DNA of 64,000 bases from Haloarcula hispanica ATCC 33960 (GTDB lineage Archaea > Halobacteriota > Halobacteria > Halobacteriales > Haloarculaceae), in the NCBI RefSeq assembly GCF_000223905.1, contig NC_015943.1, positions 1 to 64,000 of the forward strand. Direction: 5' to 3'. Of this stretch, positions 1-64,000 are shown piece by piece (positions within the stretch are counted from its first letter, which is position 1; each line of letters begins with the position of its first letter). The notes beneath the pieces were generated by a model. That model was not told the origin of the DNA, did not search any database, and saw only the letters and a program-made list of their open reading frames with translations. The position numbers and the translations under genes were made by a program.

Positions 1-1209
1 GTGCACCGTCTTATTGAGCGCGACACAGAACTTGAGCAGTACCAGAGTGCGCTCAAACCTGTGATTAACGGTGCGCCGCCGAAAAACCTATTTTCATATG
101 GCCAGACTGGAGTCGGAAAGACACTATCCTTGAGGATGGTCGTTGAACGACTGATCGAGGATCAGCAAAATATCGACGGTGTCGACGTTCAAGTAATTGA
201 GCTAAATTGCAAATCGCTGAACAGCAGTTACCAGGTGGCTGCAAACCTCATTAATCAATTTCGTCCGGCAACCGAGCAAATCAAACCGACCGGGTATCCG
301 AGCGGAATGATCTACAATATGTTGTTCGATGAGCTGGAAGCACTCGATGCAACACATTGCTTGATCGTACTTGATGAAATTGATGCCATTGGGAATGATG
401 ACGACATCCTGTATAAGCTTCCACGGGCGAACGATAACGAGAACGTTGAAGATACACTGGTTGGGGTAATCGGTATCTCGAATGACTTCACGTTCCGCGA
501 TAACCTCTCAGCGCGTGTGAAGGACAGTCTCGCTGACGAAGAGATCCATTTTCCACCGTATGATGCGAACGAACTCGGGAACATCTTGAAACAGCGTGCT
601 GGTGAGGCGTTTCACGATACTTCGGCTCAGCGACTTGATGATGGCAGTTATGAGTTACAGTCTGACATTTTGGCGGGCGATGTGATTCCGTTGTGTGCAG
701 CGTTTGCCGCACAAGACTCTGGAAGTGCCCGACAGGCGCTGAAGCGATTGTATAAGGCTGGAGATCTGGCACGAGATAAGGAGTCCGATGTCATCACCGA
801 AGCGCATGTGCGACAGGCAGACGAGATTGTTGAGCGCGATAAAGTTCGCGACGAATTAACTCGCTTGCCAACACAGAGCAAACTGACTCTCTACTCCCTA
901 TTACTGTTGGAGCGGGAGGATGAAACGCCGTCCAAGCGTAACCGAATTTACGAGCGGTATGTAATGGCTGCAAAGCGTATCGATGCGGATGTGCGGACTG
1001 ACAGAACGATTCATGACCGGTTGTCACAGTTGACGTTGAAAGGGTTCCTAGACGTAGACGAACAGAATAAGGGCCCCAAAGGCGGCTCATACTATGAGTA
1101 CGAATTTTCGATTCGCGCGGATTTGGCACAGGAAGTACTTCAAGAGGACGAGCGGTTAGCGGAGTTGTTTGCTACAGATGAGACATCGACGACGCTAGAC
1201 TCGTTCTGA
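1..1209 (+). CDS. orc1: Orc1/Cdc6 replication initiator, 5' end cut by window
   Basis: Archaeal Orc1/Cdc6-family AAA+ initiator, which in the family binds origin repeats and loads the MCM helicase. Visible motifs are Walker A GQTGVGKT (about residues 34-41), Walker B LIVLDEID (121-128), a sensor-1 stretch GISNDF (about 158) and the sensor-2 SARQALKRL, followed by a C-terminal winged-helix region. The reading frame begins with a GTG at base 1. Family members usually have some 15-30 residues before the first helix seen here, so the true start probably lies before the window. The gene is followed by a perfect inverted repeat. Two further orc1 fragments in the window (7.9 and 27.2 kb) are decayed, so this is the only candidate initiator that could be active. 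Confidence 0.95.
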   Translation: MHRLIERDTELEQYQSALKPVINGAPPKNLFSYGQTGVGKTLSLRMVVERLIEDQQNIDGVDVQVIELNCKSLNSSYQVAANLINQFRPATEQIKPTGYPSGMIYNMLFDELEALDATHCLIVLDEIDAIGNDDDILYKLPRANDNENVEDTLVGVIGISNDFTFRDNLSARVKDSLADEEIHFPPYDANELGNILKQRAGEAFHDTSAQRLDDGSYELQSDILAGDVIPLCAAFAAQDSGSARQALKRLYKAGDLARDKESDVITEAHVRQADEIVERDKVRDELTRLPTQSKLTLYSLLLLEREDETPSKRNRIYERYVMAAKRIDADVRTDRTIHDRLSQLTLKGFLDVDEQNKGPKGGSYYEYEFSIRADLAQEVLQEDERLAELFATDETSTTLDSF

Positions 1210-1226
1210 TTCTGTCGTGATCCGGA

Positions 1227-1267
1227 TTAACCAACAACAAGATCGGCTACAATTGGCTGTTGGTTAA
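1227..1267. repeat. inverted repeat TTAACCAACA / TGTTGGTTAA
   Basis: Perfect 10-bp arms separated by 21 bases, starting 18 bases after the orc1 stop. A very similar repeat occurs at 39186-39227. It could be a transcript-end hairpin or a protein-binding site. I cannot match it to a known origin-recognition box. Confidence 0.6.
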
Positions 1268-1366
1268 GACTCCTTTTGAAATAATAATGTCCATCGAATG
1301 CAGGCGTTTTCGATTGTTCACTCGCCCTCTGTGTTGATGACTGTCTCTTGCCCACCGGCCAATTTC

Positions 1367-3547
1367 TCATCCACGAAAGCCGAGCAACCGAAGGCCGTTT
1401 AGCGAGACGAGAACCGTTGACCCCTCGTGTCCGACTACGGCAAGCGGGAGCGGGATTCCACGGAGGAGGATCGTACCGACCATGAGTGCAATCGCGCCGA
1501 AGGCGATGGCGAGATTGATGGTGAGTGTTCGGCGAGTCCTGCGGCCGAGGCCGAGTACGTAGGGAATCTTGCTGAGATCATCGCCCATCAGTACCACATC
1601 AGCAGTATCGAGCGCGACATCAGTCCCTGCACCCCCCATCGCGATGCCGAGGGTCGCTGTGGCGAGGGCTGGGGCATCGTTAACACCGTCACCGACCATC
1701 GCTACGTTCTCGTGTTGTTCGACCAGCTCTTCGATAGTCGCCACTTTCTCTTCCGGTAGCAGTTCCGCCTGGACTTCGTCGATGCCGACCTCGTCGGCAA
1801 TGCGCTGTGCGACGCGCTCGTTATCGCCCGTCAGCATGACGATATGCTCCACGCCGAGCGATCGGAGCTTGTCGATCATCTCGGCCGCGTCAGGGCGAAC
1901 GGTATCGGTGAACGCAAGCCACCCCAAGACGCTGATGTCGACGTGACTCTCTCGGGCAACGAGGACGCTCGTTTTTCCCTCTTCCTCTAAGGTTTCGAGC
2001 CGGCTGAGGCCGGGTTTGAGACCGTCGACTGATTCGTCTCCGAGAACTGTCTGGAAGTAGCTTCGGTTCCCGATATGGATGGTTTCCTCGCCGACGTCAG
2101 CTCGAACCCCCTTCCCGGCTACCGACTGAAACCGTGCGGCGTCGGGTGTGTCGAGTGATCGTTCGTCTGCCGCCGCCACGGTCGCACGAGCGAGATGATG
2201 CTCCGAGCGGGCCTGCACTGCGGCCGCGAGCGAGAGAAGCGAGTCCTCGGTTAGTGTCTCGTCCCCCGCACTATCACGGACGAATACGTCGGTCAACTGC
2301 GTGTCGCCCTGTGTGAGTGTGCCGGTCTTGTCGAAGGCGACTGCGTCGATATTCGCTGCTGTCTCGACGTGTTCGCCTCCCTTGAACAGCACGCCCTGCC
2401 TGCCACCGGAGGCGATTGCTGAGAGGACTGCCGCGGGCGTCGAGATGATGACCGCACACGGCGAGGCGGCGACCATGAGCGTCATCGCGCGGTAGAACGT
2501 CCCCGTGAACTCACTTCCGAGCGCGAGTGGAATTGCGATAGCTGCGATTGTGAGCCCGAACACCCCGAGGACGTACGGTTGTTCGAGCTGGTCGATGAGC
2601 CGCTGTGTCGGGGCTTTCTCGCTCTGGGCTTCTTCGACCATGGTGATAAGGCGGCTGATCGCCGATTCGTGGGCCTGCCGAGTGACTTCGATTTCAAGGC
2701 TCCCGCTCTCGTTGATCGTGCCGCCGAACACCTCGTCGTCGGGTTCCTTCGGTACCGGGACGGATTCGCCGGTGAGCGAGGCCTGGTCGACCGTTCCCTC
2801 GCCGGACGTGACGACGCCGTCGAGTGCAATCTTGTCACCGGGGCGGACGACGAACACGTCACCGACATCGACGTCATCGATGGGTACTGTGACCTCCTCA
2901 CCGTCACGAAGGACCTGCGCTTCGTCCGGTCGCATCTCGACGAGCGACTTGATCGCCCGCCGCGAGCGGCCGATTGCGTAGTGTTGGAGCGTGTTCGACA
3001 GCGAGAACAGGAAGAGAAGCATCGCACCCTCGAAGGGTGCTCCGATCGAGAGCGCCCCGAGCGCGGCGACGATCATCAACAGGTCGATGTCGACCGCACG
3101 GTGGCGGAGCGTCTCGATGGCCCCTTTGAGTCCGTACCACCCGCCGAAGACGTACGCGACGCCGTAGCCGCCCCACATGAGGAGTGGCGGGCCATTAAGC
3201 CATCCTGTCGCGAGGCCGGTTACCATCCCGAGCAAGGTTAGACCGACAAATACGGCCTCCTGACTGAGTTCCGAGCGTGTGGTCACCTCGTCGGGGGCCG
3301 TGTCGCGCTCGTTCTCGATCGAGACGTTGCGGTCGCGGACCGCTTCTCGAAGTTGCACCCCCGAGGTGACGCTCTCGTCGTAGGTGATTCGAACGTTCCC
3401 CGTTCGGAACGAGACGTCGACATCGTGGACACCGGGTGTGTCTCCAAGGTAGCGTTCGAGAGCGCGCGCACCCCCTTCGCCGCGACCGCCTCGTCGTTCG
3501 ATCTGGATGGTACAGGTCGATAGCGGAGGCGACTCAGTAACGGTCAC
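1367..3547 (-). CDS. P1B-type heavy-metal transporting ATPase (SPC class)
   Basis: Integral membrane P-type ATPase, 726 aa, GTG start. An N-terminal HMA-like fold (about 10-75) lacks the CxxC metal ligand pair. Membrane helices follow, then the actuator motif TGES (about 257), the transmembrane metal motif SPC (about 361), the phosphorylation motif DKTGTLT (about 405), the hinge GDGVNDAP (about 618) and a C-terminal HEGST...LNGLRLL segment. An SPC instead of CPC and the HEGST signature are typical of the P1B-4 group (cobalt, zinc or iron export). The usual cytoplasmic SEHP signature reads SEHH here. Transcribed towards orc1. The substrate is inferred from the motif class only. Confidence 0.93.
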   Translation of the reverse strand: MTVTESPPLSTCTIQIERRGGRGEGGARALERYLGDTPGVHDVDVSFRTGNVRITYDESVTSGVQLREAVRDRNVSIENERDTAPDEVTTRSELSQEAVFVGLTLLGMVTGLATGWLNGPPLLMWGGYGVAYVFGGWYGLKGAIETLRHRAVDIDLLMIVAALGALSIGAPFEGAMLLFLFSLSNTLQHYAIGRSRRAIKSLVEMRPDEAQVLRDGEEVTVPIDDVDVGDVFVVRPGDKIALDGVVTSGEGTVDQASLTGESVPVPKEPDDEVFGGTINESGSLEIEVTRQAHESAISRLITMVEEAQSEKAPTQRLIDQLEQPYVLGVFGLTIAAIAIPLALGSEFTGTFYRAMTLMVAASPCAVIISTPAAVLSAIASGGRQGVLFKGGEHVETAANIDAVAFDKTGTLTQGDTQLTDVFVRDSAGDETLTEDSLLSLAAAVQARSEHHLARATVAAADERSLDTPDAARFQSVAGKGVRADVGEETIHIGNRSYFQTVLGDESVDGLKPGLSRLETLEEEGKTSVLVARESHVDISVLGWLAFTDTVRPDAAEMIDKLRSLGVEHIVMLTGDNERVAQRIADEVGIDEVQAELLPEEKVATIEELVEQHENVAMVGDGVNDAPALATATLGIAMGGAGTDVALDTADVVLMGDDLSKIPYVLGLGRRTRRTLTINLAIAFGAIALMVGTILLRGIPLPLAVVGHEGSTVLVSLNGLRLLGFRG

Positions 3548-3671
3548 GCGATCTCCCTATGTACTGTACTATGGTTTTGTATTGTCGGTCTGTCATTGTG
3601 TTTCTGTCTGACTGCGTACGAAGCGGGAGTTTCACACGGTGGATTCTCGTCTGCCCCCCGGTCCGAATGCT

Positions 3672-4100
3672 TCAGCTGATGATCGTTACCGGGATTCGCG
3701 CTCGGCGGGTAACTGTCTCGGCAACGCTCCCGAGAAGTGCACGGTCGATTCCTGAGCGGCCGTGGCTGCCCATGACGATCTGATTGACATCGTGGTCGTC
3801 AGCGTATTTGAGGATTGCTCGTGCCGGTTTTCCGACTTCCGTGACGGTAACGAGTTCGGTATCACGTTCCGCCGCGAGGTCCGTGGCCGTCGCGTGGATT
3901 CTGGTTGCTCGTTCTTTGGCATTGTCGTACCAGTCCTCGGCAACTGGTAAGCCGCCAGCCTCCACATCGATAACGGAGTCGAGAGGATTGATAACGTAAA
4001 TCGAGGTGATGGGAGCGTCCGGGAAGGTCTCGATAGCGTATGTGAGCGCCCGCTCTGAAAGCGGGGAGCCGTCGAAGGCGATGAGAACGTTGACAGGCAT
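3672..4100 (-). CDS. universal stress protein, UspA family
   Basis: 142-aa cytosolic Usp domain. It begins VNVLIAFDGSPLSERAL and ends with the nucleotide-binding signature GSHGRSGIDRALLGSVAE followed by a final strand VTIIS, matching the G-2x-G-9x-G(S/T) pattern of ATP-binding UspA proteins. Length is normal for a single-domain Usp. ATG start at 4100. It lies directly upstream of the metal ATPase on the same strand with a 124-base gap, so joint expression under metal stress is possible but not shown. Confidence 0.93.
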   Translation of the reverse strand: MPVNVLIAFDGSPLSERALTYAIETFPDAPITSIYVINPLDSVIDVEAGGLPVAEDWYDNAKERATRIHATATDLAAERDTELVTVTEVGKPARAILKYADDHDVNQIVMGSHGRSGIDRALLGSVAETVTRRARIPVTIIS

Positions 4101-4199
4101 GAGAAACTATTTGATGCTGAATTGAAATGAATGTACTGCTCAGTGGGTTGTGCGACGACAATTCGTCTTGGAGCGTTCAGATGAATCGGGTTGGGGAGC

Positions 4200-4807
4200 A
4201 TCACTCGTTTGGATTCGACGGTTGAACGCCAATCGTTTTGACAACCTGCTCCCTCGATTTGGTTGTATCGACCTCCGAGTAGTTCACACTCGAAGCGTCC
4301 ATCGCCTGAAGCATGCCACTCGCGCAACTCCTCGAACAGTACGTCAGTCTCGGTATCTTCGTCCTCGCTGGGGGCCTCAGCGTCCTCAGCCTCCTCGCGT
4401 GGCGCCGAGAACGTGATCGTCGCATGCGAATCGTCAGTTCCGGTATCAAACTCTGTTGGTAGTGTCTCACTGTCACCACGCAAGAACGTTTTGAGGCCTT
4501 GTTCGACGCGGCCCTGGTGAATATCGAACACCCCGCCGGTTCGGTCGTTGTATTCGATTCCACGGCGAACGATTCGGACAACGTGTTCGTTCCTGACTTC
4601 TCCTTCACGGTTGAGCTGGTTGACGGCACTCGCCGCATCGAAGGTGTTCAGCTGGGCTTCGAGTGATTCAGCCGTTTTTCGGGCCGCAGTTGCCCCAGCC
4701 TCGGCCCGAACGCCCATCGCCTGAATCCGAAACGTCGTGTCACAACACTCGAACTCGCGGTAGGTGTTCCCGAACCGTTCATAGACCGATGCGAGCGGAC
4801 CCGTCAT
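4200..4807 (-). pseudogene. ApbE-like FAD:protein FMN transferase, truncated
   Basis: From the ATG at 4807 about 110 codons resemble the N-terminal half of ApbE flavin transferases: an AMG motif, a helix with LNTFDAASAVNQLNREG, and YNDRTGGVFDIHQGRVEQGL. The glycine-rich FAD-binding half and its downstream metal-binding residues are missing. The frame runs on into an acidic linker (EDAEAPSEDEDTET) and then into sequence that looks non-coding and overlaps the UspA gene out of frame. Expected length is about 300 aa, so this is a 3'-truncated relic. A short, divergent haloarchaeal ApbE-like protein is a less likely alternative. Confidence 0.55.
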
Positions 4808-5029
4808 CTCAGTCACTCTTCCCCAGCGACACCAGCTGTGAGGAGCGCACCGACGGGAGTGAATGCGACGAGTTTGTTCTTCGGGATAGGAACGCGCATA
4901 ATTAGCTACCCCTCTGTTTAGAACCGCTATCTTCGGCGTGGCGGTCGTTGCATTCTGCCATTGCAGATAGAGGGTTGAGACAGGCTTAGTAAGGCGTTCG
5001 CGTCCAACCATCGAATTTTCGCACGGCTA

Positions 5030-5460
5030 TCGAATCGATTCAGAGCGCGAGGTGGATTCTGAGTATGTATGTGACTTCGTTATCGAGCAACTGGCACTAC
5101 TGGCAATCCCCTGTTTGCCCTGCGTACGGAATGAAGCGTACTGGATCTGGCGCGCTATCGATCTCCTCGTCCAAGCCGGATTGACTGGCGAGTATGAGCA
5201 CTCACCGGTGATTACAGCGGACAACACGCTGACGCTACTGAAGAAGGAAACCGGGATCGGGTAGTGAGGTACTCTGTTCGGGTTAGCGCGCCGTCTGAGT
5301 GGCTACGCTGCTGGAAGTCTAGAAAATTTGTCCATATGGATGGGTGTGTGACAAGAATGGCCGCTTGGAGAGCCATTTGGGCAGTTTCCGCTGACCGAAT
5401 CGGTCAAATTCACGCTTCACAGCCCTGCTAAACTCGCTGTAGTCTCAACATCACAACTGA
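5030..5460 (+). mobile_element. IS relic A (3' end of a DDE-type transposase)
   Basis: Codons 5139-5264 read through AIDLLVQAGLTGEYEHSP to a stop after LLKKETGIG. They match the last ~45 residues of the transposase relic at 16830-17160, and the non-coding DNA after the stop also matches (conserved blocks GTGAGGT.CTC, CCGTCTGAGTGGC and GTAGTCTCAAC). Upstream coding sequence is lost or scrambled. The element is therefore an inactive right-end fragment. The IS family is not assigned. Its mate lies in the same orientation on the far side of the rRNA operon. Confidence 0.7.
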
Positions 5461-5636
5461 GCCAGAAGTTGAGACCGGTGCTCTCAATGTATATGCTCTG
5501 AGCGACACAGTAGTTACCTCAACGTACTATCATCTGTCAATATCGGGCGTTCTGCATGAACTGGAATGAATTTGTGCCTAACCTGTGGCCGATTTCGGCA
5601 ATCGACTAAGTCAGATCCCCGGCCAGTACGATCTGT

Positions 5637-6800
5637 ATGTCATCGGGTATCTCTCGGAAAGCGTTTCTTCGCGCAACTGGGGTCGCACTTGCTGCGACTA
5701 TCGCAGGGTGCAATAGCACAACCGACAACAGCGGACCGAACACCAATACACAGTCCGCTTCTGAGGCCTCTCCGCAATCTGAACAACAGAATGACGACTC
5801 TCCGACGTTCGGTAATTTCTACGTCGGCAACGCAAACACAAGCAGTAGTACGGTCATCGACGGACGTGCTGAAGTCGTATATACACAGCCCGAAACAGCC
5901 ACCAACAAGTCACCCGTCGTAATGGTGCCCGGCCTTGGGTTGTCACCGTACATTTACCGGACGACACCTGACGGTCGACGCGGCTGGGTGGAGTACTTTG
6001 CCGAAGCTGGCCATCCAGTGTATGTATTTAACCCGCCTCGAAACGTCGATTCAGGTGGCTTAGACACTGCTGCCCTCCAGAACTCTGACTCTGCGTCACT
6101 CTCCCGGTGGTCTATCGATCGAGCCTGGCCGACGTGGGGGTTCGGACCTGAAGCCGGTGACCCATACGAGGACGTTCGATACCCGGTCGAGTCGGTCGAC
6201 CAACTCGTTGCGTCATTCCCCGCATACGTTAGCACTGGTGGCGGAGGTGGCGGTAGACAAAGTGGAAGCCAGACGGGTGGACGTGGCAGCGACCAGAACT
6301 CCACACCTGCGGATTCCACTGAGACCACAGCTGGAACCCAGACTGGGTCGACTACTGGAGGTGGCGGTGGGAGCCGGTTCACACCATCCCAAGAGACTGC
6401 CGCCCTAGAGGCGCTTCTCGATCGTGTTGGTCCGGCAGTGCTGCTCGTTCACTCAGCGGGCGGTAGTTCCGGATTCACGGTTGCACAAGCTGTGCCAGAC
6501 CTCGTTGAACGGATCATCGCAGTTGAGCCGGTCGGTGCGCCGACTGACCCGCAAACTGTAGCGGAGATGGGTGGTGATGCACCGTTTATGGGTGTGTATG
6601 GCGATTATGTCGACGAGCGCGGACAGACTGGTCGCAAGGAAGCGACCCAGACAACTGCAGAGTTCGCAGGAGAGACAAGTCCCGCATCGACGCTACTTAG
6701 CCTTCCGGATGAAGGGATATCCGGAAATACACATCTCATGATGCAAGACGACAATAACGGTGAAATCGCTGATCGAATTGTCTCCTGGATCAGTGACTAA
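5637..6800 (+). CDS. Tat-exported lipoprotein, alpha/beta hydrolase fold
   Basis: 387 aa. The N-terminus SRKAFLRATGVALAATIAGC is a Tat-type signal (SRKAFL) ending in a lipobox cysteine, so the protein should be anchored outside the membrane. A Thr/Ser/Asn-rich linker follows. The fold then shows VVMVPGLGLSPYIYR (oxyanion region), a nucleophile elbow VHSAGGSSG (about residue 275) and a late histidine in GNTHLMMQDD with an acidic residue before it. A glycine/serine-rich insertion of about 50 residues (about 200-250) interrupts the hydrolase domain, which is unusual. Substrate unknown. The next two genes follow on the same strand. Confidence 0.85.
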   Translation: MSSGISRKAFLRATGVALAATIAGCNSTTDNSGPNTNTQSASEASPQSEQQNDDSPTFGNFYVGNANTSSSTVIDGRAEVVYTQPETATNKSPVVMVPGLGLSPYIYRTTPDGRRGWVEYFAEAGHPVYVFNPPRNVDSGGLDTAALQNSDSASLSRWSIDRAWPTWGFGPEAGDPYEDVRYPVESVDQLVASFPAYVSTGGGGGGRQSGSQTGGRGSDQNSTPADSTETTAGTQTGSTTGGGGGSRFTPSQETAALEALLDRVGPAVLLVHSAGGSSGFTVAQAVPDLVERIIAVEPVGAPTDPQTVAEMGGDAPFMGVYGDYVDERGQTGRKEATQTTAEFAGETSPASTLLSLPDEGISGNTHLMMQDDNNGEIADRIVSWISD

Positions 6801-6867
6801 TTCGGGGTATAGTATCGTTCGGACCGAGACAGAATGTATTTGCACCGACCAAATGAATACTCAATAG

Positions 6868-7158
6868 ATGCGGCAGTTGCTCTGGTGGCTCATTGGTGGG
6901 TCTCGTGGAGGCCGCAATCGGCTTCGTATCCTCCGCGCACTCAACGACCAGCCACGAAACACCAACCAATTGTCGAATGACCTAGATTTGAACTACAAAA
7001 CAGTGCAGCACCACCTCGAAGTCCTCGAAGAGAGCAATATCGTGACCACGGAGGGCGACAATTACGGGCAGATGTACTTTCTCTCAGACCGAATGATGAA
7101 CAACCTCGACATCATGGAAGACGTGGCGGAACAGGCCGGAGTTGATGATGATTCGTAA
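6868..7158 (+). CDS. winged-helix (ArsR-like) transcriptional regulator
   Basis: 96-aa protein with a compact winged-helix DNA-binding domain: RLRILRALNDQPRNTNQLSNDLDLNYKTVQHHLEVLEE is the helix-turn-helix and EGDNYGQMYFLSD the wing. No metal-binding cysteines are visible, so it is ArsR-like in fold only. It overlaps the start of the following membrane protein gene by about 14 bases. The pair (small winged-helix regulator plus small membrane protein) looks like a translationally coupled operon in which the regulator may control its partner. Confidence 0.85.
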   Translation: MRQLLWWLIGGSRGGRNRLRILRALNDQPRNTNQLSNDLDLNYKTVQHHLEVLEESNIVTTEGDNYGQMYFLSDRMMNNLDIMEDVAEQAGVDDDS

Positions 7159-7573
7159 CTGGATCAAGAGTCCACTTGGAACGACAGTAGCGAGTGCGAC
7201 TGCCGCGAGTGGTATCGCACTCTTAGTCGCACTCTTCACATCAGTTCCATCCCATGGCCCTCCGTCGAGGGCGCTGTCCTCCCAAGTTGAACTGCTCATT
7301 CGGATGGAGGTTTTCTTTACAACCCTAAACCTCGTGTTACTGGTGGCACTCGCAGCCATCTACATGCAGCTTTATCGCGACCTTCCGAACAAGTACACAG
7401 CAAGCCTGCTTGTGCTAAGCCTCGCACTGCTCCTATACGCGGGTACGTCAAATCCAGTAGTACACAATGTCTTCGGCTTCCGACCTCGCCCAAACATCGG
7501 CGCGTTCGTGTTTCTCCCGGACTTCTTTATCGGACTTGCCATTTTAGTTCTTCTCTATCAGAGCCAGACCTGA
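7145..7573 (+). CDS. small multi-pass membrane protein
   Basis: About 142 aa with four hydrophobic segments (around residues 14-33, 52-75, 85-103 and 117-138) and short polar loops, so an integral membrane protein of unknown function. The start is ambiguous: consecutive ATG codons at 7145 and 7148 overlap the end of the regulator gene. Coupling to the upstream winged-helix gene is the only functional hint. Confidence 0.75.
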   Translation: MMIRNWIKSPLGTTVASATAASGIALLVALFTSVPSHGPPSRALSSQVELLIRMEVFFTTLNLVLLVALAAIYMQLYRDLPNKYTASLLVLSLALLLYAGTSNPVVHNVFGFRPRPNIGAFVFLPDFFIGLAILVLLYQSQT

Positions 7574-7861
7574 GTTCGCATCAATTTTTCAGATCTATGA
7601 GAAGGATTTCATAGACTGATTTCGTTCACCGATTAGACGGACTCTCTCGAAGTCGGTGTCACCGGTCGCCTCTGCAGTTCGGGCAGCGGTATGGCGGACG
7701 ACTGCTCGGACGTCGGGTTGTTTCAAATAAATAATGCTCTTGGGTAAGCGATTGTTGGTGGCGTCATAGCGCTGTTTCAAGGATGATTTTGAGCGCTTCG
7801 TCGCCGGGTTTTCGGCGGACGCATTTTCGAAGCAGTAACGCTCTGAGACAGGGTGTGAGGA

Positions 7862-8102
7862 TGAACTCGAAAAGAACCAACTCTACGGGGGTATGCAAGA
7901 ACTCACGACACAGGGACACGCTGTCTTGTGTGCGCTTGCATATCAACAGGCGCTTGACGAAGTTCCTATCCGTTCTCGTGACCTTTACGACCGGTACCTC
8001 AAAATTTGCGACCGGCTCGACGCCGATAGCGTCAGCGAACGGCGTGTCCGTGACCATCTATCGGATATGAATATGCTGCAAGCAAATCTTTCGAATTACT
8101 GA
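7862..8102 (+). pseudogene. orc1/cdc6 fragment (C-terminal winged helix only)
   Basis: The frame reads QELTTQGHAVLCALAYQQ and then RDLYDRYLKICDRLDAD, SERRVRDHLSDMNML, which is the canonical C-terminal winged-helix block of haloarchaeal Orc1/Cdc6. The AAA+ ATPase part is absent upstream, where no matching coding sequence is found. It is therefore a relic of a second initiator gene, probably left by replicon fusion or deletion. Confidence 0.75.
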
Positions 8103-8216
8103 ATCACGCTTTCACCAATAGCTTCGGAAATGGTGGTGTGTAGCTCCGGAAACAGTGGTGTGTTTCGGTATGTCTTCACATGAACTAACGGTGTATTGCA
8201 GGACTGGTAGCTCTCT

Positions 8217-8430
8217 CTTGGACTATGACCACTCGCTCAGGGTCGTATCTCGAGTTTCTGTAATGTGGCTGGATGTCCGTCCGGTCAAATCCAAGTGATG
8301 AGAGAACGCTCTCAGCAGTTCGAATGAGTTGTATCTGGTAGTAGTTCGGGTCGTAAAACGCAACATCTTCATGAGCCAGCGTAACCCGATCTCGCGAGGA
8401 TTTCTCATCGTCGCCAGCTATGTGCTCAAT
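8217..8430 (-). pseudogene. C-terminal fragment of a B-family DNA polymerase
   Basis: On the minus strand the frame from 8430 reads VTLAHEDVAFYDPNYYQIQL and then AESVLSSLGFDRTDIQ, which resembles the extreme C-terminus of haloarchaeal PolB-type polymerases as I remember them. There is no start codon and the frame ends close to the rRNA promoter. Together with the orc1 fragment next door it looks like debris of another replicon's replication genes. Confidence 0.5.
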
Positions 8431-8531
8431 ACACTACTTGAATGACATGATTGTTGTATTGGATTAGACAATGTGGCTATTTCTCTAGTGTGTATGCGAC
8501 ACATGTTCTGTGTGGTGCCTAAACACGGTGG

Positions 8532-8580
8532 ATTCGAGACCGTCCATTTATATACTCCCCTCCCATCGGATGTAATGCGA
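8532..8580 (+). promoter_or_regulatory. rRNA operon distal promoter
   Basis: ATTCGAGACCGTCC is followed by the TATA element TTTATATA (8547-8554) and then CTCCCC. The expected start, about 25 bases further on, falls at TAATGCGAAGG near 8577, which resembles known haloarchaeal rRNA start sites. The same TTCGAnnCCGTCC block precedes a TATA-like box in the 16S-23S spacer at 10487, which supports both calls. Confidence 0.75.
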
Positions 8581-8831
8581 AGGTCGCGCCGGGCAGCGCT
8601 CTCGGAACGACACCCCAACGCCACCGTCGTGGTGGCCTGGGTCACTCGCTTAGAACGCGAGGCCACTGAGGCTTTGTGTTCGTGTATGAGGATTCCACCC
8701 CTGCGGTCCGCCGTTAAGATGGAATCTGATGTGAGCCCACGGACCCATGCAGTAGTCAACACTGGCGTAGGAACCAGTGTGTTAGCTTCCGACGGAGTGC
8801 AACCACTTCCGCCGCTGATGTATATCAGCAC
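8581..8831 (+). other. pre-16S leader
   Basis: About 250 bases between the predicted start and 16S. It contains a hairpin with CACTGG/CCAGTG stem arms (about 8760-8779) and a short CTGAT-GTAT-ATCAG hairpin (8815-8828) just before 16S. No coding sequence is apparent. A 16S processing helix is expected here, but I could not pair the leader convincingly with the spacer by eye. Confidence 0.6.
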
Positions 8832-10303
<1,472 letters not shown>

Positions 10304-10392
10304 ACTGACCGGGATCAGGCCTCTGGCCTGACCCACCTACATTGACTGGTGACCACAAGTCACCGCGAGTCGGCAAGCGCCGACTACTGCAT

Positions 10393-10471
10393 GGGCCCGC
10401 TGGGCTCACAAAGACCTATCCGAGGCGGATATCCCCTCACGGGGATGTCGGGTGCAACTCCCGACGGGTCC
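10393..10471 (+). ncRNA. tRNA-like fold in rRNA spacer (no anticodon arm)
   Basis: GGGCCCG (10393-10399) pairs fully with CGGGTCC (10465-10471), with one G-U pair, as a 7-bp acceptor stem. Directly inside the 3' strand is a perfect T arm, TCGGG-TGCAACT-CCCGA (10448-10464), with a near-consensus T loop. The D and anticodon arms are replaced by two tight hairpins with 3- and 4-base loops (10417-10431 and 10432-10445). It cannot decode. It may be a decayed spacer tRNA or a processing signal for RNase P and tRNase Z. Confidence 0.55.
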
Positions 10472-10486
10472 GTACTCCGTATCGCT

Positions 10487-10510
10487 TCGAATCCGTCCCC
10501 TTAAGTATGG
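10487..10510 (+). promoter_or_regulatory. candidate internal promoter in the rRNA spacer
   Basis: CTTCGAATCCGTCC followed by the TATA-like CTTAAGTA (10500-10507) repeats the arrangement of the distal promoter at 8532. It would start transcription about 150 bases before 23S and allow 23S-5S synthesis independent of 16S. Part of it also forms a CCGTCCC/GGGACGG hairpin, so a structural role is an alternative. Confidence 0.5.
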
Positions 10511-10678
10511 GACGGCGTTCGACTGTGATACGACGACAGATGCACCAGGTCGGGTGAAACCGCGCCTGGGAAGGGTCGATTCGCCCACCATCTCCACCTT
10601 GGGGGCGAGTATGAAACCGTGTGTACGTGCGATCCAGGCGTCCACTGGACTCGTTCAGTTGAACGAGTCACAACGACG

Positions 10679-13598
<2,920 letters not shown>

Positions 13599-13697
13599 AT
13601 TCATACGCACTGTGACTCATTCACCGACGATTTACTCGTCGCTGAACGAGTCCAGGCGCAAACTGGATCGCACGTAATCACACGGTGGAAAAGTTGA

Positions 13698-13738
13698 TCG
13701 AGACTGGTACTTTCGTGGTTCGATTCCACGACTCGACG
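13698..13738 (+). ncRNA. tRNA-like processing element 5' of 5S rRNA
   Basis: A T arm TCGTGG-TTCGATT-CCACGA (13713-13731) is closed by an acceptor-like stem, TCGAG (13698-13702) with CTCGA (13732-13736). The 3' acceptor strand CTCGACG ends exactly where 5S begins (13739). In Haloferax a tRNA-like structure at this position is known to direct tRNase Z cleavage for 5S 5'-end maturation. The match here supports the same mechanism. Confidence 0.7.
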
Positions 13739-13860
13739 TTAGGCGGCCACAGCGGTGGGGTTGCCTCCCGTACCCATCCCGAACACGGAAGATAAGCCCA
13801 CCAGCGTTCCGGGGAGTACTGGAGTGCGCGAGCCTCTGGGAAACGCGGTTCGCCGCCACC
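13739..13860 (+). rRNA. 5S ribosomal RNA
   Basis: 122 bases from TTAGGCGGCCACAGCGG to GGTTCGCCGCCACC, with terminal complementarity GGCGGC/GCCGCC. It lies 140 bases after 23S. It appears identical to remembered Haloarcula 5S except near 13844, where I read AAACGCGG and recall AAACCCGG. Confidence 0.97.
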
Positions 13861-13875
13861 ATTCATACTTACATA

Positions 13876-13909
13876 GCCCACTCAGGAGAGACATCTCTCC
13901 CCGGTGGGC
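13876..13909 (+). terminator. rRNA operon terminator hairpin
   Basis: GCCCAC (13876-13881) pairs with GTGGGC (13904-13909), and an inner GGAGAG/CTCTCC stem closes an ACAT loop. Pyrimidine-rich CTTCCGTATTTCT follows. No tRNA-Cys, often found after 5S in haloarchaea, is present. Confidence 0.65.
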
Positions 13910-14059
13910 CTTCCGTATTTCTAAGCAACTGACCCACTCAGTGAACAGATAGCTTTCGCACTCTGTGAGTCGTCTGTGGCACGCTGGTAATTATCCAACT
14001 ATCAGTGACTGGCTCACTGGTTGGCATCGTCCTACCCGTTATTACTCAATACATGAATT

Positions 14060-14653
14060 ATGAATTGTATGTCGAAAGCCGCCGGGGACCCAGAACGGGC
14101 TATCAATGGTCTGCTGTCGATTGCACAACTGCTGGAAGAGCCACGCTTGGCCCGGCTCTACACGTTCGTCCTTCGTGAGGGTGAAGTGATTATCGACGAT
14201 ATCGTCGCTGTGTTAGAGATCCCCCGCACGACAGCGTACTCGGATATGGGGACGCTCGTCGACCTCGGTGTCGTGACCCGAGATGAAGCGCAGAAGACGC
14301 ACACGTACTCTACTGTCCCGATTACGCTCACTGCAGATTTGGACGGTGACGAGTATACCGTCACTCCCACTCTCATCGAGGCTGTCGGTCGCTCACCACA
14401 CGACCAAGACCTCAACCTCCTCTTGGAGAGATATGGGCTCGGCAAACTCGCGGCTGCGCTTACGTATGCCATTCCCTATACCAACGACGAGATGTCTGAA
14501 CGAGTCGCAGCTCGAGAGCTTGATCTACAGCAGGCCCTCGCTATTGCGGTCTTGCATGCGCTTCAGGATGTGGTTCAACACATGGAAGCCGTTGATCCAT
14601 ACTTCGAGGATATTCGGAACGCTCGTGACCAACTACCATCAGCGGAGGACTAA
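14060..14653 (+). CDS. winged-helix transcriptional regulator
   Basis: 197 aa; a second in-frame ATG at 14069 (MSKAAG) is an equally good start. Residues 30-85 form a winged-helix domain (RLARLYTFVLREGEVIIDDI, then IPRTTAYSDMGTLVDLGVV). A strand-rich segment TLTADLDGDEYTVTPTLIEA follows, then helices (LLERYGLGKLAAAL, LQQALAIAVLHALQDVVQHM). This resembles a haloarchaeal family of unknown target often found on plasmids. It stands alone after the rRNA terminator, with nothing downstream for 400 bases. Confidence 0.8.
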   Translation: MNCMSKAAGDPERAINGLLSIAQLLEEPRLARLYTFVLREGEVIIDDIVAVLEIPRTTAYSDMGTLVDLGVVTRDEAQKTHTYSTVPITLTADLDGDEYTVTPTLIEAVGRSPHDQDLNLLLERYGLGKLAAALTYAIPYTNDEMSERVAARELDLQQALAIAVLHALQDVVQHMEAVDPYFEDIRNARDQLPSAED

Positions 14654-15061
14654 CGAGCCACTATCAGTACGCCATTCGACCCACTTCAGGGGTCGGTAGC
14701 GTGGGTCGCAGATACCGGATTTTTCATCGCCTGTGGTCGTCAGCAGGATAGTAATGTTGCTCGGGGACTGCGTCGGGTGTTTCCGTTTGGACGGTGGTAT
14801 CGGGGATGCTAGATCAAGGAACTGCCTACAGTGATCACGTTGCGTGGCATTACGCGAAGTGTTGCGCCGGAACCAACCGACAACCGGTGGGTATCAGGAA
14901 TCAACGGCGCTGCAAGCGTTGTCAACTACGTCTTCGCTGGGAGTACCTATGTGGGGCTCGACTGCGACGACACTATTTCACCTGCCGACAGGCACCCTAA
15001 CAACTCAGCGGAACTTCGTCGCAATTCATATAATGTATGCAGAGTTAGGATCTAGTAAGCC
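14654..15061. other. intergenic, no gene recognised
   Basis: 408 bases. Short open frames exist but none has haloarchaeal composition, a credible start or similarity I recognise. It holds the promoter region for the UPF0175/PIN pair at its right end. Confidence 0.5.
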
Positions 15062-15388
15062 ATGTCTCGAACCACTGCCACCATTCCGGATGATCTAACG
15101 GACCTCATGGAGGGGGCGGTCAAAGCGGGCATCTTCGAAAATAAGAGCGACGCGATCCGCCATGTACTCCGTGAATACTTCGAAGAACACGAGAATGCAC
15201 GGGTTGCGGCTGCTGTCTCATTGTATGAAGAGGAACGAATTACGCTTGGGACTGCTGCTCGGCTTGCTGGGTTTAACCGCTTCGAGATGCGAGACATCCT
15301 GCGTGAGGAGGGTGTTGAACTTCGATTTGGACCGGAGGATATGGATGCCGCACGCGATGAAATAGACGTGGCTCGGAATCTCGAATGA
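15062..15388 (+). CDS. UPF0175-family antitoxin
   Basis: 108 aa. An N-terminal ribbon-helix-helix (RTTATIPDDLTDLMEGAV, then KSDAIRHVLREYFEEH) joins a UPF0175 helix block (YEEERITLGTAARLAGFNRFEMRDILREEGVELRFGPEDM). UPF0175 proteins are typical partners of PIN-fold toxins, binding both operator DNA and the toxin. The stop overlaps the start of the toxin gene by 4 bases (ATGA), which implies translational coupling. A decayed second copy of its C-terminus lies at 16173. Confidence 0.88.
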   Translation: MSRTTATIPDDLTDLMEGAVKAGIFENKSDAIRHVLREYFEEHENARVAAAVSLYEEERITLGTAARLAGFNRFEMRDILREEGVELRFGPEDMDAARDEIDVARNLE

Positions 15389-15891
15389 CAGGTGTGCCTG
15401 CTAATGCGACGGTTCTCAATACAACTGTTCTCTCGAACTTCGCGCAGGTGGATCATATCGAACTCATAGCGGACCTGCTACGACTCGTCACGGTTCCTGC
15501 TGTCCAGATGGAACTCACTGAAGGTGTTGAAACCCATCGCTATCTCGAACGTGCAGTAACTGCGCTTGAAGAAGAAATTCCCGTCATTGAGGCATCAGCG
15601 GAGGCGCACCAAATCGAGCAGTCCCTCTTGGAAATGCTTGATCCGGGTGAGGCTCAAGCACTGGCAGTTGCAGACGACACTGATGGAACGATCGTCACTG
15701 ATGATGGTGATGCATGTGCGACTGCGAATCAACGGGGCATCGAACTAACTGGTTCGATTGGGCTGCTTGCCCGTTCTGTTGAGGATGATCGAATTACAGC
15801 AACGACTGCAGACACGCATCTTAAACGCTGGATTGATGAGGCTGGGTTCCACTCACCTGCTCGGGATTTCGATGCGTTCCTTGACGACTAG
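15385..15891 (+). CDS. PIN-domain-like toxin (DUF3368 type)
   Basis: 168 aa, PIN-like nuclease fold. The opening ATVLNTTVLSNFAQVD occupies the first PIN strand, with Asn where the classical PIN motif has its first Asp (a DUF3368 trait, as I recall the family). Later acidic positions are present: LDPGEAQALAVADD and GTIVTDDGDACATA. The C-terminus ADTHLKRWIDEAGFHSP matches the family end. Predicted toxin RNase paired with the upstream antitoxin. A frameshifted second copy follows at 16309. Confidence 0.85.
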   Translation: MTGVPANATVLNTTVLSNFAQVDHIELIADLLRLVTVPAVQMELTEGVETHRYLERAVTALEEEIPVIEASAEAHQIEQSLLEMLDPGEAQALAVADDTDGTIVTDDGDACATANQRGIELTGSIGLLARSVEDDRITATTADTHLKRWIDEAGFHSPARDFDAFLDD

Positions 15892-16022
15892 CGCCAGTAT
15901 CGGCGTGAAGCCCTGATCTTGGGGGCAGCTGAGGGGTAGTCGCTATCGACATCTCTCATATTTCGATACTCATATCGACTCGATGTCTGCGATGTGTCTG
16001 ACGAAGAATTAAGTTAGAACAT

Positions 16023-16092
16023 CCAGATTATCTGGATAATCTGGTGAGTAAAGATATGCCACATGACACAGATAATCTAGATAATCCAGATA
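16023..16092. repeat. CCAGATTATC palindrome and related iterons
   Basis: CCAGATTATC (16023-16032) and GATAATCTGG (16035-16044) form an inverted repeat. Related GATAATCTAGATAATCCAGAT (one base over a palindrome) lies at 16071-16091 inside the first codons of the parA relic. The motif explains the odd DNLDNPD protein start. A ParA-operator or centromere-like role is inferred. Confidence 0.55.
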
Positions 16093-16172
16093 GTACCAAT
16101 TTTCCAGATGATCTACCGCCGACACGGATTGCCATTTCGAATCAAAAGGACGGCGTCGCAAAAACAACCGAT
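16044..16172 (+). pseudogene. parA (soj) 5' stub
   Basis: A GTG-started frame reads DNLDNPDS...LPPTRIAISNQKDGVAKTTD, which is the N-terminus of a haloarchaeal ParA/Soj. The deviant Walker A has two substitutions (KDGVAKTT for KGGVGKTT). After about 43 codons the sequence switches, in another frame, to the C-terminus of a UPF0175 antitoxin. The gene is dead. It marks a recombination joint between a partition locus and a toxin-antitoxin module. Confidence 0.7.
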
Positions 16173-16312
16173 GCAACATCCTCCGTGAGCACGGTGTTGA
16201 ACTTCGCCTCGGGCTCGTTAACGAAGACGACGCAGCCTACGAGGTAGAGGCAGCACGCGAACTCGAATTTGATGATGAGGACTCGTCTGATGAGGAGCCC
16301 CGTGCTAAATGA
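16173..16312 (+). pseudogene. UPF0175 antitoxin 3' fragment
   Basis: Reads ILREHGVELRLGLVNEDDAA, then VEAARELEFDDED and a stop that overlaps the next ATG. It matches the intact antitoxin's RDILREEGVELRFGPEDMDAA...VARNLE. The N-terminal DNA-binding half is replaced by the parA stub. Confidence 0.75.
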
Positions 16313-16810
16313 CAGGTAACGATCTCCCAGCGAACCCGAGCGTCTTGAACACGACTGTCCTCTCGAATTTTGCGTACATCGATCAGCTGTGGATAGTTGC
16401 TGACCTTTCTGGAATCTGTACGGTACCAGTCGTTCGTGGGGAGCTTGAACACGGCGTTGCTAACACCCATATCTTCAGGAAGCACTCGATACGCTTGATG
16501 ACGAAATCCCAGTTGCGGCGATTTCGGATACTGTCGCAAACAGAGAAGCCGTTGTTGGGGGCATCTCGATCCTGGGGAGCACAGGCGTTCGCTCTCGCCG
16601 ACGCACACGACGGTTGACTGCTGACAGACGACGGAGATGCCCGGTCGTTTGCGAAAGCCCAGGGCGTGACCGTTGTGGGGTCGGTTGGCTCTGTTGGCTG
16701 CAATCGATGCTGGGAGGATCGATGAAGCCACTGCTGACGAGTGGCTGTCGAAGTGGATCGATGAGATCGGCTACTACGTCCCGTATCGAACGACCTCGGA
16801 GTATCGATGA
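16309..16810 (+). pseudogene. PIN-like toxin, frameshifted second copy
   Basis: Starts NPSVLNTTVLSNFAYIDQL like the intact toxin at 15385. A frameshift near 16475 moves the homology to another frame (LDDEIPVAAIS), a stop codon follows DAHDG near 16616, and homology resumes as LLTDDGDARSFAKAQGVTVV to WLSKWIDEIGYYVP. At least two lesions make it inactive. It is a tandem duplicate of the functional pair. Confidence 0.8.
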
Positions 16811-16829
16811 TGGGCTTGTTCGGAGTTCA

Positions 16830-17350
16830 AAACGCCTGATTAGAAATCGTCGAAGACCTGCTCAACTCAGCCGAGAACCTCGTTCACGTCGATAACGTGC
16901 TGATGGACCGGGAGTTCGATAGCCAGCACGTTCTGGAGATGATCAGCCAGTGCGGGCTCTCGTACGTCGTGCCGAAGCGGATGCAAACCAATTTCGGGTT
17001 GCGGTTCTTCTACTTCGCATTCGCGTGTCTGCTGTACTCGATTTGGCGTGCAGTAGATCTACTCGTGCAGGTCGAATTGACCGGTGAGTACGAGCACTCT
17101 CCGATGGTGACGGCAGATAATACGCTGACGCTGCTGAAAAAGGAGACAGGAATCGGATAGTGAGGTTCTCCACCCGTGATAGAGGGCCGTCTGAGTGGCA
17201 ACGCTGTCGGAAGTCTCCGACATCCGCGGATATGATTGGAAGTTCGACAAGCTTGGACGTTTGGAGAGCGATCTGAGTCTGTTCCTCTTCACTAAACCTT
17301 CCGAAATCACGCATTACAGTCCCGCTAAACCCCCTGTAGTCTCAACTTCC
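16830..17350 (+). mobile_element. IS relic B (internally deleted transposase plus right end)
   Basis: Codons from about 16840 read NLVHVDNVLMDREFDSQHVL and EMISQCGLSYVVPKRMQT, containing the second catalytic Asp region of a DDE transposase. They then jump to NFGLRFFYFAFACLLYSIWR and end with LLKKETGIG (stop 17158-17160). The segment that would carry the catalytic Glu is deleted. DNA after the stop matches that after relic A at 5265-5460. Inactive; family unassigned. Confidence 0.75.
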
Positions 17351-17351
17351 A

Positions 17352-17827
17352 AGTCTGTAAGACTATATAGCGTTTGGGTGTTTATGAGACAGCGCAGGTC
17401 ATAACCTCTGGATTTTCAAAGGTGTGTCGTCTGTTACAGTCTTCTGTAATGGAAATCTGGAACAGGTTCTGAAGTGTGAATCACTCCGCGCTATCTTGTC
17501 GGTGCACAGCCTATTATTTCCAGACAGATGACTGTAGCACCAGTCTGTAACAGATATCTGTTCTGAAAGTCATGGACGTTGCGATCTAAAACAACTACAG
17601 ATTGATGTCTGTATCGGATCCCTGTTGCATATGATTAGTACAGATATGTGTCACAGGTAGGTGCTACGTGCTACAATTACAGACGGCGATTCCAGATCCG
17701 ATCCAACTCAGTCTCTATCATAGTACAGACAAGCATTACAGAAGGGAGGTACAGATAAATGGTGTAGATTAGTGGTACAGACAATTGGCCCACATGTCTG
17801 ACACAGATATATGTAACAGGGATCCAA
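17352..17827. promoter_or_regulatory. TACAGA iteron region upstream of parA (candidate centromere/operator)
   Basis: No gene in 476 bases, but many TACAGA or TCTGTA motifs. Just before parA they fall in a 13-base register: 17724, 17737, 17750, a degenerate one at 17763, 17776 and 17802 (CACAGA). Others lie at 17596, 17639 and 17678, plus an inverted TTACAG/CTGTAA pair near 17435. Regular spacing directly upstream of a parA operon suggests a partition site or operator. Confidence 0.65.
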
Positions 17828-18832
17828 ATGAGGAAGTGTATGATAACGACCGTCGTCTACGCTGAATCCGGGGGGACGTACAAAACGACTATGACAGCGA
17901 ATCTCGCGGTCGCATTCAAGCGGATGGGACTTGATGTTCTCGTGATTGACTTGGACCCGCAGACTGGGAATCTTACCTCACTCTTCGACGTCGGAGAAAA
18001 CCGTGGCAACCCGGACGCAGACAATCTCGTAAAACACATTCTCGAAATGCCTGATGGAGACTTTGATGACCTCATCGAGACCGCTGAGGAGGGCGTCGAC
18101 GTCATTCCGAGCCACGACATGCTTGGGGATTTCACCTCAAATCTTGAGCAGAAGATTTCCTACGAAACTGGAATGAAGGGGATTTCTCGCGATGAATACC
18201 CCCGCTTTGAGTTACTATACAATCTTCTCTGGGAGCAGGAGCAATTAAACGAAAAGTACGACGCGGTCCTCATCGACCCCAACGCACGCGCTGAAGACCT
18301 CCTCTACAATGCTATCTACGCGCTTCGAACACTGGTGGCGCCCGTCAAGCCAGCTGGAAAGGGGAGTCTCAGCCTTGATGGCCTTGAGGAGATGGTCGGA
18401 AACATGGAGACTGCGTTGGACATCGAAATCGGGCTTTCGTGCGTGGTTCCATCCGGAGTCGGCCAGACGAACGCCCACAAGCAGTATCGCGATCAGTTCG
18501 AAAATACAGACGCCTTCGCAACGCCAGTCTCCATTGGGTCACGAGAAAGTTTGATGGACGCCATGTGGGAAGCCCGTGGCTCTGCATTCAAAGTAGTAGA
18601 GGAGCGGTGGAAGACCTACGAGGAAGACGGCGAGATGGTCTCGAAGAAAGGGGAGCGTAGAGTTCCCGACCGTGAACTCCAGACGCTTGATAAACTTTGG
18701 CAACTGGCGGGTTTCATTGCGACTGAGACGTTCGACGTCGACATTGATCATGAACTCGTCTTAGATATTGACGATTATGGAACCGAGACCGTAGAGTTCG
18801 ACCTTCCCGCTGAACCGGAGGTGGCTGACTAA
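17828..18832 (+). CDS. parA: ParA-family partition ATPase (Soj-like)
   Basis: 334-aa MinD/ParA-fold ATPase, expected to use ATP-driven DNA binding to segregate the replicon. The A motif reads YAESGGTYKTT, keeping the P-loop Lys-Thr but lacking the usual signature Lys (xKGGxxKT). The A' motif VIDLDPQTGNLTSLF and the switch VLIDPNARAEDLLYNAI are present. A second ATG at 17840 (MITTVVYAES) is a possible start. The C-terminus is long and acidic. It overlaps the next gene by one base and follows the 13-bp TACAGA array, which is a likely autoregulatory or centromere site. Confidence 0.9.
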   Translation: MRKCMITTVVYAESGGTYKTTMTANLAVAFKRMGLDVLVIDLDPQTGNLTSLFDVGENRGNPDADNLVKHILEMPDGDFDDLIETAEEGVDVIPSHDMLGDFTSNLEQKISYETGMKGISRDEYPRFELLYNLLWEQEQLNEKYDAVLIDPNARAEDLLYNAIYALRTLVAPVKPAGKGSLSLDGLEEMVGNMETALDIEIGLSCVVPSGVGQTNAHKQYRDQFENTDAFATPVSIGSRESLMDAMWEARGSAFKVVEERWKTYEEDGEMVSKKGERRVPDRELQTLDKLWQLAGFIATETFDVDIDHELVLDIDDYGTETVEFDLPAEPEVAD

Positions 18833-19350
18833 TGGGGGGCGATTCATTCAAATCGGGATCGGGTAACCTCAATTTCGGAGATAACGATGAGGAAGAAGGA
18901 GACGACGAGACAGAGGAAGCCGGTGAGGAGATCGATGACACCGCAGACGAGGAGGCGGATGATCTGGAATCCAAAGAGGTCGTCTCTGAGAAAGCAGCTG
19001 ACAGCCGGGACTCCCCAGAAGCGAAGAAAGCGGATAGTACCAGCGAAGAGAGTACGACGAGCAACTCGACAGCCAGCGATACTGGATCACACCAAACGAG
19101 TGGCCACAAGTATCCGTACTTCGTGCGTCGGAGCAACGTCGGGGATGAACGAGACAATCGCCTCGAGCTCTTCGCTCGCGATGAAGTCGTCTCACAAGAA
19201 GCGGAGTTTCGGAGCCAGCTCGCTTCGGAACTCGGGGCAGACGACATCGCGAAGACGGACGCCCGTGAGTATGCGCTTCTCGCGGCGTTCGACAACGTAG
19301 AGGACGTTGCAGAACTCATGAGAGGAGATGGATACGGAGAACTCGATTAA
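18832..19350 (+). CDS. acidic partner protein of ParA
   Basis: 172 aa. The first ~85 residues are a disordered, very acidic stretch (EEEGDDETEEAGEEIDD). A conserved C-terminal domain of about 80 residues follows: HKYPYFVRRSNVGDERDNRL, ELFARDEVVSQEAEFRSQL, TDAREYALLAAFDNVEDVA. It starts on the last base of the parA stop codon, so it is almost certainly co-translated. The position and a basic FVRR segment make it the likely centromere-binding partner (ParB role), although I see no classical ParB or RHH motif. Confidence 0.8.
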   Translation: MGGDSFKSGSGNLNFGDNDEEEGDDETEEAGEEIDDTADEEADDLESKEVVSEKAADSRDSPEAKKADSTSEESTTSNSTASDTGSHQTSGHKYPYFVRRSNVGDERDNRLELFARDEVVSQEAEFRSQLASELGADDIAKTDAREYALLAAFDNVEDVAELMRGDGYGELD

Positions 19351-19567
19351 TCGTAACAGCCCCAAATTACACTCGAAACAGGGTGTGTCTCACTCTCGAA
19401 AGCTGGTCACGCAATATTCTGGGTGTAATCTCAGGGATTGTGATAGACGAAGCTACTGTCTGCTGTCGTCCGACATGTCAACATCAGAGCGGCTCAGTCA
19501 CAGAATCAGAGTCCCCCCATCCAATTCACAGGATAAGTAAAGTTGCTGTCTCTCAATTGGGTAGTGT

Positions 19568-20215
19568 TTAGTTAGTGGCATTGAGCCATCGAGCGGAAGT
19601 TTGCAACCAGCTTTCGGCGGTTTCCGGGTCGGCGTGACTGAAGCAGTTCGAAAACGACGAGGTTCGACGCTTCAACTCTCGAAAATCCGTTCGACAGCGT
19701 TCCAATTTCCGTGGGGACGTATCTGAAATCGGAGGCCAGCTCGTTGCAGTGCAGTTTGGAGGTGTTGAGCGCCATCGACGAGAAAGACAGTAGTTTCGAC
19801 ATCGTGCTTTTGACGAAGTTCGCGCAGGAAAATTTCTGTGAGGGTGGTCGTAGTCGTCGCAAACAGCCGAACGTGAAGCAGTACGTTCGACTGCGGATCG
19901 GCAGCGGCGTACAGCTATAGTAGCCATTGAAAGTCAATGCGCACCTGATCGCACGACGGCAGTGCGATCAGTATGTAAATCGTTTCAATTGTTACTATAG
20001 AATTGCTGATCGGTGATGCGAATCACTGTTTCGTCGAGCGCAATCTAATTCAGAGATTTCCCAGATTCTGGCTGTAGATCGGCTTTCTGAACCCAATTGT
20101 GGACGGCTTTGCGACCGCGTTGGACACCCGGATCTTCGAGTACTTCGATGGTATTCGACAACGAAAGTCCCGCAACGTGGGATTGTATACCCGATTCCAT
20201 CGCCGAACGCTCCTC
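19568..20215 (-). pseudogene. IS6-type transposase relic, multiply disrupted
   Basis: On the minus strand AGLSLSNTIEVLEDPGVQRG, then KAVHNWVQKADLQPESGK, ALDETVIRITDQQF, YAAADPQSNVLLHVRLF, TTVFLVDGAQHLQTALQRAG and FRELKRRTSSFSNCFSHAD form a haloarchaeal IS6-type transposase in order. Lesions: a nonsense codon after GKSLN (20045-20047), an 86-bp MITE after DQQF, and a frameshift near 19681. The N-terminal ~40 residues are replaced by unrelated DNA above about 20215. It is non-functional. Confidence 0.8.
19915..20000. mobile_element. 86-bp MITE inside the IS6 relic
   Basis: Begins CTATAGTAGCCATTGAAA and ends with the inverse TTTCAATTGTTACTATAG, so the ends match over 16 of 18 bases. Further in, CTGATCGCAC (19945-19954) and GTGCGATCAG (19962-19971) pair perfectly. 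There is no coding sequence. It separates two parts of the IS6-type transposase frame. No clear target-site duplication is visible. The parent transposon is unknown. Confidence 0.8.
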
Positions 20216-20314
20216 ATGGAGCGGAATATGGTGTCCACACGGGGTATGGCGACTGCTTTCACGATTGTACCTGGGATGGGCGTTCCTCTGGCTGGAACGG
20301 GCGTGGGAGGCCCC

Positions 20315-20332
20315 ACTAATCGGCCGATTAGT
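20315..20332. terminator. 18-bp perfect palindrome
   Basis: ACTAATCGGCCGATTAGT overlaps the stop codon of the MFS relic on the minus strand. It could be a transcript-end hairpin or a binding site. No T-run is adjacent. Confidence 0.4.
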
Positions 20333-20759
20333 GCGTCTCGGTCTCCAGATCAAAGTCGTCGGGAGTTGCCGTTTCGACGGCGGGGAGCCGACGGATCCGT
20401 GGCCGTAGGAGGACGTAGACGGCAGTAAAGCCGAAGCCGCTCGCGGCCAGCTCCATCGTCGTCGTGGTCCCCAACGCTTCAGCAACTCCTCCACCAACGA
20501 GTGAGCCAAGCGGGAGCGTCGCTCCCGAGGCGGTTCCCTTCGTCGCAGAGACGCGTCCAAGTAGGTCAGTCGGGAACACGCGCTGGTTCAGCGTTGCGGT
20601 GAGCACGCCCGATACGCCAACAGGAATCCACGCGAGACCGAACAGCGTGATAGTCAGTGCAGTCGTTGGCGCAAACACCGCCACGATCCAGCATACTGCA
20701 CCAAGCCCCTGGGAGACGAGTACCGTGCCGTAGGACTTCCCCAAACTCTGTGTGAACCC
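20328..20759 (-). pseudogene. MFS transporter, C-terminal fragment
   Basis: About 140 codons covering the last membrane helices of a major-facilitator exporter: TALTITLFGLAWIPVGVSGV, NQRVFPTDLLGRVSATKGTA and PLGSLVGGGVAEALG. The loop motif LLGRVSA is typical of MFS_3-type exporters. The N-terminal half is absent, because the fragment abuts the stop of the upstream helicase gene. No start context is seen, so it is best treated as a relic. Confidence 0.7.
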
Positions 20760-20768
20760 TATTCTTAT

Positions 20769-23633
20769 CTACTGATGGTCCAGCACAAGCTTACGAAGAG
20801 TCCCCTTCGATAGCGGTTCAACTGACACCAGCTCCCCAATAGCAGAATAAAATAGGCTTGTGGTTACCGCTCGCTCCGGATACTCACTGGAGAGTACGTG
20901 ATAATACACGCTCAGTTGCTTGCGATACTCGTCTTGTGCCCGTCGGCTTCGGTCAGTCTTGTAGTCGATTATCTCGACTCGATCGGGCGTGATGTGGACC
21001 AGGTCCACGATACCCGTAATTGAGACACGCTGGTCATCGATCTCGAGTGGCAGGATGGCATCCTCTTCGGCGTACAACTCTCCATCCAGCCCATCCAGCA
21101 GCGATTTGATGCGCTCCTCATGCGGGTTCGATGGTGAGACCGCCTCACCCAGCACATAGGCCTCGGCGAAGTCGTGCACCTGCGAACCAAAGTCCACCCC
21201 ACTTTCTTTATCCGCGTCGGCCTCACCGGCATTGGCCTCCGATTCAGTAAACACGGAGTCATCCATCAGTGAATGTGGACTGTAGCCAACCGGCCCATCG
21301 GGTGTTGCAATGCTGAACGGCAGCTGTGCCTGGACTGACTCGTCGGGCTGGCTCGCTTCAATTTCTGTCGCCCCCTCGGTAAGTTCGACTGGCAGCTCAG
21401 AGAGGAACGTATTTGGATCGGCCCCACTGGCAAAAACGACGTGGCTCTCGGCTCGGGTGATGGCCACATACAGGAGCCGGCGTTCTTCGTCGTAGTTATC
21501 GGGGAGGCACTGCCGCAAGACATCGTAGCGCCAGTTATCGTAGACGTGTGGATACCGGCCTTCGTCAGCGAAGGTTTTGCGCTGTCGGAGCCCCGTCGCC
21601 TCGTCGTACTGCAGCACACCACTGGTCCGACCACGCGGCGGGAACCGCCCGTCGTTCATATTGGCCAGGATGACGATCGGATACTCCAGGCCCTTGGCGC
21701 CGTGGATCGTCTGGACCGTCACCGAATCCGTATCAGTAGTGGTGTTGATCGCGTGGGTACTCCCCTTGTCAATCGCGCGTTCGATAAACTGGATCAGGTC
21801 CCCGCGAGTGAGCGTTGTGGCGTCGTGGACGGACTGGATATGCGCCAGCAGTTCCCGTGCATAATCGCCAGTCAGCCCGTAACGATCGAAGACGCGCCGG
21901 GCCAGCGAACTTACTGCCTCAAGCTCCCGCAGAGTGTCCCGGAATTCGGTCATCGCTGGCGGGTAGTCTTCTCGCTCCAGTTGCGCATCGATCTCGTCAA
22001 GCGTGTAGCCCGCCCGCTCTAGAACAACGGCCCAGCCACGGTCGCCATCGGATTCGACGATCCGCAGCCACGCCAGCAGTAGCTTCGCGGGGTCACTGCG
22101 GTACAGTTCGACTTCCCCGTCGTAGGCCATCGGGAGCCCGTGCTCCTCGGCTGCAGTCAGTAGTTCTCGTCCGTAATCGCGTGTTCTGGTCAGGACCGCA
22201 ATATCGCCGTGGCTCGGGGTTGTGGGGTCGCCGTTCTCGTCTTCAATCCGGTAGTCGTCGCTATCGACAATTGACTGGATCCTGGCCAGTACCGCCTCGT
22301 GTTCATCCTCATGCTGAACGGCCTCGATGCTGGTCTCGTCGAAGGTGGCATTCGAGGACAGCGAGTCGATGTCGACGGGCTCATCGATTGTTTCCGAGCT
22401 GGTCGCTGGCGTGGTCAATGCATTTGTCGAGAAGTCAAGCAGTGTCTGTGTCGATCGGTAGTTCTCCGTTAGTTCGATGTATGTTATCCCATCCGTCCCG
22501 AATTCGACCTGCTCGGAATCAGCGTTCAACTCGCTCCGGAATCGTTCCAGCCGGGTGTCGAACTCCGCGATGTTCTCGACGGCGGCGTACTGGAACGAGT
22601 AGATGCTCTGTTTCCAGTCGCCCACGACACAGAGATTGTCCGTGTCGGCAAGCAGGAGCGCCAGCTTGAACTGAATCTCACTGGAGTCCTGGAACTCATC
22701 GACCATCACGTACTCGAACCCGACGCGGTCACGCAGCGCTGGCTCCTCGCACAGTGCCACGAAAGCAAACAGCTGGAGGAACCCGAAGTTCAGGTAGTTC
22801 CGTTCCAGGGCGAACTCCAGATACTCGAAGTAACAGTCGTGAACGAATGCCAGTAGCTCATTCCGATCCTCTTCAAAGACCTCGCGAGCGACGCTATCGT
22901 CGAGTTCCTTGGTTCCCCGGCCACCCCGAAGCTCCGATTTGGAAGGAGCCGCCGAGCGGTAGGTTTTGTTCGTCCCGAACCGCGAGAGATCGTCCCGGAG
23001 CGGGGACTGCTTGCGCCCATCGTTGCGGGCCTGATTTTGGGCATCGAAATACTGCTTGAACAGCTCGTAGTCCCCCAGCAGATGTTGTTTCCCCTCTCGA
23101 TACCAGCCATCTGCAGTCGGGAAGATACCCTTCGCAGCGAGTTCGTTAATGAGCGAGAGCGGCTCGGTAGGCTCTGAGAGTGCCCGAAAGATGTCGTTGT
23201 ACTCAGGATGGCGATCCCGGAACTGCCCGAAGAACTCACGGAACAGCTCATTCTCGAGTTGGCTATCCTCAAGGATCTGGGTACCGCCAGTGATTCGGTC
23301 GTCGATGCCCAGATGCGTCGGGGCGCGATAGCCGTGCTCGTCGAGCAGGTCGTGACAGTACGAGTGGAACGTCTGGATCGGTGCGTCGGCCAGCTCACGC
23401 ATTCCGTACGAACAGTGCTCGACGATGCGCTCACGCATCTCGGTGGCCGCACTGCGGGTGAAGGTAACCAGCAGGATGTCTTCTGGCTCGACGTCGGGCT
23501 GGTCGACGATGTTCGCATACCGGCGTGTGATGGCGAAGGTCTTGCCGGTGCCAGCACCGGCGTCGACATGGTAGATCCCCTCGGTCTCATCGATCAGCTG
23601 TTGCTGGGCCTCGTTCGGTGTGTCGTCACTCAT
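20769..23633 (-). CDS. UvrD/AddA-like helicase with RecB-type nuclease domain
   Basis: 954-aa superfamily-1 helicase. Walker A AGAGTGKTFAITRRYAN (about 25-41), LLVTFTRSAATEMRERI, Walker B VDEFQDSSEIQFKL (about 308), VVGDWKQSIYSFQYA, and the late motifs VQTIHGAKGLEYPIV and YVAITRAE are in order. The last ~160 residues form a RecB/Cas4-like PD-(D/E)XK nuclease (GSQVHDFAEAYVL, ITGIVDLVHI, VEIIDYKTDR, QLSVYYHVL). The arrangement is that of AddA, which processes DNA double-strand ends. It overlaps the upstream nuclease gene by 4 bases (ATGA), so the two are probably subunits of one complex. A role in repair or in degrading foreign DNA is inferred. Confidence 0.9.
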   Translation of the reverse strand: MSDDTPNEAQQQLIDETEGIYHVDAGAGTGKTFAITRRYANIVDQPDVEPEDILLVTFTRSAATEMRERIVEHCSYGMRELADAPIQTFHSYCHDLLDEHGYRAPTHLGIDDRITGGTQILEDSQLENELFREFFGQFRDRHPEYNDIFRALSEPTEPLSLINELAAKGIFPTADGWYREGKQHLLGDYELFKQYFDAQNQARNDGRKQSPLRDDLSRFGTNKTYRSAAPSKSELRGGRGTKELDDSVAREVFEEDRNELLAFVHDCYFEYLEFALERNYLNFGFLQLFAFVALCEEPALRDRVGFEYVMVDEFQDSSEIQFKLALLLADTDNLCVVGDWKQSIYSFQYAAVENIAEFDTRLERFRSELNADSEQVEFGTDGITYIELTENYRSTQTLLDFSTNALTTPATSSETIDEPVDIDSLSSNATFDETSIEAVQHEDEHEAVLARIQSIVDSDDYRIEDENGDPTTPSHGDIAVLTRTRDYGRELLTAAEEHGLPMAYDGEVELYRSDPAKLLLAWLRIVESDGDRGWAVVLERAGYTLDEIDAQLEREDYPPAMTEFRDTLRELEAVSSLARRVFDRYGLTGDYARELLAHIQSVHDATTLTRGDLIQFIERAIDKGSTHAINTTTDTDSVTVQTIHGAKGLEYPIVILANMNDGRFPPRGRTSGVLQYDEATGLRQRKTFADEGRYPHVYDNWRYDVLRQCLPDNYDEERRLLYVAITRAESHVVFASGADPNTFLSELPVELTEGATEIEASQPDESVQAQLPFSIATPDGPVGYSPHSLMDDSVFTESEANAGEADADKESGVDFGSQVHDFAEAYVLGEAVSPSNPHEERIKSLLDGLDGELYAEEDAILPLEIDDQRVSITGIVDLVHITPDRVEIIDYKTDRSRRAQDEYRKQLSVYYHVLSSEYPERAVTTSLFYSAIGELVSVEPLSKGTLRKLVLDHQ

Positions 23634-26218
23634 CGGCTGCCCTCCAGGAACATATCGCGATGATCGATCCGGCGATAGTTGGGTTCGCCACCCAGCCCCT
23701 CAATCGGGAATCGCTCCTCGCCCGCCCGGTAGCGATTGATCTCGGTCAGTCGGTCGGCGACGAATTCCTCGAACTGGTCGAGATCATCTTTGAAGAAGTT
23801 GCGCTTCCTGACGCCGTTGAGCGCTCGAATCGCCTGGTCAGCCCCTTTCTCGGCATCGACGTCGTCGCTGGTTTCTTGACGCACGGCCTTGGCAAATCGG
23901 TCGGCGAAGTCAGACTCCCGTAATGCCGACCGCTCCGTCGTGTCCGGGAACGTGAGGTCTGTCATGATATCGCTGTAGCCCCCGAAGCCAAGCTCCTCGA
24001 AGGTCGCCACGCAGTCCTTGTAGCCATCCAAGAGGACCTCGTACGCCGGGCGCGTCCCGACGAACTCGTCGAATGACTGCGGGTAGTAGGAGACTATTGT
24101 CAGCGTATCATCCACAGCCGCGTCGCCGGTGATCGCATCGTCGAGCGTTTCGAGGAAGTGGAAGAACGAGAAGGATAGCTCCGCGTTTGGCTGGTGTGTA
24201 CGGAACTGTGCCAGGTAGGCGATTGCCTGATAGTTGATTGTATCATTGGGCGGGTCCATCGCAGCCTGTTTACAGACATCGTAGGCTGATTTCTTCGACC
24301 CGCTCTTGTAGTCGAGCAGGGCTGTGGGTCCCTCCACGAGGTCGATTTTCCCGTTGATACCGAGGTCCGGGTTGGTGAACTGGCGTTCGGTAAGCGGCGA
24401 GTCCACGGGGCGGTCGAAATACGATGCGAAGAAGTTCTCATCGGGCTCCCCGGCCGGGGGCAGATCGGCAGGTGCCGTCGGTGGATTGGCATCCAGATAT
24501 TCGACGATGGTTTCCAGCCCGATCCGATACTGGCGTCGGCGTAACATTCGGTCTGTCTCAGGGTAGAAGGGTTTGGCTTCCTCGAGCATGACATCGACCA
24601 CCTCCGAGAGCGTGTCTGTGTCGATGATCTCGGGATAGTTGACGTAGAACTCCGCGAAGTCATGGAACAGATTCCCCTCGCGGAAATAGTCCTTGTCGGG
24701 GGAATCGACCAGCCGGCTGAAAAGATACTCCCGTGGGCTGTTGACGAAATTGTTGAGACTGGTCTGGCTGATCGTTTCGATGGGTGCCGACTCGACCGGG
24801 GGTTCGACGGCCGTTTTCGCAAAGCCATCACGGTTACCATCGACTGTTCGTTCATACCTGACAGATTCGAGGTCGCTGAATCGCTCAAAGGGCTCTTCGA
24901 GGAGTTCCTCGAAGTAGAGACACGGCGTCACCGGTTGGCCCCCAGCGGTATCCTCGACCAGATAGTACTGGTCGCTGCCGCTCTGGATTAGTCGCTGAAA
25001 GCGGCGGATATACCGATCGAACTGCGCCTCCGTGTCGACCCAGGGGCGCTGTGGAGCACTGTTGGTCCAGCCCTCGTCAAGCCCGAGAAAGAACACGGCC
25101 TGTCGGTCGACGTAGCCGGCAGATTTGGCATCTGCGAGTAACACGCCCTCGTTTTCTCTGTCCACTGGGACCTCGTAGAAATCCAGATAGAAGGCCAGAT
25201 CACTAACCCGCGATTCGGTGACCACAGTGTCGTGGAGCCCGAGCGACTCGAGTTCGTCCCGGAGACGGTCCAGTGTTCGGCCGGCTTTCGATTCGTAGGC
25301 CGTGAGGAGCGAGCCAAAGGTACGGCCCTCAATTGTCTCACACACCTCGGTAATCCACGCGGTTGCTGGCAGATCGGTCGCGGCCAGACGTTTTTCACTG
25401 TGCTCGATATCGACATCGGTCCCGAGTCGTGACAGTATCGGGGCGATATCGCTGACAGTCGTCTCGGAACCACGATAGGCGACGCGCAAGAGCCGCAGTA
25501 CTGCTCGCACATCGAGGTTGTCGATGAACCCCGGTCCCCCATAATAGGGAATATCTGCCGCTTCAAGCGCAGATTCGACCAGCGGAGAGTACTGGCTCGA
25601 ACTATCCAGCACCACTGCGACATTGTCAGCCGACTCCTCGTCGATGGTATCCACGACCGCGTCGACAATCGCCGATGGGGACCTGAAGATGTTGAACGCC
25701 GGATAGTCGAAGGTGTCGTCAGTCAACAGGGGATACGTGTCATACTCCGCTGGCAGGATCGATCGTTCGAGTTCAGTGAACTCCGGGAGCCCAACGACGG
25801 CAACCGACTGGTCCGCGTCAACCGTGAACTCTGTCAGCTGTTGTGACGTCGACTGGCGTGCGGCGAGCCTGTCCACCACAGTGCGCGTGGTGGGATCGTC
25901 GTAGGCTGGATACTCCAGGATCCCCGCGGCCTGTCCGTGGTGCTCCCAGCACTGGAGGACGTTCCCGATAGCGTAGGACAGAGCTTTCCACGAGTCGTCG
26001 ACAGTGTCGGCGAGTTCCAGAAACGCCGTCCGGTCTTCGGCCTGCTCGCGCCGCCCAGCGGCCAGTCGGCGTGGAGTGGTTGCAAACGTCCCGAACTGTG
26101 GCCGGTCGAGCCGGCGGTTGAGGGCGCTCGCAACCGGGGCCTCAGGAACCAAGACGAGATCATAGTCGGCGACCGATGTATACAGATCCGCAAGTGATCT
26201 TGCACGCTGAATAGGCAC
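23630..26218 (-). CDS. AddB-like protein with PD-(D/E)XK nuclease domain
   Basis: 862 aa. The N-terminal half looks like an inactivated helicase scaffold without a clear Walker A (DLVLVPEAPVASALNRRLD...). A later segment VLLADAKSAGYVDRQAVFFL and GLDEGWTNSAPQRPW resembles the UvrD-like region of AddB/RexB. The C-terminal half has a RecB-type nuclease: ISQTSLNNFVNSPREYLFSR, GNLFHDFAEFYVN, GINGKIDLVEGPTALLDYKS (about 620-640) and INYQAIAYLAQF. It is translationally coupled to the AddA-like gene. The four-cysteine iron-sulphur site of bacterial AddB is not evident. Confidence 0.82.
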   Translation of the reverse strand: MPIQRARSLADLYTSVADYDLVLVPEAPVASALNRRLDRPQFGTFATTPRRLAAGRREQAEDRTAFLELADTVDDSWKALSYAIGNVLQCWEHHGQAAGILEYPAYDDPTTRTVVDRLAARQSTSQQLTEFTVDADQSVAVVGLPEFTELERSILPAEYDTYPLLTDDTFDYPAFNIFRSPSAIVDAVVDTIDEESADNVAVVLDSSSQYSPLVESALEAADIPYYGGPGFIDNLDVRAVLRLLRVAYRGSETTVSDIAPILSRLGTDVDIEHSEKRLAATDLPATAWITEVCETIEGRTFGSLLTAYESKAGRTLDRLRDELESLGLHDTVVTESRVSDLAFYLDFYEVPVDRENEGVLLADAKSAGYVDRQAVFFLGLDEGWTNSAPQRPWVDTEAQFDRYIRRFQRLIQSGSDQYYLVEDTAGGQPVTPCLYFEELLEEPFERFSDLESVRYERTVDGNRDGFAKTAVEPPVESAPIETISQTSLNNFVNSPREYLFSRLVDSPDKDYFREGNLFHDFAEFYVNYPEIIDTDTLSEVVDVMLEEAKPFYPETDRMLRRRQYRIGLETIVEYLDANPPTAPADLPPAGEPDENFFASYFDRPVDSPLTERQFTNPDLGINGKIDLVEGPTALLDYKSGSKKSAYDVCKQAAMDPPNDTINYQAIAYLAQFRTHQPNAELSFSFFHFLETLDDAITGDAAVDDTLTIVSYYPQSFDEFVGTRPAYEVLLDGYKDCVATFEELGFGGYSDIMTDLTFPDTTERSALRESDFADRFAKAVRQETSDDVDAEKGADQAIRALNGVRKRNFFKDDLDQFEEFVADRLTEINRYRAGEERFPIEGLGGEPNYRRIDHRDMFLEGSR

Positions 26219-26266
26219 ACTGGTAGGAGTATAACCAGTGGCAAAAAGATGGCTCCATTTCAGCGG

Positions 26267-26575
26267 TTATTCAGCGTCCACGTTCCTGGTTCGCCAGTCC
26301 GAAAAGGGCACAAAAATATCAGTTTCGTCAAAGCGTTCGATACACGGGACCTCGTAGGGGTGCAACTCAACAACCCGGTCGCGAAGATCGGGATACCGGT
26401 CGGCTGTCGTCTTCGCCAGAAGGATTTCCTCAGCATCGGTATGGATTTCGCCCTCCCATCGATATATCGAGTCACAGGCCACACGGTTCACACACGCTGC
26501 AAGTCGTTCCTCAACGAGTGTCTGCGCGATCTCCGTTGCAGCCTCTTGTGGAGCTGTGATATAGATCGTCGGCAT
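26267..26575 (-). CDS. cutA: CutA1 divalent-cation tolerance protein
   Basis: 102 aa, full length for CutA1, a small trimeric cytosolic protein with a ferredoxin-like fold linked to copper tolerance. Conserved blocks are seen: EIAQTLVEERLAACVNRV, SIYRWEGEIHTDAEEILLAK, TTADRYPDLRDRVVELHPYE and VPCIERF. ATG start at 26575. It lies 48 bases after the AddB-like gene start on the same strand, so it probably has its own promoter further up. Confidence 0.93.
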   Translation of the reverse strand: MPTIYITAPQEAATEIAQTLVEERLAACVNRVACDSIYRWEGEIHTDAEEILLAKTTADRYPDLRDRVVELHPYEVPCIERFDETDIFVPFSDWRTRNVDAE

Positions 26576-26867
26576 CAGTTACTGCATTGGGATACACGTA
26601 TATCAGAACTCCCGCTGCTCGACTTGCGACAGAGTTAGACCGACAGAGGAAGCGTCGCCACGCGGACAGCAAATACCCTCTGACGCTCGCAGCAGTTGAA
26701 CCACTACGCTCGGTCTTGCCAATGTGGCCTCCCCACAGACGCTTCTGAATTAGGACGGTGTACCGTCCACAGAATCGTAGATGTGCTAGCACCGGAACAT
26801 CGGTGTTCGGTAAGAACGGCAAGGTTCTCACCGTGTCAGGATTGGCATGGCTCGCTGGTCGATCCCA

Positions 26868-27065
26868 CTACTCTTCACTGCTGGGGGCGATACCGAGCCA
26901 GACCGCGATATATCGATACGTAAAGACAATGCCGAGGATAATCACCATTTCAATCCAGAATGAAATCTCACCCACAGCCGCTTGAAGCACTTCAAGGATG
27001 AAAAACACCAGAAGTAATAACGCAATATAGTACAGCGCGAGTTCCGGCAGTTGGTCTTTGTCCAT
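26868..27065 (-). CDS. small two-helix membrane protein
   Basis: 65 aa from the ATG at 27065 (an in-frame ATG at 27074 is also possible). Two hydrophobic helices, LALYYIALLLLVFFILEVLQ and FWIEMVIILGIVFTYRYIAV, with short charged ends. Function unknown and no operon partner. The 290 bases between it and cutA hold no gene I can recognise. Confidence 0.65.
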   Translation of the reverse strand: MDKDQLPELALYYIALLLLVFFILEVLQAAVGEISFWIEMVIILGIVFTYRYIAVWLGIAPSSEE

Positions 27066-27099
27066 GCATTCCATACGACGGGACCCCTCTCAAACTCTT

Positions 27100-27333
27100 T
27101 CCTCTACGCCGACAGGGTCAGCTACAATCGAACACAGTCCGGCCGGAAGGATCGAAAACCGGCGACGAGGGTCGATCGCCTTCCGTGCGTCACCGTGACT
27201 TTGTACAGCGAACGCCGCCACGAGCGGAATCACATCGGCTTCGAGAGCATCTCGGTGGAACGCATCACGTCGATTTTCGGGAATTTCGCGCAACTGGTTC
27301 GCATCGTAGTTGCGAGTTCTCGACGGACACCGT
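27100..27333 (-). pseudogene. orc1/cdc6 fragment (AAA+ lid region)
   Basis: The minus-strand frame reads YDANQLREIPENRRDAFHRD, then VIPLVAAFAVQSHGDARKAI, the sensor-2/lid region of Orc1/Cdc6 (compare YDANELGNILKQRAGEAFHD and ARQALKRL in the orc1 gene at base 1). The Walker motifs upstream and the winged helix downstream are missing. It is the third orc1 locus in the window and the second dead one. Confidence 0.8.
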
Positions 27334-27565
27334 AGAACCTGGGAGTGGTCCGCACAGTCGACCAGTGGTTCTCTAAATCGCTGACCCGAACGGTCGTCCC
27401 CTCGATAGATGTCGGCTCAAAGCCGAAGAATTTCTGCTCTATGACCGTCGTGATGCGAAACAAGGCGCTGTGAATCACCCGGCTTTGTGTCCGGGTCGTG
27501 TGACGACGTACCCCGTCCGGGAGACCTGTTCGGTCAGCCTGTGGTAGCTGAGAGCGCTGTAGTAG

Positions 27566-27931
27566 CTATTGTTGGTACTCGCTGACGCAGAATCCGTTAC
27601 CCTCGGGATCTGACATCACTGTCCAAGTGGCGGTGTGCGTTTCGTATTCTTCGGTCTTGGTTTCGCGGACAGACCCACCTATGTTACAGAGTTGTTCGAC
27701 TGTCTCCCTTCGATTCTCGGTTGAGACATCAAGATGAATGGGGAGATCTCGCTCCGTTCCTTTCGGTTGTTCTTTGAACAGCAAATCCGGACCATCTCCA
27801 GGCAGGTCAACGATTTCAGGTTCAAGCGATTCTGGCAGCTCACGTCGTGTACCTCCGAGAGCGACTGACCAGAACTCTGCCAGTTGTTCCACTTCATCAC
27901 AAGCAAAGGTAATAAATTGCACGCTTGGCAT
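27566..27931 (-). CDS. VOC-family (glyoxalase-like) protein
   Basis: 121 aa, a single glyoxalase/bleomycin-resistance-like domain. It has VQFITFACDEVEQLAEFWSV, a central LPIHLDVSTENRRETVEQL and a final WTVMSDPEGNGFCVSEY, the classic DPEGN ending. Family members bind a divalent metal through His/Glu ligands; the HLD and E positions fit, but the reaction cannot be assigned. It is monocistronic, with an AT-rich promoter region upstream. Confidence 0.85.
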   Translation of the reverse strand: MPSVQFITFACDEVEQLAEFWSVALGGTRRELPESLEPEIVDLPGDGPDLLFKEQPKGTERDLPIHLDVSTENRRETVEQLCNIGGSVRETKTEEYETHTATWTVMSDPEGNGFCVSEYQQ

Positions 27932-28204
27932 GCATTTTGGTTATATTCCGGAGGGTAAAAACACCTATTGGATACGGAAAGTACTACCACGACTATCACC
28001 GGGAAATCCTCTGGGGAGACCGATAACCCTGTATCTTAATGAGGTGAAGGTGGACCGATTGTGTAGTATTATTGATAACCCGAATAATTCGCTGAATGAA
28101 TGACTGACTGACGCAGGAATAGAGTATAGATAAGGGTGAAGGCATTCCCCTCAGGTAACAAGATACCGTAATCAAATTCCCCACCACTCTACATATGTAA
28201 CCAG

Positions 28205-28378
28205 ATGGTTTCAAGAAATACATTAACGTGGATGGCTGGATACCTGCTCGTCCTGCTCTCGGCGGCTGTGATGGCATTACCCCAAACGACTGGCTCCAAA
28301 TCAGGTGCAGTACTGCTAATAGCAGCGGCAATCGTCGGTCATATTCTGTCTGGATTGCGGGTACGGTATTTTCGATAA
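28205..28378 (+). CDS. small two-helix membrane protein (57 aa)
   Basis: ATG at 28205, stop 28376-28378. Two hydrophobic segments, WMAGYLLVLLSAAVMALP and GAVLLIAAAIVGHILSGL, separated by a short polar turn, end in basic residues (RVRYFR). Function unknown. Composition and the hydrophobic pattern support translation. Confidence 0.6.
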   Translation: MVSRNTLTWMAGYLLVLLSAAVMALPQTTGSKSGAVLLIAAAIVGHILSGLRVRYFR

Positions 28379-28422
28379 CGCCCGGGGACCTATTACCGAG
28401 GTGTCCGGATTCACAACGACGG

Positions 28423-28683
28423 CTAACTCGGCAGTAGCCGATCCAAAACGACACTCGTCCCGTCCTCGGTCCAGGGCACTGCATTCTCTAGCACGTTCTC
28501 GTCATTTTCGTCGACGTCGAGAATACCGGGTTCGACGAGACGGGGACCATCCTCCCGTTCGGCGGTGAGAGTCAGGCACAGCTGGCCGTCGACCTTCCCA
28601 CCGACAACCGAGATCGTCGCAACTTCGTCGGGAAACGAGACGGTCGTCCAGCCATCGGGTTTCCGGACCCGGAATTCGGGCAT
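28423..28683 (-). CDS. hypothetical small acidic protein
   Basis: 86 aa from the ATG at 28683 (MPEFRVRKPDGWTTVSF). Mostly beta-strand-like, acidic, with no recognised domain. A longer frame upstream adds only MPRKEEL and is less likely. It is divergent from the leader-box gene at 28769, with a shared 85-base control region. Confidence 0.65.
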   Translation of the reverse strand: MPEFRVRKPDGWTTVSFPDEVATISVVGGKVDGQLCLTLTAEREDGPRLVEPGILDVDENDENVLENAVPWTEDGTSVVLDRLLPS

Positions 28684-28735
28684 CAGTTCTTCTTTTCTCG
28701 GCAAGCAGTATCAGCACTCTGGCTGGCATCCGAGC

Positions 28736-28768
28736 CATTTTGTGTCTCCCTCGGAGCCGGAGGAGAGC
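28736..28768 (+). promoter_or_regulatory. TTTTGTG leader box, copy a
   Basis: ATTTTGTGTCTCCCTCGGAG followed by CCGGAGGAGAGC and then the ATG of the 81-aa gene. It belongs to a family of seven related boxes in the window (others at 29029, 43068, 43592, 44796, 62899 and 63511). Confidence 0.6.
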
Positions 28769-29014
28769 ATGAGTACGACAGCACCTTCCTTCGAGGAGTA
28801 TGACTTCGACCACGGCGATCGCGTCCGAGCCGACTGGACTGACGGAGACGGCCCACTCGATGCAGTTGTCGGAACCGTTGCAGAGATTTCGTGTTCCGGC
28901 GGCAACGTGGTTGTCTCTGTCGAGGCTGACGACGACCAGTATCCCGACCGCTCGATCTACGGCGGGACCCATGATTGCGCTCCCGAGTGGGTCGAGCCAC
29001 TAGAGCAATCTTAG
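28769..29014 (+). CDS. hypothetical acidic protein of leader-box cassette (81 aa)
   Basis: Starts MSTTAPSFEEYDFDHGDRVR and ends CAPEWVEPLEQS. The segment GDRVRADW...VVGTVAEISCSGGNVVVSVE looks like a small SH3-like beta barrel, which is an inference from strand pattern only. It follows leader box a. A decayed copy of its C-terminus lies at 44664-44763 and another trace at 43021, each in front of a further leader box, so it belongs to a repeated multi-gene accessory cassette. Confidence 0.75.
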   Translation: MSTTAPSFEEYDFDHGDRVRADWTDGDGPLDAVVGTVAEISCSGGNVVVSVEADDDQYPDRSIYGGTHDCAPEWVEPLEQS

Positions 29015-29028
29015 TCTGACAGCAAGGG

Positions 29029-29115
29029 AACTCGCCCGTATTTTGTGAGCCTCCACCGGGTGAGAGGCGTTCCAGAGAAGGCCTATCAGCCATATCCGAA
29101 CAGGCAGGCGATCCA
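29029..29115 (+). promoter_or_regulatory. TTTTGTG leader box copy b with dead downstream gene
   Basis: ATTTTGTGAGCCTCCACCGG then GTGAGAGGCGTTCCAGAGA is nearly identical to copy c at 43073. The following bases retain only scraps of the 86-aa gene found after copy c (GCGATCCAGACC). The rest up to 29327 shows no gene. Confidence 0.6.
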
Positions 29116-29327
29116 GACCAGTACCAAGATGGATCTGTCACACCCGTTGTGACCACTGGAATCGCTGTGGTCGCTCCGTTCGTGTTACGACCACTCACTA
29201 TACTCCTGAAAACAGGGGATCGCTCCCGGTTGCTGCAGCTAGGAAACAGCGGCGGCGGCAGCGGTAGGGCACGTACCACCGCGTCCAGTAGCGTCGGTTC
29301 GTGTCCTATCCGGCGTGTGTCACAGGG

Positions 29328-30203
29328 TCAGGGCGAGGACTCCACCACAACGGGTGTGACGCCACCTGTCGCGGCTTTGTGGTCGCTGTTCTCCAACAAA
29401 TCGAGACCGATGTAGCGTTTTTCGAGCAACCCTTCGGCTGTTGCCATATCCATCGCGAGAATGTCGGTTTGGGTCTGGTCCCGTCCGACCTGCCGGGTTT
29501 TCTCGACGATGTCGTCGCCGCCGATGTCGACCAGTGTCTCCCAGACGCGCTTGATCGTCTGGCGATGGGGTTCCTTCCCGAGTTCGGCGGTCAGGGCGGT
29601 CTCCATATCGCTCTTGGTCATGAAGACGCCGCTACCGTCGGTTCGTGTCGTGGCAAATTCCGGCCAGCGCTTGGCGATGCTGATCGCGCGGTAGGTGTTC
29701 TGGCGGTTCGACCGTTCGACGAACATGGTCTTGACCTTCGATTGGCGGCAATTCGCGAAGAAATCCAGCGGCGAGGTGCTGGGTTCGATGCCCTCGGGGA
29801 GCTGCTCGGCGTCTTCCTGCTGGTCGGTGTCGGCTTCGAGTTGCTGGGCTTTGGCGATGGCACTCTTGGCGACGTCGCGGGTGGTTTCCTGCTTTGCTTC
29901 GAGGTCGTCGAGGCGCTGGTCGTTCGTGGCGGCGTCACCGACGGCTGTGGTGGCAACCTCGTGGGTCTGTTCGAGGTCGGCCTCTAGTTCGGCGACGCGT
30001 TCGTGGAGGTCATCGATGGTCTTGACTAGCGTCTCAAGAACACTCGAAACGAGGGGTGACACGTCGCCGTCGAGGTCGCTGATGAGCGCCTGGAGTGCGT
30101 CGGTATCCGTCTCAGCCTGTCCGATGTCCATGTCGAGGTGGTCGGCGAGGGCTTGGTCGGTGGCTGTATCGTCGTCGTCGTTAGGGCTTGTTTGTCGTGG
30201 CAT
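29328..30203 (-). CDS. coiled-coil protein with C-terminal DNA-binding-like domain
   Basis: 291 aa from the ATG at 30203 (MPRQTSPNDDDDTATDQ). Acidic N-terminus, then a long coiled coil (VLETLVKTIDDLHERVAELE onwards, about 75-150). A conserved C-terminal domain follows with NRQNTYRAISIAKRWPEFA, VFMTKSDMETALTAEL and RQTIKRVWETLVDIGG, which looks helical and could bind DNA. I believe similar proteins occur on haloarchaeal plasmids, but no function is known to me. A tRNA-like fold ends only a few bases before its start codon, an unusual 5' context. Confidence 0.75.
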   Translation of the reverse strand: MPRQTSPNDDDDTATDQALADHLDMDIGQAETDTDALQALISDLDGDVSPLVSSVLETLVKTIDDLHERVAELEADLEQTHEVATTAVGDAATNDQRLDDLEAKQETTRDVAKSAIAKAQQLEADTDQQEDAEQLPEGIEPSTSPLDFFANCRQSKVKTMFVERSNRQNTYRAISIAKRWPEFATTRTDGSGVFMTKSDMETALTAELGKEPHRQTIKRVWETLVDIGGDDIVEKTRQVGRDQTQTDILAMDMATAEGLLEKRYIGLDLLENSDHKAATGGVTPVVVESSP

Positions 30204-30204
30204 T

Positions 30205-30261
30205 GTGACCACAGGACCCGTGCTCGGAATCGAACCGAGCAGTGCTGACCACAGCACGGGC
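30205..30261 (-). ncRNA. tRNA-like acceptor/T-arm element at the 5' side of a gene
   Basis: Minus strand: GCCCGTG (30261-30255) pairs with CACGGGT (30222-30216) over 7 bp (first pair G-U). Between them a T arm CTCGG-TTCGATT-CCGAG (30239-30223) has a consensus T loop. D and anticodon arms are missing. CTGTGGTCA occurs on both sides of the T arm. The start codon of the coiled-coil gene follows 12 bases after the acceptor stem. It may be a tRNA 3'-end relic (attachment-site type) or a tRNase Z-sensitive leader. Confidence 0.6.
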
Positions 30262-30474
30262 TGTCGGTGACGTAGCTGGCGCTTTCTGGACGAGTGGTTG
30301 GCTCGTGGCAACCCCGCCCCGTCTAGTGGATTTGCGTCGTGGCACCGCGCCGACGACGAGCAGTGCGTGTGTGCTGTCGTCGCCCGAACCAGCGTGGCGC
30401 TGGGTTCACCGGTCGGGCTCCGCTGGTGGCAGGGGTACAGTCGTGGCTGGGACCGGAGTGGGTGCTATGGTGGG

Positions 30475-30687
30475 TCACGTTTCGATCACTGCTCGGCGCT
30501 CGATGGCGACATCGTGGGCGTGGTCCCCGTGATGGTACTGGTCGTAGTAGTTCTCGATGGAGGGGAAGTCAGCCGTCCATTCGGTGTAATGTTCGAGGTC
30601 GCCGACGTGGTAGTGGAGTCGCCACTGGGCTGTGTCTGATGACGCTGTCTCGGTGGCAGGTTCCGGTGATGGATCAGCGCGGGCCAT
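30475..30687 (-). CDS. hypothetical protein (70 aa)
   Basis: Begins MARADPSPEPATETASSDTA. The core WRLHYHVGDLEHYTEWTADF and IENYYDQYHHGDHAHDVAI is rich in aromatic and histidine residues. No family recognised. Its ATG overlaps the stop of the upstream 30687-30986 gene by 3-4 bases, so the two form an operon. The 163 bases between it and the tRNA-like element contain no gene. Confidence 0.65.
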   Translation of the reverse strand: MARADPSPEPATETASSDTAQWRLHYHVGDLEHYTEWTADFPSIENYYDQYHHGDHAHDVAIERRAVIET

Positions 30688-30986
30688 CAGTCATCCCCTC
30701 CTGCGAATGGCTCAGGACGGCTGCTCTCGCGTTCAACCAGCGCACAATCTGTGACCGGAACGGTGAACGACATCAGCTCGCCAGTCTGACCGATTGCGTC
30801 GACCAGCCGTCGGCGCGTGGTCGTGTCTGGTTCAGACGCCTGCAACCGACGGAGCGGTTCTGTCGTGAGGTCGGCCAGTAACACGCCCGTGACGTGTTCG
30901 TCGTCGACAGTACGGACCAGCAACAGCGGGTTACTATTGGTGGTCGTAATGGCGACGATCTCGCTGACGGTCGGGTGGGTAGTCAT
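30687..30986 (-). CDS. hypothetical protein (99 aa)
   Basis: From the ATG at 30986 (MTTHPTVSEIVAITTTNSNP); a longer frame adding MLTLLGGGA is less likely. Pattern of alternating strands LLLVRTVDDEHVTGVLLADL, then a helix LRRLQASEPDTTTRRRLVDA. Acidic, no recognised domain. First gene of a two-gene unit with the 70-aa gene. Confidence 0.65.
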   Translation of the reverse strand: MTTHPTVSEIVAITTTNSNPLLLVRTVDDEHVTGVLLADLTTEPLRRLQASEPDTTTRRRLVDAIGQTGELMSFTVPVTDCALVERESSRPEPFAGGDD

Positions 30987-31099
30987 CGCCCCACCTCCCA
31001 ATAGAGTGAGCAATTGATGGGGCGTTGATACCCACTCGGAAACGCAGTACCGGATAACTGATGGCCAAAACGACTTTTATGTGTACTTACCAATGAATC

Positions 31100-32110
31100 G
31101 GATGAGTTCCCGAGGCCGGAGTGACTGTCAGTGGTGCCAATCGGAGGTAGTAGTTGGTCCGGATCCGGAACTCGGTGTCGGGGCCGATGAGCTCGAATGG
31201 TGGCGGAAGCGCTAGCTTCAGTACGGCTGTCCCCCGGCTGGCCACCATTCTGTCGCCGGTACGCTTGCGGCTGTGTCGTACTCCATGAGCGGACAAACTG
31301 TGAGTCTGAGTCACAACTGTTTTTGATACCAACTCCATACCGGTCGGTTGGGTACTGGTCTCTATTCCATCCCCCCATGGACCCACCCCGAATCATCGAT
31401 TTGCCCGAGGCCAGAACCCGTCGTCGTGGATGACGACTTCCGGTGGTGCGTTGCACGCCACTTCCTACACCCCCCAGCAGCCCACCACTTTCATACCACG
31501 ACCCACTCTCCTGACGAGTCAGTTGTCTACGTGGCAGTGAGACTGGAGGTTGCTGGCATCGGGGCCGACTGGTACGAGGATAATACCGGTGCTTGCTTGC
31601 GATTCGACGGAAACCGCAAGCGATTTTATTCCGAATCGTGCTATCTTCAGTTGGGTTCTGGTCCCCGCTCAGCATCCCCATAGGACCCATCTGATTCATC
31701 AAGTAGTCTGGGTCCAGAACCCGTCGCCGATTCAGGCGACGCTGAATGGGCTGTGATACGCCATTTCCCCGTGGCTGTCCCCCATTCTTCTCCTGAGATG
31801 ACTGGTGCCAGTGTGTAGTCTGGTTCCGATATGCGGAATTACGTCTCTGAGTATGGACTCCACCGGAGTCTGAGTGGGCAGCGAATCGGGCAGCTGGAGG
31901 CTTGAAACTGCGTGACAGGGGCAAATTAAAATTAATTAGGAGGAGTGCATAGCGTAGACACGGGTTCTGATCCCCGCTACAGGCTGGATCCCAGGATGGT
32001 TTCAGTTGGGCCATGCCGTGAGCAGGGTCCAGAACCCGCCCGTGCCTCTGACAGACGGGTGGCAAATTCTGTGCCCGTTGCCACCCCACACTCGCCTTCG
32101 GGTAGCTGTA
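31100..32110 (-). repeat. four degenerate ~0.3-kb direct repeats, non-coding
   Basis: Read on the minus strand, four units at intervals of about 255, 305 and 315 bases share a core CGACGGGTTCTGG (near 31717 and 31412; variants near 32030 and 31157). Upstream of the core lies a block like GGGGGACAGCC, and downstream a block GCGGGGAYCAGAACCC followed by AT-rich DNA. Frames through them are not conserved between units, so they do not look like genes. Between 31014 and 32154 I see no other feature. Confidence 0.55.
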
Positions 32111-32154
32111 TAAAAGCCGCGTGATATCAGAGCCACGGGAGTGTACAGGTACCG

Positions 32155-32469
32155 TCACTGTTGGGCACCTCTGGTCAGACGGAGGTGGTCACAGAGCCCT
32201 GCGAGCGTCTCGGCGTGGCACTGGAGCTTGTGTCTGCCAGCGTCAGTCAACGTATACACGTTGGTGCGAGCGTCGAGCTCGTCCCGGTTGATGAGATTCT
32301 GGTCAACGAGCTGGTCGAGATTCTGGTAGAGGCGGCTGTGGTTAATCGGCTCGGCGTAGCGCTCGTCGAGGTAGTCCTTGAGCGCGAGCCCGTAGGGATC
32401 GTCCTCGACGGCGGCGATGGCTTCCAAGAGATCGCGCTGGAAGCCCGTCAGATCGTGGTAGGTCGTCAT
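32155..32469 (-). CDS. PadR-family transcriptional regulator
   Basis: 104-aa winged-helix regulator of the PadR family, which in haloarchaea is common next to plasmid genes. The DNA-binding domain is complete: LTGFQRDLLEAIAAVEDDPY, GLALKDYLDERYAEPINHSR, LYQNLDQLVDQNLINRDEL and the wing TNVYTLTDAGRHKLQ. It lacks the long C-terminal dimerisation helices of larger PadR proteins. ATG start at 32469. The upstream 140-base segment carries repeated TGACCGGAAGTG motifs that could be operators. Confidence 0.88.
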   Translation of the reverse strand: MTTYHDLTGFQRDLLEAIAAVEDDPYGLALKDYLDERYAEPINHSRLYQNLDQLVDQNLINRDELDARTNVYTLTDAGRHKLQCHAETLAGLCDHLRLTRGAQQ

Positions 32470-32537
32470 CGGTCGCCTCCGGTGGTATGCATCTGGACGA
32501 AACTGAGACGTGACTTGGTAAGAGTCTGGGGCGCGCG

Positions 32538-32679
32538 TGACCGGAAGTGGATTTTTGGCGTCCGATTTTCGTCTCTGGCCCGCTGTGGCGTGTTCGTGGG
32601 CCGCTCAGTCGATGACCGGAAGATGACCGGAAGTGATCGGATGTACCGCTGTCTGGTGGTTTCCGAATGACTGGAAGTG
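32538..32679. repeat. TGACCGGAAGTG iterons
   Basis: Copies at 32538-32549, 32613-32623 (last base differs), 32624-32635 and 32668-32679 (TGACTGGAAGTG), all in the same orientation, upstream of the PadR-type gene. Possible operator or iteron. The stretch 32470-32878 otherwise shows no convincing gene. Confidence 0.55.
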
Positions 32680-32878
32680 CTGGTCGGTGGCGAGCGATGC
32701 GACTCTTCGTGGGTGGGCTGGGCTGCTGTCATGGGTTCAGTGCGACACTTTCCCGAAGCAACCGCTTCGGTCAGCGTCGTATATGATAATCAAGGCAGTT
32801 GGGCCCACTTATAGGTTGTGTAGACACAATGGTTTTAGAACAAATATCCCTTTTACTGAGGAGAGATACGAATAGGAT

Positions 32879-33145
32879 GTGACTAACCGTCGTGGGCCAG
32901 ACCCGACTGTCTCTGACGAAGAACTGCTTAGATCCATGCATATGGCCTACAAACCGGCTCTTGGGACGACGGAGATAGCAGATATGGTTGGAATCAGCCA
33001 ACAGGCGGCATCAAAACGACTCAGTCGATTAGAGGAAGAGAGACTGATTGAATCGGATAAAATTGGCAATGCCAGAGCATGGTGGCTCACTGATAACGGC
33101 CGTCGTTACTTAGATTCGTCCGAAAAAGAGCCATCCAGCCAATAA
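32879..33145 (+). CDS. winged-helix regulator (88 aa)
   Basis: GTG start. MTNRRGPDPTVSDEELLRSM leads into a MarR/Lrp-like winged helix: LGTTEIADMVGISQQAASKR, LSRLEEERLIESDKIG and the wing ARAWWLTDNGRRYL. Its last 40 bases overlap the end of the convergent gene at 33106, which encodes a paralogue with the same GPxPTVSDxEL opening. The two may regulate one another through antisense overlap. Confidence 0.85.
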   Translation: MTNRRGPDPTVSDEELLRSMHMAYKPALGTTEIADMVGISQQAASKRLSRLEEERLIESDKIGNARAWWLTDNGRRYLDSSEKEPSSQ

Positions 33146-33345
33146 ATAAACGGCCCGCCGCCGATCCGCGAACGGTTGATTTTATTTTGTTCGTCGAGCC
33201 TCTCCAACCGCTGGCGTACTCTCCAGTTGGATAAATCGACCAATTCAGCAACCTCCCCAGCTGTTGCGAATGGTCTGCCGGTTTGACTGATTGCCTTGAT
33301 TAGCTCGTTATCACTGACCGTTGGTTCCGGACCCTTCGTAGACAT
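33106..33345 (-). CDS. winged-helix regulator (79 aa), convergent paralogue
   Basis: MSTKGPEPTVSDNELIKAIS followed by TAGEVAELVDLSNWRVRQRL, ERLDEQNKINRSRIG and the wing GPFIYWLDG. Same architecture and opening motif as the 88-aa gene at 32879, from which it differs in the recognition helix (NWRVRQRLERL against QQAASKRLSRL). Genes converge with a 40-base overlap. AT-rich promoter sequence with TATTGTTG lies just upstream (33360). Confidence 0.85.
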   Translation of the reverse strand: MSTKGPEPTVSDNELIKAISQTGRPFATAGEVAELVDLSNWRVRQRLERLDEQNKINRSRIGGGPFIYWLDGSFSDESK

Positions 33346-33498
33346 AGGTGTCTAACCGACTATTGTTGTATCAGAACAATAGTTTTATTGGTGTGTCGCC
33401 ACAACAGATTAGATAGGAACACACGCGCTGCTGGTCGATTTCTTACGAAATCGCCCCGGTGCTGAGACACCGAGGCGCGTGGTTCCAGATAAGAACCA

Positions 33499-33795
33499 AT
33501 GGCAACTACGCAATCCAATCCACAAGAACGTACCGCACGCGAACTACTCACCCAGGGCCGACCGCTGTTTCTCGGCGTCGACGGCGAGGGGGCAGCGCAC
33601 TACTGGGACAGTTATGAATTTGCTGTGGCTGTTGTCGAGGCTGATAGTGAGGCAGAAAAAGTTGTGTTAGCCGAGACGCCCTTTGAGACGCTCGCACAGT
33701 GGTGCGAGTACACTCGTGGCGAGCGTGGGTGGGACATCGGGCCGCACGTCGGTGGCTCGCTCGTCGGCGATCTCGTGCGAGGTGTTGAAGCGTGA
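33499..33795 (+). CDS. hypothetical protein, first of a recurrent pair (98 aa)
   Basis: MATTQSNPQERTARELLTQG then PLFLGVDGEGAAHYWDSYEF, a compact alpha/beta pattern ending WCEYTRGERGWDIGPHVGGS. No family recognised. The next gene starts with GTG inside its last codons. A decayed copy of this C-terminus lies at 41116-41225, again followed by the second gene's start, which shows that the two genes travel together. Confidence 0.75.
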   Translation: MATTQSNPQERTARELLTQGRPLFLGVDGEGAAHYWDSYEFAVAVVEADSEAEKVVLAETPFETLAQWCEYTRGERGWDIGPHVGGSLVGDLVRGVEA

Positions 33796-34043
33796 GCTGC
33801 ACTGTGGAAGAGCGCAAGCGGGTTCGTCGGGCAGCGAGAGCGATTCAAGAGGAAGTGCCGACCGAGTCGGTCGACGTGCTCGCACCGAGCGCGAGTCAGT
33901 ACGGTGCATGGACACTTGACGCTGTGTTGCGTGGTTCGGAGGGTGTGCCACCGGAAGTGCTCAGGGAGTTGGCGCTCGCTGGGTTGACGCTCCAGCCGAC
34001 GCCGTCGCAAGCTGAGTATCAGCACGTGGCGGCGACAACATAA
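33792..34043 (+). CDS. hypothetical protein, second of a recurrent pair (83 aa)
   Basis: GTG start overlapping the previous stop (GTGA). SCTVEERKRVRRAARAIQEE, VDVLAPSASQYGAWTLDAVL and a C-terminus LRELALAGLTLQPTPSQAEY. Mostly helical; function unknown. Relics of the same gene occur at 41222-41342 (N-terminus), 42040-42177 (C-terminus) and 39140-39178 (last residues). Confidence 0.75.
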   Translation: MSCTVEERKRVRRAARAIQEEVPTESVDVLAPSASQYGAWTLDAVLRGSEGVPPEVLRELALAGLTLQPTPSQAEYQHVAATT

Positions 34044-34209
34044 ACCAATAGCCAAGTTATTTTCACTATAGCACAAGAGATACCAAAAATCTAAAGGTGA
34101 AGAATTACGAGAAATATATCTGTTGACAGCTATATTTGATATGCCCAGACAGTGTTAATATAATTATAATTTCGTTGACTTCATAAACCTCCGTCTTCAA
34201 ATTGGTTCT

Positions 34210-35223
34210 ATGGTGGAATCCGCTCGCTTTACGGCTATTGATATAGCGTCTGAGGCTGATACAGAGCGTTTACAGAGCTACGGCCAGAATTTAGATTACT
34301 ACATAGATAATAATTACACGTATATCCCGATGCCAGAGGATGATAAGTACTATGACAGAGATGAAGGTGTTTTAAAAGATATTGACGATAATCAATGGGT
34401 TGATGAACGGAGCGGACTGGACGAAGTCTTAGAAAAACTCCAAAACCACCCGTTTCTGTTGGTGAAAAAGTTTGAAAACGCCTATTTTAACCCGGCACCC
34501 AATAACGAAGCCAGCCCTAGTCTAAACGATAATGAAGATTCGGATGGAGGAGAGCAACCAAACGATAGAATAGAATCAAAAGAAGATCAGGAGAGAGGCG
34601 ATGATTCGGAGAGCGGAGAGGACACGACAAGTATAGAAGTTGAATATACTATCAAAGGGCCAGAAGAGGTAACTGGTGATTTAGTTGATGACCCTGATTC
34701 TGAAATTTATGATGATATGATTACCGCAAAAGAGTATTTTCAACAATATCCTGAACTTGCCAATGAAGAGTTGGGTAGCTTATACGATATTATAACTTTA
34801 GCTGATTTGAATAGACGGACAGTCAAGCAGATCGCCTATCCTTCGGTAGCAGAACTTGCAGATGTTCTATCGCAGCAGATACAATCTGAATACCCAAACC
34901 CCGAGCCGCTATACCCTCAATTGAAACCAGCTACAATCGGAAATTGGATTCAAAATAAGGAGGAAGGCTTAGATGTTCATATTGCTGAATACATGAATCT
35001 GATGGAAATGAAACAAATAATCGTCAGTTCTGATGATGGCTTCGTTGAACAATGCGGTTTTGAATCTAAGACAAAGTGCCGGAATAAACTGGGCAGTATT
35101 AATCAATTACGTAAGAAAATCATGCACGCAAATCGGACATTGATTCATAATGAGGACGATCTCCACAAGACACTTGAAAGAATTGAGACTGCACAGGAGA
35201 TAGTTGACGAAATTAACAACTGA
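34210..35223 (+). CDS. HEPN-like protein beside TcmP (337 aa)
   Basis: The N-terminal ~100 residues are unassigned. An acidic linker (EDSDGGEQPNDRIESKEDQE) follows, then a helical region with VKQIAYPSVAELADVL. The C-terminal ~70 residues look like a HEPN domain: a helix with MKQIIVSSDDGFVEQCGF, then INQLRKKIMHANRTLIHNED. This contains the RX4-6H motif of HEPN RNases (Arg-Lys-Lys-Ile-Met-His). The gene is clearly more AT-rich than its neighbours and preceded by 160 AT-rich bases with a TTAATATAATTATAA promoter-like stretch, suggesting recent transfer. HEPN proteins are often toxin or antiviral RNases; that role here is inferred. Confidence 0.6.
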   Translation: MVESARFTAIDIASEADTERLQSYGQNLDYYIDNNYTYIPMPEDDKYYDRDEGVLKDIDDNQWVDERSGLDEVLEKLQNHPFLLVKKFENAYFNPAPNNEASPSLNDNEDSDGGEQPNDRIESKEDQERGDDSESGEDTTSIEVEYTIKGPEEVTGDLVDDPDSEIYDDMITAKEYFQQYPELANEELGSLYDIITLADLNRRTVKQIAYPSVAELADVLSQQIQSEYPNPEPLYPQLKPATIGNWIQNKEEGLDVHIAEYMNLMEMKQIIVSSDDGFVEQCGFESKTKCRNKLGSINQLRKKIMHANRTLIHNEDDLHKTLERIETAQEIVDEINN

Positions 35224-35516
35224 AACCTAATCTTTATAAAAATCCACTATTATCTCAATATGGCACTGTCTAGTTGAAGAAGTTTGAGAAGCAAGGAGGC
35301 CGTAGCGAGAGGTGTCCCTGCAACTCGCCAGTCCATCGCGAACGTCGTCGACGGTGGACAATATCATCTTCTGAAGCAGATATACCAGCAAATCGGTCTT
35401 CGTTAAGAGGTTCACAAGTCACCGAGGTAGGCAACCACGACCCGAATAGGAATGTCGAAGTCTGACCTCTGACTAAGCAACAATTAACTGGTAGTATATC
35501 TTTGTCGGAATATACG

Positions 35517-36536
35517 ATGGATTCGTCGGAATATATCAAGAAACGAATTCAATCACTGACCGAAGACTCCGACGAGATACGTAGCCTCTCTCCGGTCACA
35601 AATGACTTCGATAGCTGGTCCGCGTTGAAACTGATCCTCCATTCCGCTGCAGTGAACATGTATACCACAGTCTTGGAGAACACTGACTACTTCCAGGACC
35701 TCTTCTACATTGATGCACTCGCCGGCTCAGGCGTCTCAACATACGGAGACGACGATACCTGTTTCCTTGGCTCGCCAATAATTGCAGCAAAAGTCGCTCA
35801 AGAGCCATTCAAGAAAATGTACCTGATTGAGTGGGATGAAGACAAGGCAGCTGCGCTCGAAACCCGACTGCAGTATATTTTCGATAATCATGCTGATGCT
35901 CTTGAACCGGAAGAATGGGAAGTGATACAAGGTGATGCCAATACGCACCTACCCAAGGTGGCGGATGATATTTCAGAGGTGAGGGAAGGTGGCTTTAATT
36001 ATTATTGTTTTATTGACAATCAAGAACTCAATGTCAAGTGGGATGCGATTGACTCACTAACGCCGAAGCCCTGGGGGGATTTATTGATTAACCTGCCTAC
36101 CGCCAGCGGAATAGGCCGGAATGCAACTAAAAGGCCAGTCCCCAAGGAGTTGAACGATTTCTATTGCACGGACCTGAATGAGGAGGATCTCCCACAGAGC
36201 AACGTCAGACCGAAAATGAAGGCACTTTACCGGAAATGCCTCACACAGAATGGCCGGCCCATTCAGCGAATCACCAATATTGATGCGAATGTTGGAAGCT
36301 ACGAGTACGATTTGTTATATGCTACACGGGAAACTGGTGGGGAAAACGGCTACATAAGAGTAATTGAGTATGTGAAGGAGTTTATTGAGGATGTTCACGC
36401 AGGTGACGTAGATGCATTCCTTGATGTAATCCACGACGACCAGTCATCGTTTGAGCAGTACCTTCCAAATGAAGATGTTGATGACGAGATTCCGGATAAA
36501 GAAGCGGAGAGTCAAACGAGCTTAGCTGACTTCTGA
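35517..36536 (+). CDS. TcmP-like (three-Cys-motif partner) protein, methyltransferase fold
   Basis: 339 aa from ATG 35517; a TTG at 35502 would add five residues. It resembles TcmP proteins, named for pairing with a three-cysteine-motif protein. A Rossmann methyltransferase-like core is visible: DLFYIDALAGSGVS (motif I, D..AGSG), MYLIEWDEDKAAALETRL (motif II), EVIQGDANTHLPKV (motif III) and YYCFIDNQELNVKWDAI (motif IV-like). The C-terminus is acidic. The 3' end faces the radical-SAM-type gene at 36558, 21 bases away. The 290 bases between it and the HEPN-like gene hold nothing recognisable. The substrate is unknown. Confidence 0.78.
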   Translation: MDSSEYIKKRIQSLTEDSDEIRSLSPVTNDFDSWSALKLILHSAAVNMYTTVLENTDYFQDLFYIDALAGSGVSTYGDDDTCFLGSPIIAAKVAQEPFKKMYLIEWDEDKAAALETRLQYIFDNHADALEPEEWEVIQGDANTHLPKVADDISEVREGGFNYYCFIDNQELNVKWDAIDSLTPKPWGDLLINLPTASGIGRNATKRPVPKELNDFYCTDLNEEDLPQSNVRPKMKALYRKCLTQNGRPIQRITNIDANVGSYEYDLLYATRETGGENGYIRVIEYVKEFIEDVHAGDVDAFLDVIHDDQSSFEQYLPNEDVDDEIPDKEAESQTSLADF

Positions 36537-36557
36537 GACGGGCGTCTTTGCCACAAA

Positions 36558-37607
36558 TTATGCTGTTTGTACTGGGTACTCTGGAGGGTTGTCTGTTGGA
36601 ATTTCTCGTTCCGCAAACTCCTCGGGCGACTGCCGATCTCGCCAGGACTGCAACCACGCTGCCGTCTGTTCGTCGACGTGCTTGATCAGTTGCTTGTCGG
36701 GCCACAGATGCACAGGCAAATCCAGTTCACGCCCAATCTCTTGGACCCACCGTAGGTGATTCGTCGCATACTCGACCCACTGCTCACGAGACCGCAGCGC
36801 ATCCAACTCTTCAGCCAATTCCGTTTCTCCTGCGTCCCGCGCTGCTTCGACAGTCATCTCGAAGTTCCCACCACGGGGATTGATCGGTTCGTGGAACACC
36901 ACAGCCGGGTCACACTCTGCGACCCGCTCCAACTGTTCCCGAAGATCGGTTTTCCCTTGTGTGGGGTATGTTGGACTCATACTGACGAACGTCTGAACAC
37001 CATGCTCGTTGAATTCTTTCAGTCCTTTTAAGCGTAACTCCGGCGCTGGCGCACTTGGTTCAATTGCTCCAACGTGATCAGCGTTCATACACGGAATCGA
37101 TGAGCCGATAGTGACGTGCTTCCCACCTTCCTGAAACACACCAAGGTCTTGCAGCGCCAGAATCGGATTCCGCGTTAGGACTCGTACATACTCTTCGTGG
37201 CTTGCAAGTGCATCTACGACGTTCCGAGTAATCTTCCCTGCACGACCATCCATATAGCAGTCAGTAGAGAACGACACGCCGACAACGCCCTGTCCGCGGT
37301 CGGTGTTTCGCCACGTTCGCTTCCGATCTAAGTGCTCGTCAAGCCGTTCACCTAATCCATCCCGGTAGAGCACGTAGTTCCCCCACTCTTTCTGGCCGTT
37401 GTCAACGTCGGCTTCCTCTTTGAGCATATCCGGCCGCGTCCGGATGTTCGGCGTCGAGGGAACATAGCAGAACTTGCAGCCATGCCGACAGCCTGTCGCT
37501 ACGTTGACAACGTAGTCACACAGATGCTTGCTGTTGAGGCCCGACTCACTGAGAATCGCCTTTGTAGGGTCTTCTCCTGTTCGAACGTCTTCGTGGTCGT
37601 CTGTCAT
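36558..37607 (-). CDS. CxxxCxxC (radical-SAM-type) protein, partner of TcmP
   Basis: 349 aa. The motif ATGCRHGCKFCYVP (about residues 37-50) gives CRHGCKFC, the CxxxCxxC of radical SAM iron-sulphur proteins. Downstream TIM-barrel-like blocks are GVVGVSFSTDCYMDGRAGKI, YVRVLTRNPILALQDL, VTIGSSIPCMN, TFVSMSPTYPTQG and VVFHEPINPRGGNFEM. It faces the TcmP gene and diverges from a second, longer homologue at 37741. Three-Cys-motif proteins and TcmP recur together in genomes, so a shared modification or defence role is plausible but unproven. Confidence 0.82.
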   Translation of the reverse strand: MTDDHEDVRTGEDPTKAILSESGLNSKHLCDYVVNVATGCRHGCKFCYVPSTPNIRTRPDMLKEEADVDNGQKEWGNYVLYRDGLGERLDEHLDRKRTWRNTDRGQGVVGVSFSTDCYMDGRAGKITRNVVDALASHEEYVRVLTRNPILALQDLGVFQEGGKHVTIGSSIPCMNADHVGAIEPSAPAPELRLKGLKEFNEHGVQTFVSMSPTYPTQGKTDLREQLERVAECDPAVVFHEPINPRGGNFEMTVEAARDAGETELAEELDALRSREQWVEYATNHLRWVQEIGRELDLPVHLWPDKQLIKHVDEQTAAWLQSWRDRQSPEEFAEREIPTDNPPEYPVQTA

Positions 37608-37740
37608 ATGTTATCTTGTCTTTCTCGTCTACTTCTAGATATAAATACATACATCAAATGTTGCGTTCAGTTCCACTTTCACTCCGCGTGGCTGACTTCT
37701 AATGGGGTCCAGTATAAAAAGACAGGTAGGAGAGAGACGC

Positions 37741-39084
37741 ATGGACCTCACCTGGGACACCGGCGATAGCTGGTTCGAGCGAACCTACGCCGTCGAACAC
37801 GCTGGAGAGACAGTCGCGGCGTTCGATGACCAGCCATCGCTGGACGACCTCCGTGCACTCTCACGGGACTACGGTGCCCCGACCGAACGACTCGATCTCT
37901 GGCAAGCCGGGCTGCTGTGTACCCAGTGCAACGACGAAATCAACGACCGCTTTGCCGCCAATCCACAGGGAGACCTGCTATGCTGGGACTGTGCCACTGA
38001 CACCGAAAGCCATGATGAGCATGGGATTACGGTTAACACTGACCCGACGAAGTCGGTGATGAGCAAGTCCCATCTCCACACCAAGAGCCTCTGTGACCAC
38101 GTTATCAACGTCGCCACCGGATGCCGACACGGCTGTGAGTTCTGCTACGTGCCAACCACGCCAGCTATCGATAGCCGCGATGAGATGCTCGCCGAGCAAG
38201 CGAACGTCGACGATCCACAGACCGACTGGGGGAGCTATCTCCTATACCGGGATGACCTCCCAGAGCGACTAGGCAATATCCTCGACGAGCGTGATCCCAG
38301 CGAGCGCAAGCAGACTGAGCGCGGTCGCGGCGTCGTGATGCTGTCCAGCGGCACGGACTGTTACCAGGACCGACGGACTGCTCAGATTACCCGCGGCGCT
38401 GTTGCCGAGCTCATCACACACGACATTCCCATCCGAATCCTCACGCGAAGCCCTGCCGTAACTCGGGACATCGATCTCTTCCAGGCCGCCGGTGACCGCA
38501 TTACCGTCGGCTCGTCGATTCCGTCATTCGATGCGACGCTCGTCAGAGCGATGGAACCGAACGCCCCACCACCGATGACACGCTGGCAGGCGTTAGACGA
38601 ACTCCAGCAGGCCGGTGTGTCCGTGTTCGTCTCGATGTCACCCACATACCCCACGATGGGCGAAGATGACTTTCACGAGCTACTCAGCTACTTTAGAGCA
38701 CTCGGTGAGGTCGTCGTCTTCCACGAGCCAATCAACCCACGCGGCGCGAACTTCCAGCAGTGCCTCAGCGCCGCCAAAGAAGCCGGCTACGACGACGTGG
38801 TCGAAGAACTCCAGCAGATGCAGGACAGCCACCAGTACTGGGTCGAGTACGCTCTTGAACAGTTGAACACGGTCCAGCAAGTCGCAACGCGCTTTGACGG
38901 GCTCGAAGTCCATTCCTGGCCAGACGATGAGTTGGTCCGCTCGACGAGTGGCCAACTGCGGTCGAAGCTCAAAGCGATGCAAGAGGCCGTCTCACCGGAG
39001 TCGTTCTCCACACATGCTACGGACGCCTCGCCTGAGCAGTCCGAATTAGCTCGGGACGGCAAATCTATAGAGCATCTCATCTAA
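37741..39084 (+). CDS. CxxxCxxC (radical-SAM-type) protein with N-terminal zinc ribbon
   Basis: 447 aa from the ATG at 37741 (MDLTWDTGDSWFERTYA). A TATA-like GTATAAAAAG about 27 bases upstream fits a leaderless transcript, so the in-frame ATG at 37702 is rejected. An N-terminal CTQC...CWDC pair (about 60-85) looks like a zinc ribbon, absent from the divergent paralogue. The core has ATGCRHGCEFCYVP, GVVMLSSGTDCYQDRRTAQI, ITVGSSIPSFD, VFVSMSPTYPTMG and VVFHEPINPRGANF. It is clearly homologous to the 36558 gene. Radical chemistry is expected; the substrate is unknown. Confidence 0.85.
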   Translation: MDLTWDTGDSWFERTYAVEHAGETVAAFDDQPSLDDLRALSRDYGAPTERLDLWQAGLLCTQCNDEINDRFAANPQGDLLCWDCATDTESHDEHGITVNTDPTKSVMSKSHLHTKSLCDHVINVATGCRHGCEFCYVPTTPAIDSRDEMLAEQANVDDPQTDWGSYLLYRDDLPERLGNILDERDPSERKQTERGRGVVMLSSGTDCYQDRRTAQITRGAVAELITHDIPIRILTRSPAVTRDIDLFQAAGDRITVGSSIPSFDATLVRAMEPNAPPPMTRWQALDELQQAGVSVFVSMSPTYPTMGEDDFHELLSYFRALGEVVVFHEPINPRGANFQQCLSAAKEAGYDDVVEELQQMQDSHQYWVEYALEQLNTVQQVATRFDGLEVHSWPDDELVRSTSGQLRSKLKAMQEAVSPESFSTHATDASPEQSELARDGKSIEHLI

Positions 39085-39139
39085 CGTGTCTATCAGGCAC
39101 CGCGGCAGGGTTTGGCCGGGTTGACGTTACGGCCGTCCC

Positions 39140-39178
39140 GGCACATGCTGAGTATCAGCACGTTGCGGCGACGGTGTA
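39140..39178 (+). pseudogene. scrap of the 83-aa pair gene
   Basis: AEYQHVAATV and stop match the final residues AEYQHVAATT of the gene at 33792. Nothing upstream is conserved, so this is a 3'-end relic only. Confidence 0.45.
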
Positions 39179-39185
39179 GAAGCCG

Positions 39186-39227
39186 CTAACCAACAATAGC
39201 TGCTCAGAACTCACGACTGTTGGTTAG
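39186..39227. repeat. inverted repeat CTAACCAACA / TGTTGGTTAG
   Basis: Perfect 10-bp arms with a 22-base spacer. The core TAACCAACA/TGTTGGTTA is identical to the repeat behind orc1 at 1227-1267, with nearly the same spacing. The two spacers are unrelated. Confidence 0.6.
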
Positions 39228-39351
39228 TCGAGAAGCGATTGGTTGCTGCCCGGCGTTCGTTTGTCACGAGCTCACCAGAAATATCCGCTCAGTGAGTATG
39301 CGACTGGAACTCTCAATTGGGATGAGAACAGCAGCGACAGTCGTCCCGCTA

Positions 39352-40311
39352 TTAAGGGGACTCGCTCGTCGAGTTTGTCTCGAGGTCACAGGCCATGAGC
39401 GTCGAAACGGTGCTTGCCGTGAGTTCTCCCGTATCGTCGATCTCCGCGCGCGTCGAGGATCGGTTACAATCGAAGTTTTCGGGCGTGACCTGTTCGGTGA
39501 CGGTCGTCTCGGTTTCGAGCACACCTACCGATAGGGAGTACGTATCGGACTCGCTGAGCGTAATCAGTACAGTGCCCTCAGGTTCGACCGTGTAGACGCC
39601 GTCGAAGTGCGCTGTCGAGTCCTTCTCGACGAGGATTCGCGTCGTCCACGTCTCCTCCGATGGGTTCCGGAGCATGAGCGTGTGGCTGCCTTTCCCCGTG
39701 TCTGCGGGAATCGGGTCGTCACCGAGCGTTTCCGACGCAGATTCACGAGCAGCAACGTGGTCGCTCACGACGCCTTGGCACGCCATCCGCGTGGAAATAC
39801 CCAGCGAGTCAAGTGTCCCGTCGTCCTGGACGCTGATCGTCGTCTTGGTCACGTTACAGGTGAACTGGCTGGGTTCGACGGTAATCTGTTCCGTCGCATC
39901 CAACTCGGGGACGGACACACGAGCGGTGTACGTGTCGAGATCAGTGAGCGACGCCACAATGCTCGCGTTCGGTTCGAGTTCCACCGATTCCTTGAACACG
40001 GTTTCGTCCGCCGTCGAAACCGTCACCGTCCCCTGGTGAGACTCCGCCGTCGGATTCCCGAACGCGACGTGGTGGGGAGTTCTGAGACCGCGCTCATCGA
40101 GCGACTCAGCGCCGATGGTTCGCTCGACAGTGCCATCGGCGGCGACGTGTGTACGCTCGGTCTGTTGTTCAGTGTTGGTTTGCGTGTCCTCAGAGGTTGG
40201 CGTCTCGGAATCTGTCGGCGGTGAGTCACTCGATCCAGCTTGAGTGGTGCAACCGGCGACTGCGGTTGTGAGACCAATTCCTGTGCTTGCCAGAAACGTT
40301 CGCCGTTTCAT
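39352..40311 (-). CDS. Tat-exported lipoprotein with repeated beta domains
   Basis: 319 aa. KRRTFLASTGIGLTTAVAGC is a twin-arginine signal with a lipobox Cys at about residue 21. A Thr/Ser/Glu linker follows, then two similar beta-rich domains: HHVAFGNPTAESHQGTVTVS...FTCNVTKTTISV and HTLMLRNPSEETWTTRILVE...FDCNRSSTRAEI, each ending in an F-C-N motif and a later MAC triplet. This internal duplication suggests an extracellular binding protein. Ligand unknown. Monocistronic, 72 bases from the membrane-bound regulator start side. Confidence 0.85.
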   Translation of the reverse strand: MKRRTFLASTGIGLTTAVAGCTTQAGSSDSPPTDSETPTSEDTQTNTEQQTERTHVAADGTVERTIGAESLDERGLRTPHHVAFGNPTAESHQGTVTVSTADETVFKESVELEPNASIVASLTDLDTYTARVSVPELDATEQITVEPSQFTCNVTKTTISVQDDGTLDSLGISTRMACQGVVSDHVAARESASETLGDDPIPADTGKGSHTLMLRNPSEETWTTRILVEKDSTAHFDGVYTVEPEGTVLITLSESDTYSLSVGVLETETTVTEQVTPENFDCNRSSTRAEIDDTGELTASTVSTLMACDLETNSTSESP

Positions 40312-40383
40312 ACCCTACCATTGGAAGGGGGAAGTATCGCGCTATCCCAGATTCAAATACGTCTTTGAGTCCCGGCTACTCAC

Positions 40384-41028
40384 TCACGCCGAGTGGGCGT
40401 GATTCCGTGCTGGCCGATACGTTCCCCAGTACCAAGCAACGAAGAACAACAGAATCAGGAAGATGCCAATTCCCAGCACAACTCCACCAGGCCCGGTCGC
40501 AAACGTTCCGAGCGTCTCCCACATGGTTGGGTCGGGTTGCTGAACAGGGGACGCACCAGCCCGGGGCGATGATACTGGTGTCGGTACTGACCGGCGTATA
40601 TGGGCGAGTACACTGACGGCTCCGACGAGACCCACTGCGCCGAAGACGCGACTCAACGCCGTCTTGAGCGACGGGCTTGTTCGTTCTGCCCCCGCGAAGA
40701 GAACGAGCGCGCTATTGGTCGGCGCGTACACGTCCATTTCGCGGCCCTGCTCGGAATACCACGTCTCGACGACCGCCACCAGGTCTGCGTCCTGGAGTCG
40801 GTCGAGATGATAGCTGATATTCTGTACCGAGGAATTGAGTTCAGTTGCGATCTCCGATGCTGTCGTTGGTTCCGCGTATATCTGGCTGAGGATGCGGCGT
40901 GCAGTTGTTGAGGAAACTGCTGAGATGATCTGTTCCGCTGATTCATCTTCGAAGTCAACGAGCTTCGGTTCCAAACTACGATCCGAAGCTGTTTGTGGGG
41001 TGGGTTTCAGGGGTAATAATGAGGACAT
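40384..41028 (-). CDS. membrane-associated winged-helix regulator
   Basis: 214 aa. An ArsR-like winged helix occupies residues 30-110 (ISAVSSTTARRILSQIYAEP, TTASEIATELNSSVQNISYH, LDRLQDADLVAVVETW). Two C-terminal hydrophobic segments follow (FGAVGLVGAVSVLAHI and GGVVLGIGIFLILLFFVAWY), so it is probably membrane-tethered, a common haloarchaeal design. Its target could be the lipoprotein gene just downstream on the same strand (39352-40311). Confidence 0.85.
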   Translation of the reverse strand: MSSLLPLKPTPQTASDRSLEPKLVDFEDESAEQIISAVSSTTARRILSQIYAEPTTASEIATELNSSVQNISYHLDRLQDADLVAVVETWYSEQGREMDVYAPTNSALVLFAGAERTSPSLKTALSRVFGAVGLVGAVSVLAHIRRSVPTPVSSPRAGASPVQQPDPTMWETLGTFATGPGGVVLGIGIFLILLFFVAWYWGTYRPARNHAHSA

Positions 41029-41115
41029 TGTTGTCTGATTCGCTTGTAGGAGTATGTGCTTGGGGAAGAGTCAAAGCGGTATTTGAGTCCAATTCTTGTC
41101 GAACTATGCTACTCC

Positions 41116-41342
41116 GAGACGCTTTCGGAGTGGTGCGAATACACGCACTTGGAGCGCGGTTGGGAGACTGGTCCGAATGTCGGTGGGTCGCTCGTCGACG
41201 ATCTTGTCCGAGGCGTTGAAGCGTGAGCTGCACTGTGGAAGAACGGAAGCGCGTTCGGCGTGCTGCGCGGGCGATTCAGAAGGAAGTGCCGACTGAGTCC
41301 GTTGATGTGGTTGCACCGAGCGCGAATCCCCGCAACACTTGA
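41116..41342 (+). pseudogene. relic of the 98-aa/83-aa gene pair
   Basis: ETLSEWCEYTHLERGWETGP and VGGSLVDDLVRGVEA stop, overlapped by a GTG start and SCTVEERKRVRRAARAIQKE, which matches the junction of the genes at 33499 and 33792. The upstream part of the first gene and the downstream part of the second are missing. The second breaks off after VDVVAPSAN. Confidence 0.8.
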
Positions 41343-41366
41343 ACGTCGCGGGAGAGGATACGCTTG

Positions 41367-41663
41367 ATGCCCTCCATCATCGATGAAACCGTGTTCGGCG
41401 AACCCTCCAGAGGGCTTGCAGTGGTTTATCTCTGTGGCGCACTTCTGCTGGCTGGGCAGCAAGGGTACTACGTCATTGTAGAAGGGGCAACACCGTTCTA
41501 TGCTGGACTGTTTCTGAGCGCCGGGATGGCCCTCTCCGGCATTGCTGAGTCCTTGCCGAACCCTCGACGACGGGCAGCTGGCATCTTGCGGGTCACAGCA
41601 CTCGTCGTGCTGGTGAGCATGCTCGTAATTTTGTTTGTCACACCCGACCTCCTTATCAACTAA
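41367..41663 (+). CDS. three- to four-helix membrane protein (98 aa)
   Basis: Start ATG 41367 (41364 also possible). Hydrophobic segments LAVVYLCGALLLAGQQGYYV, FYAGLFLSAGMALSGIA and LRVTALVVLVSMLVILFVTP. Integral membrane protein with no recognised family. It stands alone between relics. Confidence 0.7.
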   Translation: MPSIIDETVFGEPSRGLAVVYLCGALLLAGQQGYYVIVEGATPFYAGLFLSAGMALSGIAESLPNPRRRAAGILRVTALVVLVSMLVILFVTPDLLIN

Positions 41664-41858
41664 GAGCGGTGATCGATTCGAACTCACTGCTGCCGGCCGG
41701 GTGTGTTCTTCAACGGGAACCGCCACGACCGCTGACGATTCACGGGGAGATCTGCCGTATCGGTCACGCCGCTACTGACAGATTCTAAGCGAGTGATCGG
41801 GTTCGCCTATACATGAGTCCGCTATACTGAGTAGAGGAAGCCATGGCGGTACCCTCTT

Positions 41859-41987
41859 ATGACCGACCACTCGAACTCACATATGATTGGGCTGGGGACG
41901 CTACTTATAATTCTCACAGTCTTTGTGGTGATGACTCTGACTCTCGGTCTGCTACTCCGGTTGCTGAAAGACGCTGACGGACTCTGA
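41859..41987 (+). CDS. single-pass membrane micro-protein (42 aa)
   Basis: ATG at 41859 in the context CTCTTATGACC. MTDHSNSHMIG is followed by one strongly hydrophobic helix (LGTLLIILTVFVVMTLTLGL) and a charged tail LLKDADGL. Function unknown. The hydrophobic regularity argues for a real gene, but no homologue is recognised. Confidence 0.45.
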   Translation: MTDHSNSHMIGLGTLLIILTVFVVMTLTLGLLLRLLKDADGL

Positions 41988-42039
41988 GCAGTCAATTAAC
42001 TGGACTGACTTGATCATTACAAGCAATTGACTCAGTGCC

Positions 42040-42177
42040 CGCTGTTTCTCGACGCCGTGCCGCGAGACACCGACGGCGTCCCAGCCGAGGTCCTCCGGGA
42101 ACTGACGCTGGCCGGCCTAACGCTCCAGCCGCTGCAATCTCAAGCCGAGTATCAACACGTCGTCGCGACAGCCTGAC
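42040..42177 (+). pseudogene. C-terminal relic of the 83-aa pair gene
   Basis: VPAEVLRELTLAGLTLQPLQ and SQAEYQHVVATA stop match the C-terminus of the gene at 33792. No start and no N-terminus remain. Confidence 0.7.
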
Positions 42178-42289
42178 AGAACCGAATACTTTACTCTTTT
42201 TTATTAACATACTTCGGTTCCAGTTCCCCTATCCCTCATTCCGTTTGCGCTGACCGAACGCTTATGCCACTCATACAGCAATTAGAGGT

Positions 42290-42559
42290 ATGGCCAGTTC
42301 GACGCGCGATAGAGAGCCCCACGAGGATGAGATTCGGATGTGGCGCGAGGGGGACTCCTGGATCATCACAGATGTCGAAACCGGCATCACCACGCAGGGT
42401 GAGACGCGTCAGGAGGCTCTCGAAATGCTTGACGATGCGGTCGCGGGCTACAAGGGCGAACGCGGCCACGAACCCACCGACGAAGAACTCCGAGAGTTGG
42501 GGATTGACCCCGAAGACAATACCACCGGTAATGGCGACCTGCCCGACTTCATGCAGTAA
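42290..42559 (+). CDS. hicB: HicB-family antitoxin
   Basis: 89 aa. A partly degraded RNase-H-like HicB fold: IRMWREGDSWIITDVETGIT, TQGETRQEALEMLDDAVAGY, then an acidic tail (ELGIDPEDNTTGNGDLPDFM). No C-terminal DNA-binding domain is visible, as in short HicB forms. Its stop is immediately followed by the hicA start. Here the antitoxin comes first, as is common in archaeal HicBA pairs. Confidence 0.85.
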   Translation: MASSTRDREPHEDEIRMWREGDSWIITDVETGITTQGETRQEALEMLDDAVAGYKGERGHEPTDEELRELGIDPEDNTTGNGDLPDFMQ

Positions 42560-42811
42560 ATGCCTCGGGGCACGTTTTCTGGTCGGGACGTCGTGAAGGT
42601 CTTGGTAAATGTCGGTGGCTTCGAGTGGCGTCGGACGACTGGCGATCACGCCCAACTCTACTACCAGCACCCAACCAACGAGAGCGACCGACGACACGTT
42701 ACCGTTCCGCTGCACGACGAACTCAAAACGGGAACGCTCCGAAGCATCGCCGACGATGCTGGCGCGAACGATTTTGCGGCGTTCTGTGAGTGGCTCGACC
42801 GCAATTCGTAG
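42560..42811 (+). CDS. hicA: HicA-family toxin (mRNA interferase)
   Basis: 83 aa, dsRNA-binding-like fold. FSGRDVVKVLVNVGGFEWRR and the catalytic histidine segment TTGDHAQLYYQHP are present, followed by RRHVTVPLHDELKTGTLRSI, typical of HicA. Zero spacing to hicB. It should cleave mRNA when unbound. No lesion is seen, so the pair is probably active. Confidence 0.9.
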   Translation: MPRGTFSGRDVVKVLVNVGGFEWRRTTGDHAQLYYQHPTNESDRRHVTVPLHDELKTGTLRSIADDAGANDFAAFCEWLDRNS

Positions 42812-43020
42812 GCGAACCAATTCGTCACCGTCGGCTGCGAGTCCCTCGAGTCGAAGCGCTGACGCGACACCTCGATAACGGGGTATTTGACAGGCGATTC
42901 CCCTATCTTTCTGTCGAACTGCGTGCCTGTTTTGCATGGGTCGCGATGGTTTCGAGACTACTCCTGACAGTTTGCGACCCCATGCCGGGGCCTGCGGGGG
43001 GTCCCACAACGGCGCGAGTG

Positions 43021-43131
43021 CCTGAGTTGAACCGATAGAGCAATCCTAGTCTGACGGCGCGGACTCACCCCTATTTTGTGACCCTCCACCGGGTGAGAGG
43101 CGTTCCAGAGAGAGCGTCTTGACCACCAGCT
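43021..43131 (+). promoter_or_regulatory. leader box copy c with trace of the upstream cassette gene
   Basis: Begins with a trace of the 81-aa gene end (GAGCAATCCTAGTCTGAC, compare GAGCAATCTTAGTCTGAC at 29003). Then CTATTTTGTGACCCTCCACC and GGGTGAGAGGCGTTCCAGAG precede the 86-aa gene. The 42812-43020 stretch shows no gene. Confidence 0.6.
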
Positions 43132-43392
43132 ATGTCAGAGAAACACGCGATCCAGACCAAGTTGAAGGGCTACGTCGTCATGAGCCAGAGCGGGCCAGAC
43201 AGCCTCGGCTTTGGCACGTACACACGCAACCATCCCGAGTATTTGAAAGAGCGCGTTGAGGCACAGCAGTCTCCAGCAGCCGGCGGCGCGGGCAACGTCA
43301 GGCGAGCTCGCCACATCGCTCGCGAGTACCACGGCTGGGATCTACCAGACGAAAGCGAGCTCCGTCACCAAGCGATGGCGGGCGATGCGTGA
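43132..43392 (+). CDS. hypothetical protein of leader-box cassette (86 aa)
   Basis: MSEKHAIQTKLKGYVVMSQS, then GFGTYTRNHPEYLKERVEAQ and RRARHIAREYHGWDLPDESE. Helical, no recognised domain. It overlaps the next gene at TGATG. The same gene start survives as scraps after leader box b at 29075. Confidence 0.7.
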   Translation: MSEKHAIQTKLKGYVVMSQSGPDSLGFGTYTRNHPEYLKERVEAQQSPAAGGAGNVRRARHIAREYHGWDLPDESELRHQAMAGDA

Positions 43393-43571
43393 TGTCCAGT
43401 GACTCGTCTCAGTATATGACCTGCAGAACCGACGGATGCGACGCACCGATCTTCGACGCCGAGCGCATCGCGTGTGTCGACGGAGCGTACGGGCCCTGCA
43501 TGGCTGTCGGGCGTCACGCCGGCGTCTGTTCCAGCGGCCATCTCTCTGTCTGGGACGTCGCAGAGGCCTGA
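43392..43571 (+). CDS. small cysteine-rich protein (59 aa)
   Basis: ATG at 43392 shares its A with the previous stop; a GTG at 43389 is an alternative. Cysteines and histidines are spaced CRTDGC...CVDGAYGPC... HAGVCSSGH, suggesting one or two zinc-binding sites. Haloarchaeal small zinc-finger proteins are common and mostly uncharacterised. Translationally coupled to the 86-aa gene. Confidence 0.65.
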   Translation: MSSDSSQYMTCRTDGCDAPIFDAERIACVDGAYGPCMAVGRHAGVCSSGHLSVWDVAEA

Positions 43572-43591
43572 GTGCTGTCGGTCGCGTACTC

Positions 43592-43635
43592 GCCCGTATT
43601 TTGTGTCCCCCGAGAGGGTGAGGGGTTTCCCGAAC
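43592..43635 (+). promoter_or_regulatory. TTTTGTG leader box, copy d
   Basis: TACTCGCCCGTATTTTGTG, then CCCCCGAGAGGGTGAGGGG, TTTCCCGAAC and ATG. Nearly identical to copy f at 62899. The CCCC...GGGG part can form a hairpin. Confidence 0.65.
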
Positions 43636-43773
43636 ATGAGTACCGAACAGCAGTCCGTCGACGAGCAGCCTTCAGGCACCGAAGCCGGCGACCAACCAGA
43701 CATTCGTGCCCAGCACCGGCAGGCACAGGCCAGTGGCGAGGTTTTTGCGGGGCGTCCCCGAGGTGAGAGGTAG
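43636..43773 (+). CDS. 45-aa cassette protein, copy 1
   Basis: MSTEQQSVDEQPSGTEAGDQ ... DIRAQHRQAQASGEVFAGRP ... ER. Polar and probably disordered at its N-terminus. Two close paralogues at 44832 and 62956 follow the same leader box. Directly after its stop, MCCPDC then Gln and a stop codon is the first handful of codons of the 122-aa zinc-ribbon gene seen intact at 63090, so this copy has lost its partner. Confidence 0.75.
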   Translation: MSTEQQSVDEQPSGTEAGDQPDIRAQHRQAQASGEVFAGRPRGER

Positions 43774-43866
43774 ATGTGTTGCCCCGACTGCCAGTAGGCC
43801 CCACAAGAGAGACTCAACCTCGACAGTTGAGAAACGGTTAACGAGGAGCATGCAAAAGTCGGGCTT

Positions 43867-44265
43867 GTGACTGACGATCTCGCGTATCCCTCTGTCGAAC
43901 TCATCCTTGAGCTCCACGACCAGGTCGTGACAGAAGGCGACATCACGGAACCGGGGGCCCGGTCAGAGGACGCGATTGCATCCGCACTACAGTACGTTTC
44001 GGAGGGGTTCTTCGGGGAAGTGCCTGAGACGATCCATCAAAAGGCGGTCCATCTGATGCGACTACTCGTTTCGGAGCATCCGTTCGTCGACGGAAACAAG
44101 CGAACGGCACTCCGAACAGTGGTCGTTTTCTACATGCTGAACGGATACACGTTTGAGTACGGTGATGAAATTCGAGCGCTCTTACACCGGTTTGCGACCG
44201 GCGAAACCACAGTCGACGTAGACACTGCAGTCATCTACTTCCGGGCATGTGCTCGCCGCAACTGA
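43867..44265 (+). CDS. Doc/Fic-family toxin
   Basis: 132 aa, GTG start. The Fic core motif HPFVDGNKRTAL (about residues 75-86) matches the HPFxxGNKRTA pattern, with a preceding AVHLMRLLVSE helix and following VVFYMLNGYTFEYG. The length fits Doc, which modifies EF-Tu by phosphorylation or AMPylates targets. A 56-aa acidic protein follows and is the likely antidote, although Phd normally lies upstream. Confidence 0.9.
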   Translation: MTDDLAYPSVELILELHDQVVTEGDITEPGARSEDAIASALQYVSEGFFGEVPETIHQKAVHLMRLLVSEHPFVDGNKRTALRTVVVFYMLNGYTFEYGDEIRALLHRFATGETTVDVDTAVIYFRACARRN

Positions 44266-44299
44266 TAAACCGATACACTGGATAATGATAGATAGAGAA

Positions 44300-44470
44300 A
44301 TGGCGTCTAGCACCGATTCCTCGACGGCGATTGACGAGGAAGTCCGGCAGTTGTACGAGCGATATCAGGCGGCCGAAAGCGACGCCGAACGCCGCGAGAT
44401 TGCGCTTGAAATGGGGAAGCTCGATGGACGTCGCCACGCAGATATCTACGCAGCGCTCGAAAACGAGTGA
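44300..44470 (+). CDS. putative antidote of Doc (56 aa)
   Basis: From the ATG at 44300 (MASSTDSSTAIDEEVRQLYE); an upstream in-frame ATG at 44285 is possible. Acidic and helical: RYQAAESDAERREIALEMGK, HADIYAALENE. No DNA-binding fold is visible. It begins 34 bases after the doc stop. The antidote role is inferred from position, acidity and size only. Confidence 0.55.
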   Translation: MASSTDSSTAIDEEVRQLYERYQAAESDAERREIALEMGKLDGRRHADIYAALENE

Positions 44471-44663
44471 GAAGCCCCACGTTCTGCGTTTTCGTGTCCA
44501 GCGTCGTTCGCGACTAGTGGCTACTCGGTCGCCTTTTGTGAACGCCTTTGCCCTCTCGTAGAAGGATCAACCCATCTTGAACTCTCCACGCCGATAGCGG
44601 TTGCTTCCAATACGACAGCACAGCACAATCGTCGCGCACATCTGCGTTTCGTGGTCTATGCTC

Positions 44664-44763
44664 GTGTTGCGTCGGCGACGTGGTCGTGTTTGTCGAGGCT
44701 GCCGACAACTTGGGTTTCCGTGGCATACACGACGCTGCTCCTGCGTGGGTCGAACCGCTGTAG
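44664..44763 (+). pseudogene. C-terminal relic of the 81-aa cassette gene
   Basis: GDVVVFVEAADNLGF ... IHDAAPAWVEPL stop matches GNVVVSVEADDDQYP ... THDCAPEWVEPL of the gene at 28769. Leader box e follows, as leader box b follows the intact gene. Confidence 0.75.
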
Positions 44764-44795
44764 TGATGCCGGTCTAACGGCGGTACTGGAAGCAA

Positions 44796-44831
44796 TTTTG
44801 TGTCCCCGGTGGGGTGAGGAGGTTCTCGAAC
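44796..44831 (+). promoter_or_regulatory. TTTTGTG leader box, copy e
   Basis: ATTTTGTGTCCCCGGTGGGG, then TGAGGAGGTTCTCGAAC and ATG. It is diverged from copies d and f, but the spacing to the start codon is kept. Confidence 0.6.
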
Positions 44832-44969
44832 ATGAGTACCGAACAGCAGTCCGTCGACGAACAGTCTCCAAGCACCGATGCCGACAACCGCCCAGACATT
44901 CGTTCCCAGCACCAACGAGCACAGACGAGTGGCGAGGTTTTTGCGGGGCGTTCCCGTGGTGGGCAATGA
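44832..44969 (+). CDS. 45-aa cassette protein, copy 2
   Basis: MSTEQQSVDEQSPSTDADNR ... DIRSQHQRAQTSGEVFAGRS ... GQ. Paralogue of the proteins at 43636 and 62956, with most differences in the middle. No downstream zinc-ribbon gene remains. Confidence 0.7.
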   Translation: MSTEQQSVDEQSPSTDADNRPDIRSQHQRAQTSGEVFAGRSRGGQ

Positions 44970-45171
44970 ATTCCCAGATAGTCCGTGAATGTCTCTGTCG
45001 ACGTATTCCATCTTGCTAGGTTGATTTACAGCGGTAGCGAGGCGAAAGCCCACCCGTTTACGGGTGTGGCTGAAGCCGACAACTGGGCATCTCTCTACGC
45101 TCGTAGCCACGGCTGGATATTCCACGCCGAGATGTCCAACGTTTATGTAATTAAAAATACTATGCTTACAT

Positions 45172-46434
45172 ATGTCGAATCAGGTTGTCACTCGGACACT
45201 CAAAGCGAGTATCTGCAACCACTCGCAAGTCTGTGACGACCTCGATTCGCATGGCTTTGCCGCGTCGAAATTGTGGAACGTCGGGCGATGGACAATCTCG
45301 CGTGTCTGGGACGCTATCGGCCACATTCCAGACGCCGACGAACTCTGTTCGTACCTCAAAACCCACGAACGCTATGCAGACTTGCACAGCCAATCTAGTC
45401 AGCGAGTTCTTCAGGAACTCGGTGAGGCGTTCGTCTCGTGGTACGAACAAGACGACCCGGAGGCGAACCCACCCGGCTACCGCAAACACGGCGACGACCA
45501 CCCACGCTCGACGATGACGTGGAAAAACCAGGGCTTCAAACTCGACACGCAGTACAACCGTGTCCGACTTTCCAAGGGCACGAACATGAAAGAGTCGCGC
45601 TACGCCGCCGACTACATACTCTGTGAATACACACTCCAAGCAGACGACCAGACGCTTGACGCTGTTGAAAACGTCCAGACGGTGCGTGCTGTCTGGACTG
45701 GTGAGCAGTGGGAGCTACATTTCGTCTGTAAAACGCGGATTGAGGCGCCTGAGACGCCCGGTGAGAAGACAGCAGGTGTTGACCTCGGTATCTGCAACAC
45801 TGCGGCTGTCTCTGTCGGTGACGAGACGCTGTTGTATCCAGGGAACGCCCTGAAAGAAGACGCTCACTACTTCCGACAGCAGGAATACGACACGGAAGGC
45901 GAGAATGGCCCCAGCGACCACGCAGAGTGGGCACGACAGAAGAAATCCCGGCGACAAGAACACTTCCTACACGCTCTCTCGAAAGACATTGTTGAGCAGT
46001 GTGCTGACCGAGGTGTTGAGACAATTGCAGTCGGCCATCCGAAGAACATCCGTGACGACCAAGACTGGGGACGACACGGCAACAAACGCCTGCACGACTG
46101 GGCGTTTGAAACACTGCTCAACCACATCGAGTACAAAGCCCACGAACGCGGTATCGACGTAGTGCGTGTGGACGAAGCAGGATTGAAAACATCGAAAACC
46201 TGCTGTGACTGTGGGACGGAAGCTAACTCAAACCGGGTTGAACGTGGCCTGTACGTGTGTGCAAACTGCGACTTAGTTGCGAACAGTGACCTGAACGCGG
46301 CAGAGAATATGCGAAAAACGGTAACTCCGAGTCCTGCGAAGGATAGGAGTAACGGCTGCTTGGCTCAGCCATCGGTATACCTGTTCGACAAATCCACGGG
46401 GCAAGTAGCCCCACAAGAACGGGTCGTTCCGTGA
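45172..46434 (+). CDS. tnpB: TnpB RNA-guided nuclease (IS1341 type)
   Basis: 420 aa, full length. RuvC-like catalytic residues are in place: Asp in AGVDLGICNTAAV (about 202), Glu in VETIAVGHPKNI (about 283) and Asp in NSDLNAAENM (about 371). A zinc ribbon CCDCG...CANC lies between the last two. TnpB proteins cut DNA using a guide RNA from the element's right end. Without TnpA, the element depends on another copy for movement. Nothing indicates inactivation. Confidence 0.93.
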   Translation: MSNQVVTRTLKASICNHSQVCDDLDSHGFAASKLWNVGRWTISRVWDAIGHIPDADELCSYLKTHERYADLHSQSSQRVLQELGEAFVSWYEQDDPEANPPGYRKHGDDHPRSTMTWKNQGFKLDTQYNRVRLSKGTNMKESRYAADYILCEYTLQADDQTLDAVENVQTVRAVWTGEQWELHFVCKTRIEAPETPGEKTAGVDLGICNTAAVSVGDETLLYPGNALKEDAHYFRQQEYDTEGENGPSDHAEWARQKKSRRQEHFLHALSKDIVEQCADRGVETIAVGHPKNIRDDQDWGRHGNKRLHDWAFETLLNHIEYKAHERGIDVVRVDEAGLKTSKTCCDCGTEANSNRVERGLYVCANCDLVANSDLNAAENMRKTVTPSPAKDRSNGCLAQPSVYLFDKSTGQVAPQERVVP

Positions 46435-46505
46435 ACCATAATATCCCAATCAAGCGGTGCGGTGCCGTGGGAATCCCACGACTTCAGGCGTGTGGAGGAA
46501 GTCAA
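46300..46505 (+). ncRNA. candidate omega-RNA at the TnpB right end
   Basis: In this family the guide RNA covers the 3' part of tnpB and the right end, and the guide begins just past the element. The two hairpins at about 46468-46503 fit the scaffold, and the guide would start near 46505 (ACCCGATCTCG). Boundaries and expression are inferred. Confidence 0.4.
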
Positions 46506-46646
46506 ACCCGATCTCGTACGGCGAAGACACACGAACTCTCATTCGATTCGTGGTCACTGGCGGTCAGTACACCGGCTCATGAGACGACCAGCCACTAGAA
46601 AGCAACAGGCAGATAGATGTGTATCGATAAAAAATAACGACTCTGA

Positions 46647-46997
46647 ATGACCGCCCTCCGTTCCCTCCAGAACCGAATCCGTCCAGAAGCCACACTACTG
46701 ATGCTGGGGGTGATCGGTGCAGCCACCTATTTTGAATTCATATACCACGGGCCACCAACGGTATATTCCATTGTCCTCTGGATAGTTGTCGTTCCAATGT
46801 TGCTCGCAACGACGGTGGACGGTGTTCAAGATCATCCACTCTATCAGCCGCTTCTGTATGCTGGTTTTGTTCTAGTCGGTACGCTACAGTATCTTGATGG
46901 TCATTGGTTCCTCCTCGCTGGGCTGTTTATCATCTGCGGTGTTCTCGGATTGCTCTCCGTATTTCGTCAGAAGAGGTCTCTCTTCGGGTCAGGATAG
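46647..46997 (+). CDS. four-helix membrane protein (116 aa)
   Basis: MTALRSLQNRIRPEATLLML with hydrophobic segments around residues 16-30, 38-56, 66-82 and 87-105 (WFLLAGLFIICGVLGLLSVF) and a basic C-terminus. Integral membrane protein of unknown function, standing alone between the TnpB element and the conjugation-like module. Confidence 0.7.
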   Translation: MTALRSLQNRIRPEATLLMLGVIGAATYFEFIYHGPPTVYSIVLWIVVVPMLLATTVDGVQDHPLYQPLLYAGFVLVGTLQYLDGHWFLLAGLFIICGVLGLLSVFRQKRSLFGSG

Positions 46998-47308
46998 CTG
47001 GCTCAATCACCCAGACGACAACAAAATTGTTCACCCAATCGCTGGTCAGTATACCAGAGGTGCTCAGTGGTCGCAGAACGTAATCAATCCATCCGTGGCA
47101 CTTCCTACGTCAAATAGTACACTAAACTCCCCCCCAGATGAGTGCCGATAGTCTGTCATAGGCGGTATTCGGCTCGACAGCATGAACGGTGGATACACTT
47201 GAACACACATCTGTCGATGAGTCTGAAGCAGAGGGACATCTGCCTCCAGCTTTCAGCATAACCTTCAGCTCGTGGTCGATACAGCGGGCTACTGCTCACC
47301 GGGGGTTC

Positions 47309-47443
47309 TTAGTCGTCCGAGAGAAAGATACTGTCCTGTTCCGGATGAAAGTAGACTTCCAGAGCCCGAAGTGAACCGGCGTAGGCCGCAATCATCACGA
47401 GCACGAATCCGATCAAGCCGGGAAGGAGGAGTTCCGGTACCAC
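47309..47443 (-). CDS. small membrane protein (44 aa), GTG start
   Basis: VVPELLLPGLIGFVLVMIAA continues YAGSLRALEVYFHPEQDS and ends FLSDD. One hydrophobic helix and an acidic tail. It overlaps, in another frame, the end of the relic frame with the virB6 linker. Weakly supported: no homologue recognised, GTG start, no clear upstream signal. Confidence 0.35.
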   Translation of the reverse strand: MVPELLLPGLIGFVLVMIAAYAGSLRALEVYFHPEQDSIFLSDD

Positions 47444-47690
47444 TGTGCTACGTCTGCCGCATAAAGGATGCTAGTCAGTTTCCGTGACTCTGTGTGGTCA
47501 TCTGGATACAGGTATTCGGAGCCTCTGGTGATTCCCTCGCCCGCACCGCCTCTCGGAGCCACTGCCGACGTGGCTGAGAGGTCCTGGGCCGTGTTGTCGG
47601 TCACGGATGACCCTGACTGGGAGTCGGTAGCACAGGCAACGCTGGATCAGGCTATCAGTGGTCGCAGATGATTTCCACATACCACTGTTA
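47413..47690 (-). pseudogene. orphan VirB6 linker fragment with short tail
   Basis: Bases 47555-47633 match 50123-50201, inside the 606-aa VirB6-like gene, at 78 of 79 positions. They encode the linker VTDNTAQDLSATSAVAP. Reading on, the fragment has its own unrelated tail, GEGITRGSEYLYPDDHTESR ... AQWYRNSSFPA, then a stop. No start codon precedes the linker. It looks like a displaced C-terminal module. Confidence 0.65.
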
Positions 47691-48416
47691 CGTCTCGCCG
47701 ATACCGTCACCGTGGATATTGAGTTTGCCGACGCCCTGGACCTTGTACTCGTCCGGCGGTTCTTCGCCCATATCGAGATAGATATCTCGAATCTGCGCGA
47801 CGAGGTGGGTCAAAACGAGTTTGTGGAACTCGTCCTCGTAGTCGAAGCTCTCGCCGATATCCAGAGCGGGCATTGCGCAGACGATGAGGCTATCGTCCAT
47901 TTCGCGGACGCGCCCAGCGCTGCCGTCGCTACCGTCCTGACACTCGTAACTCAAGGCCACATCGTCGATCTCATCGATACGGTTGTCCGGTGTGATAGTG
48001 AACGCCTTGTAGATACGAGCTGATTCGACTACGACGGATTCTCTGGGGTCCGAGGCGTATTTCGCCGGGTCCTGCAACGCCTTGTAGTAATCCCGGAACT
48101 CCCGGTGGAAGTCATCGAGTTGGTACGCTTTCAGTGCTTCTATTCCCCGCTTGATATGTTCCGGGTCCCACATCGGTTCCAAGATGTCTTCCTCGGGGAA
48201 TTCTTGCTGGGCAGCGTACTTTGCTCGCTCTTCGACTTGGGACATTATTCGCTGTTCTTCTTCTGATCGCTCCTCAGGTTGGTAAGGGTAGTCATCATTA
48301 CCATGAAATACAATCTCTCCATCCAAACCGATCTCGACTTTATGAACGCTACTTTTCTCATCAATGACTTTTATTCCGATTCTACCCTGCTTCTTACCAA
48401 GATATTCTACTTTCAT
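47688..48416 (-). CDS. conserved protein A of the conjugation-like module (242 aa)
   Basis: MKVEYLGKKQGRIGIKVIDE, DGEIVFHGNDDYPYQPEERS, EEQRIMSQVEERAKYAAQQE, EFRDYYKALQDPAKYASDPR and a C-terminus YKVQGVGKLNIHGDGIGET. Acidic, soluble, no recognised domain. It is a paralogue of the protein encoded at 48794-49513, with the same length and the same GKLNIxGDGIG ending. Each follows a gene for a glycine-rich VirB6-like C-terminal segment, an order reminiscent of toxin/immunity pairs (inference). Confidence 0.75.
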   Translation of the reverse strand: MKVEYLGKKQGRIGIKVIDEKSSVHKVEIGLDGEIVFHGNDDYPYQPEERSEEEQRIMSQVEERAKYAAQQEFPEEDILEPMWDPEHIKRGIEALKAYQLDDFHREFRDYYKALQDPAKYASDPRESVVVESARIYKAFTITPDNRIDEIDDVALSYECQDGSDGSAGRVREMDDSLIVCAMPALDIGESFDYEDEFHKLVLTHLVAQIRDIYLDMGEEPPDEYKVQGVGKLNIHGDGIGET

Positions 48417-48422
48417 GTGTTA

Positions 48423-48764
48423 TCAGAAAATGCTGTTATCATTGCTATCCGATCTGCCGCTTCCCCCAGCACCGTCAGATTGGACTCCACCGGTAACGGC
48501 ATCGTATCCAATTTTGACGTCACTGGCCCACATATCAGCTTTGGTGGTGACGGTATCGACGGTGTCGGTGAAGCGAGTGCGGACGCCGTCAGGAATGCGC
48601 TTGGCGAGACCGCCGCCGTATCGCTCGACGCCTTTCTGGGTGGCCCAGCCTGCAGCGCCGCCAACGAGCGCGCCTGGAAGCCCGCCGACGGCGCCGCCAA
48701 CGACTGTGCCGACTGTCTTTGCCGCACCAGATTTGAGCACTTCAGCCGCCAGACTCTGGCCCAC
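48423..48764 (-). CDS. glycine-zipper protein, VirB6 C-terminus-like (113 aa)
   Basis: GTG start. VGTVVGGAVGGLPGALVGGA is a glycine-zipper membrane segment, followed by a polar domain (YGGGLAKRIPDGVRTRFTDT, VTTKADMWASDVKIGYDAVT). In size and pattern it resembles the last ~120 residues of the 606-aa VirB6-like protein (GPAGGAVAGAAVTALGLSGG ... AVSDLTVGSYSEFKESMAQA), but the sequences differ. It may be an orphan alternative C-terminal domain. It ends 6 bases before the 242-aa gene start. Confidence 0.65.
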   Translation of the reverse strand: MGQSLAAEVLKSGAAKTVGTVVGGAVGGLPGALVGGAAGWATQKGVERYGGGLAKRIPDGVRTRFTDTVDTVTTKADMWASDVKIGYDAVTGGVQSDGAGGSGRSDSNDNSIF

Positions 48765-48793
48765 GGAGCCGTCCTCGTGTTTGCCGTTGTGTT

Positions 48794-49513
48794 CTAGGTT
48801 GCGCCAATGCCGTCGCCGACGATGTTGAGTTTCCCGATGCCTTCGACCCGGTATTCGGCTGGCGGGTCTTCGCCCATGTTAAGATAGATGTCCCGTATCT
48901 GGGCCATCAGATGGGACATGATCACGTCGGCAAATTCCTCTTCGTACTCGAACCCATCGGCGAATTCCAGTTCCGGCATCGCGAAGATGAGTTCCTTGTT
49001 GGGATAGGATGGTGGAGAGCCGATGCGGTGTTCACTACCATCGGTGAGTTTGTAGTCGATAACTACATCTGAAACCTCAAGGACTTCACCGTCATCGAAG
49101 TGGACGGCTAGGTTGATGATAATCGACTCCTCGTTAACGGGACTATCGTCGATGTACTGCATCGGGTTTCGAAGGGCGTCGTAGTACTCCCGGAAGTCCT
49201 CCAGGAACTCTTCCATGGGATAGTTGCTGAACGCTTCGATGCCGGCCTTGATATGTTCTGGCCGCCACATCGGGCTCAGGATGTCCGCCTCGGGGAACTC
49301 CTGTTGGGCGGCGAACCGTGCCCGAGCCTCGACCTGGGTCATTATTCGCTGTTCTTCGTCTGTTCGGTCTTCGCGTCTGTGTGGATAGTCGTCAGTTCCG
49401 TGAAATGAAACCTCTCCATCCCAGGAAATTTCTATAGTGTGTCTAAAATCATTCTCATCATACACACTGATGCCGATTCCTTCTTCGTCATGTCCATCAT
49501 GCTGTATTTTCAT
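48794..49513 (-). CDS. conserved protein B of the conjugation-like module (239 aa)
   Basis: MKIQHDGHDEEGIGISVYDE, DGEVSFHGTDDYPHRREDRT, DEEQRIMTQVEARARFAAQQ, FPEADILSPMWRPEHIKAGI, ending YRVEGIGKLNIVGDGIGAT. Paralogue of the 242-aa protein at 47688. Acidic, probably cytosolic. It starts 5 bases after the stop of the 606-aa VirB6-like gene, so it is tightly coupled to it. No known family; a partner or protective role towards the VirB6-like C-terminus is an inference from order. Confidence 0.75.
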   Translation of the reverse strand: MKIQHDGHDEEGIGISVYDENDFRHTIEISWDGEVSFHGTDDYPHRREDRTDEEQRIMTQVEARARFAAQQEFPEADILSPMWRPEHIKAGIEAFSNYPMEEFLEDFREYYDALRNPMQYIDDSPVNEESIIINLAVHFDDGEVLEVSDVVIDYKLTDGSEHRIGSPPSYPNKELIFAMPELEFADGFEYEEEFADVIMSHLMAQIRDIYLNMGEDPPAEYRVEGIGKLNIVGDGIGAT

Positions 49514-49518
49514 GGTTA

Positions 49519-51339
49519 TTAATCGAAGCGATAATCTTCTGTACTGGAACCGGTCTTGGCACCGCTAGAAGCCTCTTCGTAGGCAGTTCTGGCTTGGGCC
49601 ATGCTCTCCTTGAATTCGGAGTAGGAGCCAACGGTCAGGTCTGAGACGGCAGAGACCGTGTTGGAAATGCCGTCTCGAATCCCTTTCTTGTTCATTTGCT
49701 CGCCAGCGAAGGTGATTGTGCCGGCAAGGGCGACAGTCCCGGCGGTGACAGCGAGACCACCAGAGAGTCCGAGTGCGGTGACGGCGGCACCGGCCACCGC
49801 GCCGCCAGCTGGCCCCATCATCTTCCCGAGGAGTTTGCGGCCCGACCCCATTGAATCCTGCTGCATATTTTGCTGGAGGAACTCCCCTCGCTGTTCGGCA
49901 GTAGCGTTTTCGAAGGCCGTGCCGAGTTGCTCTGGGTCGGTGTCGGCATCCATTTCTGTGAGGTCTGGCGGTGACTCTTGCCCACTGTCGTCTGCGCCTC
50001 CACCAGAACTCCCCGATTTCATTTCCGAGACTGGTGCCATCTTGTATGACCCACTGGTTTGAGATGGATTCTCTGGCCGAGTAGTCTCAGTCCTGGACTG
50101 CGAATCAGTACCGCCGCCCTCCGGAGCCACTGCCGACGTGGCTGAGAGGTCCTGTGCCGTGTTGTCGGTCACGGATGACCCTGACTGGGAGTCGGTAGCA
50201 CCGCCCTCCATCGGGACAGTCGATGCGACAACGCCCGTTTGAGACGGTGGCGTCGGGCCTGAACCGCCGGTGCCGCCGGTGCTGCCGATGCCGACTGCAC
50301 CGGTAACTTTGTTTTTGCCCGCGGACAGGCCTTTTGACACTTTACCGGCAGCGGCCCCTGCAGCACCGCCGAGGGAGCCGGCAAACATCATGAAGAGCTG
50401 CACGTTGCTTAGCAGGCACATCGCAGCGATTGCCATGGCCGGCATTGCCATCTGAATCAGTGGGTTCGGCCCGCTGGCGAAGACAGCCGTCGTCGTTCCG
50501 CCCGTGCCACCGCCACTGAACGTTGAGAGCGTTCTGGTGGTGAACTTCGTGCCGACAGCGAAGATCCCGGCAACGAGTATCCCGCCCGGAATCAACATTC
50601 CCGTGGCCTTGAACAGTTGCTCAGCGAGTTCTTTGGCGTACTTGAGCGGCCCGACGTCAGCCACCCAGAAGATGATTAACAGCGGGAACAGCCCGTAGGT
50701 GAGATACACCAGGACCTGCCGGGCGACCAGAACGACGAACAGCACAATCTGAGAGAGCACCACGACGAGCAAAATCCCGATTCCGTACAGCAACATCACG
50801 AACGACCCTACGGAGGTCTGTGCGACGGGATTGCTCGGCAAGCTAGCGTTCAGATTGACGCCTTTGAGGAACAGATCGATGCTCGCGTTGGATATCGAGA
50901 ACGCCCACGCGAAGGCCCCGCGACTGAACAGTGTGCCAGATCCAGGCGGATTGACGATGAACAGCGAGAGCGTCGCTGCCAGCGCGCGTGACATGAACCG
51001 GTACGGATCCATCTTCTCGTTGTCCGGGAACAACTGGAACAGTCCCAGATAGGACAGGCCGAAAATAGTCAACAACGAGAAGTAGATCACCATCGAGAGG
51101 TCCCACATACTCTGGAACTGATCAAGCATCGACGGTTCCAGCTTCAGCATCTCGGAGAGAACGCTTGAAAACAGGATCTCGATGAGTTCGAACACTGCGT
51201 TGAACAGTTGCTCATTAATCCACTGGATGAGGCTCTCAAGCCCGACGTCAACGACCAGCAGCGGAGCTACGAATGGTACAGCCAGCACCTGGCCGTACGT
51301 TGACTCCATCTCCAGACGCTCTGGCCCCGACTCCGCCAT
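49519..51339 (-). CDS. VirB6/TrbL-like polytopic membrane protein 1 (606 aa)
   Basis: Residues 1-360 hold many hydrophobic helices, including the conserved block LFQLFPDNEKMDPYRFMSRA, IVNPPGSGTLFSRGAFAWAF, ARQVLVYLTYGLFPLLIIFW and VGPLKYAKELAEQLFKATGM. The same block occurs in the two upstream genes. A Gly/Ser/Thr-rich linker (about 360-480) contains the segment repeated at 47555. The C-terminal ~125 residues have a hydrophobic glycine-rich hairpin and a helical tail. In bacteria VirB6/TrbL forms the inner-membrane channel of type IV secretion, and some carry variable C-terminal effector domains. Confidence 0.8.
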   Translation of the reverse strand: MAESGPERLEMESTYGQVLAVPFVAPLLVVDVGLESLIQWINEQLFNAVFELIEILFSSVLSEMLKLEPSMLDQFQSMWDLSMVIYFSLLTIFGLSYLGLFQLFPDNEKMDPYRFMSRALAATLSLFIVNPPGSGTLFSRGAFAWAFSISNASIDLFLKGVNLNASLPSNPVAQTSVGSFVMLLYGIGILLVVVLSQIVLFVVLVARQVLVYLTYGLFPLLIIFWVADVGPLKYAKELAEQLFKATGMLIPGGILVAGIFAVGTKFTTRTLSTFSGGGTGGTTTAVFASGPNPLIQMAMPAMAIAAMCLLSNVQLFMMFAGSLGGAAGAAAGKVSKGLSAGKNKVTGAVGIGSTGGTGGSGPTPPSQTGVVASTVPMEGGATDSQSGSSVTDNTAQDLSATSAVAPEGGGTDSQSRTETTRPENPSQTSGSYKMAPVSEMKSGSSGGGADDSGQESPPDLTEMDADTDPEQLGTAFENATAEQRGEFLQQNMQQDSMGSGRKLLGKMMGPAGGAVAGAAVTALGLSGGLAVTAGTVALAGTITFAGEQMNKKGIRDGISNTVSAVSDLTVGSYSEFKESMAQARTAYEEASSGAKTGSSTEDYRFD

Positions 51340-51399
51340 CTAATTCACCTTTTTTCCTTCTCATATTAATATTTTCTATCTGGATATGAAATAATACGG

Positions 51400-52776
51400 T
51401 CAATCGGACGGCCCTCGCTGTGGTCGCGAGCCCGTTTCACTATCCGCCTCGGAATCATCCGGTTCAGCCTGTTGCGCGGATTGTGCTGTCGAGACATCCG
51501 TCAGTGATTGTGCGTTAGGCGACATCGTACTGGAAGACCTACCTGTGCCTGACTTTCCAGCTTTTCCACCCGGCTTGAAGCCGTTTTTCGCACGCTTTTT
51601 GACGCCCTTTTTCGCCTGCTTCATGCTTTTCTTTGCAGTCGCCTTGACGCCCTTCTTGACACCTTTCTTTGCCACCATTTTCCCGCCCTGTCCAGCGACT
51701 GATGCGGCAGCACTTGCACCACTTGTTGCAACCGCGGCACCAGCCTGTGCAATGCCTGTAACAGCAGTTCCGACGGCGCCCAACATCTGTGTCAGCATCA
51801 GGGTCGGGAGGACGAGAATCCCGATGATGATGACGGCCTTGATGAGGAAATTCAGCAGTACATCACCACCACCTGAGCTAGCGAACACACCGCCCTGGAC
51901 TGGTGGTCCCTGCGCTGTTGGGTGGGTCGGTGGCGTCCCACCGGCGAATATCTGACTACTGCCACCGATGAGACCGAGTCCAACGGTAAATACGGCTGCT
52001 ATGAGGACACCACCAGCCAACAGCATTACTGCAGTCTTGAACATCTTCGATGCGAGCTTATTCCCGTATTTCAGTGGCCCGTGGTCGACAACCCAGAGCA
52101 GGATGAGGACCGGGTACAACCCATATGTGACTAGAACTAACACCTGCCGTGCCACGAGCAGGACCAGCAAAATGATCTCAGCGAGAAGTATGACCTTGCC
52201 GATGAGGATACCCACTGCAAGCAACATAAATGGCCCGCTCAGCGCACCAGCGATTGTGCTACTCTGGAAGGAGATAGACGTACCAACTTGACTGAGATAC
52301 CATGTGGAGAGATTATTCGTGACCACAAAGGCCCACGCAAATGCACCCTTCCCAAAGAGATTTGCGCCCCCTCCCGGTGGATTTACAATCCAGATTGATG
52401 TCGTTGCGGCGAGAGCGCGAACACCGAACCGATAGGGATCCGTCTTCTCTGTGCTGGGGAACAGCTGGAACGACCCAAAGACCGATACTGCATACACCAA
52501 AAGCAGTGCGAAATGTATAGTAACGCTGATCTGATATATGGATTCCAACTGCTGGAGGTGCGCAGGACTGATGCGGAGGAACTCATCTATGATATCTGCA
52601 AATAACTTCACGATGAGATCGAATACGGCAGCGAATACGCTATTGGCGAAGTCCCGAAAGGGATCCCTGAGACCGACGAGAGCGAGTGGGACCGACCGTC
52701 CGGTAGCGTCGGAGCCGACAGTGAGAGGCAATTGCGTGTGTTCTCGCACAGACTGGATCCGAAACGCGAGACTCAT
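51400..52776 (-). CDS. VirB6/TrbL-like polytopic membrane protein 2 (458 aa)
   Basis: Membrane part parallels the 606-aa protein: FGSFQLFPSTEKTDPYRFGV, IVNPPGGGANLFGKGAFAWA, ARQVLVLVTYGLYPVLILLW and HGPLKYGNKLASKMFKTAVM. The tail differs: an Ala/Gly hydrophobic stretch, then lysine-rich repeats (KKGVKKGVKATAKKSMKQAK), unusual for an acidic haloarchaeal proteome and possibly nucleic-acid binding, and an acidic end. ATG at 52776. Middle gene of the three-gene VirB6 set. Confidence 0.8.
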   Translation of the reverse strand: MSLAFRIQSVREHTQLPLTVGSDATGRSVPLALVGLRDPFRDFANSVFAAVFDLIVKLFADIIDEFLRISPAHLQQLESIYQISVTIHFALLLVYAVSVFGSFQLFPSTEKTDPYRFGVRALAATTSIWIVNPPGGGANLFGKGAFAWAFVVTNNLSTWYLSQVGTSISFQSSTIAGALSGPFMLLAVGILIGKVILLAEIILLVLLVARQVLVLVTYGLYPVLILLWVVDHGPLKYGNKLASKMFKTAVMLLAGGVLIAAVFTVGLGLIGGSSQIFAGGTPPTHPTAQGPPVQGGVFASSGGGDVLLNFLIKAVIIIGILVLPTLMLTQMLGAVGTAVTGIAQAGAAVATSGASAAASVAGQGGKMVAKKGVKKGVKATAKKSMKQAKKGVKKRAKNGFKPGGKAGKSGTGRSSSTMSPNAQSLTDVSTAQSAQQAEPDDSEADSETGSRPQRGPSD

Positions 52777-52828
52777 TGATTCCCTCCGTTGCAGAATTGT
52801 CGATACGCGTCGGCTGGACAGGGTCCCG

Positions 52829-53827
52829 TCATAACAGATCCATGATTAGTTTGAACCCAACGAAGTCGATCATCAGCAAAGGTGTGATGAGCAAAAAGAA
52901 GTCCTGAATATACTGTGCAAGTTGTCCGTGCGTCGAAAATCTACCATCAGGCAGAGAGTCATCAACCGCGGCCCCGCCGGCAAACGTTCCGCTGGAGGCA
53001 CTATCGTACGTGCTGAAATCAGTCAGCAGTGTACTTGACCAGATTAACGCTGTTACCAATACTCCAAACAGCATTAATTTCGCGCTCACTTTGATGAATT
53101 TCTCACCCATAACATTGACACGCTTCCATGGCCCGACATTCACGAGCTTGAATGCGAGTAAGAGTGGGAGCAACGCGTATGTCACGTAGATTATTAACAT
53201 ACGTAGGACAAGTATCAGTATCAGGCCGAGCCCGGCGATGAGCATAAGACCCACAGCAAGTACTCCCCAGTTGTAGCCGACGTACAGGCCGACCTCATCT
53301 ATTATAGCCCGAGTAATAGTTACGCCAATACTGAGATCATACGATGTTTGATAATACAGCCCGGTGAGTGTGTGCGTGAAGGCAACAAAAAACGCTATTA
53401 ACTCGCGTGAGATGAAAATCACTGCAAAGTACTTTGTCACTTTTTCGAGATGTAGCTGTAGGTCAGCCGAATCCGTTCCCGCGAAATACTGTGCCATCAA
53501 GAGGATGTATAGAAACGACAGGCCAGCCATTGCTACATATGCACTGAATGAGATTTCCCAGAGCGTATTCAATACGCTAACGTCCGCCGGGTTCGGGTAG
53601 AAAAGGAACATCTCATAACCGAGAGAAAATATCGCTGAAAGAGCATCTAGAAGCCCCGAAACGACGTTCGTAAGGAACCATTCGATTCCGTTTTTGAATA
53701 GTTGGTACAGGTCGGGGATGCCCGGGAAGTCAATTTGAAGGAGCAACGCTGCAGGCACCACTGCATGAGTCACAGCAGCCTGCTTCATTGTCGGCTTCGG
53801 CCTTTTTTTGCTCCTGTTAGACGGCAT
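52829..53827 (-). CDS. VirB6-like polytopic membrane protein 3 (332 aa)
   Basis: Shorter relative without a linker domain. Helices include VLNTLWEISFSAYVAMAGLS, LRMLIIYVTYALLPLLLAFK and the conserved LVNVGPWKRVNVMGEKFIKV, matching the VGPLKY block of the other two. It is the first gene of the leftward operon 53827-47688. The 95-base gap to the divergent Lon-like gene is AT-rich, with TATTTAGATATTTATT and AACCTAAAGGTT, and is the likely bidirectional promoter. Confidence 0.75.
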   Translation of the reverse strand: MPSNRSKKRPKPTMKQAAVTHAVVPAALLLQIDFPGIPDLYQLFKNGIEWFLTNVVSGLLDALSAIFSLGYEMFLFYPNPADVSVLNTLWEISFSAYVAMAGLSFLYILLMAQYFAGTDSADLQLHLEKVTKYFAVIFISRELIAFFVAFTHTLTGLYYQTSYDLSIGVTITRAIIDEVGLYVGYNWGVLAVGLMLIAGLGLILILVLRMLIIYVTYALLPLLLAFKLVNVGPWKRVNVMGEKFIKVSAKLMLFGVLVTALIWSSTLLTDFSTYDSASSGTFAGGAAVDDSLPDGRFSTHGQLAQYIQDFFLLITPLLMIDFVGFKLIMDLL

Positions 53828-53922
53828 TTCAAATATTCTACTCGTGTATTTAGATATTTATTCCACTAACCTAAAGGTTATTATATACTAGCTATTACTT
53901 CGTAGATATAGAGGACTGTCCC

Positions 53923-54651
53923 GTGAATACGGAGCGTACACTCATCTTGTTGCTGATTGCCATAGTCGTTCTAAATCTGAGCTGGACAGGCGCAGTCAAT
54001 AATCGGGCTGGTTCGCTTGAAAATCGTGTTGAGACTGTTGAACAGGAGCAAGCGTCTATAGCCGTCTTTGCAGGTGCGAACCAATCACGCAGCGGTGCGA
54101 CATCTGCCACGTCATCATTGTATGCGTACAACACGGGCAAAGGCAAAGCAACAGTCGTGCCAGCGGAGATAGAAGCTATCCCAGCAAGCGGTATCTATCT
54201 CGATGTGTCGCCGGTCGCACATACTGCTACGGTTCAACGCTCCATCGCGCGTGCCTGGTCAGTAGCCAACGCGAGTCAGTATCCACCACCATATGATGGA
54301 ATTGTCATCCAGATCAAGCCCCCAGAGAGCTGGGATACTGTTGGTGGTGGGAGTGCTGCACTTTCGTTGGCATCTGGATTTGCCGCAACAAACCCTTGTG
54401 TTGAATTGAACAGAAGCGTCGCAATGACTGGTGGTTTGACGCGGTCTGGAACAGTCGTTGAAGTAAAACGCGTGCGTGAGAAGGCCATTGCAGCAAAAGA
54501 ACGTGGTGTTACTGTATTTGCGGTTCCGCAGGGGCAAGCGGTAAATGTAGAAGGCATTAGAGTCGTCGAGGTTGCCACCTTTGGTGAAGCGGCCAACTAT
54601 ACTCTGGAACGTACTGCCGAATGCCCGACTGAGACGGCAAAATTAAACTAA
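53923..54651 (+). CDS. membrane-anchored Lon-type (S16) protease domain protein
   Basis: 242 aa, GTG start. One N-terminal helix (TLILLLIAIVVLNLSWTGAV) and a coiled stretch are followed by an S16 protease domain: IYLDVSPVAHTATVQRSIAR, then GGGSAALSLASGFAA with the presumed nucleophile Ser, MTGGLTRSGTVVEVKRVREK and AIAAKERGVTVF, containing the presumed catalytic Lys. The AAA+ part of Lon is absent. Such ATPase-free, membrane-anchored Lon-like proteins occur in archaea. Located between the VirB6 operon and the pilin-like gene, it could process pilus or channel components (inference). Confidence 0.8.
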   Translation: MNTERTLILLLIAIVVLNLSWTGAVNNRAGSLENRVETVEQEQASIAVFAGANQSRSGATSATSSLYAYNTGKGKATVVPAEIEAIPASGIYLDVSPVAHTATVQRSIARAWSVANASQYPPPYDGIVIQIKPPESWDTVGGGSAALSLASGFAATNPCVELNRSVAMTGGLTRSGTVVEVKRVREKAIAAKERGVTVFAVPQGQAVNVEGIRVVEVATFGEAANYTLERTAECPTETAKLN

Positions 54652-54767
54652 GACTTCTAATATATGTTAATAAATACTTAATAGTCTAAGAAATCATTAG
54701 ACTTATTTTATAGTAGATCTATCTGGATAATATGGCACAGTGGAGAGCTGGAATAGAGAGGATTGAC

Positions 54768-55079
54768 ATGAAACAAATATGCAAGGTCATGGTTCTGACC
54801 TTCGTGCTTCTTACCGTCTTCGCAAGTCCCGCCGCAGCACAGCCCGCACAGCAACAACAACTCAAAGATCAGATGAATCAGGTCGGCGATTTCCTCGCGA
54901 TTGTCATCAGTGCGGTGGCAATTCCGAACGGCGCTTTCGGTGTGTTTCAGTACATGACAGCTGGGACTGACAGTGAACAGAGCGACAAGGGCCGGAAGCG
55001 AATCCGCAACTCCTTCATTGGCGTCGCTGGGGCCACCGCTGTGGTGACGGCGGTGCAGTTGTTGAACGCCCTCATTTAG
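54768..55079 (+). CDS. VirB2/TrbC-like pilin candidate
   Basis: 103 aa from ATG 54768 (54732 in frame upstream is less likely). A signal peptide (CKVMVLTFVLLTVFASPAAA) is followed by AQPAQQQQLKDQMNQVGD and two hydrophobic helices, FLAIVISAVAIPNGAFGVFQY and SFIGVAGATAVVTAVQLLNA, with a basic loop KGRKRIRN. This is the layout of VirB2/TrbC pilins. Upstream, AGTCTAA-GAAATCA-TTAGACT (about 54683-54703) and a TTATTTTATAG box precede it. Confidence 0.7.
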   Translation: MKQICKVMVLTFVLLTVFASPAAAQPAQQQQLKDQMNQVGDFLAIVISAVAIPNGAFGVFQYMTAGTDSEQSDKGRKRIRNSFIGVAGATAVVTAVQLLNALI

Positions 55080-55112
55080 GTGTGAAACAGCGGCCACATC
55101 GGTTTCAACAGC

Positions 55113-56906
55113 ATGCATCGATTCGCACAGACCACAGGACTCATCCTTTTGGTGGTTTTCGCCCTGTCGTTACCCGCACAGGGGTCGCTATCAGGGGCGG
55201 AAGAGCGGGTTTTTCTCTCTGGGGATATCGATAAAGATCCAGATTCAGTGTCCGGTGACCTGAGTGATGGTGGGAAGACATTTGCGAAGATTGGCGACCT
55301 TACGTTTCGGACAAGTAAGCCACAGTACGAAATTAGCGACACCAAGCTGCATGAGTATCAACGTAATAGTTTATCTCGACTAGACACCAACGTGCGTCAC
55401 TCACGGACCATGCCACAATCAGATCAACGAAACACTGCACTGATAAAAAATGCACACGTAACCCTACTTGGGATCTACGGTGGTGCACAACCTCAGTTCA
55501 GTTCTGGCTCGTCACCGATGTTCATTGGCGCCGACGGCACAGTCCTAAACCACGCGGATTATCGCGTCCCAGAAGACATTCCGAAAGACGACTGGTGTTC
55601 GGGCAAAAGTTACGATACTGCTGACTGGGATGTTGACAAAGACGGGAGAGACGAGGAAGTCTACCTCGATGGCTCCCAGACGTGCAAGAAGTATGAACTG
55701 CACACGAAGATGGATCGCTGGGTCACTGTCGATGGTAAGCGTATCTCTGGGGGAGATACGATTTCTTACAGCGGACTCTCGTCGAACTCGCCCCAGCAAC
55801 TCACTGTTCATGCCGAAATCACAGTCAGAGTTGAGCGCATAACAGAAAAATACGACTGGGACCCACACGGTAGATATGGCGGTGGTCCATCTGACGGAAG
55901 CTGGGACCAATCACAGAGGGTTGATGATAGGTACCGGTTTGATCGCATCCAGGTTAGTGATAGTCAAGAAGTGGTCGTGACAGACGCGGGAGATATTGAT
56001 GTGGAACAGACCGTTGTTGAAACCGAAGGTAATACGAAGCATCTTATTCTTGAGATACAAGGACCACGGAACGGACGAACTGTATCTCAATCGAAACTCG
56101 AAGATCGGAAGCTCTGGAGCTATCTGGCGATGGGTTCCGACCATTCAGTAGATGGTACGTGGCGGACGTATTCAACACGACAGTATGATTCAGTGACGTT
56201 ATATGAACCAGATGGTGACGTTTCGACTGACCCGAGTCCGCCGCACGTTCCACAGACGCGGCTGGTTGGGATGGACAGAAAACCGACAGTGACAGCAGTG
56301 GGATCTAGCTCGGATAAGACTCAGGTTATCGGACATCAGGGGTACAATGTCGACGTTTCACAATCGCTCCACGCTAACGTGAAAATTACGCCAAGACAGC
56401 CAGTTGCATACGAACGCATTGTTATCACCGATGCGAAACAGCCTGTGACAGACCTAGTCACGATCCATGGACAACCGGTACCTGTCGATGTTGATACGCG
56501 AGTGGAGCGGCGCAAACCCAGTGTGACTATACGACAAGTCAACTCCGGGGATTCGTTGCAGATACATGTTGAGGACCCAAAGACAGGCCAGCCTATTTCA
56601 GGCCGTAAAGTGAATCTTCAAGGGGCAGTCCCGAAGTCACCTACTGCCTCAGGTAATGCTGTAACAGATGCAAACGGAAATGTGGAGGCCACCCGTGTAA
56701 ACGCCTATGTTCAGGCCACTGTAGACCACGACGACTTTCAATCAATCTCAAACGGGGCATTCTATGACAAGTCATCAGCAGAGCGGACATTCATCCCGGA
56801 CGTTATCTTATTATCTCGCCTCCATTCACTTGTACTAACACTAGCATTGATAACACCGCTTTTGTTCTTGTACGGTTACATCCGTCACTTTGGCTTCTTC
56901 GAGTGA
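55113..56906 (+). CDS. large secreted surface protein with C-terminal anchor
   Basis: 597 aa. Signal peptide (TTGLILLVVFALSLPAQGSL), a long beta-rich ectodomain with a single Cys pair (DDWCSGK...SQTCKKYE), and a late Ig-like or carboxypeptidase-regulatory-like domain (IHVEDPKTGQPISGRKVNLQ, VTDANGNVEATRVNAY). It ends with one transmembrane helix (SLVLTLALITPLLFLYGYIR). Follows the pilin-like gene by 33 bases on the same strand, so a mating-contact or adhesion role is likely, but unproven. Confidence 0.75.
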   Translation: MHRFAQTTGLILLVVFALSLPAQGSLSGAEERVFLSGDIDKDPDSVSGDLSDGGKTFAKIGDLTFRTSKPQYEISDTKLHEYQRNSLSRLDTNVRHSRTMPQSDQRNTALIKNAHVTLLGIYGGAQPQFSSGSSPMFIGADGTVLNHADYRVPEDIPKDDWCSGKSYDTADWDVDKDGRDEEVYLDGSQTCKKYELHTKMDRWVTVDGKRISGGDTISYSGLSSNSPQQLTVHAEITVRVERITEKYDWDPHGRYGGGPSDGSWDQSQRVDDRYRFDRIQVSDSQEVVVTDAGDIDVEQTVVETEGNTKHLILEIQGPRNGRTVSQSKLEDRKLWSYLAMGSDHSVDGTWRTYSTRQYDSVTLYEPDGDVSTDPSPPHVPQTRLVGMDRKPTVTAVGSSSDKTQVIGHQGYNVDVSQSLHANVKITPRQPVAYERIVITDAKQPVTDLVTIHGQPVPVDVDTRVERRKPSVTIRQVNSGDSLQIHVEDPKTGQPISGRKVNLQGAVPKSPTASGNAVTDANGNVEATRVNAYVQATVDHDDFQSISNGAFYDKSSAERTFIPDVILLSRLHSLVLTLALITPLLFLYGYIRHFGFFE

Positions 56907-57492
56907 GTCGTCTCAGATCATTACTCGTTCAGTTCGCACACGACTGAAAGAGGGGTTGCGTGTATATTCATTTACTGTCAGTTCATGCGCCGTACAGACT
57001 GTACAGACGAGTATACGGTGTTCGGTGAGATCTGCTCCAGTGGATAGTGGCGCTTGGCTCGGAAAGAACTGCTCAGATCGCCGTGTGAGCGGCTGAGGCT
57101 TGTTGCTTCAAATCTGGTATCATTCCACCCTAGCTCGGAGGGCGCTTCAATACAGCAGTGAAATCTGCTGAAGGAGGTCTCATTCGGTATACGACATGAA
57201 AGAAACCGACAAACACGGAGTTTGTTGAAGAGCACTACTGTATGGACAGTCAGTGGGACAACCATACTTCGTCGGAGATATCACACTTTCACCGTGAAAG
57301 GGTCGCCACCAACGAGGACCATACCAGCTGAACTGTTGGGGTCAGGAAATGTCTCCGTGGGTATGTGCTGGCTGCCAACAACTGATAAGAAGGAGTCACC
57401 GGTGAAAGAATGAATGTGATAAGCGTTGCTTGAACTCTCGGAATTACTCCGTTCCAAGCCTGTATATCGACGAGGGACCATCGCTATTATTG
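56907..57492. other. intergenic between convergent operons
   Basis: 586 bases between the surface-protein gene and the VirB4 stop. No convincing gene. A minus-strand stretch near 57285-57420 reads like a short exported or pilin-type C-terminus (SAGMVLVGGDPFTVKV) but has no start or signal and may be a relic. Confidence 0.5.
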
Positions 57493-59886
57493 TCAGGAGA
57501 GAGCGCTGGAAGCGTTCATATTGAGAATCTGCTCGACTGCCTGCTCTTCGTGGTCCGGAATATCTCCCCAGTCAATAAGATCGTTATCGTACAAGAAAGC
57601 CCACACGTTCATATCACCATCTATGACGTGGTGCTCGAAGTCATTCGACATCACCCGCATTCGCATTTTCCCGGCATCAGACACGGAAAGAAGCGACTCA
57701 GAGTAGTCCGCCGAGTTCCCGGCTTGAGCTTGCAGCACGAAGTCCCGTTCACGCGGTGTCAAGTCAAGGGCATCAATGGCCTCCTCGCCGATGTCTTGGT
57801 GTCGCATCAGTGCTCGAATGTCACACTGGTCGTAGATCTCTTTGGCCTTCGGATCAGTCATGAACTCGTCGACAGTTTGACTGATAAGCGTCAGACCACT
57901 CCCGTAATGGCGACTGTGCCGAGAAAACAGGTTTAGCATGTCCAGCGCCTGTTCGTGACCGAGCATATAGTGCGCCTCGTCGATCATCACGACCATCTTT
58001 CCAGTATTGGCCTTTGCCCGCTGGAAGAGCCAGTCGAGAACGATATGCATAATCAGCCCTTCGTTTGATCCATCAGCAACACTCGAAAGGTCAAACTGAA
58101 CAACCCGGTCCTGCAGATGAACGTTTGTGTCTCCATTGAGATTTGCCCGCTGTCCTCCCTTTTTAAACTCCTCCAATCCAAGGAGAACACTTTGAGCATA
58201 GTCTGCGAGCCGTTCAGCTTGTTCGCGGTCCTCGATACTGGTTTCGGTATTGATTGTCGTGATCTCTGACTGAACGGTTTCTGGCACGTTGAGGAACTCA
58301 CCGGGTGGTGAACCATTCGCCATTCGTGCAAGAACGTCTAACACGTCCTGAATTACAGGGCTTTGCTGGTTGTGCGTACTAACGTCTTTGGTAATCCCTC
58401 GCTCAAGGTATGCGTAGCGGATTGCACGGCGGAGCACGCCCTCTTCCTCTTTACTGAGCTCTCGTTTTCCCTGGAAGTGTGACTCGAACAATCCCATTAC
58501 ACTCCGGATTTTGTCGTCGTATGGGTCCCCTTCAACGTCATCAATATTATCGACCTGTTTGATATCGAGAGGGTTGATTCGTGACCGCCCGTCGATGGTC
58601 ACGCGCTGACCGTCCACAGCTTCGACAACATCACTGAAACCACCGACGGGGTCAATAATCAGGACTTCTGTCTCCGGATCCATCATCAGGCGCCGCCAGA
58701 GAGTAAGCTTGGCCAGATATGACTTTCCGGATCCAATTTTCCCAGATATTAGCATATTATGCCCCGACTGTTCGAACCGGTCTACAACAATAGGAGCGTT
58801 TGTTGACATATGGAACCCCATCAGGACACCGGTCGATTCCACGACTGACCTATCAGTGAACGGGAACGCAGTACCCAATGCATCAAGATCCATGATCTGC
58901 GTGTTCCGGATCTGATCATTTGCTAATGGTGCCATCGACTGTTGTGCCTGAAGCTGCCGGTCGTAGAGTGTTGTCACCTTTGCGTTCACTTGTGAAAGAA
59001 TCTGCTTGAGTTCCTGCGTGCCTTCCTTGAGGGTATCCTCGTCGTCAGCTAGAATCTCGAAATACACCCCGAAGTCGAATAGCTTCGTTGACCCCTCTGT
59101 TAGCCCCTCTCGGAGACGCTCAACGTGTTGCAACTGGTTTTCTTCTTCAATGGTATTGAGTTTCCCGTCGCTCTTCTTCCGCCGGATCTGCGAGGTAAGC
59201 CGCGTTGCCCGAACATTGAGTTTCTGTTGCATCTTGTCAGAGTCGCGGGGAAAAATGTGATAGGACAAGCGGAGCTCGGTTCCATTGACTGACAGCCCGT
59301 TGGTGAACAGCTTATCCAGCCAGCCGGGGGCCACACGACTCGGGTAATCAGCGATGATAAGTGATCGAGCGTACTTTTCAGCTCCTTGGTCTCCGAGCCG
59401 TTTGATATAACTCTTTGATTCGATTATTCGCTCAGGAGACACAGCCAATCCGGCCGATTCAGAGCGCTCAATAGGATCATTGATTACCCCCGTCCGTCCG
59501 TTTTGATCGCTGTTTTGATCTCGTTTGACATTTTCAATATAATGTGACAGCTTTTCTTGAGTAATCGTTTCGTCTGACTGTTGTAGCCGGCGTGCGGCCT
59601 CAGTCACTACGTCGTCGTCGGCAGTATCGACTGAGGTCTTGGAGCCGTTGGAACCCAGCATTGAGGAAAGCGTGGTGCCTGCTGTTGCCGACTGTCTTCC
59701 ATCCTGAGATAGAACCTCTGAAATAGCGATTCCAGCTGCCCCAAGTATCATAGCCCCGCCAAACAGCAATCCGAAAGATGGCCAGACGCCATACGTGTTG
59801 ACCACCCACTCGAACCCGAACAGTGCATACACGGATTTCGTCATTGACGCGATGCCGCCAGTCTGGAACATTATCAGGTGTTGCAT
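57493..59886 (-). CDS. VirB4/TraC-like conjugation ATPase
   Basis: 797 aa. Two N-terminal hydrophobic segments (up to about residue 60) tether it to the membrane. A VirB4-type region follows (LRLSYHIFPRDSDKMQQKLN, FGVYFEILADDEDTLKEGTQ), then the ATPase core: Walker A ISGKIGSGKSYLAK (about 380), IIDPVGGFSDVVEA, Walker B MVVMIDEAHYMLGHE (about 630) and LISQTVDEFMTDPKAKEIYD. VirB4 powers pilus assembly and substrate transfer. It is downstream of a separate protein that looks like the missing VirB4 N-terminal domain (59894). Confidence 0.92.
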   Translation of the reverse strand: MQHLIMFQTGGIASMTKSVYALFGFEWVVNTYGVWPSFGLLFGGAMILGAAGIAISEVLSQDGRQSATAGTTLSSMLGSNGSKTSVDTADDDVVTEAARRLQQSDETITQEKLSHYIENVKRDQNSDQNGRTGVINDPIERSESAGLAVSPERIIESKSYIKRLGDQGAEKYARSLIIADYPSRVAPGWLDKLFTNGLSVNGTELRLSYHIFPRDSDKMQQKLNVRATRLTSQIRRKKSDGKLNTIEEENQLQHVERLREGLTEGSTKLFDFGVYFEILADDEDTLKEGTQELKQILSQVNAKVTTLYDRQLQAQQSMAPLANDQIRNTQIMDLDALGTAFPFTDRSVVESTGVLMGFHMSTNAPIVVDRFEQSGHNMLISGKIGSGKSYLAKLTLWRRLMMDPETEVLIIDPVGGFSDVVEAVDGQRVTIDGRSRINPLDIKQVDNIDDVEGDPYDDKIRSVMGLFESHFQGKRELSKEEEGVLRRAIRYAYLERGITKDVSTHNQQSPVIQDVLDVLARMANGSPPGEFLNVPETVQSEITTINTETSIEDREQAERLADYAQSVLLGLEEFKKGGQRANLNGDTNVHLQDRVVQFDLSSVADGSNEGLIMHIVLDWLFQRAKANTGKMVVMIDEAHYMLGHEQALDMLNLFSRHSRHYGSGLTLISQTVDEFMTDPKAKEIYDQCDIRALMRHQDIGEEAIDALDLTPRERDFVLQAQAGNSADYSESLLSVSDAGKMRMRVMSNDFEHHVIDGDMNVWAFLYDNDLIDWGDIPDHEEQAVEQILNMNASSALS

Positions 59887-59893
59887 AGGAAAT

Positions 59894-61015
59894 TCAGTCC
59901 TCCATGTAGGCAGTCAGTGTCTGCTCGTCCCCAGACTCAACAGAATACGGACCATTCAGGAATACGTCATTAAGGGGTTGTTCGTTGTTGTAATAGTGGT
60001 ATAGCACGCTCATGACTTGGTCACGGTCATCTAGACGCTCAGTCTGTACATCGAACCGCTGGAGCGCTCGCTCAACTCTATTTAGACGCGTATCAAGCTC
60101 CCGAAGGCATTGTTGCTTACTGATATTTCTGTTGTCTGAACTGCCGAAGAAGTCGGCGATTGGTGCCAATGGACCGAACTTTTCAGCGGCCGTATCCAGT
60201 AATCCAGAGTCAACATTCTGGAATTGATTTATTTGTTCGGCCGATATTGGAATCACGATGTAGAATCGTCGCTGTTTCATATCGTTATCGAGGATAAAAC
60301 GCTCAAGCCAATTCGGATACAGCTGACGACCCAAATTTACCAGTTTGCTATCAGTTGATCGATTCCGGTCCTCAGAGATGACATCATTGAGCCGGTCAAC
60401 GTGATCGGAAATATCGAACTTTGTTGGATAGGCAACTATCTGTATCGGGAAATCGAGTGTTGCAAGGAAACTCGATTTGAATGCCTCGATAATTTCGGAC
60501 TTCTTTTCTTCCGTATGTATTGACCACGAACGAGGTTGAACCTCAGTAATGCCGACGTACTCATCCTCATCCTTGACAATCATCCCGGCACCATTGACTC
60601 CAGTTGGGAGGTAGTCGTCTTTAGATTCGAGTACAAACTCGAAATCAATCAAATCCTGCGCGTAGTTTGGTATCGCTAACGCTCCTTGCTCTGTCGAATC
60701 GGTCTGCTGGGGTGGTGCAATTACACTCGTTTCTGTCGCAGAATCTGCAACCCCGACTGCCCCGGAACTGTCGGTCTCAGTCAGACTCTCCTTTGAGCCT
60801 CTGGCTGGTGAATCTGCCCGACCTGACTCGTGATGAGACTGACTGTCGGTGGTCGCCGATACTCCGTCGAAACCGGATCCGGTTTTTTCAGATGTTGCCT
60901 CCTGTACTTCTGTGTCATTGTTCATAGCTGGCTCGTCCCTGCCGCGTTCTTCTGATTTCTCAGTCGCCGTTTCTTCGCCCCCTGCAATTCCGGAACCTGA
61001 TTCCTTAGGTGTCAT
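59894..61015 (-). CDS. VirB4 N-terminal-domain-like protein (373 aa)
   Basis: A disordered acidic N-terminus of about 110 residues is followed by IPNYAQDLIDFEFVLESKDD, GMIVKDEDEYVGITEVQPRS, IIEAFKSSFLATLDFPIQIV, RRFYIVIPISAEQINQF and CLRELDTRLNRVERALQRFD. This order of strands and helices is the N-terminal domain of TraC/TrsE-type VirB4 ATPases, encoded here as a separate polypeptide. It ends 7 bases before the ATPase gene start, so the two are probably co-translated and assemble together. Confidence 0.75.
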   Translation of the reverse strand: MTPKESGSGIAGGEETATEKSEERGRDEPAMNNDTEVQEATSEKTGSGFDGVSATTDSQSHHESGRADSPARGSKESLTETDSSGAVGVADSATETSVIAPPQQTDSTEQGALAIPNYAQDLIDFEFVLESKDDYLPTGVNGAGMIVKDEDEYVGITEVQPRSWSIHTEEKKSEIIEAFKSSFLATLDFPIQIVAYPTKFDISDHVDRLNDVISEDRNRSTDSKLVNLGRQLYPNWLERFILDNDMKQRRFYIVIPISAEQINQFQNVDSGLLDTAAEKFGPLAPIADFFGSSDNRNISKQQCLRELDTRLNRVERALQRFDVQTERLDDRDQVMSVLYHYYNNEQPLNDVFLNGPYSVESGDEQTLTAYMED

Positions 61016-61042
61016 AGTGTTATTGTGTCTTGTCGCCGCTAA

Positions 61043-61516
61043 TTATGCCTGCCTGCTGTCCCTATCCGAGTTGCTCTCATTGCCAGTGTGACTCGACTCA
61101 TTCTGGTAGGGAATGGAGAGCCTGTCAGACACGGATGTATCCCATTCAAAATCTTCCTCACACGTTTCTGACTGAATTTGCGACGCTGTGTGAACGCGAT
61201 TCTTGATTGGCACAGAATCGCGTTCACGCGTTCGCGGTTTCAGGTAATACTCGTTTGGTGTAAGTCGTCGCTTAATTGCTGCAGGAGCCCATTCAAGTGG
61301 TTTCTGACCCTCAGGTGTTCTGATTACGACTGCGATCACACCAAGAAGCGACACCCCAATCAACGCCAGAGTAGCCACCAGCGGAATTTGGTCTATGAAC
61401 AGGCTGGGAAATACCATTACAAGCGGTACTGAGCCAAGTATGACTAACTCATCAAATGTCAGTCCCATGAAAACGTCTGTCCGGAGAATCTCTCCCGGAA
61501 TCGGTACCGCTTTCAT
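61043..61516 (-). CDS. PrgI/VirB3-like membrane protein
   Basis: 157 aa. MKAVPIPGEILRTDVFMGLT, then two close hydrophobic helices (VILGSVPLVMVFPSLFID and LVATLALIGVSLLGVIAVVI) and a polar tail LEWAPAAIKRRLTPNEYYLK. This is the PrgI/TcpE layout normally encoded just upstream of VirB4. First gene of the leftward VirB4 operon. TTTATTAATTTAGG about 35 bases upstream is a plausible promoter. Confidence 0.8.
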   Translation of the reverse strand: MKAVPIPGEILRTDVFMGLTFDELVILGSVPLVMVFPSLFIDQIPLVATLALIGVSLLGVIAVVIRTPEGQKPLEWAPAAIKRRLTPNEYYLKPRTRERDSVPIKNRVHTASQIQSETCEEDFEWDTSVSDRLSIPYQNESSHTGNESNSDRDSRQA

Positions 61517-61599
61517 CTATACTTCTTTACAAAGTTCCTAAATTAATAAATTTTCCCGTTCAAATTTATCTTCATTCATCCCGTAGGATTACTCACTAA

Positions 61600-61815
61600 C
61601 TCGGTGGAGGACACTACCCCGCTGCCATCGTACTCTTCACGCTCCATCGCCCACTTGTACTCACCACCATGCGTCGGCCACCCACCACACACCAGAACCT
61701 GTTCGGTCCCTGCGACGGGTACCGTCAGCTACCAATCCCGAACCGTGACCGCGTAGCCGTGCTCGACAAATGCCTGCTCGCACGTCGTCGGTGATCGCCT
61801 AGGTGGCCAACTGGC
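61600..61815 (-). repeat. relic repeat R1 flanking vapBC
   Basis: The minus-strand block GCGATCACCGACGACGTGCG ... CGTCGCAGGGACCGAACAGG ... GTTCTGGTGTG corresponds to R2 at 62560-62760 at roughly two-thirds identity. Open frames in it are broken. Probably a decayed small gene duplicated on both sides of the toxin-antitoxin pair. Confidence 0.5.
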
Positions 61816-61871
61816 CCCAGTCACAGCCTATCATACCGTCCAGTGAATCCGATATATGCAGACCAGCACAA

Positions 61872-62279
61872 TTAAGCGGTATGTACAATATCTACGTCAG
61901 CAAGCTCCAGAAGAGGCTCCGTGTCGAAATCATTCTTATTGTGGGTGATAAAGGTACCACCCTCGGTGTGTGCAGTTGCGAGGTTCAAGAGGTCGACAGG
62001 GTCAAGAGAGATATCTTGCGACTGTAGACGTTCTTCGAGATAGGCGGCTTCAAGCGCAGTGTTCCCGGTGAAGTCGATGATGCGGTCCAACGTCGACGTG
62101 AGGCGCGTTCGTGCGCGTTCCATCTCCGACCGACTGCTACAGGAGCGGTAGAACTCGAAGGCGACGAGCGACGGGATTGTCCACTCCTCACTACGATACT
62201 GCTGTAGGTGGCTGACAACTTCAGGGTCAGGGTTCGCACCGCCGACTTTCACCAATATGTCGTTATCCAGTACGATCAT
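61872..62279 (-). CDS. vapC: VapC-type PIN-domain toxin
   Basis: 135 aa PIN RNase. First acidic residue in MIVLDNDILVKVGG, then PSLVAFEFYRSCSSRSEMER with the conserved Glu, DPVDLLNLATAHTEGG and the final TFITHNKNDFDTEPLLELAD (NDFD). All four PIN acidic positions are present, so it is probably active. Its ATG overlaps the antitoxin stop by 4 bases. Confidence 0.9.
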   Translation of the reverse strand: MIVLDNDILVKVGGANPDPEVVSHLQQYRSEEWTIPSLVAFEFYRSCSSRSEMERARTRLTSTLDRIIDFTGNTALEAAYLEERLQSQDISLDPVDLLNLATAHTEGGTFITHNKNDFDTEPLLELADVDIVHTA

Positions 62280-62500
62280 TCGTCACTGCGACGGTCCAGC
62301 GATTCGTTCAGTTCCTCGTGGGTCTCACGCATATCGTCTGCAAGACTTCCATCATCGAACTCACTGAGGAACCCAGCCATCTCCTCTACGTCTTTCTCGC
62401 TTCGGCTAAGGCGGTCCAACAGGTCGTTGAAGCTTTCGTCGTCCCGCTTCAGGTCACGCAGTCGTTCTTTCACTTCGTCGGTGACTCGAATAGTACTCAT
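62276..62500 (-). CDS. vapB: VapB-type antitoxin
   Basis: 74 aa from the ATG at 62500 (MSTIRVTDEVKERLRDLKRD). Ribbon-helix-helix start with the DESFNDLLDRL block typical of archaeal VapB (DUF7557-like), then an acidic toxin-binding tail (EFDDGSLADDMRETHEELNE). A longer upstream frame exists but enters relic repeat R2, so this ATG is chosen. Translationally coupled to vapC. Confidence 0.88.
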   Translation of the reverse strand: MSTIRVTDEVKERLRDLKRDDESFNDLLDRLSRSEKDVEEMAGFLSEFDDGSLADDMRETHEELNESLDRRSDE

Positions 62501-62559
62501 GTGTATACGTTGTGTACAAACTGTTGGTATCTCTTTCGGTGACTGAGAGAAGTAGTCCG

Positions 62560-62760
62560 TTGTGTGGTGAGATGCCGGCGGCATCGTACCCAGATGTACC
62601 ACCTCCGCGCTCTCGTCACCCCCTTCGAGGAAGTCGACCAACCACGCCACGCCAGAACCCGTTTGGTCGCTGCGACAGGTGCCGCCGATCCCACATGACT
62701 GCATACCTCGCTTGACGAAGACCTGCTCGCACATCGTCGATGATCGCCCGGGTGGCCCAC
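62560..62760 (-). repeat. relic repeat R2 flanking vapBC
   Basis: The minus-strand block GCGATCATCGACGATGTGCG ... CTGTCGCAGCGACCAAACGG ... GTTCTGGCGTGG corresponds to R1 at 61600-61815. The best frame, AIIDDVRAGLRQARYAVMWD, is soon interrupted. The stretch 62761-62880 shows nothing else. Confidence 0.5.
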
Positions 62761-62879
62761 CTGCACATACCCAGTGCCCCCGGCTGAATGGAGGCTGTCC
62801 GAGGCCGGTAAGCACCAGCAGCGCTTAATTAGAAATTGAGAGGGACTACATCTAACCGTTTCAGCGAACGGGCGCTTCG

Positions 62880-62955
62880 GTCGTACTCTGGCAGTCTGAC
62901 GGCGCGTACTCGCCCGTATTTTGTGTCCCCCGAGAGGGTGAGGGGTTTCCCGAAC
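62880..62955 (+). promoter_or_regulatory. TTTTGTG leader box, copy f
   Basis: AGTCTGACGGCGCGTACTCG then CCCGTATTTTGTGTCCCCCG, AGAGGGTGAGGGG, TTTCCCGAAC and ATG. It agrees with copy d over about 50 bases and has the longest conserved upstream part. Confidence 0.65.
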
Positions 62956-63093
62956 ATGAGCACCGAACAGCAGTCCGTCGACGAACAGTCTCCAAGCACC
63001 GAAGCCGACGACCGACCGGACATTCGTGCCCAACACCGGCAGGCACAGACGAGTGGCGAGGTTTTTGCGGGGCGTCCCCGAGGTGAGAGATGA
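62956..63093 (+). CDS. 45-aa cassette protein, copy 3
   Basis: MSTEQQSVDEQSPSTEADDR ... DIRAQHRQAQTSGEVFAGRP ... ER. Paralogue of the proteins at 43636 and 44832. Its stop overlaps the ATG of the 122-aa zinc-ribbon gene (ATGATG), so in this cassette the two are translationally coupled, which is probably the ancestral arrangement. Confidence 0.75.
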   Translation: MSTEQQSVDEQSPSTEADDRPDIRAQHRQAQTSGEVFAGRPRGER

Positions 63094-63458
63094 TGTGTTG
63101 TCCCGACTGCCGGCGGCCACGGTCAGCGTCGGCGTGTGTCGACAAACGCTACTACGTCGACGGGCAAGCCCATGACCCGATCCCGTGGGGCGAGGGCAGC
63201 CAGTATCTCGCGTACAAGCTACAGGTCCTCCAGAGCAACGAACCAGTCGTTACCGTCGACCTCGAACGGTGGCGCGACCAGTCGTGTCCTGCGTGTGATG
63301 TCGAGCACGGCGAGATACATCATCGGCTCTGTGACTACGAGGAGTGCCCCGCGTGTGGCGAGCTGTTGCTACTGTGTTCTTGTGTCGTCGAGATTGAAGT
63401 CGTTGCATCATCTGGCGTGAAGGGTCGTCTCAAGCAGTCCCTCGCTCGTCTCGTATAA
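63090..63458 (+). CDS. zinc-ribbon-containing cassette protein (122 aa)
   Basis: MMCCPDCRRPRSASACVDKR opens with closely spaced cysteines. A second set, SCPACDVEHGEIHHRLCDYE and ECPACGELLLLCSC, gives two CxxC knuckles plus His residues, so at least one zinc site is likely. The middle (GEGSQYLAYKLQVLQSNEPV) is strand-rich. Function unknown. A truncated copy (MCCPDC, then Gln and a stop codon) follows the 45-aa gene at 43636. Confidence 0.75.
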   Translation: MMCCPDCRRPRSASACVDKRYYVDGQAHDPIPWGEGSQYLAYKLQVLQSNEPVVTVDLERWRDQSCPACDVEHGEIHHRLCDYEECPACGELLLLCSCVVEIEVVASSGVKGRLKQSLARLV

Positions 63459-63504
63459 GTAGGACCATCGTGGAGGTCTGTGGTCGATAGCAAGACCAGA
63501 CCCA

Positions 63505-63590
63505 GTGGTCAGAATTTTGTGTGCGCCGACGAGGGTGCCGGCGTCGCACTGACTGCAGTGCGTGGAGCGCCGGCAGGTCACGGTCTACCA
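63505..63590 (+). promoter_or_regulatory. TTTTGTG leader box, copy g
   Basis: GAATTTTGTGTGCGCCGACG then AGGGTGCCGGCGTCG. The most diverged copy; CGCCGACG and CGGCGTCG keep hairpin potential. It lies about 75 bases before the next gene's ATG, further than in the other copies. Confidence 0.45.
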
Positions 63591-64000
63591 ATGCATATGC
63601 TCATCTACGCGCTCGTTGAGGCATCGACAGCAGACGCAGCACTCGCCGCTGGCAAAGGCGTTTTCGACACCCTAGTCGGCGTCGACAGGCACTCAAACGC
63701 AGTGTTCGACTACTACGTCACGTTCGACGAGAGTTCCACCGTCGCAGGCCAATCCCGGTGGGGCGAGCGTCCGACCGCGGCTCCGGTCGACTCCGAGGTC
63801 GGCCAAGAACTGCTTGGCGATGGCTGGGAGACAACGAAGTCAGCGTTCGAACGTAATCTCCAGACGGTCAAAGACGCCCTCAACGAGCTTTCAGACGAGG
63901 AGATTATGCGCGACAAAGACCTCGCTCGATGTGCGTTCCAGAGAGTCGGAGCCGCCAAGGGTCCAGAGATTGCACTGTATGAGGAACACGGATGTGGGAT
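63591..64000 (+). CDS. hypothetical cassette protein, runs off the window
   Basis: ATG at 63591 (MHMLIYALVEASTADAALAA); a second ATG at 63597. The frame stays open for at least 136 codons to the window end, with GKGVFDTLVGVDRHSNAVFD, FDEVGQELLGDGWETTKSAF-like helices and an acidic composition typical of haloarchaeal proteins. No domain recognised. It follows leader box g and the 122-aa gene, so it is probably the last member of this cassette. Confidence 0.65.
   Translation, partial: MHMLIYALVEASTADAALAAGKGVFDTLVGVDRHSNAVFDYYVTFDESSTVAGQSRWGERPTAAPVDSEVGQELLGDGWETTKSAFERNLQTVKDALNELSDEEIMRDKDLARCAFQRVGAAKGPEIALYEEHGCG

Follow-up and report, generated by a model that had tools for sequence, protein, structure and literature searches.

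A 13-bp-Pitch Iteron Array Upstream of a Haloarchaeal parA Gene as a Candidate Partition Site in Haloarcula hispanica

The parA Locus and Its Iteron Array

The genome assembly of Haloarcula hispanica ATCC 33960 comprises 2,995,271, 488,918, and 405,816 bp. The window, which is the whole 64,000-nucleotide stretch of DNA analyzed in this study, is located on the contig of 488,918 bp (C1). We take C1 to be the minichromosome and C2 to be pHH400. The same three replicons are used in the literature on this strain (PMC3528665). The window also contains a complete rRNA operon at 8832–13861 and an Rfam match to sot0042 (sense overlapping transcript RNA) at 46319–46495. The features of the parA locus are as follows, in window coordinates.

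17431–17465, no strand assigned: iteron cluster A, with four half-sites in one 13-bp phase (CTGT at 17431, ACAG at 17436, CTGT at 17444, and ACAG at 17462)
17524–17561, no strand assigned: iteron cluster B, with five half-sites, including the near-perfect dyad CTGTaACAGATATCTGTt
17609–17682, no strand assigned: iteron cluster C, with five half-sites (CTGT at 17609 and 17622; ACAG at 17640, 17653, and 17679)
17725–17819, forward strand: iteron cluster D, with six direct half-sites (17725, 17738, 17751, 17777, 17803, and 17816)
17796–17802, forward strand: promoter-proximal element GTCTGAC, conserved across parA clades with differing iterons
17807–17813, forward strand: probable TATA box, ATATATG here and TTTATG in relatives, located about 30 bp upstream of the ATG at 17840 and between the iterons at 17803 and 17816
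17840–18832, forward strand: parA, whose open reading frame opens at 17828 and whose probable true start is the ATG at 17840; it matches AAA_31 (2.9e-18) and CbiA (2e-15)
18832–19350, forward strand: partner gene encoding 172 amino acid residues, overlapping the parA stop codon (TAATG)

The 20 ACAG/CTGT half-sites between 17431 and 17819 form four clusters, within each of which both strands keep the 13-bp phase without exception. In the slightly larger region of 17300–17839, 26 ACAG/CTGT sites were counted on the two strands, of which six fall outside the cluster lattices. The counts were compared with those of 5000 dinucleotide-preserving shuffles, whose mean site number was 7.3. Eight same-strand pairs were exactly 13 bp apart (shuffle mean 0.05, never more than 2), two CTGT sites were followed by ACAG at +5 and three ACAG sites by CTGT at +8 (shuffle means 0.02 and 0.02, respectively). 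None of the 5000 shuffles matched the observed number of sites or of 13-bp same-strand pairs. When both strands were placed on one joint lattice, with ACAG at p and CTGT at p+8 mod 13, 16 of the 25 neighboring sites were in phase, compared with a random mean of 1.9 and a maximum of 9 in 20,000 trials. Moreover, ACAG-N9-ACAG-N9-ACAG occurs only three times in the whole 3.89-Mb genome and two of these occurrences are in this array.

A preliminary description of this DNA had placed TACAGA or close variants at 17724, 17737, 17750, 17763, 17776, and 17802, all of which are correct. The sites are TACAGA at 17724, 17737, 17750, and 17776, TGTAGA at 17763, and CACAGA at 17802, and AACAGG at 17815 adds a further lattice position. 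It had also reported copies on both strands further upstream. These copies exist, but they are grouped in clusters with phases of their own. That description had seen mainly cluster D; it did not note the dyad, the lattice on the second strand, the division into four clusters, the promoter overlap, or the probable parA start. Its one-sided TACAGA unit has to be replaced, as an alignment of 440 sites, taken from relatives as well as the window, yielded ACAGAYRTCTGTW as the consensus repeating at 13 bp. ACAGAYRTCTGTW is a palindrome of 12 bp with one additional W; the unit is therefore its own complement and tiles with a period of 13 bp. Judged from this consensus, the unit is a 13-bp dyad whose lattice can be written either as CTGT-W-ACAG or as ACAGA-N2-TCTGT, and TACAGA is its stronger half-site.

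The parA open reading frame opens at 17828. The ATG at 17840, 12 bases past the first ATG of the open reading frame, is the more probable start because most homologs begin at residue 5 and because the distance between TATA box and ATG is near-constant. In relatives, GTCTGA precedes the ATG by 41–47 bp, and TTTATG or ATATATG precedes it by about 30 bp. A TATA-to-ATG distance of about 30 bp is typical of leaderless haloarchaeal transcripts. Cluster D overlaps this probable promoter. With the TATA box lying between the iterons at 17803 and 17816, occupancy of these two should block transcription.

The overlap with the promoter also suits the main rival explanation, in which the array is only an operator, i.e., a site where a repressor or activator of the parA operon binds cooperatively, without any segregation role of its own. 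The TATA box is enclosed by iterons of cluster D and the promoter-adjacent iteron is the most conserved copy, as an operator would have it. However, 20 half-sites in four clusters over 390 bp are far beyond the needs of an operator. Together with the evidence from other loci described below, this leaves the operator-only explanation unlikely, although it cannot be dismissed.

Spacing and Sequence of the Iterons in Other parA Loci

The 500 bp upstream of 30 close parA relatives (about 68–94% identical) were analyzed. The genera in this set include Halorubrum, Haloarcula, Halorientalis, Natrinema, Halobacterium, Halorussus, and Halococcus. These upstream regions contained 552 half-sites, of which same-strand distances of 13, 26, 39, and 52 bp were found 202, 141, 103, and 96 times, respectively, whereas shuffles gave about 1 per distance (1.3 at 13 bp). 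The opposite-strand offsets peaked only at +5, +18, and +31 and at -8, -21, and -34. The 13-bp spacing persists hundreds of bp upstream in these relatives, which also argues against a site that serves as an operator only. Little sequence is conserved between the half-sites. With the spacing kept and the intervening sequence little conserved, selection appears to act on the 13-bp period itself, as far as can be judged from sequence comparison.

More distant haloarchaeal parA loci also possess the 13-bp period, with the different sequences TTGAACCAGTTGA, TTCATTANTTGTG, CTTAGATAAGTNT, and CTATACCGTATAA. When periods of 8 to 20 were compared at 86 loci, period 13 scored highest at 81, and at 84 it exceeded 200 mononucleotide shuffles. 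Summed over the loci, the lag-13 score was 1228, while lags other than multiples of 13 had a median of 39. These 86 loci share ancestry and are not 86 independent events. The lattice was absent at L091 and only weak at L095. Loss of the spacing in related replicons had been named in the preliminary description as an observation that would refute a partition site; instead, almost all related parA loci retain the 13-bp lattice. An origin of the array by chance or from base composition, for which no support was found, is refuted by the shuffle controls, none of which approached the observed lattice, and by the conservation of the period across many genera; we give it practically no credence.

The genome of H. 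hispanica contains three further close relatives of this parA, which makes four co-resident loci in all. Upstream of the parA at C1:270729 are six TTGAAY at exact 13-bp steps, and upstream of that at C1:210664 is TCTTAG at 13-bp spacing. The parA of pHH400 (C2:22430, L003) has CTATACCGTATAA-type repeats, of which one pair is upstream of parA and more are downstream of the partner gene. The 13-bp lattice of pHH400 is thus mainly 3′ of the partner gene (L003 2740–3060), a position that is not expected if the array were only an operator of parA. A further 26 loci, which form a clade and come from other genomes, have the TTCATTANTTGTG iterons. That five types of sequence occur at a single pitch would be hard to explain without one family of binding proteins with a fixed packing geometry and a drifting specificity. 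Two draft assemblies each contain two ACAGA-type parA loci, which are those of Halorubrum halophilum (L015 and L036) and Halococcus thailandensis (L037 and L038). These double loci fit poorly with strict incompatibility by iteron or with one iteron type per cell.

Different from the iterons, GTCTGAC is common to several clades, being present in 43 of the 51 ACAGA loci, 13 of the 26 TTCA loci, and others. Since clades with different iterons retain it, some other protein probably reads it, and it looks like a separate regulatory element.

The association of the array with parA was also approached from the DNA side. The bare pattern ACAGAYRTCTGTWACAGAYRTCTGT, with two mismatches allowed, was searched in 391 haloarchaeal genomes and hit 29 of them, whereas the reversed pattern used as a control hit none. 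At 23 of the 29 loci retrieved, a ParA of the same family is encoded within about 1.5 kb. The L138 match is at a contig end, and the start of that contig has another pattern match and a partner; this array probably adjoins a locus of the parA family across the contig end. The L143 match is about 3 kb from parA. At L139, L140, L141, and L142, the locus center has 4–7 ACAG/CTGT sites on a 13-bp lattice, and no parA of this family was found in the 17–19 kb examined around these clusters, which are possibly secondary sites.

Iteron arrays are typical of plasmid origins, and a gene for Orc/Cdc6 at C1:853 is about 17 kb from the array. Both points would suit a replication origin bound by its initiator, to which parA is adjacent by chance. 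The array, however, travels with parA and the partner gene in nearly all relatives. Moreover, simultaneous deletion of oriC6 and oriC7 from the H. hispanica minichromosome was not possible, which means that no other minichromosome origin suffices (PMC3936714). On the basis of these deletion data, the replication-origin explanation was rejected and is regarded as very improbable.

ParA and the 172-Residue Partner

In addition to AAA_31 and CbiA, which have the P-loop fold, ParA matched the ParA-like phrog_164 (6.8e-32). Different from type Ia ParA, it begins at its own P-loop and lacks an N-terminal DNA-binding domain or HTH. It also does not meet the deviant Walker A motif KGGxGK[ST], as the signature lysine is replaced in every readable locus of this ParA family. 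The ParA clades read [SA]E[AS]GG..KT at Walker A, as compared between 17840–17895 of the window and L002–L099, and the protein of the window reads ESGGTYKT. The clade of the window has GGT[YF]KT, in which Tyr or Phe stands in place of the P-loop glycine that precedes the catalytic lysine.

The partner consists of an acidic N-terminal part, which is probably disordered, and a conserved C-terminal domain at about residues 88–172. In all 65 loci that were selected by their parA (L001–L004 and L010–L070), a same-strand partner with the same C-terminal domain is located directly downstream. The partner is considered the best candidate for the binder of the array, for which no binding data exist. 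Invariant or near-invariant positions of the partner alignment are P6, Y7, R10, R11, R18, E34, D54, R56, E57, and G78. AlphaFold monomers have an extended segment followed by helices at 28–45, 52–65, and 67–76 or at 13–30, 37–50, and 52–61, with helix lengths of 18, 14, and 10 residues. The order of a strand (RLELFAR), a helix, and a helix with T-D-x-R-E resembles a ribbon-helix-helix (RHH) protein, a resemblance that rests on the AlphaFold monomer only.

Database searches did not provide independent support for this fold. No Pfam or NCBIfam family was assigned to the partner domain, and its PHROGs search returned nothing significant. Searching profile A1 against all PDB sequences found nothing related at E up to 10. 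One of 29 partner members matched RHH_5 weakly (E 0.093). The hhalign comparison of the partner with seven RHH_1 proteins gave a probability of 0.1%, and two Foldseek searches found nothing significant; the RHH domains of PrpA/ParD and the TCP-like domains among their hits all had E above 2. A relative of the partner was also not found in viral contigs. Because the sequence, profile, and fold searches gave nothing significant, an RHH fold of the partner remains an inference that is not confirmed.

The presumed DNA-contact segment of the partner varies among clades in step with the iterons. The segments and their iterons are RLE[IVL][HF]xR with ACAGA, RVPLFLQ with TTCA, EHVAFLR with TTGAA, RTVQLHLQ with CTTAG, and QRPIFIR with CTATA. 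At the N-terminus, the partners of L003 and L004 have a short GxGxDPFA-like motif and that of the window has FKSGSG. Such a short motif is plausible as the contact with ParA.

These features also bear on the possibility that the array is a partition site whose direct binder is not the 172-residue partner but ParA itself or an unlinked host protein. The fold of the partner is not confirmed as DNA-binding, and the sharing of GTCTGAC by clades with different iterons implies that at least one other protein probably reads this region. ParA is an unlikely direct binder, given that it starts at its P-loop without an N-terminal DNA-binding domain, and a host protein would not need a separate site for each parA clade. 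Moreover, it is the contact segment of the partner that differs between clades as the iterons do. Another direct binder is accordingly judged improbable, more so than an array that is an operator only.

A Putative Partition Module and Known Systems

Comparative evidence supports the earlier suggestion of a candidate archaeal centromere, which remains a candidate without data on binding or plasmid stabilization. We consider it probable that the 400-bp array is a centromere-like partition site and, at the same time, the operator of a haloarchaeal module of ParA and adaptor; binding and segregation have not been shown. In the proposed mechanism, a dimer of the partner would bind the 13-bp dyad iterons via its C-terminal domain, and the partner would coat each cluster with one dimer per 13 bp. 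Successive dimers would be turned by about 86° (B-DNA, 10.5 bp per turn). The preliminary description had stated that a 13-bp pitch spreads protein around the helix, and this arithmetic holds, while its meaning for the protein is inferred. The flexible N-terminal tail of the partner would touch ParA-ATP on the nucleoid and stimulate its ATPase activity, and through this contact the replicon would be pulled or tethered. The full array would also repress transcription of parA and the partner gene, which is inferred from the bracketing of the TATA box by cluster D. The identity of the binder, the stimulation of ParA, and segregation are likewise inferred, whereas the lattice and its conservation, the change of iteron sequence at a fixed period, the pairing of the two genes, and the overlap with the probable promoter are observed. 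Several observations speak against the module: the exception of pHH400, the missing or weak lattice at L091 and L095, the double ACAGA loci, the L139–L142 clusters without parA, a partner without a significant match to any known DNA-binding family, and a ParA without the signature lysine.

The type Ib ParABS layout is met by this locus, which has a ParA without N-terminal HTH, a small downstream adaptor, and an upstream repeat site. Similar to the SegAB system of Sulfolobales, a ParA-type ATPase gene is followed by the gene of a small archaeal protein, and sites are located upstream and in the promoter (PMC12284271). SegB likewise has a 13-bp palindrome, TCTAGASTCTAGA, as its site (PMC12284271). 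Different from the array, however, the 46–49 SegB sites stand singly and are spread across the chromosome rather than in tandem at a fixed 13-bp pitch, and SegB is an established RHH protein, which the partner is not. A sequence relation of the partner to SegB was not found in the comparison with solved structures. A chromosome-wide scatter of the SegAB type was not met in H. hispanica, as the three-site lattice was found only here and at one other match; isolated single sites were outside this count.

ParFGH of TP228 and delta-omega/parS of pSM19035 share the type Ib layout with a ParA without HTH and a small adaptor, and their tandem short upstream sites double as operator (PMC7308502, PMC9499535). 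They differ from the H. hispanica locus in that they are bacterial and have other site spacing, and no sequence relation between the adaptors was detected. The sites of omega are 7-bp heptads. In tubC and parC of types III and II, arrays of short iterons are beside the segregation operon and several dimers bind per site, as proposed here, but the motors (TubZ and ParM) and the binders are different. The AspA-ParB-ParA system of pNOB8 also serves partition of an archaeal plasmid and has its site upstream of the operon, but it consists of three proteins with one 23-bp palindrome and spreading of a winged-HTH protein, without a fixed-pitch array (PMC5120986). Thus, SegAB is nearest in layout and motif length, while ParFG/parH and delta-omega/parS are nearest in logic. 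The proposed module would work like SegAB or ParFG/parH, although membership in either has not been demonstrated, and we place it among the Walker-type partition modules, as a variant, rather than within SegAB.

In the literature surveyed, no account of a haloarchaeal iteron array adjacent to parA was found, but most subscription papers were outside the scope of this survey and such absence is not proven. The way in which haloarchaea pass on their many large replicons is not known, and in the literature surveyed archaeal centromeres have been described for Sulfolobales only. As a tentative generalization, which may well not hold, haloarchaeal secondary chromosomes and plasmids would share one partition system of fixed 13-bp pitch, in which the packing geometry of the adaptor is kept and its sequence specificity diversifies by clade. 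Co-resident replicons would thus carry different centromere codes, and ParA would work without the signature lysine. Since the site is recognizable by its period and not by its sequence, testable centromeres can be named on the plasmids and minichromosomes of genera such as Haloarcula, Halobacterium, Halorubrum, and Natrinema. Each such locus provides a named candidate binder as well as natural pairs of adaptor and site for decoding specificity, and the partition module could yield stable low-copy vectors. Relatives of this ParA were found in 180 plasmid records. Homologs of the partner in plasmid records are often annotated as "acyl-CoA dehydrogenase," which is probably mistaken, as their sequence gives no support for it.
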